Source: Phytoactinopolyspora limicola (GTDB taxonomy: Bacteria; Actinomycetota; Actinomycetes; Jiangellales; Jiangellaceae). From it: DNA of 64,000 nucleotides. Where the stretch lies: positions 186,001 through 250,000 of the forward strand of contig NZ_JAAOEN010000003.1 of NCBI RefSeq assembly GCF_011320225.1, read 5' to 3'. The position numbers were made by a program, and so were the translations under genes. Numbering within the stretch: the first letter of the stretch is position 1; each line of letters begins with the position of its first letter. This document shows, one piece after another, positions 1-64,000 of the stretch. Below the pieces are notes generated by a model. That model was not told where the DNA came from. It searched no databases and saw only the letters and a program-made list of their open reading frames with translations.

Positions 1-1951
1 TGCACAGCGCCGAACAGTTACACGCCGAGGTCGGTCCGAACGGCCACGGGGTGCGGTGATCGATCTCGCAGCGCTGGGCTTGCTGATGACAGCCCGGCAT
101 CACACATTCACGGTCGCGGAGGAGAACGAAGTCCACCAGCTCTTGCGGCGGGACATACCGGGTGGTTCCGTAATCGAGGGCGTACCCACCCGCCGGGGCG
201 GTCCCCACCCACCGCCACACCCCAGCCGCGGCCAACACCCGGGCCGCGTCGGCGTCGATCGGGCCGTATCCATCGAGAAACGCGGGGTGTTCACTCAACC
301 CGAGCAGGGTCGACAATCCCACGGTCACGTTGACCGTCACCGCCCGACCATGTGCCTTGGCCAACCGCGCCCCGACGGCTGTTCCACAACCGGCACACTC
401 CCGCCCGCCTAGGTGCCCGGTGGTCAACGACAACCACCCCAAGGAGGCAAGCGCATCCGCCCGCCGCTGCCCCCGGGTCCGACCGGCACATTCAGGCACC
501 CGCCCACCATCCCTGCCGGTCGATCCGGCGGCGCTCGAACCATCCGCGACGGGTCCACTATCCCCGTGGCCGGGTTCGCCGCGGCCGGATCCGCTGGGGT
601 CCGCATAGCCGGGTCCGGCAGAGCCGGCATCCCCGCCGGTCGATCCGGCGGCGCTCGAACCATCCGCGACGGGCTCACTATCCCGATGGTCGGCTCCGCC
701 GCGGCCGGATCCGCTGGGGTCCGCATAGCCGGGTCCGGCAGAGCCGGCATCCCCGCCGGTCGATCCGGCGGCGCTCGAACCATCCGCGACGGGCTCACTA
801 TCCCGATGGTCGGCTCCGCCGTGGTCGTGGTCGCCTGCCGGGGATGTCGGCCGGTCGGCAGCGCCCGCACAGGTACACGTGCGGGAGTGTTCACAGCTGG
901 CGCTCTGTTCGGCATCGGCGGCGGCATTGAGCGCAGCCATCACCGCGGCGGCCTCTTCGGCCGGTAGGTACGCCGTCAGCCAGGCCATCCCGTCCTCACC
1001 CGGCTCCATCCACACCCCTCGCCGGTCACGGGCCCGCCGCCGGCGTCGTTTGGCTCCTACCGCGTCAAGTTCATGCAACAACTCGTTGACCACCCGGGAC
1101 AACTTGACCTCGGTCCAAGCGTGCACGAACGGCAACACAGCCTTTTCGATCAACTCGGCCACCTCGGGCCCACACTTGCGCAACGCCCGGGTCAGGATCC
1201 TGGCCTTGGCCACATCCAAGCGGCCCTCCATCAGGGCTCGATGCACCCTCGGGTACTCCTGAACCAGCGTGACCGCCTGATCCACCAACCGCTCCGCTTG
1301 CGGCTTGGTCCACGGCCACACCACACACAACGCCGCCGCCGTCACCGGTACCGGATGCAACGACGAGAACCGCCCACCCCCATCATCCGGACACAACTCA
1401 TCACGACCGGTCAGCTCCGCAGCTACCTCGGCCTGCCGCGCCGCGCACCACGCGATCATCCGCTCCCAACCAGCGACAGCATCGGCCAGTTCATGCACCT
1501 CCAACTGCGTCGGGACCGCGGCATCCAATCCCAGCACGAACCCCACACCAGGCCGCACTCCGGCAAACCGCGACCCGTCGCCACCGGGAACATCCCCGCC
1601 ACCAACATCTCCAGCACCAACATCTCCGGCACCAACACCCGGCACGCCCGGTGCCCTGCCCCGTGGCCCCTCAACAAGGCGCTCATCAGCGAACTCGAAC
1701 CGGGCGCGCTCAGCATCGACCAGCCGCACCCACTCACGGTCCAGCCCGCCTACCAGATTCCCCGACTCGACGCCCACGCCGCCCAGATCATCGAGATCGT
1801 TAAGGTCGCCCAGCGCAGCGTCACCCGCCTCGAACCGGGCGCGCTCAGCATCGACCAGCCGCACCCACTCAGCATCCACATCGCCCGCGGCACACACTCC
1901 AACACCCCCGATTGGGGTGTCCGGCTGTGGGGTCAACTGCGGCATCGTCAT
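1..1951 (-). CDS. DUF222 / HNH endonuclease domain protein (13E12 family), 3' end cut by the window
   Basis: The minus strand is open from 1951 to base 1 with no stop, so the gene runs off the left edge. The end visible in the window carries an HNH motif: Cys-x4-Cys (CVMPGCHQQA), then RCEIDHRTPWPFG and further Cys residues. The upstream half has DUF222-like features, including a basic segment (KRRRRRARDRRG) followed by MAWLTAYLPAEEAAAVMAAL. Between the halves lies a Gly/Ala/Ser-rich linker built from 120-bp tandem repeats. The first ATG is at 1951; AGG touches it, so the ATG at 1945 has better Shine-Dalgarno spacing. An in-frame TAG lies just upstream. Members of this family are multicopy in many actinobacteria and mostly of unknown role; some may be remnants of mobile DNA. 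No catalytic function is proved here. Confidence 0.85.
   Translation of the reverse strand, partial: MTMPQLTPQPDTPIGGVGVCAAGDVDAEWVRLVDAERARFEAGDAALGDLNDLDDLGGVGVESGNLVGGLDREWVRLVDAERARFEFADERLVEGPRGRAPGVPGVGAGDVGAGDVGGGDVPGGDGSRFAGVRPGVGFVLGLDAAVPTQLEVHELADAVAGWERMIAWCAARQAEVAAELTGRDELCPDDGGGRFSSLHPVPVTAAALCVVWPWTKPQAERLVDQAVTLVQEYPRVHRALMEGRLDVAKARILTRALRKCGPEVAELIEKAVLPFVHAWTEVKLSRVVNELLHELDAVGAKRRRRRARDRRGVWMEPGEDGMAWLTAYLPAEEAAAVMAALNAAADAEQSASCEHSRTCTCAGAADRPTSPAGDHDHGGADHRDSEPVADGSSAAGSTGGDAGSAGPGYADPSGSGRGGADHRDSEPVADGSSAAGSTGGDAGSAGPGYADPSGSGRGEPGHGDSGPVADGSSAAGSTGRDGGRVPECAGRTRGQRRADALASLGWLSLTTGHLGGRECAGCGTAVGARLAKAHGRAVTVNVTVGLSTLLGLSEHPAFLDGYGPIDADAARVLAAAGVWRWVGTAPAGGYALDYGTTRYVPPQELVDFVLLRDRECVMPGCHQQAQRCEIDHRTPWPFGPTSACNCSALC
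509..821. repeat. 120-bp tandem repeat inside the DUF222/HNH gene, about 2.6 copies
   Basis: The block ending in GGCGGCGCTCGAAC recurs with an exact 120-bp period: it ends at 540, 660 and 780. The two later copies are almost identical to each other, and the first differs at several bases. The period is a multiple of three, so the array adds 40-residue units to the linker between the DUF222 and HNH halves without breaking the frame. The array ends near 821, where the sequence diverges. Confidence 0.9.
1694..1871. repeat. 43-bp direct repeat in the 5' part of the DUF222/HNH gene
   Basis: The 43-bp segment 1694-1736 recurs exactly at 1829-1871. On the minus strand it encodes a repeated acidic/amphipathic segment (EWVRLVDAERARFE). 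The offset of 135 bp keeps the reading frame. It is therefore a second, older-looking internal duplication in the same gene. Confidence 0.85.
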
Positions 1952-2068
1952 CCTCACATCATAGCCGAACACGTGTTCCTATTCAATCGTTTGAGCGGCT
2001 CCGCGAGCAGTGTTGATTCACCGCACCACCCGATGGCGCGTCTAGGTTTGAGCTGGCCCGCGCGAGCG

Positions 2069-2122
2069 ATATAAGCAACCAAGGTTGACTATCGGAATTT
2101 AGTCAACTACGGTTGCTTATAT
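2069..2122. promoter_or_regulatory. Long inverted repeat, candidate operator of the HTH/Clp-N operon
   Basis: The arms 2069-2090 (starting ATATAAGCAACC) and 2101-2122 (ending GGTTGCTTATAT) match at 19 of 22 positions around a 10-base loop. The inner halves contain GTTGACT and AGTCAAC. The right arm runs into the ATG at 2121, so a bound repressor would cover the start. The element is AT-rich compared with its surroundings. Control by the HTH protein just downstream is an inference. Confidence 0.7.
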
Positions 2123-2360
2123 GTCCGGTGCAGAGAACGTGAGCTCCGCCGATCCGGGTGATCAGCTAGCTTCGGTCGCCGCTCTACGGCGCCTGGCCGA
2201 CCAACTGGAAGACGCCGCCGTCGAGCAGGCGATGCGGGCCGGTTGGAGTTGGCCTCGGGTCGCCGAGGCTCTCGGGGTTACTCGCCAGGCGGTCCACAAG
2301 AAACATGCCAAACGCCTCATTGCTGCTGGCGTGGAGTTACGGAGGCGTGAGAATGACTAG
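2121..2360 (+). CDS. Small helix-turn-helix DNA-binding protein
   Basis: A 79-residue protein. The segment WSWPRVAEALGVTRQAVHKK, near residues 42-61, reads as a helix-turn-helix of the kind found in small regulators and sigma region-4-like folds. The N-terminal part is acidic and predicted helical. The start codon lies inside the end of a long inverted repeat, leaving almost no leader and no Shine-Dalgarno sequence, so translation may be leaderless. The stop overlaps the next start (ATGACTAG), so the two are translationally coupled. The likely job is autoregulation of the operon it opens. Its exact family is not recognised. Confidence 0.8.
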   Translation: MSGAENVSSADPGDQLASVAALRRLADQLEDAAVEQAMRAGWSWPRVAEALGVTRQAVHKKHAKRLIAAGVELRRREND

Positions 2361-2829
2361 TTTTGACACGTACTTGCCCGCGATCCTCGAGCAGGCAGAA
2401 CGCGAAGCTCAGCGTGACGGTGCTTCGACGTTCGAGGTGCACCATCTGCTTCTAGCTATCTCCGCAGTGGGGGAGGGGACCACCACAACCGCTCTTGAGT
2501 CGGCTGGCCTGAACTACCAAGCCATCCAGGAGATGTTCCAGCGAGAGTTCGAGCACAGCCTGAGTACCGCCGGGGTCTCGCTGGCCAGCGCCGATCTGCC
2601 GAAGCCCACTCCAGGGCCGGGGCGCCCGAAAGTCGGCACATCGGTCAAACTCGCGCTGGAACGCAGCCTGGCCGCGGTGACCCGGAAGAAGGACCTCCAC
2701 CCGGCGCACCTGCTCCTCGGGGTTGTCCAGGCGCCGGTTGGCACCGTGCCGCGGGCACTCGCCCTCGCCGGAATCAGTCAGGCCGAGCTGCTGGCCGGTA
2801 TCGAGCAGGTCCTAGCCGACCAGAAGTGA
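2353..2829 (+). CDS. Stand-alone Clp N-terminal (ClpC-NTD-like) protein
   Basis: A 158-residue protein with two Clp_N repeats and no ATPase domain. Repeat 1 includes EVHHLLLAISAVGEGTTTTA near residues 27-46, and repeat 2 includes LHPAHLLLGVVQAPVGTV near residues 115-132. Both resemble the EHILLGLIHEGEG segment of ClpC1. A Pro/Gly-rich linker (PKPTPGPGRP) separates them. Start ATG 2353 follows GGAGG and overlaps the stop of the HTH gene. In full ClpC this domain binds substrates, adaptors and the antibiotics cyclomarin, ecumicin and rufomycin. Free N-domain proteins such as mycobacterial ClpC2 are known to bind these compounds and protect the protease. A sensor or decoy role here is an inference from architecture and neighbours. 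Confidence 0.85.
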   Translation: MTSFDTYLPAILEQAEREAQRDGASTFEVHHLLLAISAVGEGTTTTALESAGLNYQAIQEMFQREFEHSLSTAGVSLASADLPKPTPGPGRPKVGTSVKLALERSLAAVTRKKDLHPAHLLLGVVQAPVGTVPRALALAGISQAELLAGIEQVLADQK

Positions 2830-2910
2830 CCAACCCGCCAGACGGCACACGATTCATCAGGCAGATCGCCTCATCAGGCAGATCACCGCGACGGTACGAC
2901 GAGGGTGAGA

Positions 2911-3837
2911 ATGACACGACACCAGCAGATCGCGCTCAGGATCGACGGACTGCGTATGCGCTACGGCACGGCTGAGATCCTGACGGACGTCACGTTTCAG
3001 ATGCGCCATGGCGAGATCACGGCCCTCCTCGGGCCCAATGGCGCCGGCAAAACCACCACGATCGAAGTCCTCGAAGGATTCCGGCAGCCGTCCGGTGGTC
3101 AGATCGAGGTGCTGGGCACCGACCCGGCCCAGGGCGGCTCCCAATGGCGCGCACGGGTGGGCGTCGTGCTCCAGTCATGGCGGGACCACGCACGGTGGCG
3201 GGTTCGGGAACTGCTAGCGCACCAGGGCAGGTACTACACCCGCTACGCCACCGATCTGATCGAACGACCCTGGGATGTCGATGACCTGCTGGAGGTGGTT
3301 GGCCTGACCGATCATGCCGACCAGCAGGTCAGGCTGCTCTCCGGCGGGCAGCGGCGGCGGCTGGACGTCGCCATCGGGGTGGTGGGCCGGCCCGAGTTGT
3401 TGTTCCTTGACGAGCCGACCGCGGGCTTCGACCCCGAGGCCAGGCGGGAGTTTCACGACCTGGTGCTACGGCTGGCGGCGGAAGGTGACACAACCGTCCT
3501 GCTCACCACCCACGACCTCAATGAGGCTGAGAAGCTGGCCGACCGCATTCTGATCCTCGACCGTGGACGGATCGTTGCCGACGGTACGCCGAGCGAGCTT
3601 GCCCGGCAGATCGTCGGCGACGACCTTGTGCGGTGGACCCACAACGGCCAGCGGTATGTACGTTCGACCACGGACTCGACATCATTCATCTTCCAACTGT
3701 TCCAACAGTATGGCGACGCCATCACCGACCTCGAAATACAGCGGTCGTCATTGGAAGACACCTATCTGCACCTCGTGCGTCAGGCCGAAGCCGGCGCCGG
3801 GACCACCACGTCGCCAGAGTTGGGGGAGGTTGCCTGA
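2911..3837 (+). CDS. ABC transporter ATP-binding protein
   Basis: A protein of about 308 residues and a single nucleotide-binding domain. Walker A is GPNGAGKTT near residue 40, the signature is LSGGQRRRLDVAI near 145, and Walker B is LLFLDEPTAGFDP near 166, followed by an H-loop (LLTTHDLNEAE). The C-terminal extension resembles DrrA/CcmA-type exporters. GTG 2905 is in frame, but ATG 2911 has better spacing from GAGG. The 80-bp gap after the Clp-N gene contains a 14-bp direct repeat (TCATCAGGCAGATC at 2854 and 2871) and no obvious terminator, so co-transcription with the HTH/Clp-N pair is likely. The partner permease overlaps its stop (TGATG). Confidence 0.9.
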   Translation: MTRHQQIALRIDGLRMRYGTAEILTDVTFQMRHGEITALLGPNGAGKTTTIEVLEGFRQPSGGQIEVLGTDPAQGGSQWRARVGVVLQSWRDHARWRVRELLAHQGRYYTRYATDLIERPWDVDDLLEVVGLTDHADQQVRLLSGGQRRRLDVAIGVVGRPELLFLDEPTAGFDPEARREFHDLVLRLAAEGDTTVLLTTHDLNEAEKLADRILILDRGRIVADGTPSELARQIVGDDLVRWTHNGQRYVRSTTDSTSFIFQLFQQYGDAITDLEIQRSSLEDTYLHLVRQAEAGAGTTTSPELGEVA

Positions 3838-4682
3838 TGCCCGGGAGCACCAGGACATTACGCACGGGGGTCGCCCGTGGCCTGGTCGAGCTACGCCAGG
3901 GTTTCACCGGTGTTGAGCTGGCGGGTCAGCTGCTCTGGCCCATGGTGACGCTGGCCGCGCTCTTTCTCGTCCGGAACCGGAGCGCCGGCGACAGCGACGT
4001 CAGCCTGGGTGGCTGGGCTTTGCCTAGCGCCCTGGGGATGTTCGTCACCTTCGGCATGCTCCTGATGGTGCAGCATCTCAGCGCGGAGCGAGAGGATGGC
4101 ACGTTGCTGCGTGCCAAGGCCACCCCGCACGGCATCCAGGGCTACTTCATCGGCAAGCTGGTCACCGTCTCGGGAACCATCCTGGTGTACCTGCTGATCC
4201 TGCTTTTACCTGGGCTGTTCCTCGTGGACGGTGTGGTGGTCGGCAGTATTGGCGGTTGGGCCACGCTGTTGTGGGTGTTGGCGCTCGGCCTCATCGCGAC
4301 CCAGTCGATCGGCGTGGTGATAGGTTCGCTGCTTCCCAGTCCTCGGGCCGCGGGCTATCTTGCACTTCCGGTCTTGGGCCTCGTGGGTATCTCAGGCATC
4401 TTCTATCCGATCACGGCGCTCGCGGACTGGGTGCAGTGGATCGCCCAGGTGTTCCCCATGTATTGGCTTGGCCTGGGTATGCGTTCAGCTTTCTTACCCA
4501 ACGACGCCGTCAGTGTGGAGATCGGCGCATCGTGGCGCCACCTGGAAACCGGCGCGGTGCTGGGGGCCTGGGCGTTGCTCGGACTCATCGTCGCACCGGT
4601 GGTCCTGCGGCGGATGGCGCGCCGCGAGTCTGGGTCCCGAGTGGCCGCACGCCGCGAGAAGCTCCTCCAGCGCGTGGGTTGA
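3837..4682 (+). CDS. ABC-2 type exporter permease
   Basis: A membrane protein of 281 residues. About six hydrophobic segments are visible, for example WPMVTLAALFLV, MFVTFGMLLMVQ, ILVYLLILLLPGLFLV and YLALPVLGLVGISGIFYPI. The conserved SAEREDGTLLRAKATP segment is typical of ABC-2 permeases. The ATG overlaps the stop of the ATPase gene. With it, the protein should form a drug or peptide exporter; the substrate is unknown. The gene ends 34 bp before the erm leader peptide, so exporter and erm are adjacent but probably have separate promoters. Confidence 0.88.
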   Translation: MPGSTRTLRTGVARGLVELRQGFTGVELAGQLLWPMVTLAALFLVRNRSAGDSDVSLGGWALPSALGMFVTFGMLLMVQHLSAEREDGTLLRAKATPHGIQGYFIGKLVTVSGTILVYLLILLLPGLFLVDGVVVGSIGGWATLLWVLALGLIATQSIGVVIGSLLPSPRAAGYLALPVLGLVGISGIFYPITALADWVQWIAQVFPMYWLGLGMRSAFLPNDAVSVEIGASWRHLETGAVLGAWALLGLIVAPVVLRRMARRESGSRVAARREKLLQRVG

Positions 4683-4703
4683 GTCCCGGCGTCACAACTG
4701 GGT

Positions 4704-4709
4704 TACACT
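4704..4709 (+). promoter_or_regulatory. Putative -10 element of the erm leader transcript
   Basis: TACACT fits a TANNNT -10 box and lies 7 bp before the leader ATG at 4717. A TTGAGT at 4679-4684 could be the -35, with a long 19-bp spacer. If correct, the transcript starts at or next to the ATG and the leader peptide is translated leaderless. Confidence 0.4.
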
Positions 4710-4716
4710 AGCGCCC

Positions 4717-4779
4717 ATGGCTAGTGCCCCCACCAGCGCCGCCTTCTTCATTCGGCTGCGCCGTTCCGTCACGGCATAA
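4717..4779 (+). CDS. Erm leader peptide (putative macrolide-sensing uORF)
   Basis: A 20-codon frame, ATG 4717 to TAA 4777-4779, that ends FFIRLRRSVTA. It sits 168 bp upstream of an erm gene, inside a region of strong alternative hairpins. The Arg-Leu-Arg triplet matches the macrolide-dependent +X+ arrest motif known from the ErmD leader (MRLR). Stalling of a drug-bound ribosome at this motif would cover the 5' arm of the first hairpin at 4769-4776. Position, length and motif are seen directly; drug-dependent arrest is inferred from the known erm mechanism. Confidence 0.7.
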   Translation: MASAPTSAAFFIRLRRSVTA

Positions 4780-4866
4780 CCTTTCGCCGGCTGTTGAGCC
4801 GGACGTGGGTAGTGCCGTGAACCGCGCCTGTCCCTGACCTGTTTGGCCAGGTCGACGGCGCGGTTC
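4769..4866 (+). promoter_or_regulatory. Attenuator: competing hairpins between leader peptide and erm
   Basis: Hairpin A pairs TCACGGCA (4769-4776, the last leader codons) with TGCCGTGA (4813-4820) and encloses CCGGCT/AGCCGG (4787-4802). Hairpin B pairs GAACCGCGCC (4819-4828) with GGCGCGGTTC (4857-4866) and encloses GACCTG/CAGGTC. A and B share bases 4819-4820. A second GTGAACC directly precedes the erm ATG (4940-4946) and could also pair with GGTTC 4862-4866, so the start can be hidden or released depending on leader translation. No good Shine-Dalgarno sequence is visible at the erm start. Confidence 0.65.
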
Positions 4867-4946
4867 GTCGTGTCCAGATGACGGAGGCGAGCCGGCCCGC
4901 CCAGCCCTGCGGGTCGCTCCCAAGGCTTTCTTGGCTGTGGTGAACC

Positions 4947-5597
4947 ATGTCCGCGCGTACGCGCACACTTTCCTTGCCGGACAACCGATCCGGCATTCAT
5001 CTGCTCAACGATCGTTCGGTGGCCCGACGGCTGATCCGTTCGGCGAACGTCGGCGTCGACGACCTCGTGCTCGAGTTCGGTGCCGGCACCGGCGCGCTGA
5101 CCGGTCCACTGAGCGCCACCGGTGCACGGGTCATCGCGATCGAACGCAACCCCGCGTTCGTCACCCGGCTCGGGCGTCGCTTCGGTGATCACAACTCTGT
5201 CCGGGTGGTGGCCGGTGACGCCCGAGTGGTGCCTCTGCCGCGTCGGCCGTACTTCGTGGTGGCGAACATCCCGTACTCCATCTCGACGAGCTTGGTCAGG
5301 CGGTTGCTGACCCCCGACGAGACCTTCCTGCGATCCGCCGATCTGCTGGTGGAGTGGGGATTCGCGAAGCGAATCACGGCGACTGAACCGCGCGATTACG
5401 AGGTGGCGTGGTGGCAGTTGAGGTTCGAGATGTCGATCGAGCGTCGGGTGGCGCCCACTAGTTTCATACCGGCACCGTCGGTCGCCTCTGCCCATGTGCG
5501 GATCCGACGGCGCCGGGGATTGGACCGGGGAACGGTGCACGCGTTGCGCCTCGAACTGCGTCGCCGGTATGGCGTGTCGCGCCGGCGTCGCCGATGA
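4947..5597 (+). CDS. erm: 23S rRNA (adenine-N6)-dimethyltransferase, Erm family
   Basis: A protein of 216 residues. It has the Erm/KsgA fold motifs: LEFGAGTGALT (SAM binding, about residues 31-41), IAIERNPAF, GDARVVPLP and the catalytic NIPYSIS near residues 109-115. The SFIPAPSVASAHVRI segment is typical of Erm. The enzyme modifies A2058 of 23S rRNA and gives macrolide-lincosamide-streptogramin B resistance. At 216 residues it is shorter than most Erm proteins because the C-terminal domain is reduced; the shortened mycobacterial Erm(37) is a precedent. The C-terminus is very Arg-rich (RRRYGVSRRRRR). A leader peptide and attenuator lie directly upstream. Confidence 0.92.
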   Translation: MSARTRTLSLPDNRSGIHLLNDRSVARRLIRSANVGVDDLVLEFGAGTGALTGPLSATGARVIAIERNPAFVTRLGRRFGDHNSVRVVAGDARVVPLPRRPYFVVANIPYSISTSLVRRLLTPDETFLRSADLLVEWGFAKRITATEPRDYEVAWWQLRFEMSIERRVAPTSFIPAPSVASAHVRIRRRRGLDRGTVHALRLELRRRYGVSRRRRR

Positions 5598-5777
5598 GTT
5601 GAAGGGGCGCCGCGCCCCAAAGCGGACAACTTGGACACCTTTGGGAGGGTGTACGAGTTGGGTGTTCCTTTCGATCTTGCTGTGGGTCGCAGGTGTTGAC
5701 AAGCGACTACGCGGTTCGCCTTGACAGGGTCCTGATCCATGTGTCAACGTCGGTATCGAAGCAAGGCCCCCCAAGTA

Positions 5778-5815
5778 GCAGTGGCGCGGTATCCGTTCCG
5801 GATCCGCGCCACTGC
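5778..5815. terminator. Strong hairpin downstream of erm
   Basis: GCAGTGGCGCGG (5778-5789) pairs perfectly with CCGCGCCACTGC (5804-5815). The inner ATCCG/CGGAT continues the stem past one bulged T, leaving a 3-base loop. There is no long U tract, as is common for actinobacterial terminators. It probably ends the erm transcript. Confidence 0.7.
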
Positions 5816-5831
5816 GCATTTCTGGAACATT

Positions 5832-5957
5832 CTCCGCTCACTCCGCGACGAGCTCCGCTCACTCCGCGACGAGCTCCGCTCACTCCGCGACGAGCTCCGC
5901 TCACTCCGCGACGAGCTCCGCTCACTCCGCGACGAGCTCCGCTCACTCCGTGACGAG
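5832..5957. repeat. Six tandem copies of a 21-bp unit
   Basis: The unit CTCCGCTCACTCCGCGACGAG occurs six times head to tail; five copies are identical and the last has one change (CGTGACGAG). It lies between the erm hairpin and rarA. The junctions create GAGCTC sites. The frames through it would encode heptads such as LRSLRDE, but no start or ribosome binding site supports a gene. With a period of 21 and no spacers, it is a minisatellite and not a CRISPR array. Confidence 0.95.
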
Positions 5958-5966
5958 ACAGCTCGC

Positions 5967-5984
5967 CCGGGCTCGCGAGCCCGG
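5967..5984. other. 18-bp perfect palindrome upstream of rarA
   Basis: CCGGGCTCGCGAGCCCGG is a perfect inverted repeat ending 36 bp before the rarA start. It could be an operator or a transcript-end hairpin of the repeat region. Nothing else supports a function. Confidence 0.4.
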
Positions 5985-6020
5985 CGATGCCCTCGTCATG
6001 CCGCCTCATAAGCTCGGAAC

Positions 6021-7385
6021 ATGGAACAGGAAGGGCTCTTCGGGCCCGCGGCGGGGTCTCCCGCGCCGTCGGGTGGTTCGCTGGCCGGAGCTGATCAGGA
6101 GTATGAAGGTCAGCCGCTGGCGGTACGTATGCGTCCGCGCACCCTCGACGACGTCATCGGCCAAGGCCACCTGCTGGGCCCGGGTACACCATTACGTCGG
6201 CTGGTGGAGGAAGACCAGCCGATGTCCTTGGTGCTGTGGGGGCCGCCAGGTACCGGCAAAACCACCCTCGCCTATGTGGTCAGCCGCGCCACCGAGCGAC
6301 GTTTCGTGGAGCTGTCCGCGGTGACCGCGGGTGTCAAGGATGTCCGGGAGGTGATGGACCGGGCCCGGCGCGAACTGGTCCGGACCGGCACCGGCACGGT
6401 TCTCTTCGTCGACGAGGTCCACCGATTCTCCAAAACTCAGCAGGACGCGCTCCTGCCCGGCGTCGAGAACCGCTGGGTCTCACTGGTGGCGGCAACCACC
6501 GAAAACCCGTTCTTCGCGTTGATCAGCCCGTTGTTGTCCCGGTCGTTGCTGCTCACCTTGGAGCCCTTGGCGAAGGAAGGTATCGAGGAGGTCGTCCGGC
6601 GCGCGCTCGAGCACGAGCGTGGACTGGCTGGGCAGGTGTCGATCGACGACGACGCTTGTGAGCATCTGGTCCGGCTCGCCGGCGGCGACGCCCGTCGGGT
6701 GCTGACCTATCTCGAGGCGGCCGCCGCCGCGGCCTTGAGTAACGCCGACACCACCATCACCGTCGAGATCGCCGAGAAGGCCGTGGACCGGGCCGCGGTC
6801 CGCTACGACCGCGACGGCGACCAGCACTACGACATCACCAGTGCGCTGATCAAGTCGATCCGCGGCAGTGACGTCGACGCCGGGTTGCACTATTTGGCCC
6901 GCATGGCCGAGGCCGGCGAAGACCCGCGGTTCCTGGCCAGACGGCTGGTGATCCTGGCCAGCGAAGACATCGGCCTGGCCGACCCGTCGGCGTTGCCGAC
7001 GGCGATGGCCGCGGCACAGGCGGTGCAGCTCATCGGTTGGCCAGAGGCGCAGATCACCCTCGCACACGCGGTGATCGCCCTGGCGTTGGCGCCGAAGTCG
7101 AACAGCGTGGTCAAGGCCATCGGCGCCGCCGTGGGGGACGTCCGTGCGGGCCTCGCCGGAGCTGTGCCACCGCACCTGCGCGACGCTCACTACTCCGGCG
7201 CCAAGAAACTCGGCCACGGCTCGTCGTACGCCTACGCACACGATGATCCACGCGGCGTCGTCCAGCAGCAGTACGCCCCGGACTCGGTCGCCGACAAGCA
7301 GTACTACGAGCCCGGCGCCCGCGGCGCCGAGCGAGACTATGCGGAGCGGTACAGCCGGCTCCGGCAGATCCTCAGAGGTTCCTGA
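6021..7385 (+). CDS. rarA: Replication-associated recombination protein RarA (MgsA), AAA ATPase
   Basis: A protein of 454 residues, the normal family length. Walker A is [10 protein letters not shown] near residue 74, Walker B is LFVDEVHRF near 127, and sensor 1 is AATTENP near 157. [20 protein letters not shown] is the typical N-terminal RarA signature. The C-terminal part has the tetramerisation segment ([20 protein letters not shown]). RarA is a clamp-loader-like ATPase acting at stalled replication forks. It is followed by the alaS block, as in mycobacteria. The 21-bp repeats and a palindrome lie just upstream. Confidence 0.95.
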
Positions 7386-7530
7386 TGTTGCACCATGTCC
7401 GACTTGTCGTGAGACGGCGATCACCTGGCCGCGGATAGTCGACGCCCCAAGGCGCGGAACGCATCCGGCGCGGTAGGGTCGGGCCCTGAACACGTAGCGA
7501 ATCATCCCGCACGGAAAGGGCGGCACTTCC

Positions 7531-7920
7531 ATGTCCGTAGGCGAGATCGCCGGCCTGATCGCGGCCGTGGCCTTCGTCGCACTCGTCGCAATCCTGGCCT
7601 TGCCCGTCATCAAGTTCGGCAAGACCGTCGACGAGCTCACCAACACCGTCCGTGACCTGCGGCGCGAGCACGTGGCCAAGACGGCGGTGACGGTCGACGA
7701 GACCAACGCTTTGCTGGCTTCGACCAACGCGCAGCTGCAGCGGGTGGAGGTCATCACGGCCAACGCACAGACGGTCACCACCAACGCCGCGGCGATGTCG
7801 TCGCTGTTCGCGGCCACCGTCGGCGGGCCGATGGTGCGGGTGGCGGCATTCACCTACGGAGTGCGCCGCGCTATGGCCAGCCGTAAGGAAGGCAAGGCCG
7901 GCCGGGGTGGACGCGGATGA
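7531..7920 (+). CDS. DUF948 membrane-anchored protein
   Basis: A protein of 129 residues. One N-terminal transmembrane segment (AGLIAAVAFVALVAILALPVI, residues about 8-28) is followed by a helical, coiled-coil-like region (KTVDELTNTVRDLRREHVAK) and a basic tail. This matches DUF948 proteins, which commonly precede alaS in actinobacteria. The stop overlaps the next start (ATGA), indicating an operon. The function is unknown; the topology suggests a membrane-tethered helical protein facing the cytoplasm. Confidence 0.85.
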   Translation: MSVGEIAGLIAAVAFVALVAILALPVIKFGKTVDELTNTVRDLRREHVAKTAVTVDETNALLASTNAQLQRVEVITANAQTVTTNAAAMSSLFAATVGGPMVRVAAFTYGVRRAMASRKEGKAGRGGRG

Positions 7921-8222
7921 AGCGCGTCTTCTGGATCGCACTGGGCGCCACGGCGGGGGTGTTGATCGTACGCAAACTCACCAAGGCGGCCGACAGCATG
8001 ACCCCCGAAGGTGCGGCGGACCAGGTGTCCAAAGCGCTGAACTCGGTGTCGCAATCCATCCGTGAGTTCGCCGAGGACGTCAAAGCCGGGATGGCCGAAC
8101 GAGAAAATGAACTTCGGGATGCGCTTGGCGTGTCGGACAATGGAAGTGAATCGCACGCAGAGCCCGACTTGGAGGCCGTTGATGGTCTCCTCTATCCCAA
8201 CCAGCGGAGAGGCACCTTCTAA
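7917..8222 (+). CDS. Conserved hypothetical protein upstream of alaS
   Basis: A protein of 101 residues. It has a short hydrophobic N-terminus (FWIALGATAGVLIVRKL), a helical middle (NSVSQSIREFAEDVKAGMAE) and an acidic C-terminus. It overlaps the DUF948 gene by 4 bp and ends 2 bp before alaS, so the three are co-transcribed. Small proteins of this kind between DUF948 and alaS are common in actinobacteria. No function is assigned. Confidence 0.8.
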   Translation: MKRVFWIALGATAGVLIVRKLTKAADSMTPEGAADQVSKALNSVSQSIREFAEDVKAGMAERENELRDALGVSDNGSESHAEPDLEAVDGLLYPNQRRGTF

Positions 8223-8224
8223 GT

Positions 8225-10906
8225 ATGGAGACCGCCGAGATCCGGCGCCGCTTCCTTGAGCATTTCGACCGGAACGGTCACACCGTCGTCCCCAGCGCGC
8301 CGCTGATTTCCCCTGACCCGTCAGTGTTGTTCGTCATCGCCGGGATGGTTCCGTTCATTCCGTACCTGACCGGTCAGCAGGCAGCACCGTGGCCGCGCGC
8401 CACCAGCGTGCAGAAGTGTATTCGTACCGGTGACATCGAAGAGGTCGGCAAGACCACCCGGCACGGCACGTTCTTCCAGATGAACGGCAACTTCTCGTTC
8501 GGGGACTACTTCAAGGAAGGCGCCATCACCTACGCCTGGGATCTCATCACCAGGTCGCAGGATGACGGCGGATATGGCTTCGATCCGGCCAAGATCTGGG
8601 TGACCGTTTATCAGGACGACGACGAGGCCGCCGCGTTGTGGCGCAAGGTCGCCGAGATTCCGGACGAACGGATCCAACGCCGGGGCCTGAAGGACAACTA
8701 CTGGCACACCCATCAGCCAGGTCCGGGTGGGCCGTGCAGCGAGATCTACGTCGACCGTGGACCCCAATATGGGCCCGACGGCGGCCCGGTGGCAGACGAG
8801 GACCGGTTCCTGGAGATCTGGAACCTGGTCTTCATGCAGGAGGAAATCACCGACGTCAAGAGCCAGGAGGAGTTCCGCGTCGTTGGTGAGCTCCCAGCCA
8901 AGAACATCGACACCGGTATGGGGATGGAGCGCGTCGCCTACCTGTTGCAGGGTGTCGAGAACATGTACGAGATCGACCAAGTGTTCCCGGTCATCCAGCG
9001 TGCGGCCGAGCTCTCCGGCAAACGATACGGCGCGAACCACGAGGACGACGTCCGTATGCGGGTGGTCGGAGACCACGTCCGCAGCTCGCTGATGTTGATC
9101 GGCGACGGCATCACACCGTCCAACGAGGGCCGCGGCTACGTGTTGCGGCGGCTGCTGCGCCGCAGTGTTCGGGCCATGCGCCTACTCGGTGTCGACGCGC
9201 GCAGCCTGCCCGAACTCCTGCCGGTGAGCCGAGACGCTATGGGGGCGGCCTATCCGGAGGTGAAGTCCGACTTCTCGCGGATCTCCGGCATCGCCTACGC
9301 CGAGGAAGACACCTTCCGCAAAACCCTGCAGACCGGCACCCAGATCTTCGATCTCGCCGCCGGCCAGACCAAGAAGACCGGCGAGGTCACCCTGGCTGGT
9401 GACACCGCGTTCAAACTGCACGACACCTATGGGTTCCCGATCGATCTCACCTTGGAGATGGCGGCCGAACAGGGCTTGGCGGTCGACGAGGCCGGGTTCC
9501 GCCAGCTGATGGCCGAACAGCGCGACCGGGCCAAGGCCGACGCCCGGGCGAAGAAGATCGGCCACGCGGACACGAGCGCTTACCGGGAGCTTCGTGAGCC
9601 CGGCCCCACCCCGTTCACCGGGTATCAAGAGCTGAACACCGACACCCGGGTCCGTGGTCTGCTGCGGGATGGCGCCACGGTTCCCGCCGCTCAGGAGGGA
9701 GATACGGTCGAGCTCGTCCTGGACCGTACCCCGTTCTATGCCGAGTCCGGCGGGCAGGACAGCGACGCCGGCCGGATCACCGGCGACGGCACCGAGCTGG
9801 AGGTGCTCGACGTACAGCGGCCGATCAAGGGCCTCATCGTGCACAAGGTGCGGGTGCTGAAGGGCGAGCTGGTCAGCGGTCAGGATGTGCTGGCTCGGGT
9901 CGATCCGGAGTGGCGGCTCGGTGCCTGTCAGGCACACTCGGGCACCCATGTGGTGCATGCCGCGCTGCGGGAGGTGTTGGGGCCGCAGGCGCTGCAGAGC
10001 GGTTCGTACAACAAGCCGGGTTACCTACGCCTCGACTTCGCGTGGGGGCAGGCGCTTGGCCGGGAGACCCGCAGTGAGGTCGAGGAGGCCGCGAACCTCG
10101 GTATCCGCCGTGACCTTCCGGTGTCGGCGACGTACATGCCGCTGGAGCGGGCCCGCGAGATCGGCGCGTTGGCGCTGTTCGGCGAGACCTACGACGAAGA
10201 GGTTCGGGTCGTCGAGATGGGCGGCGAATGGTCGCGGGAGCTGTGCGGCGGGACCCACGTCGCGAGGTCGGCTCAGATCGGGCTGGTGACACTCGTCGGC
10301 GAGGGGTCGGTTGGTGCCGGCTCCCGGCGGGTGGAAGCCTACGTCGGCATCGAAGGGTTCCGCTATCTAGCCCGTGAGCGCACCCTGGTCAGTCAGCTGT
10401 CCGACCTGCTCAACGTGCAGCCTGACCAACTGCCGGAGCGGGTCGCCCGGCTGCTGGGCCAGGTCCGCGAGGCGGAGAAGAAGGTGAACCAGTTGCGGGC
10501 CAGCGCCCTTGGCGCTCAGGCCGCGGAACTCGCCGGGGGAGCCCTCGACGTCCACGGTGTGGCGTTCGTCGCGCACCAGGCGGCTGCCGGCGGCACGGCC
10601 GACGAGTTGCGCACACTGGCCCTGGACGTGCGGGCGCGCCTAGGCAACGAACGCCCGGCCGTGGTGGCCGTCGCCGCGGAGGGCGGCAACGGCCGCCCGG
10701 TCGTGGTGATCGCTACCAACGACGAAGCCCGCCGCCGGGGTCTCAAAGCGGGCGAGTTGGTGAGGGCCGCAGCGCAAACCCTTGGTGGTGGCGGTGGCGG
10801 CAAGGACGACGTCGCTCAAGGCGGCGGGTCGGACCCGTCCAAGATCGCCGACGCGCTGGGCCGGATCGAGCACGTCGTCGGCGAGAACGTGACCCACGGC
10901 TCTTGA
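8225..10906 (+). CDS. alaS: Alanine--tRNA ligase
   Basis: A protein of 893 residues, full length. The class II catalytic core is N-terminal (GHTVVPSAPLISPDPSVLF; TRHGTFFQMNGNFSFGDYF). The central region has GDHVRSSLMLIGDGITPSNE. The editing domain keeps its zinc ligands: HSGTHVVH and ELCGGTHV. The C-terminal segment (GGGGGKDDVAQGGGSDPSKI) is the C-Ala/oligomerisation tail. It charges tRNA-Ala and hydrolyses mischarged Ser/Gly-tRNA. The stop overlaps the ruvX start codon. Confidence 0.98.
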   Translation: METAEIRRRFLEHFDRNGHTVVPSAPLISPDPSVLFVIAGMVPFIPYLTGQQAAPWPRATSVQKCIRTGDIEEVGKTTRHGTFFQMNGNFSFGDYFKEGAITYAWDLITRSQDDGGYGFDPAKIWVTVYQDDDEAAALWRKVAEIPDERIQRRGLKDNYWHTHQPGPGGPCSEIYVDRGPQYGPDGGPVADEDRFLEIWNLVFMQEEITDVKSQEEFRVVGELPAKNIDTGMGMERVAYLLQGVENMYEIDQVFPVIQRAAELSGKRYGANHEDDVRMRVVGDHVRSSLMLIGDGITPSNEGRGYVLRRLLRRSVRAMRLLGVDARSLPELLPVSRDAMGAAYPEVKSDFSRISGIAYAEEDTFRKTLQTGTQIFDLAAGQTKKTGEVTLAGDTAFKLHDTYGFPIDLTLEMAAEQGLAVDEAGFRQLMAEQRDRAKADARAKKIGHADTSAYRELREPGPTPFTGYQELNTDTRVRGLLRDGATVPAAQEGDTVELVLDRTPFYAESGGQDSDAGRITGDGTELEVLDVQRPIKGLIVHKVRVLKGELVSGQDVLARVDPEWRLGACQAHSGTHVVHAALREVLGPQALQSGSYNKPGYLRLDFAWGQALGRETRSEVEEAANLGIRRDLPVSATYMPLERAREIGALALFGETYDEEVRVVEMGGEWSRELCGGTHVARSAQIGLVTLVGEGSVGAGSRRVEAYVGIEGFRYLARERTLVSQLSDLLNVQPDQLPERVARLLGQVREAEKKVNQLRASALGAQAAELAGGALDVHGVAFVAHQAAAGGTADELRTLALDVRARLGNERPAVVAVAAEGGNGRPVVVIATNDEARRRGLKAGELVRAAAQTLGGGGGGKDDVAQGGGSDPSKIADALGRIEHVVGENVTHGS

Positions 10907-11364
10907 CGATCCGTCCGGGACCCCGTTTGGGTATCGACGTCGGCCGGGTACGTATCGGGGTGGCGGCATCGGATCCCGGGGGCGTGCTGGCCACTCCGGT
11001 CGAGACGGTTCGGCGCGGACGTGGCGACCTGGCCCGTCTCGCCGCGCTCGCGTCGGAAAGAGAGGTGGTCGAGGTGGTGGTCGGGCTGCCGCGTACGTTG
11101 CGCGGCGACGAAGGATTGGCGGCCACCGAGGTGCGCGCGTTTGCTACCGAACTGGCACTATATGTGGCACCATGTCCTGTCCGTCTGGTCGATGAACGTA
11201 TGACCACGTCGGTCGCCACCCGGCATAGGCAGGCCGGTGGCGTGTCGTCGCGGGAGGGTCGGCGTACCATCGACCAAGCCGCGGCGATGGTGATCTTGCA
11301 AGATGCGCTCGACATGGAACGGGCACGAGGCGTGCCACCAGGAGAGGTAGTGACGGGAGCCTGA
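10903..11364 (+). CDS. ruvX: Putative pre-16S rRNA nuclease / Holliday junction resolvase-like YqgF
   Basis: A protein of 153 residues in the RNase H-like fold: LGIDVGRVRIGVAASDPGGV (first Asp), VVVGLPRTLRGDEG, LVDERMTT (Glu) and RRTIDQAAAMVIL (final Asp). The start is TTG at 10903, overlapping the alaS stop. It lies in the usual alaS-ruvX-mltG order. The E. coli homologue matures the 5' end of 16S rRNA. The stop overlaps the mltG start. Confidence 0.93.
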   Translation: MTIRPGPRLGIDVGRVRIGVAASDPGGVLATPVETVRRGRGDLARLAALASEREVVEVVVGLPRTLRGDEGLAATEVRAFATELALYVAPCPVRLVDERMTTSVATRHRQAGGVSSREGRRTIDQAAAMVILQDALDMERARGVPPGEVVTGA

Positions 11365-12518
11365 TGAGTCACGCGGGAGCGTCGAGCGATGCGGACGGCC
11401 AACCCCGTTCGCAGCGCCGGGGACGGCGGAAGAAGCGCAAGAAACGCCGGTTCGGCTCGTTCTTCGCCGTCCTCATCTCGCTGAGTGTGATCGGTGGAGT
11501 GCTGGCCGGCTTGTATTACGGCGGAAGCGCCGTCCTCAACGCCATGTCAGGCTGGTTCGGGGACGCCGAGGACTACCCAGGGCCAGGTTTCGGCGAGGTC
11601 ACCGTCACCATCGAGGACGGTTTCACCCTGCGCGCCATGGGGACGGCGCTGGCCGAGGCCGACGTCGTCGCCAGCCAGGAGGCTTTCGTCCAGGCCGCCG
11701 AGCAGAACCCCGGCTCTATCCAGCCCGGCACGTACACCCTCTACCGCCAGATGAACGCCGAGGATGCCGTCGACGCACTGATCCAGATCGGCAGCACGTC
11801 GGAACGGGTGACTATCCCAGAAGGTTTCCGGGTGCGCCAGACATTACAGCGCCTCGCCGAAGGGTCCGAATTCGAGCTCGAGGAGCTGGAAGAAGCCCTT
11901 GAAGAGGTGGAACTGCCTGACGACGCCGAGGACGACGCCGAAGGTTTCCTGTTCCCAGCCACGTACGATCTCCGCCACGACGGTACCGCCGAGTCGCTAC
12001 TGACAGCGATGCTCCATCGGTTTAACCAGGCAGCACTTTCCCTTGACCTCAGAGACGCAGCCGACAACCGGGACATGACCGTCCGGGAAGTCGTCACCGT
12101 AGCGAGCATCATCCAGCGCGAAGTCCGCTCCGATGAAGACATGCCTCGAGTTGCCGCAGTGATCTATAACCGGCTTTCCGGTGAGTGCTCAGCCGCCGGA
12201 GTCGCAAACAACATGCTGCAGATGGACTCCACCGTCCACTACGCCGTGGACGATTACACGAGTGTGTTCACCTCGTCGGAGATGCGCCAGATCGACTCGC
12301 CGTACAACACCTATCTGAACCCCGGCTTGCCGCCTGGACCCATCGCCTCGCCAGGGGAGGCCGCCCTTTCCGCCGCCCTCGATCCAGCCGACGAAGATAG
12401 CTGCTACTTCGTCACGGTGAACCTGGAAACCGGCGAGACGCGGTTCGCTGCTACCGAGGCCGAACACAACGACAACGTCGAGCTGCTGCGGGCGTATTGC
12501 CGTGAGAACGACTGCTGA
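11364..12518 (+). CDS. mltG: Endolytic murein transglycosylase MltG
   Basis: A protein of 384 residues. A basic cytoplasmic N-terminus (RRGRRKKRKKRRFG) precedes one transmembrane segment (FFAVLISLSVIGGVLAGLYYG), then a LysM-like region and the YceG catalytic domain. The catalytic Glu lies in VASIIQREVRSDEDMP; the conserved SPYNTYLNPGLPPGPIASPG segment is present. It cleaves nascent glycan strands at the membrane. An acidic stretch (EFELEELEEALEEVELPDDA) is inserted in the middle. It overlaps ruvX upstream and aroE downstream. Confidence 0.95.
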   Translation: MSHAGASSDADGQPRSQRRGRRKKRKKRRFGSFFAVLISLSVIGGVLAGLYYGGSAVLNAMSGWFGDAEDYPGPGFGEVTVTIEDGFTLRAMGTALAEADVVASQEAFVQAAEQNPGSIQPGTYTLYRQMNAEDAVDALIQIGSTSERVTIPEGFRVRQTLQRLAEGSEFELEELEEALEEVELPDDAEDDAEGFLFPATYDLRHDGTAESLLTAMLHRFNQAALSLDLRDAADNRDMTVREVVTVASIIQREVRSDEDMPRVAAVIYNRLSGECSAAGVANNMLQMDSTVHYAVDDYTSVFTSSEMRQIDSPYNTYLNPGLPPGPIASPGEAALSAALDPADEDSCYFVTVNLETGETRFAATEAEHNDNVELLRAYCRENDC

Positions 12519-13371
12519 CCCAGGCCCGGCCCGGCGGTGTGCGGTGCTCGGAGCGCCGATCTCCCATTCGCTGTCTCCGGTGATCCACCGCGCCGCCTAT
12601 CGCCATCTGGGGCTCGATTGGACCTACACCGCCCACGAGGTCGGCGAGGACGAACTCCCGGGTTTCCTGTCCGGCCTCGATCATCGCTGGCGTGGACTGT
12701 CGCTGACGATGCCACTGAAGAAGGTCGCGCTCGAGGTCGCCACTGAGATCAGCCCGCAGGCCCAACAGCTCGAGGTGGCCAACACGCTGGTCCGGCTACC
12801 TGATGATGGCTGGCGAGCCAGCAACACCGATCTGCCGGGTTTTCTCGACGCGCTGGCCGAACGTCAGCTCAGCGACCAGGCCCCGGATGTGGTGTGTATC
12901 TGGGGTGCCGGTGCCACCGCCACCACCGCGCTCGCCGCCAGCGTTGAGCTCGGTGCCGGTCGGATCCATTTGCATGCCCGGTCACCCGAGCGGGCTCAGC
13001 GGGTGGCCGCCGTCACCCGCCAATGGCCGGGGGCCCCAGCGGTCGACATCCGCCCCTGGCAGATCGGCGATGAGTGTCTGACCGCCCGGCTGACAGTGAA
13101 CACCGCGCCGGCCGGGGCACTCGACGGGCTGGCTGCCCAGCTGAGCGCGCGCGGGGGACCGGAGCGGGTGCTGTTCGAGGTGCTGTACGACCCATGGCCG
13201 ACACCGATCGCGCACCACTGGGACGCCTCCGGCGGGGTGGTCCTGGGCGGGCTGGACCTGCTCGTTCATCAGGCCGCCGGTCAGGTGGTGGCGATGACCG
13301 GACGCCCGGCACCCATCGACGTCCTGCGGGCGGCCGCCGAGCAAGGACTCGCCGCACGGGCCATGCCGTGA
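12502..13371 (+). CDS. aroE: Shikimate dehydrogenase
   Basis: A protein of 289 residues with a GTG start inside the end of mltG. Shikimate-binding residues lie in GAPISHSLSPVIHRAAY. The catalytic Lys is in LSLTMPLKK and the Asp in ASNTDLPGF. An NADP-binding GAGATATTALAA and the terminal GGLDLLVHQAAGQ are present. It reduces 3-dehydroshikimate to shikimate in aromatic amino acid synthesis. The next gene starts inside its stop (GTGA). Confidence 0.95.
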   Translation: MRTTADPGPARRCAVLGAPISHSLSPVIHRAAYRHLGLDWTYTAHEVGEDELPGFLSGLDHRWRGLSLTMPLKKVALEVATEISPQAQQLEVANTLVRLPDDGWRASNTDLPGFLDALAERQLSDQAPDVVCIWGAGATATTALAASVELGAGRIHLHARSPERAQRVAAVTRQWPGAPAVDIRPWQIGDECLTARLTVNTAPAGALDGLAAQLSARGGPERVLFEVLYDPWPTPIAHHWDASGGVVLGGLDLLVHQAAGQVVAMTGRPAPIDVLRAAAEQGLAARAMP

Positions 13372-14060
13372 CCCCGGTTCTGGCCGGCGCCGGCCTAGTG
13401 GTCGGCGCCGTGCTGCCCTGGGTGATCGCCTGGATCCCGGACCGCAGCCCCGACGAGGATGAACCGCCACCCACCCCGTATCGGGAACTCGCCGCGGCGC
13501 GTGGGTTGCCGGTGATCCTCGCCGTCTGCACGGCAGCGGCGTGGGCGCTGATCGGCGTGGCCAGCTCTGACCTGGGCGCCGCGACGACCGCCTTCCTGGT
13601 GGTGGCGGCAATGGGGGTGGCGATGGCTTATGTCGACATCCGGGAGCATCGGTTGCCGGACTGGCTGACCGTGCCGGCGTTGGTAGCAGCGGCGATCGCG
13701 CTGGCTGGCGCCGCCGCCGTCGACGATAGCTGGGCACGTTACGGCCGGGCGTGGGCCGGCGCCGGAGTGGTATTGGCGTTCTACCTCCTGCTGGTCCTGT
13801 TGCGCCCAGCCGACCTCGGCCTCGGCGACGTCAAGCTGGCGGCGGTGCTGGGTCTGTTGTTGGGGTGGATCGGCTGGCCGGTACTGGTGTTCGGGGTGTT
13901 CGCCGGGTTCGTGGTGGGCGCGCTCCTGGCAGCGGGTTTGCTGCTGGCCGGTCGGGCCGGGCGGCGCACCTCCATCCCGTTCGGCCCGGCCATGTTGCTC
14001 GGCGCGTTGGTCGCGGTGGTCTGGGGCGAACCACTCGTCGACGCCTACCTGGCGCTTTGA
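13368..14060 (+). CDS. Prepilin peptidase, A24 family (no methylase domain)
   Basis: About 230 residues, GTG start overlapping the aroE stop. It is strongly hydrophobic, with about six membrane segments. Both catalytic Asp motifs are visible: DIREHRLPDWLT and LGLGDVKLAAVLG. The N-terminal Cys-rich methyltransferase domain of full PilD is missing, as in TadV/CpaA-type enzymes. It would cleave type IV or Tad prepilins, but no pilin or Tad genes are in the window. A prepilin peptidase after aroE is a frequent actinobacterial arrangement. Confidence 0.9.
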   Translation: MTPVLAGAGLVVGAVLPWVIAWIPDRSPDEDEPPPTPYRELAAARGLPVILAVCTAAAWALIGVASSDLGAATTAFLVVAAMGVAMAYVDIREHRLPDWLTVPALVAAAIALAGAAAVDDSWARYGRAWAGAGVVLAFYLLLVLLRPADLGLGDVKLAAVLGLLLGWIGWPVLVFGVFAGFVVGALLAAGLLLAGRAGRRTSIPFGPAMLLGALVAVVWGEPLVDAYLAL

Positions 14061-14209
14061 GGCACCCGCAGACTCGGCTGATCATCCCGCCGGAGTGCCC
14101 CGTGGCCGGCGGCCCGGACCGGTCAGGTTGACCTCAAGTTTGCTTCAGGTTTTAGCCTCGTGGAAGATCCGCGGTCCACCCGGGGTTGTCTTCGCCAGGA
14201 GGAACACAC

Positions 14210-16111
14210 ATGAGTATGGAAGTCACGGCATGGAATGCCGTGTACAACGCGATGCATGCCCAGGAGGACCGCCGCCCGTTCTCCAAAGCGACGATCCGGC
14301 GGATTCTCGGCTTCGCCCAGCCGCACAAGCGTGAGCTGATCGGGTTCCTGGTGCTCAGCGCCATCGGCGCCGGCCTGGCCGTCGCCACCCCCGTATTGGC
14401 GGGGCGGGTGGTCGAGGGCATCATCAACGGAGAAGCCACCAGCGTGGTGATCACTCTCGCCGTGGTGATCGCCATCATCGCGGTGGCCGAGGCGGGCTTC
14501 GGCCTGTTCGAGCGCTGGCTCTCCGCCCGCATCGGCGAGGGCATCATCCTCGACCTGCGTACCGCGGTATTCGGTCACGTGCAGAAGATGCCCATCGCCT
14601 TCTTCACCCGAACCCGGACCGGCGCCCTGGTGAGCCGGCTCAACAACGACGTCATCGGAGCTCAGCGCGCGTTCAGCGACATCTTGTCGGGTGTGGTGAG
14701 CAACATCGTCACACTCGTGCTGGCGCTGGTCGTGATGATGACGATCTCCTGGCAGATCACCCTGCTGGCATTGGTGTTGCTTCCGGTGTTCGTCCTGCCC
14801 GCCCAGCGGATGGGCCGCCGGTTAGCCCGGCTGGAGCGCGAGGCCGCCAATCACAACTCACACATGAGTACCCAGATGACCGAACGTTTCTCGGCGCCCG
14901 GCGCGACCCTCGTCAAACTGTTCGCGCAACCGGCGAACGAGCTGTCGGAGTTCGCGTCGAGAGCCCGCCGGGTCCGCGATATCGGCGTCCGGACCGCCAT
15001 GGTCCAGTGGGTGTTCATCACCGCACTCACGCTGGTCGGAGCGTTGGCGCTGGCTCTCGTATACGGACTGGGTGGCTTCTACGCGCTGCGCGGTGAACTC
15101 GACGCCGGCTCGGTCGTCGCGCTGTCGCTTCTGCTCGCCCGCCTCTATGCGCCGCTGACGGCCCTGGCCAGCGCCCGGGTCGAGGTGATGAGTGCGTTGG
15201 TGAGTTTCTCTCGTGTCTTCGAGGTACTGGACCTGAAGCCGCTGATCGACGAGCCGCCGAACGCTCGGCCAGTGCCCGAGGGGCCGGTGTCCGTCGAGTT
15301 CGACCACGTCGACTTCGCCTACCCTTCCGCGGACAAAGTCTCGCTGGCCTCACTGGAGGAGGTGGCGCGGCTGGACGTGCGCGGTGGCGACCAGATCCTG
15401 CGCGACGTATCGTTCCGCGCCGAACCCGGCCAGATGGTGGCCCTCGTCGGGTCGTCCGGTGCGGGCAAGTCCACCATCGCTCAACTCATCCCACGGCTGT
15501 ACGACGTCGATGACGGCGCGGTGCGCCTGTCCGGTGCCGACGTCCGGGAGTTGTCGATCGAATCGTTGCGTCGGGCCATCGGCATGGTGACGCAGGATGG
15601 CCACCTGTTCCACGAATCCATCCGGGAGAACCTGCTGCTGGCCAGGGCTGAGGCCAGCGAAGACGAATTGTGGGACGTGTTGCGCCGGGCCCGCCTCGAC
15701 GACCTTGTAGCCAGTCTGCCCGCGGGGCTGGACACAGTGGTCGGGGAGCGCGGCTACCGGCTGTCCGGCGGTGAGCGGCAACGCCTTACCATCGCCCGGC
15801 TGTTGCTGGCCCAACCACGTGTCGTCATCCTCGATGAAGCCACCGCACACCTCGACTCGACGTCCGAGGCCGCGGTGCAGGAGGCGCTGGGGGAGGCGCT
15901 GGCCGGACGTACGGCGCTGGTCATCGCGCACCGGTTGTCGACGATCCGGGCCGCGGATCAGATTCTGGTGATCGAGGCGGGTGAGGTGGTCGAGCGGGGG
16001 ACCCACGTCGAACTACTGGCGCGGGGTGGACGGTACGAGGAGTTGTATCGCACTCAGTACCAGGAGCAGGCTTCGGCGGCGGCCGACGCGGTTCCGGAGC
16101 CGGCTGGCTGA
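14210..16111 (+). CDS. ABC exporter, fused membrane and ATPase domains
   Basis: A protein of 633 residues. The start is ATG 14210 after AGGAGG. Six transmembrane helices (about residues 45-300) are followed by a nucleotide-binding domain with Walker A VGSSGAGKST, signature LSGGERQRLT, Walker B VVILDEATAHLD and H-loop IAHRLSTI. The architecture is that of LmrA/MsbA-type multidrug or lipid exporters working as a homodimer or heterodimer. No second half-transporter is adjacent, so a homodimer is more likely. The substrate is unknown. Confidence 0.93.
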   Translation: MSMEVTAWNAVYNAMHAQEDRRPFSKATIRRILGFAQPHKRELIGFLVLSAIGAGLAVATPVLAGRVVEGIINGEATSVVITLAVVIAIIAVAEAGFGLFERWLSARIGEGIILDLRTAVFGHVQKMPIAFFTRTRTGALVSRLNNDVIGAQRAFSDILSGVVSNIVTLVLALVVMMTISWQITLLALVLLPVFVLPAQRMGRRLARLEREAANHNSHMSTQMTERFSAPGATLVKLFAQPANELSEFASRARRVRDIGVRTAMVQWVFITALTLVGALALALVYGLGGFYALRGELDAGSVVALSLLLARLYAPLTALASARVEVMSALVSFSRVFEVLDLKPLIDEPPNARPVPEGPVSVEFDHVDFAYPSADKVSLASLEEVARLDVRGGDQILRDVSFRAEPGQMVALVGSSGAGKSTIAQLIPRLYDVDDGAVRLSGADVRELSIESLRRAIGMVTQDGHLFHESIRENLLLARAEASEDELWDVLRRARLDDLVASLPAGLDTVVGERGYRLSGGERQRLTIARLLLAQPRVVILDEATAHLDSTSEAAVQEALGEALAGRTALVIAHRLSTIRAADQILVIEAGEVVERGTHVELLARGGRYEELYRTQYQEQASAAADAVPEPAG

Positions 16112-16119
16112 CGGCTCGG

Positions 16120-16167
16120 TTGCGTGGCTAACGCTGTTAGCTTAGAGTGGTGGCTAACAGCGTTAGC
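16120..16167 (+). promoter_or_regulatory. Promoter with two TetR-type operators (SRPBCC-tetR operon)
   Basis: TTGCGT (16120-16125) and TAGAGT (16143-16148) are spaced by exactly 17 bp. The spacer contains the palindrome GCTAACGCTGTTAGC (16127-16141), and a second one, GCTAACAGCGTTAGC (16153-16167), follows the expected start site. The arms GCTAAC/GTTAGC are identical in both. AAGGAG follows at 16169 before the ATG at 16185. The natural ligand-responsive repressor is the TetR protein encoded as the second gene of this operon. Confidence 0.8.
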
Positions 16168-16184
16168 TAAGGAGTTGTGCGCCC

Positions 16185-16700
16185 ATGTGGACTCGGATAC
16201 TGCTGATCGCCCTAGGGTCACTCGTCGTGATCGGAGCCGGCCTGTATACCTGGACGCGGATCTCGCCGGGGCAGATCCATACCGAGATCGAGATCGATGC
16301 CACACCCGACGAGGTGTGGGAGGTGTTAACCGACCTTGACGACTACCCGGCGTGGAACCCATTCATCGTCAGCGCCGAGGGCGCCGTCGAGGTGGGGGAG
16401 AGGTTGGTCAACGAACTGCTCATGAGCCATGGGAACAGCACTATGACGATCAAGCCGACCATCACGGTGGCCGACCCGGGCCGCGAGTTCCGCTGGCTGG
16501 GCCGCTTCGTTGTTCCCGGCATCATCGACGGTGAGCACTACTTCGTCCTCGAACCGACTCCGGACGGCGGCACCAGAATGATTCACGGGGAGAAGTTCAC
16601 CGGCATTCTGGTGCCCTTCGCCGGCAGCGCCCTCGACGTCACCGATAACTTTGTGGCCATGAACGAAGCATTGAAGGCGCGGGTAGAGGGAACCCACTGA
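16185..16700 (+). CDS. Membrane-anchored SRPBCC (START-like) family protein
   Basis: A protein of 171 residues. An N-terminal transmembrane segment (ILLIALGSLVVIGAGLYTW) precedes a polyketide-cyclase/SRPBCC domain (EIEIDATPDEVWEVLTDLDD, YPAWNPFI). Such domains bind hydrophobic ligands. It is the first gene of a two-gene operon with a TetR regulator; the ATG of that gene overlaps its stop (TGATG). The operators upstream suggest induction by a small hydrophobic compound. Confidence 0.85.
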   Translation: MWTRILLIALGSLVVIGAGLYTWTRISPGQIHTEIEIDATPDEVWEVLTDLDDYPAWNPFIVSAEGAVEVGERLVNELLMSHGNSTMTIKPTITVADPGREFRWLGRFVVPGIIDGEHYFVLEPTPDGGTRMIHGEKFTGILVPFAGSALDVTDNFVAMNEALKARVEGTH

Positions 16701-17278
16701 TGGGCTGGCCGTCGGCGCCGCCACTGTCGCCACTCACGCCGCGCGCGGAGCAGATCGTCGACACCGCCCTGCACCTGCTGGAAGATTCTGGGCCCGAGGC
16801 TCTGACCATGCGCACCCTCGCCGAACGGCTCGGCATCCGCGCGCCGTCGTTGTATAAACACCTACCGGACAAGCCAGCTCTCGAAGCCGCCCTGATCGAG
16901 CGTGGCCTGCTCGCCATGGCCGAACACCTGTATGCCGCACTCGGCGACGGCGAGCCGCCGGAGACTCAACCACCCCGTCCCCTCCGCGAAGGCGGGGCTG
17001 TACACCGGTTGCTCCGGGCCTACCGTGCACAGGCCACCAGCCGGCCGAACCTGTACCGGCTATGCACCGCGGGCGAGCTTCCCCGGGCCCGGCTGACACC
17101 AGGTCTGGAGGACTGGGCGGGCGCTCCGTTCTACCACGCCACCGGCGACCCGTATCGTGCCCAGGCGTTGTGGTCGTTTGCCCACGGGATGGTGATCCTG
17201 GAGATCGACGGGCGATTTCCTCCGGACTCAGCGCTCGACATCACCTGGGCGAGGGGCGCCGAGGTGTTCTCGGGATGA
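16700..17278 (+). CDS. TetR family transcriptional regulator
   Basis: A protein of 192 residues. The N-terminal HTH is TMRTLAERLGIRAPSLYKHLPDK near residues 36-58, and a TetR_C-like ligand domain follows. It is translationally coupled to the SRPBCC gene. The two GCTAAC-N3-GTTAGC palindromes in the operon promoter are the obvious target sites, so negative autoregulation is likely. Confidence 0.9.
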   Translation: MGWPSAPPLSPLTPRAEQIVDTALHLLEDSGPEALTMRTLAERLGIRAPSLYKHLPDKPALEAALIERGLLAMAEHLYAALGDGEPPETQPPRPLREGGAVHRLLRAYRAQATSRPNLYRLCTAGELPRARLTPGLEDWAGAPFYHATGDPYRAQALWSFAHGMVILEIDGRFPPDSALDITWARGAEVFSG

Positions 17279-17299
17279 CGGCTCGGCGATCGCCCGGTT

Positions 17300-18154
17300 T
17301 CAGCGACCCCGGGCGGGTGGCGGTGGCGTTCCCGTGGCGTACCCGGCCTCGTGCAGCACCGGCAACACATACGCCAGAGCCTGCACGGTTTGACTCCGGT
17401 CGCCGCCCCCGTCGTGGAGGAGGATGACCGCGCCGGGCGCCACCCCTTCCACCACCGCACGGGCGATGGCCTCCGCGCCGGGGCGGCTCCAGTCTCTCGG
17501 GTCCACCGTCCAATTGAGCACGGTCAAGCCGTGGCGCCGGGCGATCGGTGCGACCTCGGAGGTGACCGCCGTACCAGGCTGGCGAAAGAACGCCGCCCCC
17601 AGGCCGGGAGCGGCGTCGGCGATGGCCTGCGCGGTGTCGGCGATCTCTCGTTCGATCCGGTCAGCCGATCGGGTGGCCAAACGATGGTCGTGGGTGTCGG
17701 TGTGGTTACACAGGGCGTGGCCGTCGTCGGCGATCCGGCGGACGAGGTCGGGATGTCGGCGAACCTGCTCGCCCACGACGCAGAACACGGCTGTGGCATC
17801 GTTCTCAGCCAGCAGGTCAAGGATCTGTGGGGTGTAGACCGGATGTGGGCCGTCGTCGAACGTCAGAGTCACAACGGCGTCGGCCCCCGGTGCGTCGGGC
17901 GGGTCCGGTACTGCCAGGCCACCCGTGTCGGGAAACGACGCACCACCACCGGAACGCGACGACCCGGACTCGTCCGCATCACTGCCGCTGCCAGCATCAC
18001 CGCTGGTGCCGTCGCCTTCGGGGGCGCTGGTGCGGTCGGCTCCAGACGTGGGGGAGGCAGCCCCAGGGGACTCGTCGGCTGAGCCGTTGTTCGCCATCAT
18101 AAAAGCGAAAAGGCCGACGACGAGGCCTGCCACAACGGGCGCCGGTACCTTCAT
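17300..18154 (-). CDS. Secreted polysaccharide deacetylase (CE4 / NodB domain)
   Basis: A protein of 284 residues. An N-terminal hydrophobic anchor (VVAGLVVGLFAFMMA) is followed by a low-complexity Ser/Gly/Asp linker (residues about 25-85) and the NodB domain. Catalytic motifs are all present: TFDDGPH, HTDTHDHR (metal His), RQPG and the terminal LLHDGGGDRSQT. It should remove N- or O-acetyl groups from peptidoglycan or another surface glycan. The gene is convergent with the tetR gene. Confidence 0.93.
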   Translation of the reverse strand: MKVPAPVVAGLVVGLFAFMMANNGSADESPGAASPTSGADRTSAPEGDGTSGDAGSGSDADESGSSRSGGGASFPDTGGLAVPDPPDAPGADAVVTLTFDDGPHPVYTPQILDLLAENDATAVFCVVGEQVRRHPDLVRRIADDGHALCNHTDTHDHRLATRSADRIEREIADTAQAIADAAPGLGAAFFRQPGTAVTSEVAPIARRHGLTVLNWTVDPRDWSRPGAEAIARAVVEGVAPGAVILLHDGGGDRSQTVQALAYVLPVLHEAGYATGTPPPPARGR

Positions 18155-18249
18155 GTGCCTCCCTACCCGAGGTACATGGACTCTTCACCGATCGTAAACG
18201 ATCACCTCGTGGCTGTGGGGGATCGTTGCGCGAAAAGGGGCAGCCCCGC

Positions 18250-18453
18250 CTACCTCGCGGGGTGCTCCTCAGCCGGTTGGATGTGGGCGTCGGGGCCCGG
18301 ATATACCAGTGCCTCGGCGCCGCTATCGGTCCACCGGACCAGGAACGGCGGAGCGCCGTCGGGGCCATGTGTCTCGAGGATCTCACCGTCACGGCGGGCC
18401 AGTCCGACTTTGGCTCCCTCCACGACGAGATGGTCTCCGGTGTGTGCCTGCAC
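18250..18453 (-). CDS. DUF1918 domain protein
   Basis: A 67-residue protein. Its GTG start at 18453 follows GGAGG. The sequence MQAHTGDHLVVEGAKVG...GEILE...GPDGAPPFLVRWTDSG...LVYPGPDAHI is a clear DUF1918 domain, a small SH3-like beta fold common in actinobacteria and often upstream of or next to stress genes. The function is unknown. It lies between the deacetylase and the rhodanese gene and is too short to stand out among longer overlapping frames. Confidence 0.85.
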   Translation of the reverse strand: MQAHTGDHLVVEGAKVGLARRDGEILETHGPDGAPPFLVRWTDSGAEALVYPGPDAHIQPAEEHPAR

Positions 18454-18594
18454 GTCGTCCTCCCTCGTCAACTGTTCAAGGGGTCCCGGCGGAGGGCGAC
18501 CCCTCAATACCAGGGTGCGCCGGGCGGCGCCCCATGCGCAAGGACATCCGAACCGGCGACTGGCCAACGCGCAGCTGTTGCCACAATGGTCGGC

Positions 18595-18918
18595 ATGACA
18601 GTTCATGAGGTCGGCGTCGACGCCGTTCCCAACGACGGTGTGCTCCTGGACGTGCGCGAACCAGGGGAGTGGCACGCAGGTCACGCACCGCAGGCGGTCC
18701 ACATCCCCCTTGGGGAACTCATCGACCGCGTGGACGACGTGCCAGACGGCGATCCGGTGTATGTGGTGTGCAAAGTGGGTGGGCGTTCGGCACATGCCGC
18801 AGCGTGGCTGAACAGCATCGGCCGGTCGGCGGTGAACGTCTCCGGAGGTATGGAGTCGTGGGATTCGGCGGGTTTGCCGATGGTCAGCGAAACAGGGGAG
18901 CAGCCGTTCGTGGCGTGA
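18595..18918 (+). CDS. Rhodanese-like domain protein
   Basis: 107 residues from ATG 18595; an ATG at 18586 is also possible. It is a single rhodanese domain: LLDVREPGEWHAGH, AVHIPLGEL and the active-site loop VCKVGGRSAHAA with Cys near residue 59. It is likely a sulfurtransferase or sulfur carrier. It is convergent with the VOC protein gene, with a small hairpin between them. Confidence 0.9.
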   Translation: MTVHEVGVDAVPNDGVLLDVREPGEWHAGHAPQAVHIPLGELIDRVDDVPDGDPVYVVCKVGGRSAHAAAWLNSIGRSAVNVSGGMESWDSAGLPMVSETGEQPFVA

Positions 18919-18923
18919 AACAG

Positions 18924-18942
18924 GCGAGGGCGCGTTCCTCGC
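18924..18942. terminator. Small hairpin between convergent genes
   Basis: GCGAGG (18924-18929) pairs with CCTCGC (18937-18942) over a 7-base loop, in the 32-bp gap between the rhodanese and VOC genes. It may serve both transcripts. Confidence 0.4.
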
Positions 18943-18950
18943 GCGTGGTG

Positions 18951-19325
18951 TCAACCGACCCAGAGGCAGAACGGGTGACCGGCCGGATCTTTGTAGACCC
19001 GAACCTTCTCTTGAGGCTGCACCCCGGCGAGGGTCGCTCCGCACGTCCGGGCATGGGCACCGGCCGTTTCGAGATCGTCGACCCGGATCTCCAGATGCAC
19101 CTGCATCTGTTGATCGGTCGGTCCAGGATCGGGCCAGACCGGCGGCGTGTGGTTGGACTCCGTCTGGAACGCCAGCCCGACTCCACCGGAAGGATCAGGC
19201 AACGTCACCCAGTCCGGCGACTCGACGGAGATTTCCCAGCCGAGCAGCCGCTGATAGAAGTGGGCGAGCACCCGCGGATCCGGCGCACCGAGCGTAACTG
19301 TTGTTAATGTCAGCCGGCTCGTCAT
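18951..19325 (-). CDS. VOC family (glyoxalase/bleomycin-resistance fold) protein
   Basis: A protein of 124 residues. Start ATG 19325 has GGAG six bases upstream. It is a paired beta-alpha-beta-beta-beta fold: HFYQRLLGWEIS, VGLAFQTE, MQVHLEIRVDD and VYKDPAGHPFCLWVG. Metal-ligand-like His and Glu are present, but the substrate cannot be deduced. A perfect 14-bp palindrome lies 100 bp upstream. Confidence 0.88.
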   Translation of the reverse strand: MTSRLTLTTVTLGAPDPRVLAHFYQRLLGWEISVESPDWVTLPDPSGGVGLAFQTESNHTPPVWPDPGPTDQQMQVHLEIRVDDLETAGAHARTCGATLAGVQPQEKVRVYKDPAGHPFCLWVG

Positions 19326-19424
19326 CACCGTCTCCTTCGACGTACCGGTTTGAGGTGATATCGACAGTATTACCCATCACCGCCAGCCCCACCGTGGTCT
19401 CCGCCCCGGCGGTTTCTACTTGAC

Positions 19425-19438
19425 ATAATGTACATTAT
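19425..19438. promoter_or_regulatory. 14-bp perfect palindrome ATAATGTACATTAT
   Basis: The palindrome overlaps TTGACA (19420-19425) on the plus strand, in an unusually AT-rich spot. It has the size and symmetry of a MarR/TetR/PadR operator. The nearest gene it could control is the VOC protein gene on the minus strand. No credible gene starts on the plus strand just after it. Confidence 0.5.
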
Positions 19439-19548
19439 CGGCGCGCAATAATGGAGTTGGTGCATGATCGGAGTGGCGCCGGTGTCGCCAGAGCAACACC
19501 TTCGCCGCTCCGTTGTTGCACTATCTCCACTCCGTGCACGAACGTCGA

Positions 19549-19779
19549 TCAGTGCTCGTCGCGGTACTTGGGTACGTCGGGTGCGTCGTCGAGATCCCGC
19601 AGATCGTGTCCCGGTGCATCCGAGCTGACTCCCAGGCCACCGGTTCGTGGTTGTGGGTTCAACAGCGAATCTTGTGCTTCCTGTTCGGCGACCGCTTGTT
19701 CGCTCTGACGTTCGCGGTCGATCTCCCGTGGGTCCTCCCCCGGGGTCACCGGCTCTTTGGTGCGTCGGTCTTCAGCCAT
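19549..19779 (-). CDS. Small acidic hypothetical protein
   Basis: A 76-residue hydrophilic protein rich in Asp, Glu and Arg (DPREIDRERQSEQAVAEQEA). It starts 10 bp after the WYL gene on the same strand, so it is probably in that transcript. No domain is recognised, and it is predicted mostly disordered. The coding call rests on position and amino acid composition. Confidence 0.55.
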   Translation of the reverse strand: MAEDRRTKEPVTPGEDPREIDRERQSEQAVAEQEAQDSLLNPQPRTGGLGVSSDAPGHDLRDLDDAPDVPKYRDEH

Positions 19780-19789
19780 GTCCTTGTCT

Positions 19790-20791
19790 TTACCCCGGAT
19801 CTGACTCCGGTATCGCTCCGCTCAGCCGGGCCCGCAGGCCGCGACAGTACTCGATGAACTCGGGCGGCTCGTCGACGACGAAGTCGACACCGGCGATGAT
19901 CACGACGGCCGTGAGCCACTCGAACGAGTCGACCCAGGCTGTGTAGCGGCACCGCCCGTCCTCCAGGGGTTCCAGCAACCCGTCCCGCGCGCCGAGGCGG
20001 GCTCCGATCACCTCGACCGGTGCGCCGAAGGTGATCACCGCCCGGTATCTGGCTTCCCGCCACGACATCTCCACATAGGCCGCCCCGGTGTCGGCCGGCA
20101 ATTCACGCGGGGTGAAGTGGTGTGGGGTGAGCGTGACGTCGGCGACCCGGTCCAGCCGGAAGGTACGCCAGTCCTGCCGCTGAACGTCCCACCCCAGCAG
20201 ATACCAGCGTCCGCGGTTGAGGACTTGACGGTATGGCTCGATCTCGCGTGTGGTGGGTGCGCCATCGCGGTCGCGATAGCTGAAGAGGATCCGCCGCTGG
20301 CTGCGGGCCGCCCGGCCGACGACGCCGAACACCTCAACCGGGATCGTGGCGGACGCGGCAGGCGGTACGGCCTCGGTGACGTCGCGGACGGCTGCGACCG
20401 TTGCCCGGAGCCGTACGGGCAGGATTCGTTGGAGTTTGCGCAGCGCCCGGCCGGCCGCGTCGTCGATGGGAGCTTCGTCGTCAGGAGCGTGAGTGAGCCC
20501 ACCGTTCGTGGGCGCGACGGCGGCTGCGGTCCGGAGGCTCACGGCCACCGCGACCGCCTCGTCGTCGGTGAGCAGCAGCGGCGGCATCGCGGCGCCCGCC
20601 TCGAGCCGGTAGTGGCCGCCGGGGCCGGTGCGCGCCACGATCGGGTAGCCCAGTCTGCGCAACCGGTCGAGGTCACGGCGTAATGTGCGGGGCGGTACGT
20701 CCATCCGGGCGGCTAGTTCGGGGCCGGTCCATTGCTGTCCGGTCTGCAGTAAAGAGAGCAGCGTCAGCATCCGCTGGCTCGGATCGCCCAT
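19790..20791 (-). CDS. WYL-domain transcriptional regulator (YafY type)
   Basis: A protein of 333 residues. The N-terminal HTH is ELAARMDVPPRTLRRDLDRL near residues 24-43. The WYL domain follows, with the RGRWYLLGWDVQRQDWRTFR motif near 195-215, and a WCX-like C-terminus. Such proteins respond to ligands or to single-stranded DNA. It ends a minus-strand series that begins with the MacB-like transporter and PadR; the gap to PadR is 40 bp. The target is unknown. Confidence 0.92.
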   Translation of the reverse strand: MGDPSQRMLTLLSLLQTGQQWTGPELAARMDVPPRTLRRDLDRLRRLGYPIVARTGPGGHYRLEAGAAMPPLLLTDDEAVAVAVSLRTAAAVAPTNGGLTHAPDDEAPIDDAAGRALRKLQRILPVRLRATVAAVRDVTEAVPPAASATIPVEVFGVVGRAARSQRRILFSYRDRDGAPTTREIEPYRQVLNRGRWYLLGWDVQRQDWRTFRLDRVADVTLTPHHFTPRELPADTGAAYVEMSWREARYRAVITFGAPVEVIGARLGARDGLLEPLEDGRCRYTAWVDSFEWLTAVVIIAGVDFVVDEPPEFIEYCRGLRARLSGAIPESDPG

Positions 20792-20831
20792 GACCCTAGA
20801 CTCTCACTTCAGCCTCTCCGGCCTGACACCC

Positions 20832-21449
20832 TCACAACGATGCGCTGCCAGTGACCAGATCGGCTGGCCAGGTGAGAGTTTCAGCGTCGATCTCGTCTAT
20901 GGTGCGCTCCACCCATGCGAGCTCGGCTTCCTGCATGTGCAGGGCGTACTCCACTTCGAGGACGAAGAGTCGCGGGTGTCCGGCCGCCTCCAGCTCCCCC
21001 AGCGCATCCTGGTGTTCTGCCCGCAGCTGGTCGATCTCGGTGCGCAGCCGGCGGGCGCGTTCCCGCAATGCGCTCCGCGCTCCCGACGTACCTAACGCAC
21101 CGAGATAGGTGACCGCTGAACCGAAGGTGGGGAACTCGTCACGTGGCTCTCTGACCAGTTCATCGATCCAGTCGACGAACGCCGTCCGCCCGTCGGCGGT
21201 GGGTGCGTAGATCGTTCGCTCCGGTCGGGCGCCGATCTGGACCTTCTCCTGAGCTTCGATCCATCCGGCCCGTTCGAGCGCCCGTACCGTGTCGTAGAGC
21301 GACCCGGTACGCAGCTTGAAGGAGCGATCCATGCCGCGCCCACGGAGCTCGGCCGCGATGCCGTGGGGATGCATCGGCTGTTCGTGTAGCAGTCCGAGGA
21401 TGGCCAGGCCGAGCATGTTCGAGACGGGGCGGCGTCCGGAAGTCGACAT
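20832..21449 (-). CDS. PadR family transcriptional regulator
   Basis: A protein of 205 residues. The N-terminal winged helix is typical: LGLAILGLLHEQPMHPHGIA, then FKLRTGSLYDTVRALERAGW. The C-terminal helical domain has the coiled region ERARRLRTEIDQLRAEHQ. The ATG at 21449 follows GGAGG. It lies 58 bp downstream of the FtsX-type permease on the same strand, so it probably represses that transporter operon. Confidence 0.92.
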   Translation of the reverse strand: MSTSGRRPVSNMLGLAILGLLHEQPMHPHGIAAELRGRGMDRSFKLRTGSLYDTVRALERAGWIEAQEKVQIGARPERTIYAPTADGRTAFVDWIDELVREPRDEFPTFGSAVTYLGALGTSGARSALRERARRLRTEIDQLRAEHQDALGELEAAGHPRLFVLEVEYALHMQEAELAWVERTIDEIDAETLTWPADLVTGSASL

Positions 21450-21507
21450 CGATACGTCGCCTCCAATCAATCGGTTCCGAGTATCCTATCTCCTCCCGAT
21501 GGACGGT

Positions 21508-24075
21508 TCAAGGAGCCTCGGCGGCCTCCACCGGCGCCGCCCGCAGCGCGACCCAGGTCGGGAACAGGATGGTCGCGAACGTCAGTGTCACCGTGGCCCC
21601 GACGATCACAGGGTAGATCCACCCGGGCCCGCTGGGCAGGATCGTCCCGTCCAGGGCCAGCCCGAACGGGATGAGAGCTCCAGCGGCGACCGCGGTGCCG
21701 AGCAAGACTCCAATCAGCGCCGTCACCGACGCCTCGACCGACATCATTCGCAGAACCTGGCCGCGGGTGGAGCCGATCAGCCGTTGCAGGGCGAACTCGT
21801 CGCGCCGCTCGGCGGTCGCCACGATCAGCGAGTTGATCAGCGCGATCACGGCGTAGCCGACCACCACCGCCGCCAGCAGGAAACTCGCCACCCGACCGGT
21901 CTCGTCACCCTGCGCATGTGCGGCGCTCGCCGCGGCTCGGTCCGCGACGACGACGCCGGGCACCCCATCCACCGCCGCACGGATCGCCGCGGTCAGCGCC
22001 GCCGGTGACACGCCGGGCGCGGCCTTCACCAGGATCTGCGGCAACGCGCCGTTGGTGGTGTGGGGCAGCAGCGTCATCGCGGGTACCATCGCGTAGCCGA
22101 AACCGTCGGGCGGGCTGAACGATCCGACCACCTCCATGGTGGTCACCTCGCCGTCGCCCCAACGCAGCTGGACACTGTCGCCGAGGTTCGTGCCGCTGTC
22201 GTCGAGTACCTTCGTCGGCAGCACGATGCTGTTGCCGGTGAGGTTCTCGTAGTCGCCCTGTTCCGCCGGATGTGCGATCGTCTGCGGTGCGCCCGACGCC
22301 GTGACTCCCTGTAGCTCGAGCCGGCTAGGTCTGACCCGCTCATCCGCTGTGTTCCCGTACTTGTCCTTACCCGGACCGAGGATGGTTTCCAGCCGACCTT
22401 GGCTGGGCACCGAGGCGGATGCTCCGGCGACCTCCGGCAGGCTGGAGAGGTCATCGACGAGTTCCGGCGGCAGCGCGCCGGTATCCGAGTTGACCACGGC
22501 GTCGGCGTTCAGGCCTTCGGCGAACATCCGGCTGCTGGCATCTTCCTGACTGGTCTGTAGGAAGATCAACGCGGTTGCCAGCCCGGTGACCAGCATGATC
22601 GGGATGACCGCCGAGGCCAGCCGGACCTTGCGCACGGACGCGTTCAGCATGGCCAGCCGGCCCGGTGCACCGGTGAGCCAGGTGACCGGCCAGCGCAGCA
22701 GTGCCGCCAGCCACCGGCACAGACCGGGGGCCACCAGGGCGATCCCGACCGCCCAGAGCATCGCGGCGGGCGCGGATGTGCTCGCCGCGATCGGTCCGGT
22801 CATCACCAGGGCGGTCACGATCGCGAGCGCGGCCGCCCCGCCCAAGAACAGGACGGCCAGGATCACCCGGATCGGGCTGACCCAGCGGGTCTGCAACGTC
22901 GCCTCGGCCATCGCCTCGGTCGGTCGGACCTTCGACACCCGGCGAGAGGCGATGGAGGCCGCGACGAGCGCCGCGACCAGAGTGGCGCCGGCGCCGGCGA
23001 GCCTCGGAATGACGCCCTGACTGAAGATCATGACGTCCGGGATCAGATCCTGCCGGACCAGGACGTCGAACATGAACCGACCGAACGCCACGCCCGGCGC
23101 GAGCGACAGGCCGGCCGCCAGCAGCGCGATCACCGAGGTCTCCGCCATCACCAGGCGGCGCACTTGCCCCGGCGTGACTCCGACGGTGCGCAGCAGCGCC
23201 ATCTCCCGGCGACGCTGCTGCACCAGCAAGGCCACGGTGCTGCCCACGACGAAGATCGCGACCATGGTGGCCAGACCACCGAAGGCGCCCGCGAGCGGAA
23301 TCAGGTTCTGCGAGCCAGTGATCGACTCCGGGTACTCGGCGCGCCCGCGTTCGTCGCCGCGCAACACCCGCGCTCCACGGTCGGCCACGGTGTCGCGGAC
23401 CGCGCCGGCCAGCGCCGCTAGGTTGGTGCCCGGATCAGCCAGCACCCCGATCGCGTCGATCTTTCCGGGCCGATCGTACAGCCGCATAACCTCGTCGTCG
23501 GTGAACAGCAGCGCGGCCCGGGTGCCGGTCCGGCTCTCGGCGATCCCGCTGACCTCGTAGTCCTGCGGGGTCCCACGCACCGACACCGTCACCTGCGCAG
23601 CCAGCTCTAGGTCCAGCCGGCCGGCGGTGATGCTGTCGACAACGACCTCTCCGGCCCCCCTCGGCTCCTCCCCCGCGACCAGCGTGAAAGGCGCCAGCGA
23701 CGCACTGGACCATCCGTGCCCGGCCGCGGTGACCGCCTGGCCATCCACCGCGGTGATCGGCACCGACACGTCCGGCACCGCCGCGGCCACGCCGGGCACC
23801 TCGGCGACGGCGTCCACGAGGCTCTCGTCGAGCAGCACCCGCTCGGTCATCGGTTCGGTATGGTTGCCGACCGGGTTGGCGCCGGGATACCCCTGGCTTC
23901 CGCTGACGACGATGGGCGCCGCGGCCAGCCGCTCGGCTTCGACGTGTCCGCGGATGCCGGTTTCCAGCAGACCGCCGCAGGCTTGGACGACGACGCCGCC
24001 GATGAACAGCGCGATCAGGAGCGCAACGAACCCGCCTTTGCGGTACCGCAGAGTCTTGAGCGCAACGCGTAACAT
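21508..24075 (-). CDS. FtsX/MacB-type ABC transporter permease
   Basis: A protein of 855 residues. An N-terminal transmembrane helix (FVALLIALFIGGVVVQACGG) is followed by a large extracytoplasmic domain, then FtsX domain 1 (about 250-400), a linker with more membrane helices, a second extracytoplasmic domain and a C-terminal FtsX domain (about 730-850). Start ATG 24075 overlaps the ATPase stop (TGATG). Such transporters move peptides or lipids or sense antibiotics. The partner ATPase is frameshifted. Confidence 0.9.
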   Translation of the reverse strand: MLRVALKTLRYRKGGFVALLIALFIGGVVVQACGGLLETGIRGHVEAERLAAAPIVVSGSQGYPGANPVGNHTEPMTERVLLDESLVDAVAEVPGVAAAVPDVSVPITAVDGQAVTAAGHGWSSASLAPFTLVAGEEPRGAGEVVVDSITAGRLDLELAAQVTVSVRGTPQDYEVSGIAESRTGTRAALLFTDDEVMRLYDRPGKIDAIGVLADPGTNLAALAGAVRDTVADRGARVLRGDERGRAEYPESITGSQNLIPLAGAFGGLATMVAIFVVGSTVALLVQQRRREMALLRTVGVTPGQVRRLVMAETSVIALLAAGLSLAPGVAFGRFMFDVLVRQDLIPDVMIFSQGVIPRLAGAGATLVAALVAASIASRRVSKVRPTEAMAEATLQTRWVSPIRVILAVLFLGGAAALAIVTALVMTGPIAASTSAPAAMLWAVGIALVAPGLCRWLAALLRWPVTWLTGAPGRLAMLNASVRKVRLASAVIPIMLVTGLATALIFLQTSQEDASSRMFAEGLNADAVVNSDTGALPPELVDDLSSLPEVAGASASVPSQGRLETILGPGKDKYGNTADERVRPSRLELQGVTASGAPQTIAHPAEQGDYENLTGNSIVLPTKVLDDSGTNLGDSVQLRWGDGEVTTMEVVGSFSPPDGFGYAMVPAMTLLPHTTNGALPQILVKAAPGVSPAALTAAIRAAVDGVPGVVVADRAAASAAHAQGDETGRVASFLLAAVVVGYAVIALINSLIVATAERRDEFALQRLIGSTRGQVLRMMSVEASVTALIGVLLGTAVAAGALIPFGLALDGTILPSGPGWIYPVIVGATVTLTFATILFPTWVALRAAPVEAAEAP

Positions 24076-24870
24076 CAGCGCGCCCGGTCCGGGGCCGCGG
24101 GCCGGTGCATCCCGGCCCACGCCCCGAGCTGGGTCATCTGGCTGGCCACCTGCTGAACCGAGGGGCGTTCGAGTTCGGTGCTCACCCGGCCGTCGACCAG
24201 AAACACCACGCGGTCGGCGTGCGCCGCGGCCACCGGGTCGTGCGTCACGATCACCGCGGTCTGCTCACCGGCATCCACCGCCGTGCGCAACAGCCCCAGG
24301 ATCTCCAGCGCCGTCTGGGTGTCCAGGGCACCCGTCGGTTCGTCGCCGAACAACAGGACCGGTTGGGTGACCAAGGCCCGGGCGATCGCCACGCGTTGCT
24401 GCTGGCCGCCGGAGAGCTCACCCGGGCGGTGTTTGCGGCGGGAGGTGAGGCCCCGTACGTTCGATGACGTCGTCCACGAGCCTTCGGTTCGGCCGGCTGC
24501 CCGCCAGCCGCATCGGCAACGTGACGTTGTCCACCACGTTCAGTGCGGGCAGCAGATTGAAGCTCTGGAAGACGAACCCGATCTGATTCCTGCGCAGCTT
24601 GGTCAGCGAACGCTCTTTCATCGCCGTGAGATCCCTGCCCTCCAGCACGACACTGCCCGACGTCGGACGGTCCAGGAGGGCGGCACAGTGCAGAAAGGTG
24701 CTCTTGCCCGAGCCGGAGGGCCCCATCACCGCGGTGAACGTGTGGCGCTGGACGCTGAGCGACACCCCGGCCAGCGCCGTCACGGTGTTGCGTGACCGCC
24801 CGTACACCTTGTGGACGTCCTCCAACCGCAGCAGATCATCCGTAGCTGGTTGGCGCTGCTTCGAGCGCAT
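24075..24870 (-). pseudogene. MacB/LolD-type ABC ATPase with a frameshift
   Basis: The N-terminal frame (24870 down to a stop near 24418) has Walker A GPSGSGKSTF and Q-loop FVFQSFNLLP. A second frame (down to 24075) has VAIARAL, Walker [13 protein letters not shown] and the H-loop VIVTHDP. The frames join if one base is removed from the run CCCC at 24451-24454 (GGGG on the coding strand); the corrected join reads [20 protein letters not shown] and restores the ABC signature. The rest of the gene is intact and GC-biased. The cause is a recent mutation or a homopolymer sequencing error. Confidence 0.85.
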
Positions 24871-24898
24871 GGCTGTCTCCTCATATCGCGGGCCCCGT

Positions 24899-25021
24899 CT
24901 ATCCGTCGGAATCCGCGGGCTCGGCTAGGTTGTCGAGCTCGGTTGGGTTGTCGGGTGCCGGCGGCGTGGTGTCCACCTGGGGCAGGAACGTCGCCAGAGC
25001 CATCGTCGTCCAAAGAGCCAT
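24899..25021 (-). CDS. Possible 40-residue peptide upstream of the ABC operon
   Basis: ATG 25021 to a stop at 24899 on the minus strand. It has a short hydrophobic N-terminus (MALWTTMALATFLPQ) and a Pro/Asp/Glu-rich tail. It ends 28 bp before the ATPase gene. A GAGGGGAAG lies upstream, but farther from the ATG than usual. It could be a small secreted or leader peptide, or it may be chance. Confidence 0.3.
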   Translation of the reverse strand: MALWTTMALATFLPQVDTTPPAPDNPTELDNLAEPADSDG

Positions 25022-25215
25022 GATTGTGGTCGCTTCCCCTCGTCGCCGGTGCCCTGACGGGTCGACGAACCGTTCGTGATCACCAGACTGCTGGGCCCGT
25101 CCTCCGCGGGGCAACCCTGGCGGCACAACGTCAGGGACAAGACAGGGAGATCCCCGACCTGCTCTTCATGATCTTGTCAGGGTGGGATCAATACTGGGGG
25201 TGGTGCCTCGCCCCG

Positions 25216-26073
25216 TCATCGGATGGCGGGGCGGAACCGGGTGACATGGACGGAGATGGTCACGCGCAGCGGGGAGGCCACGGCCAACAGCCGGCTGGCG
25301 CGTTCCGCGGCGGTCAGATGAAAGGCGCTGGGCCCCATTCCGATCAGTTGCTCGGCGGCGGCCCGATCGAGGTGGATCGAGTAGCGCAGTTCGTCGCTGC
25401 GCTCAGCCGTGAACCAGCCGCTCATCACCTCGTCAAGCCGTCGCTCCTTGTTCTCGTCCACGCTGATCAGGCCGAACGTCTCGACGAGCTCGGTCAGATG
25501 CTCCGCCGCGGGCGTCACCACGACGAGACACCCGCCGGGCCGCAGAACGCGGTGGAACTCGGTGACGTTGCGCGGGGCGAAGATGTCCGTCACCGCGGCG
25601 ACGGATCCGTCGCGGATCGGCAGGGTGCTCCAGGCGTCGGCGCCGATCGCGGCCGCACGTGGATGGGCGCGGGCGGCCCGCCGCAGCGCTGGTGTCGACA
25701 CGTCCATCGCCACTCCCCAGGCCGAGGGCACGGCGTCGAGGACGCGGGCCAGGTAATAGCCGGGGCCCGCACCGACGTCGAGCACCACCGGCCGCTCCCC
25801 CGGGGTCGCCGGCAGCCCGGCGGCCACCGAGGCGGTGACCGAGTCGGCGATCGGCGCGTAGTACCCGGCACCCAGGAACCCGGCGCGGTCGGCCAGCATG
25901 TCCGCGGTGTCGCCGGCGACGGCGCCGCGCCGTCCGGAGCGCAGGTTCACATACCCCTGCCGGGCCCGGTCGAACGAATGGCCGGCTAGACAGTGGAGCC
26001 CCTGGTTGCCCGGCGACAGGTGGGAACGGCAGACCGGGCAGGTGAGGATGTCGAGAACAGGTTCAGCCACCAC
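25216..26073 (-). CDS. 23S rRNA (guanine-N1)-methyltransferase, RlmA/TlrB family
   Basis: A protein of 285 residues. The N-terminal zinc motif is CPVCRSHLSPGNQGLHCLAGH (Cys x3, His), followed by FDRARQGYVNLR. The Rossmann methyltransferase core has VLDVGAGPGYYLARVLD near residue 97 and RNVTEFHRVLRPGG. The family methylates G745 (RlmAI) or G748 (RlmAII/TlrB) of 23S rRNA, at the macrolide exit tunnel. In actinobacteria TlrB gives resistance to tylosin and related 16-membered macrolides, acting together with Erm methylation. Whether this one is I or II type cannot be told by eye. Confidence 0.88.
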   Translation of the reverse strand: MVAEPVLDILTCPVCRSHLSPGNQGLHCLAGHSFDRARQGYVNLRSGRRGAVAGDTADMLADRAGFLGAGYYAPIADSVTASVAAGLPATPGERPVVLDVGAGPGYYLARVLDAVPSAWGVAMDVSTPALRRAARAHPRAAAIGADAWSTLPIRDGSVAAVTDIFAPRNVTEFHRVLRPGGCLVVVTPAAEHLTELVETFGLISVDENKERRLDEVMSGWFTAERSDELRYSIHLDRAAAEQLIGMGPSAFHLTAAERASRLLAVASPLRVTISVHVTRFRPAIR

Positions 26074-26122
26074 GCCCCCGATCTTCTCACCAGCCCAGCA
26101 GATTCGACCGCCGCCCGGCCGA

Positions 26123-26944
26123 TCACCGTGAGGTACGCCGCCGGAACAGCTGTCCAGAGACGGGGACGACGATGACGAGGATCCCGACGCACCAGGCCAC
26201 GGCCAGCCAGGCGTTGTTCCCGATCGGCGTGCCCATCAGCAGGCCACGCACAGTCTCGATGATCGGGGTGATCGGCTGGTGTTCGGCGAACCCGTGCAAA
26301 ACCGACGGCATCGTATCGGTGGGCACGAACGCACTGCTGACGTACGGCAGGAAGAGGATGAAGAAGGTAAACCCCGACGCCGCGTCCGGACTCTTCGCGA
26401 TCAGTCCGAACATCACCGACACCCACGTCATCGTCAGGATGAACAGGGCGATGACACCGACCGCACCCAACCAGTCCAGCACCGAGCCGGTCGGGCGGAA
26501 CCCCATGACCAGGGCCAAGCTGATCACTAAGCCGGTGGCGAACAGGTTCCGCGCCATGCTGGCGACCACGTGCCCGAACACCACGATCCAGTTCGCGATA
26601 GGCAAGGTGCGGAAGCGGTCGATGACGCCGGTGGCCATGTCGTTGGTGACGTTGACCGCGGTGACGGCGGCGCCGAAGCCGGCACACAGGAGGATGATGC
26701 CCGGAACGACATAGTTGATGTATTCGGTGCCGACCTCGATGGCGCCGCCGAATACGTAGACGAACAAGACCAGAAGCATGATCGGCAGGAACACGCTCAT
26801 GAACAGCGCGTCGAGGTTGCGGATCGTGTGGCGCATGCCGCGGCCCACGAGCACCAACGCGTCGCTGACCGCCCACCGCAGCCGGGGTCGGGGATTGTGT
26901 CGACGGATCTTGTGGGCGGGTGCCTGGTCGATGATGGCGGTCAT
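26123..26944 (-). CDS. ABC-2 type permease, DrrB-like
   Basis: A protein of 273 residues with about six transmembrane helices, for example FLPIMLLVLFVYVFGG, GIILLCAGFGAAVTAVNV and VGVIALFILTMTWVSVMFGL. The segment MATGVIDRFRTLPIANW is typical of DrrB/daunorubicin-type exporters. Its ATG overlaps the stop of the ATPase gene. Together they form a two-gene drug exporter under a divergent TetR. Confidence 0.92.
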   Translation of the reverse strand: MTAIIDQAPAHKIRRHNPRPRLRWAVSDALVLVGRGMRHTIRNLDALFMSVFLPIMLLVLFVYVFGGAIEVGTEYINYVVPGIILLCAGFGAAVTAVNVTNDMATGVIDRFRTLPIANWIVVFGHVVASMARNLFATGLVISLALVMGFRPTGSVLDWLGAVGVIALFILTMTWVSVMFGLIAKSPDAASGFTFFILFLPYVSSAFVPTDTMPSVLHGFAEHQPITPIIETVRGLLMGTPIGNNAWLAVAWCVGILVIVVPVSGQLFRRRTSR

Positions 26945-27900
26945 GCCGCGTTTCCTTCCGCGTCGTCCTGGATGGTGCCCGTCAGGCTGAAGAACACGTC
27001 GTCGAGGGTCGGTTTCAGCAATGCGAGATCCGCGACTTTGACACCGGCCGCATCGAGTGCGGTCAGGATCTGCCGGACGTCGTCCGGTCCGTCCACGGCC
27101 AAACTCAGCTTCGTGTCCGGTTCGTGCCGGCGGATCGTGTCGACGCCTATGACGCCGGCTGCCGCCGTGAGTTCGGCCGAGCCGGCGAACTCCAGCTCCA
27201 GCCGTTCGTTTCCGATGGTCGACTTCAGGTCGGCCGGGGTACCTTCGGCGATGATGCGGCCGTGATCGATCACTGCTACCCGATCGGCCAGTTGGTCGGC
27301 CTCTTCCAGATACTGGGTGGTCAGCAGGAGGGTGATACCGGACTCCACCAGCTCACGGATCACGTTCCACATGCTCTGGCGGCTGCGTGGGTCCAGCCCT
27401 GTGGTGGGTTCGTCCAGGAAGATGATTGGCGGTTTGGCGATCAGGCTGGCGGCGAGATCCAGTCGGCGACGCATCCCGCCCGAGTAGGTTTTGACCGGCC
27501 GCTTTCCCGCCTCGACCAGGTCGAACTGCTCGAGCAACTCGTCCGCCCGCTGTCGTGCGGCGGACTTACCGAGGTGGTAAAGCCGGCCGATCATTACGAG
27601 GTTCTCGTGTCCGGTCAGGATCTCGTCGACGGTTGCGTACTGTCCGGCGATCCCCACGACGCTACGCACCTCGTTCGGTGCCCGCGAGACGTCGTGTCCG
27701 CCGACGGTGGCTACTCCCCCATCGGCCGGGAGGAGCGTGCTCAAGATCCGCACGGCGGTTGTCTTGCCGGCCCCGTTGGGCCCCAGCAGGGCCAGCACGG
27801 CACCGCGCTCGACGACGAGGTCGACGCCCTTCAACACCTCCGTCTTGCCGAAGGATTTTCGCAGTCCGCTGGCTTCGATAGCTGGTGGCGATTCGGTCAT
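26941..27900 (-). CDS. ABC transporter ATP-binding protein, DrrA-like
   Basis: A protein of 319 residues. Walker A is GPNGAGKTTAV near residue 40, the signature is YSGGMRRRLDLAA near 140 and Walker B is PIIFLDEPTTGLDP near 159. The C-terminal DrrA-type domain (FFSLTG) is present. Daunorubicin-resistance ATPases of this type energise export of hydrophobic drugs. Promoter and operator lie in the 119-bp divergent gap to the tetR gene. Confidence 0.93.
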   Translation of the reverse strand: MTESPPAIEASGLRKSFGKTEVLKGVDLVVERGAVLALLGPNGAGKTTAVRILSTLLPADGGVATVGGHDVSRAPNEVRSVVGIAGQYATVDEILTGHENLVMIGRLYHLGKSAARQRADELLEQFDLVEAGKRPVKTYSGGMRRRLDLAASLIAKPPIIFLDEPTTGLDPRSRQSMWNVIRELVESGITLLLTTQYLEEADQLADRVAVIDHGRIIAEGTPADLKSTIGNERLELEFAGSAELTAAAGVIGVDTIRRHEPDTKLSLAVDGPDDVRQILTALDAAGVKVADLALLKPTLDDVFFSLTGTIQDDAEGNAA

Positions 27901-27938
27901 GAGTTGCCGTTCCCCTTCAGATATGTGTGTGCGCTGTA

Positions 27939-27980
27939 AACTGTATGCGCTATAGACTAAGATCTATGCTATACACAGTT
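27939..27980. promoter_or_regulatory. Dyad operator in the drrAB/tetR divergent gap
   Basis: AACTGT (27939-27944) mirrors ACAGTT (27975-27980), and ATAGA (27952-27956) mirrors TCTAT (27963-27967); both pairs share the same centre at 27959/27960. The region is AT-rich and contains TATA-like boxes for both directions. It is the expected binding site of the TetR protein encoded at 28020. Confidence 0.65.
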
Positions 27981-28019
27981 CTAGGATTGGCGTCAACACG
28001 GATCCATCGAGAGGACGGT

Positions 28020-28838
28020 ATGAGCGCGGACCTGCCAGCTGACAGCTACCCCTTGCGCACCCTGGAGCTGTTATGGGGACGTACCGCCCCGTCCAGCCGT
28101 GGTCCCAAGCCAACCCTGAGCGTGCCGAAGATCGTCCGCACCGCTATCGGGATCGCCGATGAGGAGGGCCTCGACGCCGTGTCGATGCGTCGGGTCGCCG
28201 AAGAGCTCGGTTTCACCACCATGTCGATCTACCGGCATATCCCGAGCAAAGAAGACCTACTCGACCTCATGCAGGACGCCGCCGCGGAGTTTCCGGCCGA
28301 TGTCGACCCCGAATCCATGCCGGCCGACTGGCGCGCCGCGGTGCACTGGTGGGCGCGGCACAACATCACCATGTTCCGGCGCCACCCGTGGTGGCTGGAT
28401 CTGCCGATCAGCACGCCGCCCATGGGCCCCCACCACATCCGGTGGATGGACCTCATGCTGCGGGCGCTGGCCCCGTCCGGTCTAGCGGCTGAACAGAAGC
28501 TCGGCGTGCTGATGCTGATCAGCATGTACACACTCAGCGTCGGCCGGCTCGACCAGTCCATGCGACGCGGTGCGGTGCGCACCGGCGTCAATCCCGAACA
28601 ATGGGAGTCCGTCTACACGACCATGCTGGCCGAGGTGGTCGACCCACGTGAGTTCCCCGCGGTGGCCGAACTCGTGAAGGACCGTGCTTTCACCTACCGC
28701 GGTACGAGTGTGCAGGATCCGGAGCAGCTCGGCGAGGTGCCGGCCGACCCTGCCCACGATGAGGCGTATCAGGATCTCGCGTACGGCCTGGACGTCATCC
28801 TCGACGGTATCGAGGCGCTCATCGCCGGTTCCCGGTGA
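28020..28838 (+). CDS. TetR family regulator with TetR_C domain
   Basis: A protein of 272 residues. The HTH is SMRRVAEELGFTTMSIYRHIPSK near residues 57-79. The C-terminal part has the TetR_C segments common in regulators of DrrAB-type exporters (HWWARHNITMFRRHPWWLD). Start ATG 28020 follows GAGAGGA. It is divergent from drrA and very likely controls it. The end is only 22 bp from the convergent permease gene. Confidence 0.92.
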   Translation: MSADLPADSYPLRTLELLWGRTAPSSRGPKPTLSVPKIVRTAIGIADEEGLDAVSMRRVAEELGFTTMSIYRHIPSKEDLLDLMQDAAAEFPADVDPESMPADWRAAVHWWARHNITMFRRHPWWLDLPISTPPMGPHHIRWMDLMLRALAPSGLAAEQKLGVLMLISMYTLSVGRLDQSMRRGAVRTGVNPEQWESVYTTMLAEVVDPREFPAVAELVKDRAFTYRGTSVQDPEQLGEVPADPAHDEAYQDLAYGLDVILDGIEALIAGSR

Positions 28839-28860
28839 TCGAAGGTTATTCGAGCACCGG

Positions 28861-29805
28861 CTATTTGAGGACACCCGCGGTCAGCCCGGCCTGGATACGT
28901 TTCTGGAACAGGATGTAGACGATCAACACCGGCAGCAGCGCGATCACCAGGCCAGCGAACAGAGCGGTCCAATCGGCCCGGAACCCCGTCTGCGCGGCGA
29001 GCACACCCAGACCTTGTGCGAGTACCCGTTTGTCGCTGTCCTGCATGATCACCAACGGCAGCACGTACTGATTCCAGTGACCAAGGAAGTTGAACAGGGC
29101 AAGACTGATCAACCCGGGCTTGGCCATGGGCAACATCACCCGGAAGAACAGCGAGAAATGGGAGCAGCCGTCCACGATGCCGGCTTCGGCGACCGCCGTC
29201 GGCAGCGTGCGGAAGAACGCGGTCAGGAAGAACACCGTGAACGGCATCGAAAATGCCGTATACACCAGCGCAAGGCTGAAGTAGCTGTTCAACCCGAGGA
29301 ACTGCCCGACGAACGGAAGGTCGCCGAGGTTGCGCACGATGAAGAACATCGGCACCAACGCCAGGAAGACCGGCAGGACGAGTCCGCCGACGAACCCGAA
29401 GTAGATGATCCGGTTGCCGGGAAAGTCGTAGCGCGCCAACACGTAGGCGCCCATGGCGCCGAACAGCATCGTCATGGTCAATGACATCGACACGACGATG
29501 ACGCTGTTGAGGAAGTACTGGCCGATGTTGGCCGCTGACCACGCCCGGGCGAAGTTGTCCCACTCCAGCCCGCTGGGGAAACCCATCGGATCGGTGCGGA
29601 ACTCGCCGTTGGTCTTGAACGACGAGATGATCGCCCAGAGCAACGGCAGGGTCGTGATCAGCCCCCAGAGCAGAAGGAAACCACCGTTGAGAATGCCGAC
29701 GGCTTTCGCGCCGATGCCGACGCCCGGCTGGCGACGTCCGGGCGCGGGGCCACCCGCCGACGGTCGCTGCGCCGTGGGGGGTGGGGTCACCAGGTCTTTC
29801 GCCAT
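28861..29805 (-). CDS. Carbohydrate ABC transporter permease (NgcG-like)
   Basis: A protein of 314 residues with six membrane helices and the inner-membrane EAA motif AEAGIVDGCSHFSLFFRVMLP. The N-terminus is a Pro/Gly-rich cytoplasmic extension. Start ATG 29805 overlaps the stop of the upstream permease. It is the last gene of a five-gene minus-strand operon (RpiR, SIS, binding protein, two permeases). No ATPase is present in the cassette; such importers commonly share the multitask MsiK ATPase encoded elsewhere. Confidence 0.9.
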   Translation of the reverse strand: MAKDLVTPPPTAQRPSAGGPAPGRRQPGVGIGAKAVGILNGGFLLLWGLITTLPLLWAIISSFKTNGEFRTDPMGFPSGLEWDNFARAWSAANIGQYFLNSVIVVSMSLTMTMLFGAMGAYVLARYDFPGNRIIYFGFVGGLVLPVFLALVPMFFIVRNLGDLPFVGQFLGLNSYFSLALVYTAFSMPFTVFFLTAFFRTLPTAVAEAGIVDGCSHFSLFFRVMLPMAKPGLISLALFNFLGHWNQYVLPLVIMQDSDKRVLAQGLGVLAAQTGFRADWTALFAGLVIALLPVLIVYILFQKRIQAGLTAGVLK

Positions 29806-30812
29806 CACCCTAGCTCCACTCGCTCGCGGCGCAACACGCGCATGAATATGACGACGATGGTCATCGTCAGGAACAACATCAACACGCCGATGGCGGCGGC
29901 ATAACCGAACCGGCTGCTGGCGAACGCCTCCCGGTAGATGGCGACCCCTAAGACGTCGCCGGCACCCTCGACGCCGCCATTGACCCCCAACATGATGTGC
30001 ACGATGGCGAAGCCGTCCATGGCCTGGATAGCCATGTAGACCCAGCCCACCTGGACGGTGTCCCATACCAGTGGCAACGTCACCTTGCGGAAGGTCGTGA
30101 ACCGGCTGGCCCCGTCGAGCAGGGCCGCCTCGTAGATGTCACGTGGAACCGACTGCATCGCCGCGGAGAACAACACCACGTAGAAGCCGACGAACGACCA
30201 CGTCATGACGAGAACAACAACCCAGATCAAGTACCGGGGTTCACCTAGCCAGAGCCGGGTCAGCGACTCGAGACCGATCTTGCTGAGGAAGGTGTTGATG
30301 ATCCCGCCCGCACTCTCCGGGGCGAAGACGTACTTGAACAGGACCCCGACGATGGCGATGGACAAGACCTGCGGGAAGAAGTACACCACTCGGTAGATCG
30401 ACGAGCCACGTACTCCGGCGACGGCGGCGTTGCGCCGCCGTCCACCCACGTTCAGCATCGATGCGAAGAACAGCCCGAGCGCCAGCGTGAGGACCGGCAC
30501 GAACACCAACAGGATCAGGTTGTTCCGCAGCGCCGTCCTGATTTGGTCGTCGTTCCACATCCGGACGTAGTTGTCGAACCCAATGAAGTTCTGGGTAGCG
30601 GTCAACCCGCTCCAGTCGGTCATCGAGATATAGATCGCCTGGAGATAGGGCGACAACATGTAGATGGCGTAGACCGCGACCGGAGGCAGCAGGAACGTCA
30701 CGATGAAGAGGTATTTGCCGCGCCTCATCGGGTCGCTGGCCCGTCGGGTCTGGGGCCGGTGTGGCCGGGCGCGTTTCGCGGGCGCCCGGCCGGCCGGTGT
30801 CGACAGCGTCAT
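29805..30812 (-). CDS. Carbohydrate ABC transporter permease (NgcF-like)
   Basis: A protein of 335 residues with six membrane helices, starting with YLFIVTFLLPPVAVYAIYML, and the EAA loop YEAALLDGASRFTTFRKVTLP. It is the first permease of the sugar importer, 35 bp downstream of the binding protein gene. Together with its partner it forms the membrane pore for an amino sugar or its dimer. Confidence 0.9.
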   Translation of the reverse strand: MTLSTPAGRAPAKRARPHRPQTRRASDPMRRGKYLFIVTFLLPPVAVYAIYMLSPYLQAIYISMTDWSGLTATQNFIGFDNYVRMWNDDQIRTALRNNLILLVFVPVLTLALGLFFASMLNVGGRRRNAAVAGVRGSSIYRVVYFFPQVLSIAIVGVLFKYVFAPESAGGIINTFLSKIGLESLTRLWLGEPRYLIWVVVLVMTWSFVGFYVVLFSAAMQSVPRDIYEAALLDGASRFTTFRKVTLPLVWDTVQVGWVYMAIQAMDGFAIVHIMLGVNGGVEGAGDVLGVAIYREAFASSRFGYAAAIGVLMLFLTMTIVVIFMRVLRRERVELG

Positions 30813-30847
30813 ACTGATGGGTCCTCGAGCGTTCGACGACGGTGTGT

Positions 30848-32329
30848 TTACCGGGACTGCTTGTTCACGGAGTCGTCCTCGCGGAACTCCCGTGCGACGT
30901 CCTCACACCGCTCGACCCACTCATCGACGTCCACGGCGCCACGCAGCAGCGCACCGGTGGCTTGGTCGATCCCCGGGTTCTCCATCGTCGGGTACCACGT
31001 CGGGTAGAGCCAGTTGATGATGTTCTCACCAGCGGCCTCCAAAGCCGCCTGGGCCGACGACAACCCAGGGGCCTCCAGCTCGACACCTTCCGAACCACCC
31101 ACCACCGACGTGAGGCTGGTGACCGTCTCGGTGAAGCCGCGGGCTCCATCGAGCGAGATCATCGCCCGCATGTACTCCATACCCGCGCGGGGGTTGTTTG
31201 CCTGAGCGGGAACGAAGTAGGGCTCCCCCGCCGTCGCCCGCAGCGTCTCCACGGGCAGCACCGCGTCCGTGGACAGCAGCGGGTCGGGCATCATAGCCAG
31301 CTCGAACGTTGGGTCCTCGGCGATGGCGTCGGCCTCTTCGTTCTCGATCCACGAACCAGAGGGGCAGAACACGGCTTCACCTCGGGCCCAGAGCCCCTGG
31401 GCGTCCCGGAACTCCATGCCTTCGACACCTTCGAGGTAGTAGCCGCGTTGCCCCAGGTCCCACAGGGCATGGGCGGCCTCGCGGATGGCCTCGTGGCCCC
31501 ACGCACCCTCTTCCAGGTTGTCGATCGCGACCAGGATGTCGGGCCCGGCCAGTTTGGTGGCCATACACAGCAGTGGCCAGTTCATGTACCGCGGTGCCGT
31601 GACTCCCTGATAGACCCACGGGGCGATGCCGTGATCGGCGATGTCGGCACACACGTCCAGCATCTCGTCCCAGGTGGTCGGGACCGGCCAGCCGTTCTCG
31701 TCCATGAGGGTCTTGTTGTACCAGGTGCCGTAGACGGTGAACGTGTAGTTCAACACGTAGGGGATCCCGTCGCGGCTGCCCAGCTCGACGGTGCCGGGCA
31801 GCAGCATGTCCCGCACCGGGACGCTGGGGTCGTCCCAGCTGGGTGCGTCGAGCAGGTCGGTCAGGTCTTGGACCAGGCCGTCGGCGATGAGTTGGCCGGT
31901 GTCCATCTGGCCGTCGCCGGAGTTGTTGACGAAGTCCGGCGGGTCGCTGGCGGCGAACCGAGCCTGAAGCTCACCACCGATATCAACGGCGGCTCGGTGG
32001 TTGATCTCGACGTCGGGCCAGCGTTCGCCGAAGATCGGCTGGTGCACGTCGGTGGCGTAGGTGTCACCGAAGCCGCCGTCGAAGATGTAGATCTCGACCG
32101 GCTCGTTCTCCGGGATTCCCAAGGGGTTGTCGTCGCTGACCTCGGGCGGTGGGTCGCCGCTATCGTCGCCGTTGCCGTCCCCGTTGTCGTCTCCGCCTCC
32201 GGTGGCGCACGAGGCCAGGAAGGCGCTCCCCGGGCCCAACGCCATGCCACCGACGGCCAGCCGTTGCAGGAACGTGCGCCGGCTGGGCTCGGTCGAGGTG
32301 ATCAACTTCCGATTGGTGCTACTCGCCAT
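30848..32329 (-). CDS. Sugar-binding lipoprotein of NgcE type (N-acetylglucosamine/chitobiose)
   Basis: About 493 residues from ATG 32329, chosen because AAGGAG has good spacing; GTG 32338 is also open. The N-terminus has a twin-arginine signal (SRRTFLQ) and a lipobox (LASC), then an acidic linker (GGGDDNGDGNGDDSGD). The mature part is a family-1 solute-binding protein (YVLNYTFTVYGTWYNKTLMD; GEAVFCPSGSWIENE). The NgcE assignment rests on overall resemblance and on the neighbouring N-acetylglucosamine-type kinase, SIS protein and RpiR regulator. Confidence 0.82.
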   Translation of the reverse strand: MASSTNRKLITSTEPSRRTFLQRLAVGGMALGPGSAFLASCATGGGDDNGDGNGDDSGDPPPEVSDDNPLGIPENEPVEIYIFDGGFGDTYATDVHQPIFGERWPDVEINHRAAVDIGGELQARFAASDPPDFVNNSGDGQMDTGQLIADGLVQDLTDLLDAPSWDDPSVPVRDMLLPGTVELGSRDGIPYVLNYTFTVYGTWYNKTLMDENGWPVPTTWDEMLDVCADIADHGIAPWVYQGVTAPRYMNWPLLCMATKLAGPDILVAIDNLEEGAWGHEAIREAAHALWDLGQRGYYLEGVEGMEFRDAQGLWARGEAVFCPSGSWIENEEADAIAEDPTFELAMMPDPLLSTDAVLPVETLRATAGEPYFVPAQANNPRAGMEYMRAMISLDGARGFTETVTSLTSVVGGSEGVELEAPGLSSAQAALEAAGENIINWLYPTWYPTMENPGIDQATGALLRGAVDVDEWVERCEDVAREFREDDSVNKQSR

Positions 32330-32404
32330 CTCTGCCACTCCTTCTCGAACCGCTCTGTTCAGGCTTGATGGGGCAGGTGCCCGGCCGGCGCTGGACGGCG
32401 ACGC

Positions 32405-33211
32405 TCAGCCGCCGCGCCGGATTCGGCCCTGGTACCGCTTGAGTAGTGCTTCGTTGTGGGTGTCCCCGCCGGGCACGTTGGCGGAGAGGTAGACAGGGGG
32501 GTCCTCGCCGGCCGCGAGCAGCCGACGCACCACCTCTGCCGTGAGGAACTGCGCCAGCAGTGCCGACGTGATGGTCGACACCGCACAGACCGCGCCGCCG
32601 CCGGGTAGGGGCAGCACGGCATCTCCGAACGGGCCACCGTTGTCGAGCACCACATCCGCAAAATTGGAAAGTTTCCTGCCAGAAGGATGTCGCGACTCTA
32701 CTCGTGCGCTATGGGCGAGGGAAGTGATGGTGACCAAAGCGTGACCACGTTCTTTTGCGAGGCTGGCCAACCCCACCACACTCCCGTTGATCCCGGAGTT
32801 CGACACGATCACGAACGCGTCAGCCGGGTCGACCGGGGTTGCCTCGTACAGGCGCCGCCCGATGTCGGGATCACGTTCGGCATGCGGGTCGGCGAGAATA
32901 CCCGGCGACTCCCCGTTCTGCACCACTAGGTCGCGCAGTGCAATCCGATTGGACGGGATCAGGCCACCGGCTCGGCCGGCGATCTCCATCGCCACTGCCT
33001 GCGAGTGGCCGGTGCCGAACGCCTGAATCACCCCGCCTCGCTGGATGGACTCCGCGAGCAGGTCGGCGGCGCGAGCGACGTTCTCCATCTCCTGCTCGGT
33101 AACCCGTTGGATAGCGTCGCGCATCTCGGTGAGGTATGCCTGTGCACTTACCGGCCCGGCCGGACTCGTGGTCGGGTGCGCATCTGGCGGCTTCGCGATG
33201 TCGTCGTCCAC
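32405..33211 (-). CDS. SIS domain sugar-phosphate protein
   Basis: A protein of 268 residues, GTG start adjoining the RpiR stop (TAGGTG). The N-terminal helical part is followed by an SIS fold: VIQAFGTGHSQAVAMEIAGR, DAFVIVSNSGINGSVVGLA and GHALVTITSL. It resembles isomerases or MurQ-like etherases of amino-sugar phosphates; no catalytic Glu typical of MurQ is identified. A paralogue is found at 49703-50479 in the second sugar cassette. Confidence 0.88.
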   Translation of the reverse strand: MDDDIAKPPDAHPTTSPAGPVSAQAYLTEMRDAIQRVTEQEMENVARAADLLAESIQRGGVIQAFGTGHSQAVAMEIAGRAGGLIPSNRIALRDLVVQNGESPGILADPHAERDPDIGRRLYEATPVDPADAFVIVSNSGINGSVVGLASLAKERGHALVTITSLAHSARVESRHPSGRKLSNFADVVLDNGGPFGDAVLPLPGGGAVCAVSTITSALLAQFLTAEVVRRLLAAGEDPPVYLSANVPGGDTHNEALLKRYQGRIRRGG

Positions 33212-34174
33212 CTACTGCCCTACCTTCTTCACTCGTGGACCCTTTCGATGGCCACTGACGGCGTCGGCCGTCATCTTCAGCGCGGCGATCGTCTGCTCGT
33301 GCCGCCGCTGAGCCACCGCCACGTAAACGAGGTCGAGGACGATGATCTGCGGGAGCCGGGACGCCATCGGCGCCGGGCGGAAGGTCGTCTCGTGAGTGGC
33401 CGTGGTCAGGACGATGTCGGCGACCTCCACCAGTGGCGAGTCGGGCACGTTGGTCAGCGCCACGGTCGTGGCGCCGCTGCTGGCGGCGACCGACAACATC
33501 TCCAGCGTTTCCCGAGTGGCGCCGGAGTGCGAGATGCCGATGGCGACGTCTCCGGGTTTGAGCAGGACCGAACTGGTCAAGCCGGAGTGGACGTCGCCCC
33601 AGGCCCAGGTTGGTACACCGATCCGATGCAGGCCGAGCTGCATCTTCCCAGCCACCAGGGTGCTGCCGCCGGCACCGTAGAGGTCGACCCGGCCCGCACT
33701 GTTGATGGCATCGGCCGCGCGGTCCACCGCTGCGAGGTCGAGTTGGGCCACCGTCTCCTGAATGGCGCGGATCTCCGCGGTCGCGACCAGGCTGGCCACC
33801 CGGTCGAGCGGGTCGGTGGGGCTGATCTCCCGCCCGATGTCGATCTCCCAGCCGGCGACCGACGATGATCGCCCGGTCTCCTCCGCCATCGCCAGGCGCA
33901 GATCGGCATACCCGGGCAGACCCAGCGCCCGGCAGAAACGGGTCACCGTCGCCGGAGACGTCCCGCTACGTTCGGCCGTCTCCAAGATGGTGGATCTGGC
34001 CACCCACGCCGGGGCCGACAGGACCTGCTCCCCCACCCGTTGCAGCGCGGTCGGCAGGTTGGGCAGCATCGCCCGAGTCCGCGCCAGGACGGCGTCACCG
34101 CTGAGCCGCTCCCCCGGCCACCCCGCGTCGTCACCGGATGTCGGTCCGGACGGCGGGGCCGATTGCTCCGTCAC
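33212..34174 (-). CDS. MurR/RpiR family transcriptional regulator
   Basis: 320 residues from GTG 34174, which has AAAGGAG 6 bp upstream. An N-terminal HTH_6 domain (STILETAERSGTSPATVTRFCRALGLPGYADLR) is followed by an SIS domain (RVDLYGAGGSTLVAGKMQ; DVAIGISHSGATRETLEML). The SIS part senses a sugar phosphate. It heads the amino-sugar operon and is divergent from the kinase gene, so it probably controls both. Confidence 0.92.
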   Translation of the reverse strand: MTEQSAPPSGPTSGDDAGWPGERLSGDAVLARTRAMLPNLPTALQRVGEQVLSAPAWVARSTILETAERSGTSPATVTRFCRALGLPGYADLRLAMAEETGRSSSVAGWEIDIGREISPTDPLDRVASLVATAEIRAIQETVAQLDLAAVDRAADAINSAGRVDLYGAGGSTLVAGKMQLGLHRIGVPTWAWGDVHSGLTSSVLLKPGDVAIGISHSGATRETLEMLSVAASSGATTVALTNVPDSPLVEVADIVLTTATHETTFRPAPMASRLPQIIVLDLVYVAVAQRRHEQTIAALKMTADAVSGHRKGPRVKKVGQ

Positions 34175-34270
34175 GGTTGGCTCCTTTGCTTCCCTCGTGC
34201 GCAGCTGAGCGTTACTGTCCTGGTAGGCACCGGCGTATCGGCCAGTGATGGCGGTTGAGCGACCCTTGGT

Positions 34271-34339
34271 TGTGAGTTTCACATCTCATGGCGTGCGATA
34301 ATGTTCTGAAAACTATTTCTGGCAGCTCTCCGGTGTCAA
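34271..34339 (-). promoter_or_regulatory. Promoter and candidate RpiR operator
   Basis: On the minus strand, TTGACA (34339-34334) and TAGTTT (34315-34310) are spaced by 18 bp and point to the rpiR operon. The palindrome TGTGAGTTTCACA (34271-34283) lies about 20 bp past the expected start, where a repressor would block transcription. A GATAAT on the plus strand near 34297 could serve the kinase gene. Confidence 0.6.
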
Positions 34340-34405
34340 GACTTTCTCCATAGGTTGCCGAAAGCGTGACATCGTTGCCGGCTCGAACGAGACGTGAGGT
34401 GGCGT

Positions 34406-35440
34406 GTGGCACATCCGGCAGGTCTGGTTCTCGGTCTCGACATCGGCGGCACCTCGACGCGGGTCCTGGTCGCCGACACCAACGGCCGGCGAGAAGGCAC
34501 CGGGCGTGGACCCGGCGCCAACGTCACGTCGCACGGCGCCGACAAATCACTCGACGCGTTGTCGACGGCGTTGCGCGTGGCCCTGACCGGCCTCGACCCA
34601 GCTCGAGTTCAAGCCGCCGTGATCGGTACGGCAGGTCCGGAGAACTTCACCCAGCCAGAGGTCGCCGCCGGTTTCGACCAGATCTGGCGTGACCTCGGGC
34701 TGCGCTGCGACTACGAGATCACCGACGACGCCCGGGTAGCGTTCGTCGCTGGTACCGCCGAGCCGGACGGCACGCTGCTCCTGTGCGGCACCGGCGCTAT
34801 CGCCGCCCGATTCGAGCAGCAACGACGGGTGCACACGGTGGACGGGCATGGTTGGCTGCTCGGTGATCTCGGATCCGGATTCTGGCTCGGCCGCGAAGCG
34901 GTTCGGACCACCCTCGACGTACTGGCCCGCCACGAACGGCCCGGTCCGCTCGGCCGCGCCGTACTGGCAGCGCTGCTGACACCACGAGGCGACGAAGCCG
35001 ACCCGGCAGGTGCGGCCCTCGAACGGTTGTCGACCTCCACCGACTACCGGGCGTTGGCCGACCGGATCGTGCTCAACGTGCACCAACAACCGCCCATCGC
35101 CTTGGCCGAGCTAGCCCCGTTGGTCAGCGACAACGCCGCTGGCGACCCCGACGCCACTCGCGTCTTGGAACGTGCCGCGGACCACCTGCTCGCCTCGGCG
35201 TCAACCGTGCGCACTACGGACGGCACGCCGATGGTGCTCGCCGGATCGTTGCTCACCTCGGACACACCACTGCGGCGGCTGCTGGAGCCACGGCTGGTCG
35301 AACAGTGGCCGAAAGCCACGATCAGCGCCGCTCGTGATGGAGCCGCCGGCGCCGCCTGGCTCGCGGCGAGTCGCCTGCTAGGACCAGGCAGCACAGCCAG
35401 CGTCGAGTTGCATAGCCGGATGGTGGCGCCCACGGCTTAG
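34406..35440 (+). CDS. N-acetylglucosamine kinase-like protein (BadF/BadG/BcrA family)
   Basis: About 344 residues from GTG 34406; GTG 34394 is also in frame. ATP-binding signatures are LGLDIGGTSTRVLVAD and LLCGTGAIAARFEQQ, with a ligand segment GWLLGDLGSGFWLGR. This is the family of eukaryotic-type N-acetylglucosamine kinases. It is divergent from an NgcEFG-like importer operon, so it would phosphorylate the imported amino sugar. A 15-bp stem terminator follows. Confidence 0.88.
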   Translation: MAHPAGLVLGLDIGGTSTRVLVADTNGRREGTGRGPGANVTSHGADKSLDALSTALRVALTGLDPARVQAAVIGTAGPENFTQPEVAAGFDQIWRDLGLRCDYEITDDARVAFVAGTAEPDGTLLLCGTGAIAARFEQQRRVHTVDGHGWLLGDLGSGFWLGREAVRTTLDVLARHERPGPLGRAVLAALLTPRGDEADPAGAALERLSTSTDYRALADRIVLNVHQQPPIALAELAPLVSDNAAGDPDATRVLERAADHLLASASTVRTTDGTPMVLAGSLLTSDTPLRRLLEPRLVEQWPKATISAARDGAAGAAWLAASRLLGPGSTASVELHSRMVAPTA

Positions 35441-35480
35441 GGCGCTGGCCGCCCATCGATCTGGCCGCCGATGAATGTCC

Positions 35481-35529
35481 GTGCGGCGCTGGGCCCGCCC
35501 GCGGGTGCCTGCCAGGCCCAGCGCCGCAC
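35481..35529. terminator. Bidirectional terminator, 15-bp perfect stem
   Basis: GTGCGGCGCTGGGCC (35481-35495) pairs perfectly with GGCCCAGCGCCGCAC (35515-35529). It sits between the convergent kinase and glyA genes and can end both transcripts. Confidence 0.8.
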
Positions 35530-35543
35530 CACGTCTGCGCCGG

Positions 35544-36815
35544 TCAGTCCAGGCCAGGAACCGGGAACCGGCCGGTGAGCTCGGACACCTCACCGTGCAC
35601 CCTGGCAACGGCCTTCTCGACCGCCTCGGTGTCGTCACCGGCCAGGGTGGAGACGATCTCATCCATCCATCGGGCGACCTCACGCATCTCCGGCTCGGCC
35701 ATGCCCCGGCTGGTCAGCGCCGCCGTGCCCAGCCGCAGCCCGGACGGGTCGAACGGCTTGCGGGTGTCATACGGCACGGTGTTGTAGTTGGCCTCAAGCC
35801 CCGCCTGGTCGAGGATCTGCGCGGCCGGTTTGCCGCCGACCCCCTTCGAGGTGAGGTCGATCAGGATCAGGTGGTTGTCCGTCCCGCCGGAGATGAGGTC
35901 GAATCCGCGCGCCTGTAGTTCCTCGGCCAGCGCCCGAGCGTTGGCGACGATCTGGTGGGCGTAGTCGGCGAAGCCCGGTTGAGCCGCCTCGTGCAAGGCC
36001 ACCGCGATACCCGCGGTGGTGTGGTTGTGCGGGCCGCCCTGCAAACCAGGGAAGACCGCCTTGTCGATGGCTTTGGCGTGCTCCGGGGCCGCCATGATCA
36101 TGGCGCCGCGAGGCCCCCGCAGGGTTTTGTGGGTGGTGGTCGTGATGATGTCCGCATGGCCCACGGGCGAGGGGTGGGCGCCACCAGCGACCAAACCCGC
36201 GATGTGCGCGATATCGGCCACCAGCACGGCGCCGACCTCACGGGCGATCTCGGCGAAGGCGGGAAAGTCGATGACCCGCGGGATGGCGGTACCGCCGCAG
36301 AAGATCAGGGTGGGCCGCTCCCGGCGGGCGAGGTCGCGGACCTCGTCCATGTCGACCCGGCCAGTCTCGCGGCCGACGTCATAGTGCACGGCGTTGAACC
36401 AGCGGCCGGTGGCCGACACGCTCCAGCCATGGGTCAAATGCCCACCCATCGGCAGCGCCATACCCATCACGGTGTCGCCCGGTTTGGCGACGGCGAGATA
36501 GACGGCGAGGTTGGCCGGTGATCCGGAGTAGGGCTGGACGTTGGCATGCTCGGTCCCGAACAGCGCCTTGGCCCGGTCCACCGCCAACGTCTCGATCTGA
36601 TCGATGACCTGCTGGCCCTCGTAGTAGCGGCGACCGGCATAACCCTCGGAGTATTTGTTGGTCAGCACCGTGCCGCTGGCTTCGAGCACCGCCGCCGAGA
36701 CGTAGTTCTCGGAGGCGATCAACTTGAGCGTGTCGCGCTGACGGGCCTCCTCGGCTGTGATGAGTCCGGCCAATTGGGGGTCGACGCTGCGCAGATGGTT
36801 CGGAGTTGCGGTCAT
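35544..36815 (-). CDS. glyA: Serine hydroxymethyltransferase
   Basis: A protein of 423 residues, full length. Hallmarks are LIASENYVSAAV, NKYSEGYAGRRYYEG, VADIAHIAGLVAGG and the PLP-lysine segment TTTTHKTLRGPRGA. It converts serine and tetrahydrofolate to glycine and methylene-tetrahydrofolate. Start ATG 36815 was chosen by the normal N-terminus (HLRSVDPQLAGLI). A ZTP riboswitch lies 45 bp upstream, linking expression to folate/purine status. Confidence 0.97.
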   Translation of the reverse strand: MTATPNHLRSVDPQLAGLITAEEARQRDTLKLIASENYVSAAVLEASGTVLTNKYSEGYAGRRYYEGQQVIDQIETLAVDRAKALFGTEHANVQPYSGSPANLAVYLAVAKPGDTVMGMALPMGGHLTHGWSVSATGRWFNAVHYDVGRETGRVDMDEVRDLARRERPTLIFCGGTAIPRVIDFPAFAEIAREVGAVLVADIAHIAGLVAGGAHPSPVGHADIITTTTHKTLRGPRGAMIMAAPEHAKAIDKAVFPGLQGGPHNHTTAGIAVALHEAAQPGFADYAHQIVANARALAEELQARGFDLISGGTDNHLILIDLTSKGVGGKPAAQILDQAGLEANYNTVPYDTRKPFDPSGLRLGTAALTSRGMAEPEMREVARWMDEIVSTLAGDDTEAVEKAVARVHGEVSELTGRFPVPGLD

Positions 36816-36860
36816 GACGCGGTGGTCACTTCCTTTCCCTCGTCCGCTGGTGGTCCGGAA

Positions 36861-36956
36861 CACCCAGGCGCGCGGTGCCTCCGCCGTCAGCTCCCCGGTG
36901 GTCAGTTCCACCTCGAGCCGCATATCGCGGCTCGTTTTGCGCCAGTCGCCACGGCC
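36861..36956 (-). ncRNA. ZTP (pfl) riboswitch upstream of glyA
   Basis: On the minus strand the conserved blocks appear in order: GCCGTGGCGACTGGCG, then GGTGG...CCACCGGGGAGC, and finally CGCGCGCCTGGGTG. GCCGT (36955-36951) pairs with ACGGC after the GGGGAGC block to form P1, and GGTGG/CCACC forms P2. An extra hairpin (CGAGCCGC/GCGGCTCG) is inserted between P1 and P2. ZTP riboswitches sense the purine intermediate ZTP/ZMP when 10-formyl-tetrahydrofolate is low, and they turn on folate genes such as glyA. Confidence 0.9.
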
Positions 36957-36979
36957 TTCACGATAGCGGCTCACGCCGA

Positions 36980-37018
36980 CCGGCGACACCGCCCCTCGTG
37001 CGGCGGTGGTGTCGCCGG
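36980..37018. other. GC-rich hairpin between the glyA leader and the phosphodiesterase gene
   Basis: CCGGCGACACC and GGTGTCGCCGG form an 11-bp stem, and GCC/GGC continue it past a bulge. It lies in the divergent gap upstream of the riboswitch. The role is unclear. Confidence 0.4.
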
Positions 37019-37058
37019 GCCGCGGGGCACCTCTCCCCCGAGGCACTAGGCTGGTTCT

Positions 37059-37850
37059 GTGGCCTTGCGACGCCCACAACCTCCACACCCGTATTTCGAC
37101 CATGCCGGGCCGCTCGCCCTTGCCCATCGGGGTTTCTCCCGCGCCGGGTTGGAGAACAGCATGGCTGCCTTCGCCGCGGCCGTGGACCTTGGATACCGCT
37201 ACATCGAGACCGATGTCCATGCCACCTTCGATGACGTCGCGGTGGCCTTCCACGACACCACCCTGGATCGGGTCACCGACGGTTCAGGGGTGATCGCCGA
37301 ACTGCGGTGGCCGGAGGTCAACCGGGCGAACATCGGCGGCACCGAGCCGGTGCCACGGCTGGACGACGTCCTCGGAACGTGGCCACAGTTGCGGGTGAAC
37401 ATCGACATCAAGGCGGCGGCCGCGGTAGAGCCCACGGTCCGTGCTATCGAGCGCACTCAGGCTCATGATCGTGTGTGCATCGCGTCCTTCTCCGACGCGC
37501 GTCGCCGTGCGACGACCCGCCGGCTCTCGCGTGCGGTCGCCACGTCGGCGGGACGTTCACTCGTGTCGAGTTTCGTGTTGGCGTGCCGGGCCGGTCTGGC
37601 CAGCCGGGCGCAACGCTGGCTGGCTGGAGTCCATTGCCTCCAGGTGCCTGTACGTTTCGGTTCGCTGCCGGTGGTGACGAGCCGGCTGGTGGCGCAGGCC
37701 CACCGCGGCGGGCGACAGGTACACGTGTGGACCATCAATGACGCCGCCGAGATGCACCAGTTGCTCGATCTTGGTGTCGACGGCATCGTCACCGACCGGG
37801 CCGACGTCCTCCGGGACGTTCTGATCCAGCGCGGTGCCTGGCCCGGGTGA
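37059..37850 (+). CDS. Glycerophosphodiester phosphodiesterase
   Basis: A protein of 263 residues, GTG start. GDPD motifs are complete: LAHRGFSRAGLENSMAAF, YIETDVHATFDDVAV, FHDTTLDRVTDG and the C-terminal VHVWTINDAAEM...GVDGIVTDRADV. There is no signal peptide, so it is cytoplasmic. It hydrolyses glycerophosphodiesters to glycerol-3-phosphate and an alcohol. It is divergent from glyA. Confidence 0.93.
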   Translation: MALRRPQPPHPYFDHAGPLALAHRGFSRAGLENSMAAFAAAVDLGYRYIETDVHATFDDVAVAFHDTTLDRVTDGSGVIAELRWPEVNRANIGGTEPVPRLDDVLGTWPQLRVNIDIKAAAAVEPTVRAIERTQAHDRVCIASFSDARRRATTRRLSRAVATSAGRSLVSSFVLACRAGLASRAQRWLAGVHCLQVPVRFGSLPVVTSRLVAQAHRGGRQVHVWTINDAAEMHQLLDLGVDGIVTDRADVLRDVLIQRGAWPG

Positions 37851-37893
37851 GGCCAGCGGAACCGTCGTAGCCAACCTGCGAATATCACGATGT

Positions 37894-37924
37894 GCCTGTG
37901 GACAGCAACGTGCGATCCACAGGC
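37894..37924. terminator. Hairpin downstream of the phosphodiesterase gene
   Basis: GCCTGTGGA (37894-37902) pairs perfectly with TCCACAGGC (37916-37924) over a 13-base loop. It probably ends the upstream transcript. Confidence 0.5.
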
Positions 37925-37945
37925 GGCCCGGCCGAACATCACCAC

Positions 37946-38356
37946 ATGACGAAATCGCTTTACCTTCCCTCCGCTGACGATGTCCGCCACCACCTCACCG
38001 CGGCGCGCGACGCCGGCGCCCTGCCAGACTGCTCATTGCACGTGCTGGTCGGCGACGTCCACGGATTCGCCTCGATCGCCATCTTCGTCGACGAGGTTCC
38101 CCCGGACCCGCCGCTGGCCGAGCGGATCCATGTGTTGCAGAGCTCGCTGCGGGCCCTTGCTGATGTCATGACGGTGCACAGCGTGCTGATGGCCATCAGC
38201 CGCTCCGGCCCCGACCCGACCCAGCGCGGCGACGTGGACTGGAGCGACGCCTTCGGCTCGGCCACGATGGCCGCGGGTATCACCAGCCACGGCGTCTACC
38301 TGGTGACGCCTGGGCAGGTGGGGCGGATCGACCGGCCTACCGCGCAGGCGGCGTGA
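37946..38356 (+). CDS. Conserved hypothetical protein
   Basis: About 136 residues from ATG 37946; the frame is open farther up to 37892, across a hairpin. It has mixed alpha/beta character: SLHVLVGDVHGFASIAIFVD, then a helical segment ERIHVLQSSLRALADVMTVH and a terminal HGVYLVTPGQVGRI. No signal peptide or membrane helix is visible. I do not recognise the family. It is convergent with def. Confidence 0.7.
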   Translation: MTKSLYLPSADDVRHHLTAARDAGALPDCSLHVLVGDVHGFASIAIFVDEVPPDPPLAERIHVLQSSLRALADVMTVHSVLMAISRSGPDPTQRGDVDWSDAFGSATMAAGITSHGVYLVTPGQVGRIDRPTAQAA

Positions 38357-38376
38357 GCGCCCCGACCATCAGGGAA

Positions 38377-38871
38377 TCAGGCGGTGAACCACGCGCTTCG
38401 GCGGATCGCTTTCATGGCCCCTCGCCGGGTCGACGGCTCCAGGCGGTGGATGTACACGATGCCATCGAGGTGATCCACCTCATGCTGGAGGCATCGGGCC
38501 AGCTCGCCCTGGCCCTCGACGCGGACCGGCTGGCCGTCGGCGTCGACCCCCTCGACCGCGGCGTACGCGGCCCGTTGGGTGGGATACCACAGCCCCGGCA
38601 CCGAGAGACACCCCTCGTCGCCGCCCTGGTCACCCGAGGTCTCTACGAGGACGGGGTTGAACACCACCCCACGTTGTCCTTCGATGCCGTACGAAAAGGC
38701 CCGGGCAGGCACGCCGATCTGGGGTGCCGCCACGCCGGCGCGCCCTGGAAGGTCGAGAGTGTCGAGCAGATCTTGGGCCAGGGATCGGCTGAACTCGCCG
38801 AATTCGGTGACCTCGTCGGTGACAGTGCGCAGCACAGGGTCGCCGTACAACCGGATCTCACGGACCGCCAA
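38377..38871 (-). CDS. def: Peptide deformylase
   Basis: A protein of 164 residues. The three motifs are present: GVAAPQIG, EGCLSVPG (metal Cys) and HEVDHLDG (metal His and catalytic Glu). It removes the formyl group from nascent proteins. It has a short C-terminal extension and is convergent with the hypothetical gene 20 bp away. Confidence 0.96.
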   Translation of the reverse strand: MAVREIRLYGDPVLRTVTDEVTEFGEFSRSLAQDLLDTLDLPGRAGVAAPQIGVPARAFSYGIEGQRGVVFNPVLVETSGDQGGDEGCLSVPGLWYPTQRAAYAAVEGVDADGQPVRVEGQGELARCLQHEVDHLDGIVYIHRLEPSTRRGAMKAIRRSAWFTA

Positions 38872-39096
38872 CGTCGCTCAACTCTCCTTCTTGTTCGACC
38901 GCCCGACTACCCTAACCTCCTCGGCCAACCCTCAAAGGCGGGGTCCAAAAGCCGCGCCGGTCTGGCATGTCGAGGGTGAATCGTCGCCGTGCGGCGACCG
39001 CCCGCGCTACCATGGAGAACGAACAACGAGGTAGTCGCCTCAACGGCGGAGTGAGCGAGATCACGCGGTTCGGTTGGCGTCAGCACCGAGTTGTCC

Positions 39097-39122
39097 GGAA
39101 CACTGGCGTGGCTTTACTCGTT
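39097..39122 (+). promoter_or_regulatory. Sigma-R (SigR/SigH) type promoter of rbpA
   Basis: GGAAC (39097-39101), 18 bp, then GTT (39120-39122) fits the GGAAT-N18/19-GTT consensus for thiol-stress sigma factors. It lies 66 bp before the rbpA start. Streptomyces rbpA is known to have such a promoter. The rest of the 316-bp gap between def and rbpA shows no other clear element. Confidence 0.7.
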
Positions 39123-39187
39123 CTTCTAGTGCCGACCATGTCCGCCAAGAGGTTGTTCAGGGGCCTAGGCTCCGGAAGGGTTTCTAC

Positions 39188-39577
39188 ATGTCTGAGCGTT
39201 CTACCCTACGTGGCTCCCGCCTTGGCGCCCGGAGCTACGAGGACGAGCGCGGCGTCGAGTTCGCTGAACGACAGGTCATCGCCTACAGCTGCCCCATTGG
39301 TCACCGCTTCGACGTGACCTTCTCCACCGAGGCTGAGGTGCCTGCCCTCTGGGACTGCCCGCGCTGCGGCGCGGAGGCGCTGCGTCAGGCAAGCGAGCGG
39401 CCCGAAGAGAAGCCGTTGAAGCCTGCCCGGACGCACTGGGACATGTTGCTCGAACGCCGCTCCATCGAAGAATTGGAAGCCCTGCTGGACGAGCGTCTGG
39501 AGTTGCTGCGGGCCGGCCTATTGCCTGGCGCGGCACACCTGGCGGCCAACGCACGGGAGCGCAAGAAGACCGCCTGA
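39188..39577 (+). CDS. rbpA: RNA polymerase-binding protein RbpA
   Basis: A protein of 129 residues. The RbpA core domain has its Cys pairs (SCPIGHRFD and CPRCGAEAL), a basic linker and the sigma-interacting C-terminal helix (RTHWDMLLERRSIEELEALLDERLELLR). It binds RNA polymerase and the principal sigma factor and stabilises the open complex; it influences rifampicin tolerance. The ATG at 39188 was chosen because the mature N-terminus (SERSTLRGSRLGARSYE) is the conserved one. Confidence 0.95.
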   Translation: MSERSTLRGSRLGARSYEDERGVEFAERQVIAYSCPIGHRFDVTFSTEAEVPALWDCPRCGAEALRQASERPEEKPLKPARTHWDMLLERRSIEELEALLDERLELLRAGLLPGAAHLAANARERKKTA

Positions 39578-39585
39578 TCGCCGGT

Positions 39586-40143
39586 TCAGCTGTCCCGTTC
39601 TTCAGGATCGGCCGACAGTTGATCGCGGATAGGACTGTCCGGCACTACTTCTCCCTCGACCACGTCGCCACCACTCGCGGGGCCACGTCCGGTCGGGGTG
39701 GGAAGGGTGCGTAGCGCGGCCGCCGCGAGCCGGCGGCCGACCTTCCGCCGCACCGGAGGTACCAGCAGTAGCAACGCCGCCGCGTCGGTGATGAACCCGG
39801 GAAAGACCAAAACCGTCCCGGCGAGAAGTGTGACCCCAGCGTCGGCGATGCGTTCCTGCGGGGTCGGGCCATCCTGCGGCGCGAGCGGGTTGCGGGTGTT
39901 CGCATCGGCTACACGTGCCGCGTCGGCCGCGGCGGCTCGCAATGACCTCCAGGCGTTGAACCCGGCCCGGCGCATGAGCCACAGGCCGATGACACTTGTG
40001 GCCAGGGCGAGGATGATCGCCAGGCCGAAACCGATCGCCTGTCCGATCGCGACGAACACGACGATCTCAAGCACGCCGCCGAGGAACGGGGCGAACGCGC
40101 CGACGGTCCGCCGGCGGCGGCGCCGCACCTGATCCTGGCTCAT
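39586..40143 (-). CDS. FxsA family membrane protein
   Basis: A protein of 185 residues. An Arg-rich N-terminus is followed by FxsA transmembrane segments (LEIVVFVAIGQAIGFGLAIILALA) and the cytoplasmic-face motif GLWLMRRAGFNAWRSLRAA. The family motif LLAGTVLVFPGFITDAAALLLLVPPVR is present. The function is unknown; E. coli FxsA relieves phage T7 exclusion. Its position beside ppm, lnt and rbpA is conserved in actinobacteria. Confidence 0.9.
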   Translation of the reverse strand: MSQDQVRRRRRRTVGAFAPFLGGVLEIVVFVAIGQAIGFGLAIILALATSVIGLWLMRRAGFNAWRSLRAAAADAARVADANTRNPLAPQDGPTPQERIADAGVTLLAGTVLVFPGFITDAAALLLLVPPVRRKVGRRLAAAALRTLPTPTGRGPASGGDVVEGEVVPDSPIRDQLSADPEERDS

Positions 40144-40145
40144 GA

Positions 40146-40928
40146 TCACCTTCTCCTCCGTTGTCGTAACCTGAGCTTGGACGTTATCTGGCCCAGGCGG
40201 TATTCCAGGCCCCAGCGGGTCACCCGCACCAGCGCCTCGCGGACGATCGCGGCACCCATCTTCGATTCCCCTTGCTCGCGTTCGCTGAAGGTGATGGGGA
40301 CCTCGGTGGCCCGGAGCCCGGCGCTCACGGTGCGCCAGGCGAGGTCGATTTGGAAGCAGTACCCCTGCGAGGCTACCGCGTCGAGGTCGATCGATCGAAG
40401 GGTCTCTGCCCGGAATGCCCGGTAGCCGCTGGTCGCGTCCCGCAGCTGCATACCGAGCACGATCCGCGTGTAGGTGTTGCCACCGCGGGACAGGATCTCC
40501 CGGTGGCGCGGCCAGTCGACGACAGTGCCTCCGGGCACATAACGCGAGCCCACTACGAGGTCGGCGTCGGCCAATGCGGCGAGTAGGCGGGGTAACTCTT
40601 CGGGTTGGTGGGAGCCGTCGGCGTCCATCTCCACCACGTACCGGTACCCGGCATCCAACGCCCACCGGAATCCGGCCACATAGGCCGCCCCGAGGCCGTT
40701 CTTGGCCGTGCGGTGCAGCACGTGCACCCGGGTGTCGTGGGAGGCGAGCTCGTCGGCCAAGGCACCGGTGCCGTCCGGCGAGTTGTCGTCGACCACCAGC
40801 ACGTGTACGTCGGGTGTGGCCGTGTGGACCCGTGCGACGGTCTTCTCGACGGTGAGTGCTTCGTTGTACGTGGGAATGATGACGAGGACCTCGAGGTCCG
40901 GCGCGGCTCCCGCTTCGGGCTCGGTCAT
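40146..40928 (-). CDS. Polyprenol monophosphomannose synthase
   Basis: About 260 residues, a GT2 glycosyltransferase of the Ppm1/DPM1 type: [45 protein letters not shown] and [10 protein letters not shown]. There is no membrane domain. It makes polyprenol-phosphate mannose for lipoglycan and O-mannosylation. In mycobacteria the Ppm1 domain can be fused to the Lnt domain; here it is a separate gene whose ATG overlaps the lnt stop. Confidence 0.92.
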
Positions 40929-42520
40929 CACCGCTCCCTCGCGTCGGACGGCAGGGCGGCGGCCACCATCACGGGCTGCTCCTCCGGCTCGGGGTCGGAT
41001 CGCGGGTTGCGGCGTAGCGTAACCAACCCGGCGGCCCCGAGGACACCCAACGCGAGTACGACCAGAATCCCTTCGGGCCAGGCACCGACGACGGTGGCGA
41101 GGGTCTTCGCGTCGGACAGTTGGACGTCGGCCACGAGCACGTCCTGGGTGAACAGCTCGGCTCGTTGCAGGACGGTGCCGTCGGGGCCGACGATGGCGCT
41201 CACTCCGGCTAGCGCGGACACGATGACGGTGCGTCCGTGCTCCACCGCGCGGAACCGGGACATGGCCAGATGTTGTTCGGTCATGGGTGAGTCGCGGAAG
41301 GTGGCGTTGTTGGTCTGCACGGCGAGGAGCTGCCCGCCCTCGGCGATGGTGTCGCGGACGATCCCGTCGAAGCCCACCTCGAAGCAGATCGCCATACCGA
41401 TGGCTCCGGCCGCCGTATCGAACAGGCCGACGGTGTCTCCGGCGACGAAATCACGTGGCTGACGGTCGACCTCGGCGGTGACCATCCGGGCCAACCGGCG
41501 CATCGGGATGTATTCGCCGAACGGCATCGGGTGGCGTTTGACATAGCTTTCGTCGGGGCCACGGCCCGGGTGCCAGAGAACGGCGGTGTTCTCGATGTTC
41601 TGCTCGTCGTCGGTGGGGACCCGTACGTTGACGAAGACGGGGACGCCGATCTCGTCGACCGCGCCCTGGATGTTGTTGTACGTCCGTTGGTCGCGGTAGG
41701 GGTTCATGTCGGAGGAGTTCTCCGGCCAGACGACGATGTCGGGCTGGTCCACCAGCCCGGCGCGCACGTCGCGGGCCAGCTGCGTCGTGGCTTCGACGTG
41801 GTTGTTGGTCACCACCCGGGCGCGGGAGTTGAAGTCCAGGCCCATGACGGGCACGTTGCCCTGGACGGTGGCGACGGTGATGGTCTCACCGTCGGCGGCT
41901 GGTGGTGACACCAGCAAGCCGGCCAGGAGGAGGGCTACGGCACAGGTGGCCGCGGCCAGGCGGACGCCTAGGTCACGCCGGATCACGATCCAGGCCAGCA
42001 ATCCGGCGGTCAAGGCGACGGCGAACGAGACCAGAGGGGTCCCACCCAATGCCGCCAAACCGATATAGGTGCCGTCGACCTGGGAGAACGCGAGCTTTCC
42101 CCAGGTGAGCCCGCCCCATGGCACCCGGCCGCGTAGCGCCTCGACCGCTACCCATACGGCGGCGATCCACACCGGCCAGCCGGCCAGCCGCTGGACCAGC
42201 GTGAGGCCAATCGAGAGCGGAACGAAAAACGCGGCTTGAAGTATGGCCAGCAGAATCCACGGAATGGGGCCGACCTCGAGGCCCGTCCACCACATCAGCG
42301 GCAGGAAGAACGCGAGGCCGAACACGAAGCCGTAGGCGGCCGAACGCTTCAAGCCCTGCTCGCGGACCAGAAGGACGTAACCAGCCGGCGCGAGCGGGGC
42401 GAGGAACCACAGATCGAATGGCGAGAACGCCAGAACCAGCACCAGTCCGGCTATCGCGGCGCCGGCTGCCCGGATCCACGCGGAGTTCCGGGCGACCTGG
42501 CCCGGGGCACTGGCATTCAC
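40928..42520 (-). CDS. lnt: Apolipoprotein N-acyltransferase
   Basis: About 530 residues from GTG 42520, which has GGAG 8 bp upstream. Multiple N-terminal membrane helices are followed by a periplasmic CN-hydrolase domain with catalytic Glu ([15 protein letters not shown]), Lys ([17 protein letters not shown]) and Cys ([11 protein letters not shown]). It adds the third acyl chain to lipoproteins, relevant for the two sugar-binding lipoproteins in the window. It is coupled to the ppm gene. Confidence 0.95.
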
Positions 42521-42550
42521 GTGTCGGGCTCCATCCACCAGCTCGCGTTT

Positions 42551-42565
42551 TGTCCTCAGAGGACA
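42551..42565. promoter_or_regulatory. 15-bp palindrome upstream of lnt
   Basis: TGTCCTCAGAGGACA is symmetric around a single central base, 30 bp before the lnt start. It could be an operator or overlap the promoter. No regulator is assigned. Confidence 0.4.
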
Positions 42566-42821
42566 GTACAACGAACGGGAAACCGGTGTAGTGCCCGGAT
42601 CAGGGCAGAACGGACATCAAGCCAGGGACGCGGCCCGGCCGCCCTTCGGACCGAATCGCGATGCCGCCGGATGCGGCTCACGACCCGTTGTCTACTGGAC
42701 GGCCGGGCCCGACCTGGTCTCACCCCGTGCCGCCACGGGCGACATGCCGGGCCCCGCCGCGCAAGCGCGGGCCTGGCTGCTGAGGCGCCGCGATGTCCAC
42801 CGCTAGGCGCCTCGGCCCCGG

Positions 42822-43110
42822 TCACGCTGCTGACCCGGGACGTCTACCCATAACGGTTCGTCCGCTGGTGGACTTCATGCGACTCTGCTCCAGTAGGCCG
42901 AACATGTCAACCTCGCCCCAACCTGGGCAAACATGGAATCGTGCCTGGTCAGAGCCCTTCGGCCGGAGAAAATCGATCATGAAATAAATCATTTCTCCAA
43001 GCCTGTCGAGGCAGATTGTGGAATCCGCGGGGACATTTGTGCGACCGCTAGCTATGACATAGTCATGATCGTTGTCATAAACATCCCCTAGATCACGGAG
43101 AGGGTGGTGA
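42822..43110. other. Lower-GC segment without a confident gene
   Basis: Between lnt and the lysine operon there are about 770 bp without a clear gene. Part of it, near 42880-43100, is visibly richer in A/T. It contains dyads: GGAGAAA (42965-42971) with TTTCTCC (42992-42998), TATGACA (43053-43059) with TGTCATA (43073-43079), and ATGACATAGTCAT. A minus-strand frame (42822-43148) contains MIYFMIDFLRPKGS but has weak third-position GC and no good ribosome binding site. It may be a foreign gene fragment or a regulatory region for lat. Confidence 0.4.
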
Positions 43111-43263
43111 TGGAAATGTCGGCGTAGCCGAACCCGACGCCGTTGCATCGAGTTTTCCGCGGTGGCGCGGGAGTTGGGGGTATCGGCCGCGGCGATGTCC
43201 GGCTGGTACCGTAAGACTTGCGGTTGCCGACGTCGACCGTGGGAAGATTTCCCGTCAGGTTAG
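43111..43263 (+). pseudogene. Possible helix-turn-helix / transposase fragment
   Basis: A plus-strand frame without a start reads FSAVARELGVSAAAMSGWYR and continues to a TAG at 43261. This resembles the DNA-binding N-terminus of transposases or small HTH regulators. It is too short and lacks a start codon, so it is most likely a remnant. Confidence 0.35.
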
Positions 43264-43294
43264 GCCACTGGTCTCAATACTTAGGGGGTCGTGC

Positions 43295-44635
43295 ATGGCT
43301 GTTCAATTGAGCATCCCGCCCGACAAGGTCCGTGCCATTCTCGGTGAGCACCTGCTAACCGATGGCTTCAAACTGGTGCTCGATACCGCGGCAAGCCACG
43401 GAAGCTGGCTCGTGGATGCCCGCGATGGCAGCCGTTACCTCGACATGTACACGTTCTTCGCTTCCGCACCACTGGGCTGCAACCCGCCCGGAATCGTGGA
43501 CGATCCAGAGTTCATGGAACTCCTCGCCGAGATCGCCGCCAACAAGCCGGCGAACTCCGACATCTATACCACCCACTTCGCCGAGTTCGTGGCCACGTTC
43601 AGCCGCGTCCTCGGAGACCCCGCACTCCCCCATCTGTTCTTCGTCGAAGGTGGTGCGCTCGCAGTGGAGAACGCACTCAAGGCCGCCTTCGACTGGAAGA
43701 GCCGGCACAACGAGGCCGCCGGGCGCGACCGTTCGCTCGGTACTCGCATCATGCACCTCACCCAGGCTTTCCACGGCCGTAGCGGCTACACCATGTCGTT
43801 GACCAACACCGAGCCGAACAAGACCGACCGCTACCCGACATTCGATTGGCCGCGGATCGACGTCCCAGCCATCCGGTTCCCGCTGGCCGATCACCTCGAC
43901 GAGGTCATCGCCGCCGAGCAGCGCGCACTGGAGCAGGCACGCGCCGCTTTCCGCGCGCACCCACACGACATCGCCGCGTTCATCTGTGAGCCGGTCCAGG
44001 GTGAGGGTGGCGACAACCACATGCGCGCGGAGTTTCTCCGGGCCCTTCAAGAGCTGGTGCACGAACACGACGCGTTGTTCATCGTCGACGAGGTGCAGAC
44101 CGGCGCCGGCACCACCGGTACACCTTGGGCTTACCAGCAGCTCGGCCTCTCCCCCGACATCGTCGCCTTCTCCAAGAAGATCCAGGTCGGCGGGATCATG
44201 GCCGGCGGCCGGGTCGACGAGGTACCCGACAACGTCTTCGCGGTATCCGGTCGAATCAACTCCACATGGGGCGGCGGACTCGTCGACATGGTTCGCTCGC
44301 GCCGCATCCTGGAGATCGTCGAGCGTGCGGGCCTGATCGAAACGGCCGGTCCCAAGGGGGAGCACTTCCTCACCCGGCTCCGTTCGGCCGCCGCTGACGC
44401 ACCACCCGGCGCCGTCACCAACGTACGCGGACGTGGACTGATGGTAGCCGTCGACCTCATCGACGCCGCGGCCCGCGACGCCGTCCTGACCGACCTGCGA
44501 GAAGTCGAGAGGGTCATCGCCTTGCCGAGCGGAGTGCGAGCGATACGCTTCCGTCCAGCACTGTCGGTGTCCCATGATGAGATCGACCACGCGGTGGCGG
44601 CGTTCGCCCGAGCCGTGGTCCGGCAGACTTCGTGA
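43295..44635 (+). CDS. lat: L-lysine 6-aminotransferase
   Basis: A protein of 446 residues, a class III PLP aminotransferase. Typical LAT segments are LDMYTFFASAPLGCNPPGI, FFVEGGALAVENALKAAFDW, FICEPVQGEGGDNHMR, VDEVQTGAGTTGTPWAYQ and the PLP-lysine in AFSKKIQVGGIMAGGR. It transfers the epsilon-amino group of lysine to 2-oxoglutarate, giving 2-aminoadipate semialdehyde. AGGGGG lies 6 bp before the ATG. It is the first gene of a four-gene plus-strand operon. In actinobacteria LAT serves lysine degradation, cephamycin biosynthesis or persistence. Confidence 0.95.
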   Translation: MAVQLSIPPDKVRAILGEHLLTDGFKLVLDTAASHGSWLVDARDGSRYLDMYTFFASAPLGCNPPGIVDDPEFMELLAEIAANKPANSDIYTTHFAEFVATFSRVLGDPALPHLFFVEGGALAVENALKAAFDWKSRHNEAAGRDRSLGTRIMHLTQAFHGRSGYTMSLTNTEPNKTDRYPTFDWPRIDVPAIRFPLADHLDEVIAAEQRALEQARAAFRAHPHDIAAFICEPVQGEGGDNHMRAEFLRALQELVHEHDALFIVDEVQTGAGTTGTPWAYQQLGLSPDIVAFSKKIQVGGIMAGGRVDEVPDNVFAVSGRINSTWGGGLVDMVRSRRILEIVERAGLIETAGPKGEHFLTRLRSAAADAPPGAVTNVRGRGLMVAVDLIDAAARDAVLTDLREVERVIALPSGVRAIRFRPALSVSHDEIDHAVAAFARAVVRQTS

Positions 44636-44649
44636 AGAGAGGAACCGCG

Positions 44650-46206
44650 ATGCCAGACAAGCTCGTGACCTCCGTCGTCGACGGTGTACCCGTCGAAGGC
44701 GGCCGCACGGTCGCCAGCTATAACCCGGCCCGTCTCGACGAGGTCGTCGCCGAGATCTCGTTCGCCGAGGCCAGCACGTTCGTCGACGCCGCGGCCTCGG
44801 CCAAGCGGGCGCAGGCGGCGTGGGCGGCGGTCCCCCCACCGGTCCGCGGCCGGGCTATCGCCCATATCGGTCGGCTGGTCGAGGCCAACATGCACGAGCT
44901 GGCTCAGCTGGTCACCCGAGACATCGGCAAACCCTACGGCGAGGCGCTCGGCGAAGTCCGCGAGATCGTCGATACGTGCGACTTCTTCCTCGGCGAAGGC
45001 CGGCGGCTCTACGGACAGACCGTGCCGAGCGAGATGCCGGACAAACAGCTGTTCACCTTCCGCAACCCAGTCGGCACGGCGGCGATCATCACCGCGGGCA
45101 ACTTTCCGGTCGCGGTGCCGTCCTGGTACATCGTGCCGGCGTTGCTCTGCGGCAACACCGTGGTCTGGAAGCCGGCGGAGTACTCCGCGGCGGTCTCGGC
45201 CGCCTTCCACGAGATCTTCGTCCGCGGTGGCGGGCTCCCACCCGGCGTGTTCAACGTCGTCCACGCCGACGGCCCGGCCACGTTCGCCGGGTTGGAGCGT
45301 GCGCTGGCCGACGGCACCATCGACAAAGTGGGTTTCACCGGCTCTCCCGAGGTTGGCCGCGAGATCGGCGCGCTCACCGGTCGGAACCTGCAGACCGCCT
45401 GCCTCGAGCTCGGTGGCAAGAACCCCCTCGTCGTCACGCCCACCGCCGATCTCGACCTCGCCGTCGAGGGTGCGCTCTTCTCCGGCTTCGGCACCGCCGG
45501 CCAACGCTGCACGTCGTTGGGCACGGTGATCGTCCACGAGTCCCAACACGCGGAACTCGTCGAGCGTTTCGCCGCGGCCACGGCGGCAGCCGCGGTGGGT
45601 GACCCCACCGGGGACGTCCTCATGGGGCCGTTACTGGATCAGAAGTTCGCGGATCGTTACGACACGTTCCTCGAGTGGATCCAGCCCCATCACACCGTGT
45701 ATGGCACTCCGGGGCGGATCACCGCGGAACTCCCCCGTGCCGGGTTCCAAGGCGATCCAGCGGCGGGGTTGTACTACCACCCCGTGATCGTCGACGGCGT
45801 GCGGCCCGGCGACGCCCTGTTCGATCAGGAAACGTTCGGGCCGATCGTGGGGGTCACCACGTACGTCGACTTCGACGAGGCAATCGAGTTGGCCAACGCG
45901 CCTGGTTATGGGTTGTCGTCGTCCATCTACACCACCAACCCGGCCGACGCGTTCGCCTTCCGCAGCCGGATCGGTGCCGGCATGGTCAGCATCAACAACT
46001 CCACTTCCGGCGCCGAAGCCCACCTACCGTTCGGTGGCAATGGCAAGTCGGGCAACGGCTCACGCCAGTCCGGGTTGTGGGTACTCGACCAATTCACCCG
46101 CTGGCAGTCGATGAACTGGGACTACTCGGGCCGGTTGCAGAAGGCGCAGATGGACGTCGCCGAGCTGGTCCCCGACACCGAGTTCCGGCTCGCCGGCGGA
46201 CAATGA
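44650..46206 (+). CDS. Aldehyde dehydrogenase (probable 2-aminoadipate semialdehyde dehydrogenase)
   Basis: 518 residues from ATG 44650. NAD-dependent ALDH fold: N169-type segment ITAGNFPVAVPSWY, LELGGKNPLVV (Glu) and the catalytic Cys near residue 287 in FGTAGQRCTSLGT. The C-terminal part has INNSTSGAEAHLPFGGNGKSGNG. Its position directly after lat, 14 bp away, points to oxidation of the semialdehyde (or its cyclic piperideine carboxylate) to 2-aminoadipate. Specificity is inferred from context. Confidence 0.9.
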   Translation: MPDKLVTSVVDGVPVEGGRTVASYNPARLDEVVAEISFAEASTFVDAAASAKRAQAAWAAVPPPVRGRAIAHIGRLVEANMHELAQLVTRDIGKPYGEALGEVREIVDTCDFFLGEGRRLYGQTVPSEMPDKQLFTFRNPVGTAAIITAGNFPVAVPSWYIVPALLCGNTVVWKPAEYSAAVSAAFHEIFVRGGGLPPGVFNVVHADGPATFAGLERALADGTIDKVGFTGSPEVGREIGALTGRNLQTACLELGGKNPLVVTPTADLDLAVEGALFSGFGTAGQRCTSLGTVIVHESQHAELVERFAAATAAAAVGDPTGDVLMGPLLDQKFADRYDTFLEWIQPHHTVYGTPGRITAELPRAGFQGDPAAGLYYHPVIVDGVRPGDALFDQETFGPIVGVTTYVDFDEAIELANAPGYGLSSSIYTTNPADAFAFRSRIGAGMVSINNSTSGAEAHLPFGGNGKSGNGSRQSGLWVLDQFTRWQSMNWDYSGRLQKAQMDVAELVPDTEFRLAGGQ

Positions 46207-46207
46207 G

Positions 46208-48451
46208 ATGAACACCCCAGCTGGCCTCGAGGCCGCCCAGGTCGCCCTGCTGGACCACCTCGCCACACTGGAGGTGCCCAGCGGGGCCTCCAGCGCGGAG
46301 ACAGGTGACCCCGAGCCGCTGTGGCGGGTGTTCGACGCCCAGGTCACCAGCCGCCATCTCGACGCCGCGGCGCGTGAACTCCAGGCCGCCGGCCGGGCCT
46401 ACTACACCATCGGCTCGGCCGGTCACGAAAGCAACGCCGCCGTGGCCGAGGTGTTGCGCCCGGACGACCCCGCGTTGTTGCACTACCGCTCTGGTGGCTT
46501 CTACGTGGCCAGGGCGGCCCAGGTGGAGGGGGTCGACCCGGCCAGAGACATTCTGCAGGGTGTCATGTGTGCCGCCGACGAGCCGATCGCCGGCGGCCGG
46601 CACAAGGTGTTCGGCCATCCGGCGCTGTCGGTGATACCGCAGACATCCACCATCGCCTCGCACCTGCCCCGGGCCGTGGGCCTGGCCATGTCACTGCACC
46701 GGGCGCACCGGCTGGGGGTTGCCGGAGCGTGGCCGGCCGATGCCGTGGTGGTGTGTTCGTTCGGTGACGCGTCGGCCAACCACTCGACCGCGGCGGGCGC
46801 CATCAACACCACCATCAACACCACCTATCGCGGCTTGCCACTGCCCTTGCTGCTGGTCTGCGAGGACAACGGGTTAGGCATCTCGGTGCGTACGCCGTCG
46901 GGCTGGATCGAGAGCGCCTACGGGTCGCGGCCCGGGTTGCGGTACTTCTTCGCCGACGGCGCCGATACCGCCCAGGTGCTGCGCATAGCCGCCGAGGCGG
47001 CCGACTTCGTCCGCACCCAACGCCGCCCGGCGTTCCTGCATCTGGCCACCGTCCGGTTCGGCGGGCATGCCGGGAGCGACGCGGAGATCAGCTACCGGAC
47101 CCACACCGAGGTCGCCGCCGGGTACGGGCATGATCCCATCCTCGGCACCATGCGCGCGCTGGTGGACGCCGGGGCGGCCACCCCGGAGGTGCTCGCGAAG
47201 CGTTACCACCGGATCCGGGCCGGCATCGACGACGTCATCGCCGAGCTGGGGCAGGTGCGCCAGCTGGCGGCGGCGGCGGAGGTCATGGCGCCGCTGGCAC
47301 CTCATCGTCCGGACGACGTCGAAGCGGTCGCCGCCGAGCTCGCCACACCCGTAGATGAGGATCCACCACGCGCGCGCACCCTCGCCGAGTCGATCAACGC
47401 AACCCTCGCCGGGGCGCTCCAGCATGATCGGCGTGTTGTCGTCTTCGGGGAAGACGTCGGCCGCAAAGGCGGCGTCTACGGGGTCACCCGCGGGCTCCAA
47501 CGCCGTTTCGGAGCGGCACGGGTCTTCGACACCTTGCTCGACGAGCAGTCGATTCTCGGCCTCGGTCTCGGCGCCGGTCTGGCCGGCCTGGTGCCGGTGC
47601 CGGAGATCCAATATCTGGCGTATCTGCACAACGCTGAAGATCAGCTCCGCGGCGAGGCGGCCACGCTGTCGTTCTTCTCCACCGCCGCGTACAAGAACCC
47701 GATGGTGGTCCGGATCGCCGGGCTGGCCTACCAGAAGGGTTTCGGCGGGCACTTCCACAACGACAACGCAGTGGCCGTGTTACGAGATATCCCCGGTCTG
47801 GTGGTGGCCTGCCCGGCGCGGGCCGACGACGCCGCTGCCATGCTGCGCACGTGCCTCGCCGCGGCCCGGGTCGACGGCACGGTGTCGGCGTTCGTCGAGC
47901 CGATCGCGCTCTACCATGCCCGCGACCTGCACACCGCCGACGACGGCGAATGGCTGGCCGCCGATACCGGGCAGCACGTGCCGATCGGTGCCGCCCGCGA
48001 GTACGGCACCGGCACCGACCTCACCATCGTCACCTTCGGCAACGGCGTGCCCATGAGCCTCCGGGTGGCCCGGCGGCTGGGTGAACGCGATATCCACGTC
48101 CGTGTGCTCGACTTGCGCTGGCTGGCGCCGCTGCCGGTGGCGGACATCCTGCGCGCGGCCAACGCCAGCGGCCGGGTTCTCGTCGCCGACGAGACCCGCC
48201 TGTCGGGAGGTGTCGGAGAAGGTGTGCTCAGCGCCTTGATCCAGAACGGGTTTACCGGGCGACTGGCCAGGGTCGCCAGCCAGGACAGCTTCGTGCCGCT
48301 CGGACCGGCCGCGACGCATGTGTTGCTCGGTGAAGAGGACATCGAGTCGGCGGCCATCGAGATGGTCGGGCCACCGGCCGCGCCGGACGACGACGGCCGC
48401 CACCGGAAACGTCGCGACCCCGGTGGGCAGCGTTCCCGCCGGCGGCGTTGA
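46208..48451 (+). CDS. Fused alpha-beta E1 of a 2-oxoacid dehydrogenase complex (probable 2-oxoadipate dehydrogenase)
   Basis: A protein of 747 residues joining both subunits of a branched-chain-type E1. The alpha half (about 1-370) has the thiamin-diphosphate motif CSFGDASANHS...VCEDNGLGIS. The beta half (about 390-720) has VVVFGEDVGRKGGVYGVTRG, FDTLLDEQSILGLGLG, PEIQYLAYLHNAEDQLRG and the C-terminal transketolase domain. The tail is Arg-rich. It lies between the semialdehyde dehydrogenase and glutaryl-CoA dehydrogenase genes, which fits decarboxylation of 2-oxoadipate toward glutaryl-CoA. No E2, E3 or aminoadipate transaminase gene is adjacent. The substrate is inferred from neighbours. Confidence 0.85.
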   Translation: MNTPAGLEAAQVALLDHLATLEVPSGASSAETGDPEPLWRVFDAQVTSRHLDAAARELQAAGRAYYTIGSAGHESNAAVAEVLRPDDPALLHYRSGGFYVARAAQVEGVDPARDILQGVMCAADEPIAGGRHKVFGHPALSVIPQTSTIASHLPRAVGLAMSLHRAHRLGVAGAWPADAVVVCSFGDASANHSTAAGAINTTINTTYRGLPLPLLLVCEDNGLGISVRTPSGWIESAYGSRPGLRYFFADGADTAQVLRIAAEAADFVRTQRRPAFLHLATVRFGGHAGSDAEISYRTHTEVAAGYGHDPILGTMRALVDAGAATPEVLAKRYHRIRAGIDDVIAELGQVRQLAAAAEVMAPLAPHRPDDVEAVAAELATPVDEDPPRARTLAESINATLAGALQHDRRVVVFGEDVGRKGGVYGVTRGLQRRFGAARVFDTLLDEQSILGLGLGAGLAGLVPVPEIQYLAYLHNAEDQLRGEAATLSFFSTAAYKNPMVVRIAGLAYQKGFGGHFHNDNAVAVLRDIPGLVVACPARADDAAAMLRTCLAAARVDGTVSAFVEPIALYHARDLHTADDGEWLAADTGQHVPIGAAREYGTGTDLTIVTFGNGVPMSLRVARRLGERDIHVRVLDLRWLAPLPVADILRAANASGRVLVADETRLSGGVGEGVLSALIQNGFTGRLARVASQDSFVPLGPAATHVLLGEEDIESAAIEMVGPPAAPDDDGRHRKRRDPGGQRSRRRR

Positions 48452-48519
48452 CATCATCAGAGTGGGCCGCGCGGAGTACGGCGTTCCAACTCGAACACAC
48501 CAGCGAGGAGAGACGAGCG

Positions 48520-49695
48520 ATGACGGGTACCAGCCCGCTTGATCTGCTGAAGGTCGACCACCTGCTCGACGATGAAGAGACGGCGATCCAGGAGACCGTT
48601 CGGCGCTTCGTCGACGACCACGTCCGGCCCCATATCGCTGGCTGGTACGAAGACGGTCTCAGCCCCGAAACGGTCCGCGAGGTGGCCCGTGCCGCCGGCA
48701 AGCTGGGCCTACTGGGTATGCACCTAACCGGGTACGGCTGCGCGGGCACCAACGCGGTGTCGTACGGGCTGGCCTGCCTAGAGCTGGAAGCCGGCGACTC
48801 CGGCCTGCGTAGCCTCGTATCGGTTCAAGGATCGCTGGCGATGTACGCCATCTGGAGGTTCGGCTCCGAGGAGCAGAAACAGCGGTGGCTACCCGGTATG
48901 GCGGCGGGCGAGCTGATCGGCTGTTTCGGGTTGACCGAACCGGATTTCGGGTCCAACCCAGCGGGCATGCGCACCAGAGCTCGCCGCGACGGCTCGGACT
49001 GGGTGCTCGACGGCACCAAGATGTGGATCACGAATGGCACGGTGGCCGACGTCGCCGTGGTCTGGGCGCAGACCGACGACGGCATCCGCGGCTTCGCCGT
49101 GCCGACCGACACCCCCGGCTTCTCGGCGCCGACCATCGGCCGCAAGCTGTCGCTGCGGGCGTCGGTCACCAGTGAGCTGGTCCTCGACGGGGTCCGGCTG
49201 CCGGCCGACGCGGTGCTGCCCGACGTGACAGGGCTGCGTGGCCCGTTGTCGTGCCTCAACGAGGCCCGCTTCGGCATCGTGTTCGGTGCGCTGGGTGCGG
49301 CGCGGGACTGCCTGCAGGCCACTCTGGAGTACGCCTCCGACCGCGAGGTGTTCGACCGCCCGCTGTCGTCGTTCCAGCTCACCCAGGCCAAACTGGCCGA
49401 CATGGCACTCGAGCTGCAGAAGGGATTCCTGTTGGCCATGCATCTGGGCCGGTTGAAGGATTCCCATCGGCTGGAGCACCGCCAGGTCAGCCTGGGCAAG
49501 CTGAACAACGTACGAGAAGCGTTGGGGATCGCCCGCGAATGCCGGACGATCCTGGGCGCCAGCGGCATCACCCTGGAGTACCCGGTGCTGCGGCACGCGA
49601 ACAACCTGGAGTCGGTGCTCACGTACGAGGGCACGTCGGAGATTCACCAACTGGTCATCGGCCAGGCCCTCACCGGCAGCCCCGCCTTCAGCTAA
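48520..49695 (+). CDS. Glutaryl-CoA dehydrogenase
   Basis: 391 residues from ATG 48520, preceded by GAGGAG. Acyl-CoA dehydrogenase with glutaryl-CoA hallmarks: GCAGTNAVSYGLACLELEAG, SGLRSLVSVQGSLAMY (Arg that binds the substrate carboxylate), EARFGIVFGALGAA, EYPVLRHANNLESVLTY and the catalytic Glu near 370 in YEGTSEIHQL. It oxidises and decarboxylates glutaryl-CoA to crotonyl-CoA. It completes the operon lat to glutaryl-CoA. Confidence 0.93.
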   Translation: MTGTSPLDLLKVDHLLDDEETAIQETVRRFVDDHVRPHIAGWYEDGLSPETVREVARAAGKLGLLGMHLTGYGCAGTNAVSYGLACLELEAGDSGLRSLVSVQGSLAMYAIWRFGSEEQKQRWLPGMAAGELIGCFGLTEPDFGSNPAGMRTRARRDGSDWVLDGTKMWITNGTVADVAVVWAQTDDGIRGFAVPTDTPGFSAPTIGRKLSLRASVTSELVLDGVRLPADAVLPDVTGLRGPLSCLNEARFGIVFGALGAARDCLQATLEYASDREVFDRPLSSFQLTQAKLADMALELQKGFLLAMHLGRLKDSHRLEHRQVSLGKLNNVREALGIARECRTILGASGITLEYPVLRHANNLESVLTYEGTSEIHQLVIGQALTGSPAFS

Positions 49696-49702
49696 CCCGC
49701 CG

Positions 49703-50479
49703 TTAGGCGTCTAGTACGCGCTGCTCCGCGCGGTGTAGCAGCCGCCGGTGGGCGTCGAACACCTCGTCGTTGGACTCCAGGCTCGCTCCGGGCACCGTCG
49801 GGGACACGAACGTCGGCAGCTCCACACCCTCGCCGGCCAGCACCGCGGCCGTCCGCGTCAGGATCTCGTGGCTGACCACCGCGGCCACGACCGTCGACGC
49901 ACCACCCACCGGCCGGCTCCAGCCGTCCACGTCGATAACGGCGTCCTCCACCGGCACCCCGGTGTCGACCACGAGGTCGCACACCTCACCCAGGCGTTTG
50001 CCGCTGGAGTGTTCGGCCGGCCGGCTCAGGTTGGCCGTCGACGTGACCGCGACCGTCGTCAAGCCGCGTTCCCGTGCGTACATCGCCGCCTCGATCCCAG
50101 CCGAGTTCCGGCCACCGTGGGAGTAGACCACCAGCACGTCGCCAGCGTTCAGCGGCTCGTGATCGAGGAACTTGTCGATGTAGTTCTCGGTGCGTTCCAG
50201 CCACAGCAGCTCGCGCACCCCACCGGGGCCGAGCACGTTGTGCCACATCAGCCGCGGATCGGTCAGTGGATGGATGCCGGCGAAACTCCCGTACCGAGGA
50301 AACGCCTCGATGGTTGGGATCACCGAGTGACCGCTGCCGAACAGGTGCACCAAGCCCCCGCCTTGTAAGGCGGCGGCGGCTCGCTCAGCGACCTGGTCGA
50401 GCACGTCGTTCTGGCTCTCCGCGAGCTTGCCCAGCAGCTCGATCAGGGCGTGGGTGTATCGGGCGGTGGTGACAGTCAT
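49703..50479 (-). CDS. SIS domain sugar-phosphate protein (second copy)
   Basis: 258 residues from ATG 50479. SIS fold with LVHLFGSGHSVIPTIEAFPR, DVLVVYSHGGRNSAGIEAAMY and LTTVAVTSTANLS. It has the same family and length class as the protein at 32405-33211. It is the last gene of a minus-strand cassette (binding protein, two permeases, ROK kinase, GntR, SIS). It is convergent with the glutaryl-CoA dehydrogenase gene, 7 bp apart. Confidence 0.88.
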   Translation of the reverse strand: MTVTTARYTHALIELLGKLAESQNDVLDQVAERAAAALQGGGLVHLFGSGHSVIPTIEAFPRYGSFAGIHPLTDPRLMWHNVLGPGGVRELLWLERTENYIDKFLDHEPLNAGDVLVVYSHGGRNSAGIEAAMYARERGLTTVAVTSTANLSRPAEHSSGKRLGEVCDLVVDTGVPVEDAVIDVDGWSRPVGGASTVVAAVVSHEILTRTAAVLAGEGVELPTFVSPTVPGASLESNDEVFDAHRRLLHRAEQRVLDA

Positions 50480-50538
50480 GGACCGTCCTCTCTTCATTCG
50501 GTACGGGCGGCGTCCGGGTTGGTCCGAACACCGCGTGT

Positions 50539-51288
50539 TCATGGGTTGCGTAGGCCAAGTCGGAGCCGGTAACGGTCGCCACGCATGACGCTGTGGCAGA
50601 ACTCGAACGGTCCACGGGTGTCGGAAGTGATGCGTTCGACGTAGAACGCGTGGGTGCCAACTTTCACCTGGAGCAGCTCGGCGTCTTCGGCGAGCACACC
50701 ACCAACGGTGAACGTCTCCACCGCTTCCAGCGGGGTGACGCCGTACCGGCTGCGCAGCAGCCCGTAGAGGGAGCCACTGCCCAGGTCGATCGCGTCGAGG
50801 CCGGGGAACCGGCCCAGCGGGAGAACGCTGGTTTGTACCCCCACCGGCCGGCCACCGCCGGTGCGCAGTCGGCGCAGCTCTACCACTGGCTCGTCCGCCG
50901 CGAAGCCGGCGTCGTCCGGGACAGCCGCCGCGGCGGCCGTGGTGGTGCGGGCGGAGACCACGCGGCTGCCGGCGGTGACGCCGATCTCGGCCATCTCCGC
51001 GGTGAACGACGTGACGCCCCGGGCGCCGGCGGTCAGGCTCTGGTCTCGGACGAACGTGCCCCGACCGCGCTCGCGGACGACGACACCGCGGTCAGCCATC
51101 CTGGCCAGGGCCTGCCGCATGGTGACCCGGCTGACGTTGTACACCTCGCAGAGCTGTTCCTCGGCCGGCAGCTGTTCGCCGGCCTTCCATTCGCCGACGT
51201 CCACTCGCCGCTGCAAGTCCCGTTCGACCTGCATGTACAAGGGCACCCCCGACGACGGGTCGAGTCCGCCAGCACCGGTCATGTCCAT
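50539..51288 (-). CDS. GntR/HutC family regulator
   Basis: A protein of 249 residues. The N-terminal winged HTH is EEQLCEVYNVSRVTMRQALA with the wing RGVVVRERGRGTFV. The UTRA ligand-binding domain follows (VVELRRLRTGGGRPVGVQTS). This is the family of DasR and NagR, which sense glucosamine phosphates. The start overlaps the ROK kinase stop. It likely represses the cassette it sits in; a palindrome upstream of the binding protein gene is a candidate site. Confidence 0.92.
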   Translation of the reverse strand: MDMTGAGGLDPSSGVPLYMQVERDLQRRVDVGEWKAGEQLPAEEQLCEVYNVSRVTMRQALARMADRGVVVRERGRGTFVRDQSLTAGARGVTSFTAEMAEIGVTAGSRVVSARTTTAAAAAVPDDAGFAADEPVVELRRLRTGGGRPVGVQTSVLPLGRFPGLDAIDLGSGSLYGLLRSRYGVTPLEAVETFTVGGVLAEDAELLQVKVGTHAFYVERITSDTRGPFEFCHSVMRGDRYRLRLGLRNP

Positions 51289-52151
51289 ACCTCTTCTCCG
51301 CTTCGGGCCGCCTCGACGGCTCCGGCCACCCCAGCCATCCAGCCGAGTTCAGCCGGGACGACCGGTACCTCGTGCCCATGCGGCGAACCCCATCGGCGAT
51401 ATTCGTCGTCGAGCACCGGGTGTACGACGTCGAGAATGCCGGACACGCCGCCGCCGATCACCACCAGTTCCGGGTCCAGCATGCTGGCCAGTGCCGCGAG
51501 TCCGCGACCGAGCCGCCGGGCGTAGCCGTCCAGCCGCCGGGCGGCGCCGGGGTCACCGGCCCGCGCCCGGTCCGCGAGAGCTTCCGGGGCCAGCGGAGCG
51601 GCCAGGTGCCGCAGCGCCGTGCCGGAGGCGGCCTGCTCGAACCCGCCGTGTGCCGGATCCGGCCGGGTCCGCGGCATGCTGAGCCATCCCCAGGCGCCGG
51701 CGCTCCCCCGTGCTCCGCGCCAGATCCGGCCGTTCACCATCAACGCACCACCGATGCCGGTTCCTACGGCGACGAGGACGGCGGATCGGGCGCCGCGGGC
51801 GGCACCGCGCCGGGCCTCGGCGAGGAGCGCGAACGCCGCGTCGTTGCCGATGGTCACCGGACAGCCGAGCCGGGCGGCGAGATCCACCCCCACCGGTTGG
51901 CCTTCCAACCACCGCAGTGCGGGTACGAAGCCGGCGGAGTTGCCGCTGACCGTGCCGGGCAGGCCCAGGCCCGCCGCCGTCACCGGGCCGGCTGTCGCGG
52001 CGTATCCGGTGATCACGTCCAGCAGCGCCGGGTAGTTCTGGGGTGCCGGCTCCCGGCTGATCTCGGTGGAGGTTCCGTCCGGCAGTTCCACCGTCATCCG
52101 CACGGACGTGCCGCCCAGGTCCACGCCGAGCAGGGAGGTGCCGTGGCTCAT
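51279..52151 (-). CDS. ROK family sugar kinase lacking the zinc motif
   Basis: A protein of 290 residues. ATP-binding DLGGTSVRM near residue 10, catalytic Asp in IGNDAAFALLAEARRG and the ROK loop VAVGTGIGGALMVNGRIWRG are present. The usual zinc site (GEIGH plus the CxCGxxGCxE cluster) is replaced by GSAGAWGWLSMPRTRPDP and HGGFEQAASG, with no Cys. It is translationally coupled to the permease upstream and the GntR gene downstream. The substrate is probably the sugar brought in by the adjacent importer. Confidence 0.9.
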   Translation of the reverse strand: MSHGTSLLGVDLGGTSVRMTVELPDGTSTEISREPAPQNYPALLDVITGYAATAGPVTAAGLGLPGTVSGNSAGFVPALRWLEGQPVGVDLAARLGCPVTIGNDAAFALLAEARRGAARGARSAVLVAVGTGIGGALMVNGRIWRGARGSAGAWGWLSMPRTRPDPAHGGFEQAASGTALRHLAAPLAPEALADRARAGDPGAARRLDGYARRLGRGLAALASMLDPELVVIGGGVSGILDVVHPVLDDEYRRWGSPHGHEVPVVPAELGWMAGVAGAVEAARSGEEVWT

Positions 52152-52978
52152 CCCTTCACCCCCGACCTGGCGATGCCGGCGACGAACACCCGCTGGGTGA
52201 GGAGAAACACGACGATGGTGGGGATGCTGGCGATAGCGGCACCGGCCATCACCACGTTCTGGTACTGGACGCTGGTGCTGTACGACAGCAGCTGGCTCAG
52301 CATCAGCACGACGGGGAACTTCTCCGTGCTTTGCAAGATGGACAGGGGCCAGATGAAGTTGTTCCAGTAGAAGACGAACGCGAACACACCCAACGTCACG
52401 ATGGCCGGCAGCACCAGCGGTGCCACCACCCTGGTGACGATACGCAGCTCCCCCGCTCCGTCGAGCCGGGCGGCGTCGATCAGATCGTCCGGCACATCGG
52501 CGATGAACTGGCGCATCAGGAAGATCCCGAAGCCGTTGGCGAGCCAGGGCAGCATCACGCCGAGATAGCTGTCCGACAGGCCCAACTGTGAGACGAGCCA
52601 ATACAACGGCACGAGGGTGACGATCGGCGGCAGGAACATCGTGGCGACCATCGCCCAGAACAGTGCGTCGCGGCCCCGGAAGCGGTACTTCGCGAACACG
52701 TAGCCGGCCAGAATGCTCGTCACCAGCACGGACAGCGTCGCGACCCCGGAGACGAGCAGACTATTGGCGAAGGCGCGCCCAAACGGCAACACGTCGAACA
52801 CGGTGCGGTACGCGTCCAGGGTCGGCTCGGAGGGCAACCACGTCGGAGGTGTCCGCATCAGCTCCTGAGGGCTCTTCAGGCTGGAGCTGAGCATCCAGAA
52901 CAGCGGGAACGCGGGCACCAGGAGGACCATGGCGAGGGTCACTCGCAGGCTCACCCGCTGTAGCCGTCGGGTGATCAT
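52148..52978 (-). CDS. Carbohydrate ABC transporter permease
   Basis: A protein of 276 residues with six membrane helices and the EAA loop IDAARLDGAGELRIVTRVVAP. It is the second permease of the cassette and overlaps both neighbours by 4 bp. It is MalG-like. The ATPase is not encoded here, as in the first cassette. Confidence 0.92.
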   Translation of the reverse strand: MITRRLQRVSLRVTLAMVLLVPAFPLFWMLSSSLKSPQELMRTPPTWLPSEPTLDAYRTVFDVLPFGRAFANSLLVSGVATLSVLVTSILAGYVFAKYRFRGRDALFWAMVATMFLPPIVTLVPLYWLVSQLGLSDSYLGVMLPWLANGFGIFLMRQFIADVPDDLIDAARLDGAGELRIVTRVVAPLVLPAIVTLGVFAFVFYWNNFIWPLSILQSTEKFPVVLMLSQLLSYSTSVQYQNVVMAGAAIASIPTIVVFLLTQRVFVAGIARSGVKG

Positions 52979-53910
52979 CGCCGCCTCCGCATCGCCACCA
53001 TGAGGGCGGCTCCGACCGCCACCATGAGCAAGAACAGTGAGAACGCCATGGCGCTGGCCTGTCCGGCGAGACCGTACTCGAAGGCGGTTCGCTGGATGGT
53101 GAAGGACAACACCTCGGTGCTCCCGGCCGGGCCACCCTGGGTGAGGATGTAGATGGGGTCGAACACTTGGATGGCGTTGACCACGGCGATCAGCACCACG
53201 AACGTCATCGTCCGGCCCAGCATCGGCAGGGTCAGCGATGTCGTCTGCCGCCAGAACCCGGCACCGTCGACACGAGCGGCCTCGTACAGCTCCCCTGGGA
53301 TCTGGGTGAGCCCGGCCACCACGAGCACCGTGTAGTAGCCGATCATCTGCCACACATGGAAGACGACCAAACTGATCAACGCGGTATCCGGCGAACTCAG
53401 CCAGCCGATCCCGGTGATCCCGACCGCACCCAGGATCTGGTCGAACGGCCCATAGGTCGGTGCGTACAGCGCTCCCCACACCATCGCTATCGCCACCGTT
53501 GGTACAACGTACGTGGCGAACAACGCCGTGCGGATCGCGGCCTTTCCACGCATCGTCGGGAAGTAGAGCAGGAGGCCCAGCAGCACCGACAGGGGGATGG
53601 TGAGCACAACGACGAGCAGAACGTAGAGAACGGTGTTGCGTAGCGAGTTACGGAACCCGGCATCGGACCAGAGGCCGGCGTAGTTGTCGAGACCTCGCCA
53701 GGTCATGTCGCCGAGCGAGGTAAACATCGACCACTCGTGGAGGCTGATCCATACGGTGAGCAGGATCGGCACCACCATGAAGATGCCGATCACCAGCATG
53801 GCCGGGGAGAGGAATATCGCCGCCCAGCGCCGCTCGCTGGGCCGGGCAGGCGCCGGCCGCCGGGTACGTCCCGGGGCGGCCGGCGTGCCGGTGTGTACGT
53901 CGGTCGTCAC
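52975..53910 (-). CDS. Carbohydrate ABC transporter permease
   Basis: A protein of 311 residues, GTG start. Six membrane helices after a basic Pro/Ala-rich N-terminus; EAA loop YEAARVDGAGFWRQTTSLTLP. It is MalF-like. It follows the binding protein gene by 10 bp and is coupled to the next permease. Confidence 0.92.
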   Translation of the reverse strand: MTTDVHTGTPAAPGRTRRPAPARPSERRWAAIFLSPAMLVIGIFMVVPILLTVWISLHEWSMFTSLGDMTWRGLDNYAGLWSDAGFRNSLRNTVLYVLLVVVLTIPLSVLLGLLLYFPTMRGKAAIRTALFATYVVPTVAIAMVWGALYAPTYGPFDQILGAVGITGIGWLSSPDTALISLVVFHVWQMIGYYTVLVVAGLTQIPGELYEAARVDGAGFWRQTTSLTLPMLGRTMTFVVLIAVVNAIQVFDPIYILTQGGPAGSTEVLSFTIQRTAFEYGLAGQASAMAFSLFLLMVAVGAALMVAMRRRR

Positions 53911-53920
53911 AGGTGAGCGC

Positions 53921-55255
53921 TCATTCCTTGGCGGAGAGGATCGAGCTCACCTCGGACTGCGCGTTGTCCATAGCGGTGGCCGGGTCGACCGAGCCGAAGA
54001 GCAGCTGCTCGAGCTGCTGCTGGAGCGCCACGGTCATCTCCTCGCCACCCAGCACGCTGGGGAATGGTGTGGCGTCGGGCAGGAGGTCGACGTAGGCGGC
54101 GAGGAAAGGTTCGGCCAACTGATCGGCGTGGGCCTCGAGGTCGCTGGTGCGGCTGGGCAGGATCCCCATGGACATGAGGATGTCGCCCATGGCCGACGAC
54201 CCGTCGGCACCACTCGTGTCACCGTTGAGCCAGGTGAGAAAGTCCCAGGCTGCTTCCTGCTGCTCATCGCGGGCGTTGCCGTTGACGATGGTCAGCCAGG
54301 AGTAGGACACGCTGCTGGCGCTGGTGCCGTCCGGCCCCACCGGGATCGGCGCGACGGCGACGTCGTCGAACCGGTCCCCCATCGCCTCCTGCAGTGCACC
54401 TTTCCACCAGTTCGCCATGATGATCATGCCGGTCTTCTCGTTGACGAAGTTGTCCAGATAGGGCCCGGTCGTGTTGGCGTTGGCCCCGCTCATGGTCGGC
54501 ACCGTGGCGCCGCTGTCGACCAGCTCGGCGTAGAGTTCGGCCACGGCGGCGACCTCTGGGGTGTCGAGGGTGGGGGTGGCCGCGTCGAGCAACGCGCCAC
54601 CGTTCGAGGCCACCATGGACAACCAGGGGTGTACCGTGCCGGCCGGCCAGCTGCTGATCACACCGAACCCTTGCCGGCCGTCGCCCAGAGCCGAGATCGC
54701 GTCGGCGGCGTCGGACAGCTCGGCCCAGGTGGTGGGCGCGGCCTCGATCCCGGCTTCGTCGAACAGGGCGGTGTTGTAGTTCAGGGCGTAGAGGTTGACC
54801 TCGTTCGGGAAGCCGCGGACGGCGTCGTCCTTGGTCACACCGGCCACGAGGTTGTCCGGCCAGGCATCCGTCACGGCATTGGCGATGTCGTCGGGTGCGG
54901 CCGCGGCCAATTCGTCCCGCACCAGTTCCGCGAGCCACAGGTCGTAGACGCTGGCCATGGTCGGGCCGTTGGCCGAGGAGCCCTGGGTGCGCAGGGTGCT
55001 GAGCAAATTGGCGAACGGGACGGCGCGGATCTCCACCTCGATGGCGCCGTCGTGTTCCGACTCGAACTCCGTGGCCGCCTCCTCCAGCATGGCGACCTGC
55101 TCCGGGCCCCAGTGGGTCAGGAACGAGATGCGCACGGGATCGGAGCCACCGGCCGAGCCACCGTCGTCGGAGCCACACGCGGCCAGCACGAGGGGTACGG
55201 CAGCGGCGGCGGATACCAGGCGCAGACCTCGTGCCCGGGCGGTTCGTGTGCGCAT
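53921..55255 (-). CDS. Sugar-binding lipoprotein (family 1 solute-binding protein)
   Basis: A protein of 444 residues with a Sec lipoprotein signal (AAAAVPLVLAAC lipobox). Mature-part features are ISFLTHWGPEQVAMLEEAA, FPNEVNLYALNYNTALFDEA and MGILPSRTSDLEA. It heads a six-gene minus-strand cassette for a sugar that is imported, phosphorylated by a ROK kinase and handled by a SIS protein. The sugar is unknown; an amino sugar is likely. Confidence 0.92.
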   Translation of the reverse strand: MRTRTARARGLRLVSAAAAVPLVLAACGSDDGGSAGGSDPVRISFLTHWGPEQVAMLEEAATEFESEHDGAIEVEIRAVPFANLLSTLRTQGSSANGPTMASVYDLWLAELVRDELAAAAPDDIANAVTDAWPDNLVAGVTKDDAVRGFPNEVNLYALNYNTALFDEAGIEAAPTTWAELSDAADAISALGDGRQGFGVISSWPAGTVHPWLSMVASNGGALLDAATPTLDTPEVAAVAELYAELVDSGATVPTMSGANANTTGPYLDNFVNEKTGMIIMANWWKGALQEAMGDRFDDVAVAPIPVGPDGTSASSVSYSWLTIVNGNARDEQQEAAWDFLTWLNGDTSGADGSSAMGDILMSMGILPSRTSDLEAHADQLAEPFLAAYVDLLPDATPFPSVLGGEEMTVALQQQLEQLLFGSVDPATAMDNAQSEVSSILSAKE

Positions 55256-55288
55256 GCAGCCTCCTCCGAAGTAGTTCTAAGTTTGGAA

Positions 55289-55298
55289 TGTTATAACA
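55289..55298 (-). promoter_or_regulatory. Candidate GntR operator TGTTATAACA
   Basis: A perfect 10-bp palindrome, flanked by AAGTT (55279-55283) and AACTT (55298-55302), lies 34 bp upstream of the binding protein gene. On the minus strand it overlaps a -10-like TATAAC. GntR/HutC sites typically have a GT-N-TA-N-AC core. Confidence 0.55.
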
Positions 55299-55361
55299 AC
55301 TTGCCGAGTATGACATGGCTCCCCGGTCCGGGGCTACCCCGGGGCGAGCCATCCCCGAGGT

Positions 55362-55802
55362 TCAGGCGACGGTGGGGCGATTCTCGTACGGCGTCGACAA
55401 CACGATCATGGTCCGGGTGGACACGTTGGCCGACGAGCGGATCCGGGCCAGCAGATCCTCCAGGGCGCCGGGTTTCTCCACCCGCACCTTGAGGATGTAG
55501 TTCTCGTCACCGGCCACCGAGTGGCACGCCTCGATCTCGGTGATGGATGCCAACCGCTCCGGCGAATCGTCGGGCTGACTGGGATCGATCGGTTTGACCG
55601 AGATGAAGGCGGTCAGCGGTAAACCCAACGACTCGTGGTCGACCACCGCCGTATAGCCGCGGATGACGCCCCGCTCTTCTAGCCGCCGCACCCGCTGATG
55701 CACCGCCGAGGTGGACAGGCCGGTGGCTTTGCCGAGGTCGGTGTAGCTCATCCTGCCGTCGCGCAGGAGCAGCGACACGATCTGCCGGTCGATGTCTTCC
55801 AC
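55362..55802 (-). CDS. Lrp/AsnC family regulator
   Basis: A protein of 146 residues. The N-terminal HTH is MSYTDLGKATGLSTSAVHQRVRRL and the C-terminal RAM domain has AFISVKPID, HSVAGDENYILKVRVE. In M. tuberculosis an Lrp regulator (Rv3291c) adjoins lat (Rv3290c). Here it lies 5.7 kb from the lysine operon with the second sugar cassette between them, so regulation of lat by this protein is a reasonable inference. Confidence 0.92.
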   Translation of the reverse strand: MEDIDRQIVSLLLRDGRMSYTDLGKATGLSTSAVHQRVRRLEERGVIRGYTAVVDHESLGLPLTAFISVKPIDPSQPDDSPERLASITEIEACHSVAGDENYILKVRVEKPGALEDLLARIRSSANVSTRTMIVLSTPYENRPTVA

Positions 55803-55877
55803 CCCGCTACTGTAGATGCTCCGTGACGACTACCGTCGTGACCTGCATCGGCGTGGCGCTGGATCGTGACCCGACCG

Positions 55878-56468
55878 TTAGTGCGACGTGCCGATGCCAC
55901 GGATCAACGTCTCGACGAGCGCCGTGGCCGTGGAGTCGGCATCCTCGAGCTCACGGCCGTAGAAATGGCGCAGGAACGCCCGCTGCAAGCAGGCTCCGAG
56001 CAGCAGTGACGACGCCGCCGTCGGATCCAGGTCCGCACGCACCCGGCCGGCCGCCCGTTCTTTCGTGAGGTAGCTGGTCAGGGCATGGTTGACACCTTCG
56101 GGGCCGGCTCCGATCCGGTGCAGGTCGGCGCGGAGTGCCTGCAAAACCTGACGGTCGGCGAAAACACCCGCCGCCATGGTGAACGTCTCGTCGTAGAAGA
56201 GCAGCGCGGACCGCGCAACCTCGCTCAGCGTCGTGGCGACACTCCCCCGGCCCACTCGGTCGCCCAGGGTCGCCAGCACCTCGGCCAGGCCGGGCGCCCG
56301 CTCGGCGAGTACGGCCACGAACAGCTCGGTTTTGTCGGCGAAGTGTTTGTACAGCGTCGCTTCGGAAAACCCGGCCCGGCGGGCGATCTCCTTGGTGGTC
56401 GCCCGGGTGATGCCGTCGTCGCGCATGATCTGCGCGGCGGCGTCGAGTATCAAGTCGCGGGTTCCCAC
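55878..56468 (-). CDS. TetR family regulator
   Basis: About 196 residues from GTG 56468, which has AAGGGA upstream; an ATG at 56507 is also open. The HTH is ATTKEIARRAGFSEATLYKHFADK. The ligand domain is helical. It is divergent from a NAD(P)-binding protein gene with a large dyad between them, so it probably controls that gene and itself. Confidence 0.9.
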   Translation of the reverse strand: MGTRDLILDAAAQIMRDDGITRATTKEIARRAGFSEATLYKHFADKTELFVAVLAERAPGLAEVLATLGDRVGRGSVATTLSEVARSALLFYDETFTMAAGVFADRQVLQALRADLHRIGAGPEGVNHALTSYLTKERAAGRVRADLDPTAASSLLLGACLQRAFLRHFYGRELEDADSTATALVETLIRGIGTSH

Positions 56469-56544
56469 GAGACATCCCTTCGAGACGGCGTCGACGAGTA
56501 GCGACAAACCGGTCGGGCCTGACGTGCTCGGGCCGGCTTGACAG

Positions 56545-56589
56545 GTGAGTGAATACTAACCACACTATAGTTAGTAAGTGTTCACTCAC
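56545..56589. promoter_or_regulatory. Large dyad operator between tetR and the NmrA-like gene
   Basis: GTGAGTGAA (56545-56553) mirrors TTCACTCAC (56581-56589), and TACTAAC (56554-56560) mirrors GTTAGTA (56570-56576). TATAGT lies at the centre and TTGACA just outside (56538-56543). The symmetric, AT-richer element is the expected TetR binding site. Confidence 0.7.
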
Positions 56590-56612
56590 CACTCGTAGAG
56601 GTGAATCTATCT

Positions 56613-57245
56613 ATGCACATCTGCATTCTCGGCGCCACCGGGGGCACCGGACGGCACCTGGTCGACCAGTCCCTGGGCCGCGGCCACAGCGTAACCGCGT
56701 TGGTTCGCACGCCGGCGAAACTCGCCGACCTCCAACACGACCAGCTCGACGTGGTCGCCGTCGACGCCATGGACCCGGTGGCACTCGAACCACACATCGC
56801 CCGCTCCGACGCCGTCGTGTCGGCGATCGGGCCGGTCGAGAAGGGGCCGTCGGACGCATGTGCCGGCAGTGCCAACGCCATCACCGCGGCTATGCACGCC
56901 ACCAAGGCCCGCCGAGTTGTCCTGATCAGCGCTGCCGGCCCGTACACCGACGGCGACGGACCCTTCACCCGTTTCGTCGTCAAACCTATGCTCCGCCGGA
57001 TGCTCCGGCACCCGTTCGCCGACATGGTGGCCATGGAAACGGTCGTCCAGGACAGCGACCTCGATTGGACGATCATGCGCCCGCCCATGCTGACCAACAA
57101 GGCGCACACCGGCCGGTACCGGGTACGGCACAACGCCAACGTCCGCCGCGGCTATGCCCTCGCGCGGGCGAACCTCGCCAGCGCCATCCTGGACGTGCTC
57201 GACGACCAGACCACCTTCCGTATCCCGCTCGGAGTGGCCCGGTGA
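56613..57245 (+). CDS. NAD(P)-binding (NmrA/SDR-a5-like) protein
   Basis: 210 residues from ATG 56613, preceded by AGAGGTGA. The Rossmann motif is ICILGATGGTGRHLVDQ and the later segments are VVSAIGPVEK, VVLISAAGPY and WTIMRPPMLTN. The active-site Tyr-x3-Lys of classical SDRs is not evident, so it may be an atypical reductase or a redox sensor. It is probably induced when the divergent TetR releases its operator. Confidence 0.85.
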   Translation: MHICILGATGGTGRHLVDQSLGRGHSVTALVRTPAKLADLQHDQLDVVAVDAMDPVALEPHIARSDAVVSAIGPVEKGPSDACAGSANAITAAMHATKARRVVLISAAGPYTDGDGPFTRFVVKPMLRRMLRHPFADMVAMETVVQDSDLDWTIMRPPMLTNKAHTGRYRVRHNANVRRGYALARANLASAILDVLDDQTTFRIPLGVAR

Positions 57246-57260
57246 CGAATACCGGTGTGA

Positions 57261-58367
57261 TCAGGCCTCGACGATCACCAGCTCGCGGGGCCGGAGATTG
57301 AGCCGCTCCACCCCGTCGGCGGTGGCGACGACGATATCTTCGATGCGGGCGCCGTACTGCCCGGCCTTGTAGAAGCCAGGTTCGATGGAGAAGGCCATAC
57401 CCGCCTCGATGAGCCGGGTGTCACCACCGATGATGTACGGCTCCTCGTGTGAGTCCATGCCGATCCCGTGCCCGGTGCGGTGGATGAAGTACTCCCCCAG
57501 CCCAGCCTCGTCGAGCAGATCCCGCGCCGCGGCGTCGACCGACCCCGCGGTGACACCTGGGCGGACCCGGTCTACCGCGGCGATCTGCGCCTTCAGCAGG
57601 ACGTCATAGTCGGCGGCGAAACCGTCGGGAACATGTCCGACCGCGTAGGTGCGGGTGGAGTCCGAGCAGTAACCCGCCTCGGTGGTGCCGCCGATGTCGA
57701 CGACGACGACGTCGCCGACCTCGACGACCCGGTCGGCGGTCTCATGGTGCGGGCTGGCGCCATTCGGTCCGGAGGCGACGATGACGAAATCCACCGTGAC
57801 GTGTCCTTCGGCGATGATGGCGTCGGCGATGTCGCGGCCCACCTCGGCCTCGGTGCGGCCCGGGCGCAGCCACTGCGGCACCTGGGCGTGCACCCGGTCG
57901 ATGGCGGCGCCGGCCTCTCGAAGTGCGTCGATCTCGGCGGCATCCTTGCGCATCCGCAGCTCCGACAACACCGCCCCGGCAGCATGTTGTTCGGCCGCCG
58001 GCATGGCCGAGCGGAACCGCAACACCTTCTCCGCCCACATGTGATCGTCGAGCCCAACCCGTTGCACGCCCGGAAGCAGGTCGGCGACCAGAGCGATCGG
58101 GTCCGCCGATTCCGGCCAGGGGCGGATGTCGACCGCGAGATCGCCGGCCGGCGACGCTTGCGCCGCGGGCTTCTCCAGCTCAGGTACAACGAGGCTGGCC
58201 GGCCCGTGGACGGGCAGCACGAGGCAGGTGAGGCGCTCCAACGGCAAGGCGGCGTACCCGGTGAGGTAACGCAGGTCCGATCCGGGAGTGATGAGCAGGG
58301 CGTCCAGGCCGGCGGCGGTAGCCGCGTCACGGGCCCGGTCCAGGCGGGCGTCGAAGATGTTCGTCAC
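57261..58367 (-). CDS. M24 family Xaa-Pro aminopeptidase/dipeptidase
   Basis: 368 residues from GTG 58367. The creatinase N-domain is followed by the pita-bread fold with metal ligands: VVVVDIGGTTEAGYCSDSTR (two Asp), HRTGHGIGMDSHEEP (His), FSIEPGFY (Glu) and ARIEDIVVAT (Glu). It cleaves Xaa-Pro bonds. Its place next to the 5'-3' exonuclease and helY follows the mycobacterial order (pepE, Rv2090, helY). Confidence 0.93.
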   Translation of the reverse strand: MTNIFDARLDRARDAATAAGLDALLITPGSDLRYLTGYAALPLERLTCLVLPVHGPASLVVPELEKPAAQASPAGDLAVDIRPWPESADPIALVADLLPGVQRVGLDDHMWAEKVLRFRSAMPAAEQHAAGAVLSELRMRKDAAEIDALREAGAAIDRVHAQVPQWLRPGRTEAEVGRDIADAIIAEGHVTVDFVIVASGPNGASPHHETADRVVEVGDVVVVDIGGTTEAGYCSDSTRTYAVGHVPDGFAADYDVLLKAQIAAVDRVRPGVTAGSVDAAARDLLDEAGLGEYFIHRTGHGIGMDSHEEPYIIGGDTRLIEAGMAFSIEPGFYKAGQYGARIEDIVVATADGVERLNLRPRELVIVEA

Positions 58368-58465
58368 AGCCCGAAGCCTACGATCTCCGCCCGCCGGTGC
58401 CCAGCACCACCCGGCGGCGCCGCGGCATCCTGCCCGACCCACCGGATCCGTGGCAAGCTGACCCC

Positions 58466-59386
58466 GTGACCCGCCTCATGCTGCTCGACACCGCGTCGCT
58501 GTACTTCCGCGCCTTCTTCGGTGTGCCGGAGAAAGTCACCGCACCCGACGGCACCCCGGTCAACGCCGTGCGTGGGCTGCTGGACTTCATCGCGCGGCTC
58601 ACCACCGACCGGCAGCCGTCCCGCCTGGTGGCGTGTCTCGACGCCGACTGGCGACCTCCCTTCCGGGTGGCGTTGCTGCCGAGCTACAAACAGCATCGGG
58701 TGGCCGACGCCGCCACCAACGCCGAAACCATTCCGCCCGCCCTGGAAGCCCAGGTACCGGTCATTCTCGAGGTGCTGGACGCCCTCGGGATCGCGCACGT
58801 CGGGGTCCCCGGGTTCGAGGCCGACGACGTCATCGGCACTCTGGCCACCCGTGACACCGGACCGGTCGACATCGTCACCGGCGACCGCGACCTGTTCCAA
58901 CTCGTCGACGACAGCCGCGGGGTCCGGGTGCTCTACACCGCACGTGGGGTCGGCCGGCACGAGATCATCGACGAAGCGGCGGTCGCCGCCAAATACGGCA
59001 TCCCGGGCCGTTCTTATGCCGACTTCGCCACCTTACGCGGCGACCCCAGCGACGGGCTGCCCGGCGTCGGCGGAGTGGGCGACAAGACGGCGGCCACATT
59101 GGTCGGCAGGTTCGGCGATGTCAAGAGTCTCGTCGCCGCCGCTGACGATCCCGGCGCCGACCTCTCCCCCACCATCCGGCGGCGGGTCCTCGACGCCCGC
59201 GACTACCTGACCGTCGCACCCGGCGTCGTCGCGGTACGCACGGACGTTCCGGTGCCGCCGCTCGACGACCACTTGCCGGCCACACCAGCCGATCCGGCCG
59301 CACTAGCGGCGTTGTCCGAGCGCTGGGGCCTGGGCTCGTCGGTGACCCGCGTGACAACAGCGCTGGCCGAACTCCCGCGCTACTGA
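58466..59386 (+). CDS. 5'-3' exonuclease (DNA polymerase I N-domain family)
   Basis: 306 residues from GTG 58466. The FEN/PIN fold has its acidic residues: LMLLDTASLYFRAFF, GFEADDVIGTLA, DIVTGDRDLFQLVDD and the helix-3-turn RGDPSDGLPGVGGVGDKTAA. It is a stand-alone flap/5' exonuclease, separate from polymerase I, as in mycobacteria. It is convergent with helY. Confidence 0.93.
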   Translation: MTRLMLLDTASLYFRAFFGVPEKVTAPDGTPVNAVRGLLDFIARLTTDRQPSRLVACLDADWRPPFRVALLPSYKQHRVADAATNAETIPPALEAQVPVILEVLDALGIAHVGVPGFEADDVIGTLATRDTGPVDIVTGDRDLFQLVDDSRGVRVLYTARGVGRHEIIDEAAVAAKYGIPGRSYADFATLRGDPSDGLPGVGGVGDKTAATLVGRFGDVKSLVAAADDPGADLSPTIRRRVLDARDYLTVAPGVVAVRTDVPVPPLDDHLPATPADPAALAALSERWGLGSSVTRVTTALAELPRY

Positions 59387-59397
59387 CGGGAGGATCG

Positions 59398-62145
59398 TCA
59401 GACGCTGGTGGCGTAGGCGACTACACCGCGCCGCAACGCTCCAGCAGCCAGCCGCGCGGTTTCGCGGAGCTCGGTTCCGGCCGCCGCGTCGGCCACCTGG
59501 TCCAGCAGGTCCAACAGTTGCCGGATCGCCCGCACGAAGTCTCCCGCCGCCATACCAGAGCTGCGCAGCACCGAATCGAGGCGGTGCCCGCTGGCCCAGC
59601 GCCAGGCCGCATCGGCGAAGCCGAAATCCGGCTCACGGAGGAAATCGACCCCGTGGTCGGACTCCACCGCGTCGAGATCCGACCACAGCCGCACCATGGT
59701 GCTCAGAACCTCCCGCACGGCGTTGTCGGGCAGCGCCGGACGGGCCGCGTCGTCAGGCTGGCGCGCCTCGAAGGTCAACGTCGACACACACGCGGCCAGT
59801 TCAGCCGGGTCGAGACCGTCCCACACCCCTTCGCGTAAACACTCCGCGGCGAGCAGATCCAGCTCCCCGTATAACCGGGACAACCGCCGGCCGGCGTCGG
59901 TGGCGGTGTCACCGTCGAGGTAGCCGAGCGAGTCGAGAACCGCACATACGCGGTCGAATTGCCTAGCGACGGTGTTGGTCCGCGACTCGATACGCCGCGA
60001 CAACTGCTCGGTTTCGCGCTCGAGCCGGTGGGCTCGCTGGGCCCAACGAGCATGCTCCTCCCGTTCCGGGCAGCGGTGACACGGATGCCCACGAAGCTGC
60101 CGACGCAACTGGTTGAGCTGCTCGTCATCGGTGGCCGCGGCGCGGCGCGAACGCCGGGCAGGTCGGTCGTCATCGAGCACCCGAGCCCGCAGAGCAGCTG
60201 CCAGCTCCCGGCGGGCGGCCGGGACTTTGGGGTTGAACGACCGTGGAATGCGCATCCGGTCGAGCGCCTCGACCGGCTCGGGCACGTCGGTCAACGACAA
60301 CCGCCGCACCTGCCTACTTTCGGTCAGAACGGTCGGCCGGGGCCCGTCGCCGCGGGCCGAGCCGCCGGGTACACCGGGGTCCAGCACTACCGCCAGCCCG
60401 GCGGCTTTTCCGGCGGGCACCCGGATGACGTCGCCTATCCGGAGCCGCTCCAGCGAATCGACCGCGGCAGCCCGCCGGAGTGCGCTGCCTTCCCTGGCCA
60501 AGGCGCTCTCTCGGTCCTTGATGGCCCGCCGCAGACCCGCGTACTCGTCGAAGTCTCCGAGGTCGCAGCGCATCGCCTCGCGGTAGCCCTGAATAGCCTC
60601 CTCGCTGCGGCGCAGCTGCTGCGCCAGGCCAACCACGGCTCGATCGGCCTGGAACTGAGCGAACGACGACTCCAGGATCTCGCGCGCAGTGCCCCGGCCC
60701 ACCCGGTCGACGAGGTTGACCGCCATGTTGTACGACGGCCGGAACGACGAACGCAGCGGATACGTGCGGGTCGAGGCCAGCCCCGCGACAGCGGTGGGAT
60801 CGAAACCGGGCTGCCAGAGCACAACCGCATGCCCCTCCACGTCGATCCCACGCCGGCCGGCGCGGCCGGTGAGCTGCGTGTACTCGCCTGGGGTGACGTC
60901 GGCATGTGACTCGCCGTTCCACTTGACCAGCCGCTCCAGCACAACGGTGCGGGCGGGCATGTTGATACCCAGCGCCAGGGTCTCGGTGGCGAAGACGGCA
61001 CGGAGCAGACCGCGCACGAACAGCTCTTCGACGGTCTCCTTGAACAGCGGCAACAAACCAGCGTGGTGTGCGGCCAGCCCGCGCTCCAGGCCATCGAGCC
61101 AGGCGTCGAATCCGAGGACCCGCAGATCCTCGTCCGGAATGCCGGCGCAGCGCTGGTCGACGATAGCTCTGATCTCGGCGCGTTCGTCCGCTGAGGTAAG
61201 CCGTACACCAGCGACGACACATTGCTGGACGGCGGCGTCGCACCCGGCGCGGCTGAACACGAACACGATGGCGGGAAGGAGATCCGCCCGGGCGAGCCGG
61301 TCCAACACCTCGACTCGGCCGGGTGGGTAGACGCCGTCACGAGGACGGCGGTTGCGGGGGCCGCGGCCCCCACGCCGGCCGCCATGGCCACGGGTGTCGT
61401 CCACGCCGCGGGTATAACGAGTCAACTGCGGATTGACAGCGCGTCGGGTATCGTCTCCGGCGCCGGTCTGGGCGAACAGATCCATCATGCGCGACCCGAC
61501 CATCACGTGCTGCCACAGCGGCACCGGGCGGCGTTCTTCGACCACCACGTCGGTGTCGCCGCGGACGGTGGTCAACCAGTCGCCGAACTCCTCGGCGTTC
61601 GACACCGTGGCCGAGAGGGAGACGACACTCACCGATTCGGAGAGATTGATGATCACTTCTTCCCAGACCGCGCCGCGGAACTGGTCGGCCAGGTAATGCA
61701 CCTCGTCCATCACGACGTAGCCGAGACCGGACAGGGTGGACGAACCGGCATAAAGCATGTTGCGCAGTACTTCGGTGGTCATCACGACCACCGGCGCCTC
61801 GCCGTTGATGGTGGTATCGCCGGTGAGCAATCCGACCGACGCCGCACCGTGAATGGCCACCAGGTCGTGGTACTTCTGGTTCGACAACGCTTTGATCGGG
61901 GTGGTGTAGAAACACTTGCGCCGCTCTTCCAGCGCCAGGTGAACGGCGAACTCCCCGACGATGGTCTTGCCGGCCCCCGTGGGAGCGGCCACTAGAACGC
62001 CGCGGCCCTGTTCGAGGCTCTCGCAGGCGCGCAGCTGGAAATCGTCGAGGGGGAACGGGTACGCCGCCCGGAATCGACCAAGCGAGGATCGACGAGAGAC
62101 TTGCCGGCGCCGCGACGCCGCGTATCGCTCCGCGGGCGAGCTCAT
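59398..62145 (-). CDS. helY: Ski2-like DEAD/DEAH-box RNA/DNA helicase HelY
   Basis: A protein of 915 residues. Motif I is VAAPTGAGKT, Ia TPIKALSNQK, II VMDEVHYLAD, III SLSATVSN, V ATETLALGINMPA and VI YTQLTGRAGRRG. A basic insertion (GHGGRRGGRGPRNRRPRDG) follows the first RecA domain. The C-terminal part matches the DSHCT domain of Ski2/Mtr4 helicases. It is part of the conserved actinobacterial block with tatC, tatA and pafC. Confidence 0.95.
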   Translation of the reverse strand: MSSPAERYAASRRRQVSRRSSLGRFRAAYPFPLDDFQLRACESLEQGRGVLVAAPTGAGKTIVGEFAVHLALEERRKCFYTTPIKALSNQKYHDLVAIHGAASVGLLTGDTTINGEAPVVVMTTEVLRNMLYAGSSTLSGLGYVVMDEVHYLADQFRGAVWEEVIINLSESVSVVSLSATVSNAEEFGDWLTTVRGDTDVVVEERRPVPLWQHVMVGSRMMDLFAQTGAGDDTRRAVNPQLTRYTRGVDDTRGHGGRRGGRGPRNRRPRDGVYPPGRVEVLDRLARADLLPAIVFVFSRAGCDAAVQQCVVAGVRLTSADERAEIRAIVDQRCAGIPDEDLRVLGFDAWLDGLERGLAAHHAGLLPLFKETVEELFVRGLLRAVFATETLALGINMPARTVVLERLVKWNGESHADVTPGEYTQLTGRAGRRGIDVEGHAVVLWQPGFDPTAVAGLASTRTYPLRSSFRPSYNMAVNLVDRVGRGTAREILESSFAQFQADRAVVGLAQQLRRSEEAIQGYREAMRCDLGDFDEYAGLRRAIKDRESALAREGSALRRAAAVDSLERLRIGDVIRVPAGKAAGLAVVLDPGVPGGSARGDGPRPTVLTESRQVRRLSLTDVPEPVEALDRMRIPRSFNPKVPAARRELAAALRARVLDDDRPARRSRRAAATDDEQLNQLRRQLRGHPCHRCPEREEHARWAQRAHRLERETEQLSRRIESRTNTVARQFDRVCAVLDSLGYLDGDTATDAGRRLSRLYGELDLLAAECLREGVWDGLDPAELAACVSTLTFEARQPDDAARPALPDNAVREVLSTMVRLWSDLDAVESDHGVDFLREPDFGFADAAWRWASGHRLDSVLRSSGMAAGDFVRAIRQLLDLLDQVADAAAGTELRETARLAAGALRRGVVAYATSV

Positions 62146-62255
62146 GTGGCCCAGGCTACAGAACGAATCGTCGGGAACGCGCGGTGGACCCAGCGAGTCG
62201 TGGTCCGGATACCCGTCGGCGTGTCCATGACAGGAGGCGGTGCCGCCCCGGCCGC

Positions 62256-63119
62256 CTACTGCTCGTCGTCGCGGCCGATCCGGTCGAGCATCTCGTCCGG
62301 CGTGGCTTCGTCGTCGGCGAGGTCGGAGCCCCGTTCACGATCCCGGCGCCGGTCGAGGAACCGGCAGACCAGCACCGCTGCCTCGAACAGCAGCCACATC
62401 GGGGTGGCAAGGAGCATGAGGGTGAGAGGGTCGCCGGTGGGGGTCGCGACGGCACCGAACACGAAGATGCCGACGATGACCCAGCGGCGCGCCGTCGACA
62501 GGGTCTCGTGCCGGAGCACACCAACGGCGTTCAACAGCACAACGAAGACGGGCAACAGGAAACCTACGCCGAACACCAGGCCGAGACGGATGACGAACGA
62601 CAGATATTCGCCGAACGGGACGTAGTTCTCCACCAGCTCGGTGGGTGTGAAGTTGAGCAAGAACTCCCACGCCCGCGGCATAACCCACAACGCCAGCCCC
62701 ACTCCGGCGGCGAACATCGGCACGGACACGCCGACCACCGCGCTGGCCCACTTCTTCTCGTTCGAGTACAACGCCGGCGTGATGAACGCCCAGACCTGGT
62801 AGATCCACACCGGTGCACCCAGTACCAGTCCGGTCCACATCGCGATCTTCAGCGGGATGAACAGCGGGTCGGTTGGGCTTTGGTAGATGGCCCGTGCGTC
62901 GGCCCCGGCCTTCTCCGCCGCATCGAACATGGGTTGCAGCAGAAAGTCCATGATCTGGTCGCGGAAAATGAAGCCGACCAGACCGAACAGGACGACGGCA
63001 GCGGAAGCCTTGAGCAGCCGCGAACGGAGTTCTCGCAGGTGCTCCACGAGGGTCATTCGGCCTTCGGGGTCGCGGTCCGGGCGAGAGCCCTTCTTGCGAC
63101 GGCCGATCAAGGTCGCCAC
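62256..63119 (-). CDS. tatC: Sec-independent translocase TatC
   Basis: A protein of 287 residues with six transmembrane helices. The conserved N-terminus is MTLVEHLRELRSRLL, with the signal-peptide-binding Glu in the first loop region. FIRLGLVFGVGFLLPVFVVLLN is typical. The C-terminus is highly charged. It recognises twin-arginine signals; the NgcE-like lipoprotein in this window has one. tatA lies 24 bp upstream. Confidence 0.96.
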   Translation of the reverse strand: MATLIGRRKKGSRPDRDPEGRMTLVEHLRELRSRLLKASAAVVLFGLVGFIFRDQIMDFLLQPMFDAAEKAGADARAIYQSPTDPLFIPLKIAMWTGLVLGAPVWIYQVWAFITPALYSNEKKWASAVVGVSVPMFAAGVGLALWVMPRAWEFLLNFTPTELVENYVPFGEYLSFVIRLGLVFGVGFLLPVFVVLLNAVGVLRHETLSTARRWVIVGIFVFGAVATPTGDPLTLMLLATPMWLLFEAAVLVCRFLDRRRDRERGSDLADDEATPDEMLDRIGRDDEQ

Positions 63120-63143
63120 GTTTCGCTCAGCCGCCGCGGAGGG

Positions 63144-63434
63144 TTAGGAGTCGCGTTTGGTGGACTCGTTGGCCCGATCCGATGGTGTCTCCACCTTGGT
63201 GGGCTCGACGGCGGGCGCCTCGCGCTCGGTGCTGGACGCCGACTGCGGGGCGTCGTCGGCCAAGGAGTCGTCGTCCTTCCTGGAGTCGTCATCCATGAGA
63301 CCTTTGGTCTCAGTCTTGAAGATCTTCAGCGAACGACCGAGGCCACGCGCGGCCTCCGGCAGCCTCTTGGCGCCGAAGAGGAGCAGAATGATCGCGGCAA
63401 TGATCACCAGCTGCCAAGTACCGATGTTGCCCAT
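63144..63434 (-). CDS. tatA: Sec-independent translocase TatA
   Basis: A protein of 96 residues: short N-terminal membrane helix ([21 protein letters not shown]) with the FGAKRLPE hinge, an amphipathic helix ([17 protein letters not shown]) and an acidic/basic disordered tail. It forms the pore-like oligomer of the Tat system with TatC. Confidence 0.95.
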
Positions 63435-63503
63435 GTTCGACCTCTTCCTGATGCGGCCTGTGCTACCGATGGTACGTCAGGGCGCGGGGACCGCCGCGGA
63501 GCG

Positions 63504-63689
63504 TTATGGCGGGCCCTGTCTCCCCTGAGATCCTACGACGTGATCCAGCTCTTGGGAAAGAGCGCCCACTTCCTGAGAAAGGACCTTGCCTTTGCGAGCG
63601 GTGGAACGGATCGCCAGCACAACGACGAGCACCGCGATGACGAACAACACCGCCACCGCGACAAACAGCCAGAACGCCAATGTGGACAT
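63504..63689 (-). CDS. Small single-span membrane protein
   Basis: 61 residues from ATG 63689. One transmembrane helix (FWLFVAVAVLFVIAVLVVVLAI) is followed by a basic and helical tail (RKGKVLSQEVGALSQELDHV). It lies between pafC and tatA on the same strand. The family is not recognised; the gene is supported by position and clear membrane topology. Confidence 0.65.
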   Translation of the reverse strand: MSTLAFWLFVAVAVLFVIAVLVVVLAIRSTARKGKVLSQEVGALSQELDHVVGSQGRQGPP

Positions 63690-63700
63690 CGGTGTCGACC

Positions 63701-64000
63701 CTATCCCACCTCGTAGGCAGCCAGAGCGGCACGGGCGTCGTCGACCACCTCGGTCGCCAGGTCGGCGGGGTCGACAACCCGGCCGGTGGAGCCGAGCCGC
63801 AACATGAGCCGGCGCAGCCACCGCCGGTCGCGAACCCAGAGCCGGAGCCGAATGCCACCATTCGGGAGTTCCTCGGCGGATTCAAACGGATAGTAATCGG
63901 TGACCCAGCGGCCACCACGCGTCAACTCAAGCGTCACCAACTCGTCATCCGGCGAGGGCTGGAACAGCCCGTCGGAGAGGTCGCGCGGACGGGCCTGGTC
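63701..64000 (-). CDS. PafC-like WYL-domain protein, 5' part outside the window
   Basis: The frame is open on the minus strand up to base 64000, so only the C-terminal 99 residues are seen: TLELTRGGRWVTDYYPFE, IRLRLWVRDRRWLRRLMLRL and VVDPADLATEVVDDARAAL. This is the C-terminal part of a WYL regulator. Its place before tatA, tatC and helY matches pafC, which with PafB controls the RecA-independent DNA damage response. Confidence 0.85.
   Translation of the reverse strand, partial: DQARPRDLSDGLFQPSPDDELVTLELTRGGRWVTDYYPFESAEELPNGGIRLRLWVRDRRWLRRLMLRLGSTGRVVDPADLATEVVDDARAALAAYEVG

Follow-up and report, generated by a model that had tools for sequence, protein, structure and literature searches.

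An erm gene in the analysed stretch of the Phytoactinopolyspora limicola genome (64,000 nucleotides, here called the window) is preceded by a short leader peptide ORF and two conserved hairpins. With a probability of about 0.72, this arrangement is a macrolide/ketolide-sensing leader-peptide attenuator for the intrinsic erm gene, in which the ribosome stalls at an R-L-R motif and the hairpin designated A is the ON fold. The locus is real, functional-looking and well conserved, and its principle, a drug-stalled leader peptide, is an ordinary one. The unusual features for an erm leader are the probable leaderless start, the RPR and RIR variants of the motif and the class-wide spread.

The erm gene was assigned from the sequence of its product:

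4947-5597, + strand: predicted Erm-family 23S rRNA adenine methyltransferase, 216 aa, with a short C-terminal part and an NIPY motif.

The protein scores higher with an Erm model (NCBIfam NF000499, 150.4 bits) than with KsgA (116 bits), and remains below the curated cut-off of 212 bits. It is best matched as a member of the Erm family, with methylation of A2058 and macrolide resistance as putative functions. A separate and better PF00398 match elsewhere in the genome is likely the housekeeping rsmA. The Erm proteins of genus g1 (and of G021) match the profile only to about position 175-180 of 244, which indicates a short C-terminal part, and those of genera g2 and g5 match it to 239-242 and carry long basic N-terminal extensions.

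The leader and its predicted arrest site are located as follows:

4717-4779, + strand: leader ORF of 20 codons (MASAPTSAAFFIRLRRSVTA) with the stop codon TAA, probably leaderless, with a counterpart in 20/20 orthologous loci.
4753-4761, + strand: codons CGG CTG CGC for R13-L14-R15, the predicted +X+ arrest site.
4756-4758, + strand: codon of L14, the predicted P site by analogy with Leu7 of ErmDL (PMC8298421).

The leader ends in FFIRLRRSVTA, as the earlier note had read it, and 167 nt separate its stop codon from the erm start. Orthologous erm genes (about 60% identity) were found in 20 of the 22 genomes of the window's family, and all 20 are preceded by leaders of 19-21 codons which end in R-(L/P/I)-R-x3-(T/S/A)-A-stop with a constant spacing between RXR and the stop, for example VANGNYMLGIASMRLRRFTTA (L005), MCASITGTAARRLRHTATA (L008), MGMTDNRAVAFWRPRRSVTA (L037) and MGATNFSAVAYWRIRRHVTA (L029). 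The first Arg of the motif is encoded by CGG, CGT, CGC or AGG, which argues that the amino acid, and with it the peptide, is conserved rather than the DNA. This supports the proposal in the earlier note that RLR is a +X+ motif, with selection acting at the peptide level. The leader of congener L005 contains M-R-L-R, and in one genus R-P-R or R-I-R replaces R-L-R.

In ErmDL, ribosomes with bound macrolide or ketolide are arrested at the Leu codon of RLR; the P site then holds Leu and the A site Arg (PMC8298421). Macrolide stalling on the window leader would follow by extrapolation from this case. The locus shares with the ErmDL-ermD attenuator of Bacillus (RLR class) the short ORF with R-L-R before erm, the R/K-X-R/K motif kept as a peptide and the presumed geometry of P-site Leu and A-site Arg. 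It differs in that the leader ORF would start at the mRNA 5′ end, in that RXR lies close to the C-terminal end of the 20-codon ORF and in the R-P-R or R-I-R of one genus; the likeness established is that of the motif only, not of the RNA.

A promoter was identified directly upstream of the leader:

4679-4684, + strand: -35-like TTGAGT, with a 19-nt spacer to the -10 box and without an A-rich WblC/WhiB7 tract directly upstream.
4704-4709, + strand: -10 box TACACT, 7 nt before the leader ATG.

When gaps of 1-20 nt between TANNNT and the start codon were scanned in the loci with RXR leaders, 15, 56 and 5 loci were found at 6, 7 and 8 nt, respectively, and at most 7 at any other gap. Most start sites of the WblC-activated promoters of S. 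coelicolor lie 7-8 bp after the -10 box (PMC7157823). As the start codon is placed 6-8 nt past TANNNT, the leader ORF is very probably leaderless and translated from the mRNA 5′ end. A -35-like TTG at a spacer of 17-19 is present in 42 of the 73 leader promoters and at 14-16 or 20-21 in none, where L030 entered this count, and the A-tract and GAAAWY counts below, with a wrong start, its leaderless start being GTG. The term leaderless, which the earlier note had applied to erm, fits the leader ORF and not erm itself; about 230 nt separate erm from the inferred start site upstream.

Two hairpins follow the arrest site:

4769-4820, + strand: hairpin A (2:3), UCACGGCAU (4769-4777) with GUGCCGUGA (4812-4820); conserved core 4772-4777 with 4812-4817.
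4819-4866, + strand: hairpin B, (GA)ACCGCGCC (4819-4828) with GGCGCGGU(UC) (4857-4866); GC-rich stem and moderately U-rich tail.

Compared with 200 dinucleotide shuffles, the region folds more stably (z -4.6). Two details of the earlier reading hold exactly, since the last leader codons do form one arm of hairpin A (4769-4777 with 4812-4820) and the two hairpins overlap by two bases (right arm of A to 4820, B from 4819). In an alignment of 18 sequences (A2), each of the 18 loci has standard pairs at all six core positions of A. The core comprises one A-U/G-C compensatory change, which is synonymous in the leader (Ala GCA/GCG) and matched in segment 3, and one U-G/U-A change; the outer pairs at 4769-4771 are not conserved. 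In hairpin B, 92% of the cells are paired, and an A-U/G-C compensatory change occurs at 4821-4864 (18 loci). For A and B together, 16 double-change cells were counted versus 6.4 in shuffles (0/500), and the covariation score was 0.169 versus 0.118 (0/500), with slid controls at 0.03-0.08. Hairpin B is conserved in 18 of the 20 family loci and absent from the congeners L006 and L007, in which the leader and hairpin A are kept. A covariance model of A and B, searched in 198 genomes of the class, matched 15 genomes once each, all of the window's family, which indicates that the hairpins are family-specific and the RXR leader is not. No known Rfam element scored above its gathering threshold.

Further elements concern alternative pairings and the erm start region:

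4760-4775, + strand: candidate in-leader hairpin 1:2, GCCGU (4760-4764) with ACGGC (4771-4775); a leader fold whose counterpart is a consensus helix in genera g2 and g5.
4799-4808, + strand: candidate segment 3, GGACGUGGGU, which in the absence of A may pair with ACCAUGUCC (4944-4952), at the erm start.
4933-4952, + strand: small hairpin C, within which the erm start codon lies, UGUG (4936-4939) with CAUG (4946-4949), in the RNAalifold consensus of both alignments.
4940-4946, + strand: GTGAACC before the erm start codon; of the 8 bases of GGTGAACC (4939-4946), 7 agree with GGTGATCC, which is complementary to the 16S 3′ end.

RNAalifold predicted hairpins A and B from all 18 loci, and from the 14 loci of genera g2 and g5 it predicted the in-leader hairpin 1:2 and a 3:4 helix enclosing B instead. 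These two folds are mutually exclusive and thus point to an ermC-like logic, for which the alternative helices 1:2 and 3:4 are supported in part, by g2 and g5. Hairpin A provides the 2:3 helix between leader tail and downstream segment that is typical of ermC-type attenuators, and the window switch may work like the ErmD/ErmC leader attenuators. With the four-segment translational attenuator ErmCL-ermC it may share the alternation of 1:2 and 3:4 versus 2:3; it differs in the arrest motif, in an erm ribosome site that is not clearly sequestered in the family and in the strong additional hairpin B between segments 3 and 4. The 16S end of this genome is GGCTGGATCACCTCCTTTCT. Pairing of 4799-4808 with 4944-4952 in the window appears only with region 2 masked, and a direct energy test of the 3:4 duplex gave values no better than those of shuffles. 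Masking under the stalled ribosome raised the predicted accessibility of the erm start in 40 of 51 class loci. In the family it was higher in 11/20 loci compared to the free RNA and in 10/20 compared to a ribosome at the stop codon, and this result, like that of the duplex test, speaks against the attenuator.

Two elements of the earlier note were not retained. The GTGAACC repeat, in hairpin B and at the erm start (4817-4823 and 4940-4946), is present but at chance level (three repeated 7-mers versus 4.2 expected from Markov shuffles) and is shared by only the window and L005 among the 18 loci, so that it was rejected as a switch element. A competition between hairpins A and B as the main switch was rejected as well, given an overlap of just two bases and a hairpin B that persists whether the RNA is folded free, with a stalled ribosome or with a ribosome at the stop codon.

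For the attenuator, the following course is proposed. The ribosome would load directly at the mRNA 5′ end onto the leader ORF. With a macrolide in the exit tunnel, it would be halted by R-L-R once Leu14 occupies the P site and Arg15 is next in the A site, and would cover the mRNA to about 4772, hiding segment 1. Segment 2 (4772-4777) would be left free to pair with segment 3 (4812-4817) as hairpin A, which would hold segment 3 off the erm start region and allow the expression of erm. Without the drug, the ribosome would continue over segment 2 to the stop codon, segment 3 would be free for downstream pairing and erm expression would be low. The toeprint distance from the P site is conventionally +16, and the predicted edge of the stalled ribosome is therefore 4772, where the invariant core of A begins. 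As the edge meets the core and conservation is lacking in the outer pairs (4769-4771) that the ribosome would cover, hairpin A is more likely the fold that forms on stalling than one that stalling prevents. The simpler reading, in which the stalled ribosome breaks hairpin A, is not supported, because the edge falls at the first conserved pair of A. The core of A occurs in the stalled-ribosome fold of most loci.

That the gate would be the translation of erm rather than its transcription is, like the drug arrest and the direction of the switch, inferred. The same RXR sensor could act on a transcriptional gate, with hairpin B as an intrinsic terminator and leader stalling permitting read-through by the RNA polymerase. 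This appears unlikely, but it has evidence on its side. Hairpin B is strong, and its tail contains 43% T versus 17% in the region, a value that is slightly low since the tails of L004 and L005 were taken from a later match and not from hairpin B; a CGCGGCTTTT tail is found in several loci. This T-enrichment makes termination possible as the gate and, together with the two congeners without B, it speaks against a translational attenuator. Ribosome-mediated transcription attenuation is also used by actinobacterial ABC-F genes and wblC (PMC12421871). The ABC-F system are5sc resembles the locus in that a ribosome-protecting gene is preceded by a small ORF and hairpins, and differs in that on ORFs of this type lincosamide-type drugs, but not erythromycin, cause stalling at the start codon (PMC12421871). 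However, B is missing from L006 and L007, a terminator consensus scan found no intrinsic terminator and no alternative pairing was found that breaks B. An antiterminator formed by segment 3 and the right arm of B (7 bp by eye; segment 2 and the right arm share ACGGC) was considered and rejected as too weak against the B stem.

A further reading, in which translation of the leader takes place but WblC/WhiB7 action at the promoter is the main control of erm, with peptide and hairpins being minor or acting via mRNA stability, is quite improbable. In its favor, an A/T tract lies just upstream of the -35 box in 47/54 loci of the class, over a background of 1.7%, and in 9/19 of the family, over 1.0%, and a stricter GAAAWY-like pattern was found in 26/54 class and 9/20 family promoters and in 0/96 on the reverse strand. 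This pattern of the relatives fits the WblC/WhiB7 motif (PMC7157823; PMC3905903), and an Erm(O)-type gene belongs to the WblC regulon of S. coelicolor (PMC7157823). The locus shares with WblC/WhiB7-dependent actinobacterial resistance promoters the spacing and the TANNNT box, and most relatives share the A-tract as well. The window, however, has CGCGTGGGTTGAGT where a GAAAWY tract would be located, about 3 bp upstream of the -35 box, and the A-tract is also absent from the promoters of L006-L008; leader and hairpin A are nevertheless retained in all of these loci. Moreover, the RXR motif and the pairing of A are conserved beyond what promoter control alone explains.

Finally, that the leader arose by chance as a small ORF of a GC-rich spacer, with incidental hairpins, is largely refuted: although 35-50% of other small upstream ORFs contain RXR and the GTGAACC repeat is at chance level, the layout is constant in 20/20 orthologs, all leaderless-context ORFs upstream of erm carry RXR (20/20 in the family, 56/56 in the class), only two such ORFs occur on the reverse strand and A and B covary.

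The predicted macrolide-sensing leader extends beyond the family. A leaderless RXR ORF within 500 nt upstream of the gene was found at 52 of 70 other Erm-family loci across the class, a sample drawn evenly over a larger group rather than a census, which includes closely related, non-independent genomes and in which a few leader assignments may be wrong. On the reverse strand the count was 1/70, and 1.2 were expected from Markov shuffles. In most cases the X of RXR is Leu, Pro or Ile, the residues before the motif are aromatic or aliphatic and the leader is usually accompanied by a WblC/WhiB7-type A-tract, which the window copy lacks. Among L059, L061 and L063-L066, one genus has longer leaders with a conserved GPGALTG tail behind RXR, and another group has the leader about 400 nt upstream of erm (MAAFxAI...RLRS), which suggests further leader sub-types. 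Genome G122 (C100; L090 and L113) carries two genes of the Erm family, and a separate leaderless RXR leader precedes each of them. The Amycolatopsis relatives L023 and L024 show a compact leader, with 2:3 versus 3:4 helices beside a GGAG site, and this design supports the attenuator reading and is a simple candidate for experiments.

Knowledge of inducible erm genes comes mostly from Firmicutes, and a few erm genes of actinobacteria have been listed with RLR-type leaders. A survey of 2024 on the regions upstream of erm described uORFs without a universal conservation pattern (PMC11264731). In the open-access literature, with older Streptomyces and Corynebacterium erm papers outside this scope, no paper was found that states leaderless RXR leaders as an actinobacterial rule. 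The class-wide regularity thus seems under-reported and may be new, with individual RLR cases in actinobacteria being known. The earlier remark that such a design is rarely described in actinobacteria is correct for the open-access papers searched, whereas the arrangement itself is common. It is conceivable, and stated here tentatively, that erm in the class is by default, and was ancestrally, controlled by a leaderless Arg-X-Arg switch, which usually follows a WblC/WhiB7 promoter, with loading at the 5′ end without a Shine-Dalgarno sequence built into macrolide sensing; the window's family would then represent a derived form with R-P-R/R-I-R and an extra hairpin. A single pattern, leaderless ORF and Arg-X-Arg, covers most of the sampled class loci and all those of the family, and yields testable predictions on the occurrence of inducible macrolide resistance among environmental and clinical actinobacteria, on whether macrolide sensing is alike in leaderless ribosomes and on whether R-P-R and R-I-R are arrest motifs.

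In the neighbourhood of the locus, a DrrA/DrrB-like ABC exporter pair (2905-4682) lies directly upstream of the leader promoter, and in the four congeners this position is instead taken by an ABC-F gene, of the TlrC/CarA/OleB/SrmB type. No match of this type was found in the window's genome at E 1e-40, and no leaderless RXR leader was found before the neighbouring ABC-F gene. Furthermore, a 120-bp tandem repeat with 2.6 copies (95% match) is located at 508-821, and six near-perfect 21-bp tandem repeats (CTCCGCTCACTCCGCGACGAG) at 5832-5957 lie between erm and the next, rarA-like gene.

Follow-up and report, generated by a model that had tools for sequence, protein, structure and literature searches.

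A ZTP riboswitch with an additional, lineage-conserved hairpin in junction J1/2 precedes glyA in Jiangellaceae

Riboswitches of the ZTP class sense ZMP/ZTP and act as ON switches (PMC7266159, PMC10117056). When the motif was known as pfl, in 2010, glyA was listed among the main genes that it precedes (PMC2864571). The fold is not uniform across the class: the providers of the CASP16 structures report that its variations include inserted additional paired elements, with Clostridium beijerinckii as an example (PMC12191101). Here, we analysed a window (the whole stretch of 64,000 nucleotides under study) from the genome of Phytoactinopolyspora limicola. It holds a riboswitch of this known class upstream of glyA, and the extra hairpin within it is a real and conserved, if modest, structural variant of the lineage.

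The aptamer and its place in the glyA leader

We searched the window with the Rfam covariance models (cmscan). The sole match was RF01750 (ZMP-ZTP riboswitch), on the minus strand at 36855-36958, with 45.0 bits for a cut-off of 39 and an E-value of 4e-4. The earlier note had placed a ZTP riboswitch at 36861-36956 and regarded a sub-threshold score as fatal to the proposal; the score is above the cut-off, and these positions are right in that they cover P1 to P3. The alignment spans model positions 1-86, i.e. the full length, with 22 extra nt inserted between positions 25 and 26 of the model. The order of the blocks on the minus strand is complete, as the note had said of the conserved blocks and the P1 and P2 pairings: P1 5' strand, ACTGGCG, hairpin, P2, GGGGAGC, P1 3' strand and P3 with CGCGCGCCTGGG (Table 1). 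The conserved class blocks ACUGGCG, GGGGAG and CGCCUGGG are all seen, and so are the three helices P1, P2 and P3. The gene context is one expected of the class (purine or one-carbon metabolism), with glyA (PF00464) directly downstream, and its ATG (36815-36813) lies 45 nt past 36861, exactly the distance that had been claimed.

We also followed the core through the alignment of the 20 glyA-linked copies from the family Jiangellaceae (described below). P2 pairs are intact in 19-20 of the 20 copies and the two inner P3 pairs in all of them, while the three outer P1 pairs, as MAFFT aligned them, are intact in just 5-14. The pseudoknot strands GGCG (J1/2) and CGCC (L3) provide four complementary bases. 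They are invariant in 20/20 copies, hence no covariation is visible there. The assignment of a ZTP aptamer in front of glyA is thus upheld by the model score, the complementary pseudoknot strands, the gene context and the conservation in 20 of 22 family genomes.

The 22-nt insertion corresponds to an 8-bp hairpin, CGAGCCGC-GATAT-GCGGCTCG, plus flanking bases. Within junction J1/2 it occupies the 5' strand, where it follows the pseudoknot strand GGCG and precedes P2. The stem is perfect (arms 36914-36921 and 36927-36934, 100% complementary), as the note had described it, and the folding energy of the stretch from GGCG to P2 is -16.3 kcal/mol, which in comparison with 300 dinucleotide shuffles corresponds to z = -5.5.

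Table 1. Elements of the glyA leader, in coordinates of the window.
Feature	Position	Strand	Basis
ZMP/ZTP riboswitch aptamer (RF01750)	36855..36958	-	cmscan, 45.0 bits
-10-like box TATCGT	36960..36965	-	sequence; TANNNT in the equivalent position of other family copies
P1 5' strand GCCGTGGC	36948..36955	-	pairs with 36883-36891
Pseudoknot 5' strand GGCG in J1/2	36940..36943	-	complementary to CGCC at 36867-36870
Inserted 8-bp hairpin, 5' strand of J1/2	36914..36934	-	perfect inverted repeat; family conservation; compensatory changes
P2 hairpin GGTGG-AACTGA-CCACC	36897..36912	-	covariance-model alignment, family alignment
P1 3' strand GCTGACGGC	36883..36891	-	covariance-model alignment, family alignment
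P3 including its loop (pseudoknot 3' strand CGCC, 36867-36870)	36861..36877	-	covariance-model alignment, family alignment
Shine-Dalgarno-like AGGAAG	36829..36834	-	about 13 nt to ATG; position conserved in family alignment
glyA, serine hydroxymethyltransferase, 423 aa	35544..36815	-	ORF; PF00464 at 503.5 bits

TANNNT boxes lie just upstream of P1 in the family copies, which suggests that the glyA transcript starts at, or just before, P1. A scan for the sigma-70 consensus called no promoter, despite the TATCGT box. The region upstream contains a 20-nt imperfect inverted repeat (36974-37024) with 85% complementarity, a spacer of 11 nt and GGCGACACC/GGTGTCGCC as its inner part. It lies between glyA and a divergent GDPD-family gene at 37059, over the expected -35 region of glyA, and could be a candidate operator; a counterpart is not obvious in one relative (L021). 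On the other side of glyA, the Pfam content of a cluster at 32405-35440 (a SIS-domain protein, an RpiR-type regulator with a SIS domain and a BadF/BadG-type ATPase) is suggestive of amino-sugar (MurNAc-like) catabolism.

Conservation of the hairpin within and outside Jiangellaceae

We detected a glyA-linked ZTP aptamer in 20 of the 22 Jiangellaceae genomes searched. RF01750 at an E-value of 0.001 matched 16 of these genomes, and a laxer search of the eight genomes lacking a match or a glyA copy supplied the remaining glyA copies. The two genomes without a glyA-linked copy measure 1.7 and 2.3 Mb and are 75% and 81% complete. As many as 14 of the 20 glyA copies score below 39 bits with RF01750, so that insertion-bearing copies, near or below the Rfam cut-off, are easily missed in annotation.

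The hairpin is present in 20/20 of these copies, with 23-29 nt between ACTGGCG and P2, and the 17 distinct inserts fold with z-scores of -1.8 to -5.5 (mean -3.3). The inserted stem is out of register in the MAFFT alignment (A1); hence, it was omitted from the covariance model built on the family (R1) and assessed by hand alignment. Arms were chosen by hand in 12 of the 20 copies (left out were L015, L131/L132, with inserts identical to scored ones, and for the rest Jiangella-type stems similar to that of L009). In these 12 stems, 5.83 of 6 positions are paired if both arms come from one genome; combining arms from different genomes lowers this to 3.80. Among the eight copies of the same closing geometry, both partners differ in 4 of the 6 pairs (A-U/G-C, G-C/C-G, C-G/U-A and C-G/G-C). 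Palindromes are frequent in a region of about 70% GC, and one could imagine a chance motif match next to an unrelated palindrome. The model score, the conservation and the compensatory changes argue against this. Model R1, built on the 20 family copies but omitting the helix, also sets Jiangellaceae (94-108 bits, high by construction as the model comes from the same sequences) apart from the next best match in the 393 genomes of the class (53.6 bits, 86 nt). The chance reading was already disfavoured and its probability is practically negligible. Across the genomes compared, the hairpin is fixed on the glyA copies of Jiangellaceae.

The genome of P. limicola (6.59 Mb, 40 contigs) has a second ZTP aptamer (50.3 bits) before a gene that we name purH from our reading of the downstream protein. 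Other copies occur in the family. One relative has a second SHMT gene with its own ZTP aptamer (L003, G018:C2:197537-197625, 58.6 bits), which lacks the hairpin and which the second-SHMT copies L143, L146 and L155 resemble. The same genome has a degraded ZTP-like copy (L138, G018:C13:69385-69471, 32.1 bits) in which CGCCTGGG has become TGCCTGAG. The purH-linked ZTP aptamer is on the same contig, at a distance of about 1.9 kb. The degraded copy has no clear downstream gene and looks like a decaying duplicate.

The pairing of glyA with a ZTP aptamer is itself ordinary and common in Actinomycetota: the core motif was found in 65 of 80 named glyA loci, nearly all of them actinobacterial. The length from GGCG to P2 has two peaks. 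It is 2-11 nt in 62 of the 65 named loci and 22-28 nt in the other three, which include a member of Jiangellaceae. A further 73 loci from outside Jiangellaceae gave 69 at 2-9 nt and four at 21-28 nt. Another set is rich in a second family (f17), which we take to be Streptosporangiaceae in GTDB, since it holds Thermomonospora. Here, an interval of 17-32 nt was counted at 16 of 45 loci, or at 14 of the 40 places that are distinct; this is not a frequency because loci were picked partly for long matches. One of the 16 (L211), counted at 17 nt, was mis-split by the script and its real insert is longer. Of the 13 non-family inserts that were scored, 11 have z ≤ -2, and two are weak (L143 at -1.3 and L234 at -0.2).

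Hairpins at the same place in J1/2 thus occur in part of the Streptosporangiaceae and in one further genome. The glyA aptamers of Streptosporangiaceae (e.g. L027 of Acrocarpospora, L025 of Microbispora, L190, L191 and L217) share with those of Jiangellaceae the gene and the position of the hairpin, but their stem is of the UGACGUGC type, it starts one nucleotide after GGCG, and the P2 loop is another. Given these differences, the Streptosporangiaceae hairpin looks like a separate gain. In a phylum-wide search, model R1 matched 10 of 296 genomes at E ≤ 0.05. Except for the P. limicola copy itself, the matches were 76-91 nt long; judged by length, none in this sample from outside the class seems to carry the insert. 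The Rfam search of the 393 class genomes gave, among the matches listed, seven inspected non-family places of at least 96 nt. One of them (L143) has a J1/2 hairpin and most others have a long P2-P3 linker instead. Such a linker is found in the ZTP aptamers of folD-like genes of other actinobacteria (L141, L142, L144 and L145), where, by eye, it looks able to form a hairpin placed like the linker hairpin of C. beijerinckii. As far as sequences can tell, J1/2 is a site that takes up whole helices repeatedly.

The hairpin might be a regulatory module of its own, such as a protein site, an RNase site or a second sensor, by which glyA would respond differently from purH. This would fit its conservation in all family glyA copies and its restriction to them within Jiangellaceae (it is missing from 6/6 purH-linked copies). 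Yet the loops differ in sequence and length (GATAT, ATGAC, GTGA, CACA and others), so that no sequence-specific loop is conserved, and similar hairpins of different sequence in other lineages are what one expects of a tolerated insertion site. We consider such a module quite unlikely.

Output step and role of the hairpin

The earlier note favoured control of translation initiation, arguing that no U-rich terminator is visible. The premise agrees with our scan: 36600-37300 yielded no terminator-like site, where shuffles lead one to expect 0.4. With no intrinsic terminator found, translation start is a plausible point of action for the switch, a reading favoured by default. A partner that would sequester the Shine-Dalgarno sequence did not emerge for this copy. 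We compared duplex energies between the P3 3' strand and the ribosome-binding region with dinucleotide shuffles in the 20 family copies and in 63 other glyA copies. Sequestration by this strand found no support here (z = +1.76) and in the family (mean z = +0.34, with 0/20 below -1). The 63 other copies have a mean z of -0.27, with 16/63 below -1, and sequestration by the P3 3' strand is possible in other actinobacteria. A hairpin just downstream of P3 that would compete with it was also discarded as a general mechanism (mean z = -0.76, 7/20 below -1, z = +1.91 for the P. limicola copy); all seven copies below -1 belong to a single genus (g5, probably Jiangella). In the P. limicola copy, constraining the fold to the aptamer did not clearly change how accessible the Shine-Dalgarno sequence and start codon are predicted to be. 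Minimum-free-energy structures of the entire leader mostly failed to reproduce the aptamer unless constrained, and they did not separate two states.

Two smaller features lie close to the start codon. A small hairpin between the Shine-Dalgarno sequence and ATG (GUGAC/GUCAU here, GUGGC/GCCAU in most relatives) varies at just one pair, and there is a possibility that it is a real element. An overlapping upstream mini-ORF (GTG/ATG start, stop overlapping the ATGA of glyA) occurs here and in several relatives, and was dismissed as the frame is not kept: by eye, two relatives (L019 and L020) have the upstream ATG in frame with glyA and L021 has no ORF ending there.

The distance from Shine-Dalgarno to ATG, about 13 nt, is long, which is a point against a translational step. 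The aptamer could instead act on transcription, through Rho or through a terminator devoid of a U-tract. U-tract terminators are few in GC-rich actinobacteria. Many ZTP riboswitches elsewhere are transcriptional (PMC2864571), and no helix sequestering the Shine-Dalgarno sequence is demonstrable in the glyA leader. This reading has against it the empty terminator scan and the gap of only about 45 nt between aptamer and start codon; it is possible, though we find it doubtful.

Our preferred reading, which we hold to be probable with good confidence, is that a ZTP riboswitch controls glyA as an ON switch by analogy with its class, that its output is, more weakly, at translation start, and that the extra hairpin is most likely peripheral. 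From what is known of the class, a shortage of 10-formyl-tetrahydrofolate would let ZMP/ZTP accumulate. The ligand would bind between the two subdomains and stabilize P3 and the pseudoknot. Expression of glyA would then rise, bringing one-carbon units back into folate. The hairpin would most likely be a tolerated helix at the periphery, with no effect on the ligand pocket. At most, it might aid folding, in that the GC-rich insert pairs with itself and not wrongly with the pseudoknot strand. In partition-function folding of the nascent RNA ending after P1, the native insert leaves the pseudoknot strand unpaired with a mean probability of 0.60. The corresponding value is 0.33 for shuffled inserts, 0.49 for poly-A and 0.46 for short linkers. 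Compared with short linkers the gain is small, and some copies do not show it. There was no folding-aid effect in the RNA ending after P2 (native higher in 5/20, short linker higher in 8/20), and in the full aptamer the same folding showed little effect of the insert on the availability of this strand. These models suggest that the hairpin may be a self-contained helix that avoids harm and helps folding slightly. A bolder proposal is that J1/2 hairpins are functional add-ons, gained independently on glyA copies in several actinobacterial lineages, and that by tuning ligand affinity or co-transcriptional folding they set glyA and purH of the same cell to switch at different ZMP levels. We rate it as speculative and rather unlikely.

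Comparison with described ZTP riboswitches

These observations matter in three ways. They point to a second site in the ZTP aptamer, besides the linker between subdomains, where whole helices are repeatedly inserted without loss of the core. They supply naturally occurring variants with which the tuning of riboswitch folding by peripheral helices could be tested. Finally, they reveal paired ZTP switches in one cell, with the helix before glyA and without it before purH.

The P. limicola copy shares with the RF01750 class (pfl motif) the core blocks, P1, P2 and P3, the pseudoknot strands and the regulated genes (glyA and, elsewhere in the genome, purH). It differs by its 22-nt insertion with the 8-bp hairpin in the 5' strand of J1/2, where most other actinobacterial copies inspected have 2-11 nt. 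Among the described systems, Schaalia (Actinomyces) odontolytica is also an actinobacterium. Its ZTP aptamer, of solved structure (PMC12191101), belongs to the same class as ours. In the portion of the literature searched, whose coverage lacks the founding ZTP papers, we met no description of a J1/2 hairpin. The pfl ZTP riboswitch of C. beijerinckii likewise has an extra hairpin beyond the conserved fold (PMC12191101, PMC10687018), but that element belongs to the linker joining the P1/P2 subdomain to the P3 subdomain, whereas the hairpin described here is within J1/2, in the first subdomain. Hence, inserted paired elements are known in ZTP riboswitches generally, and the variant found here is a helix in J1/2.
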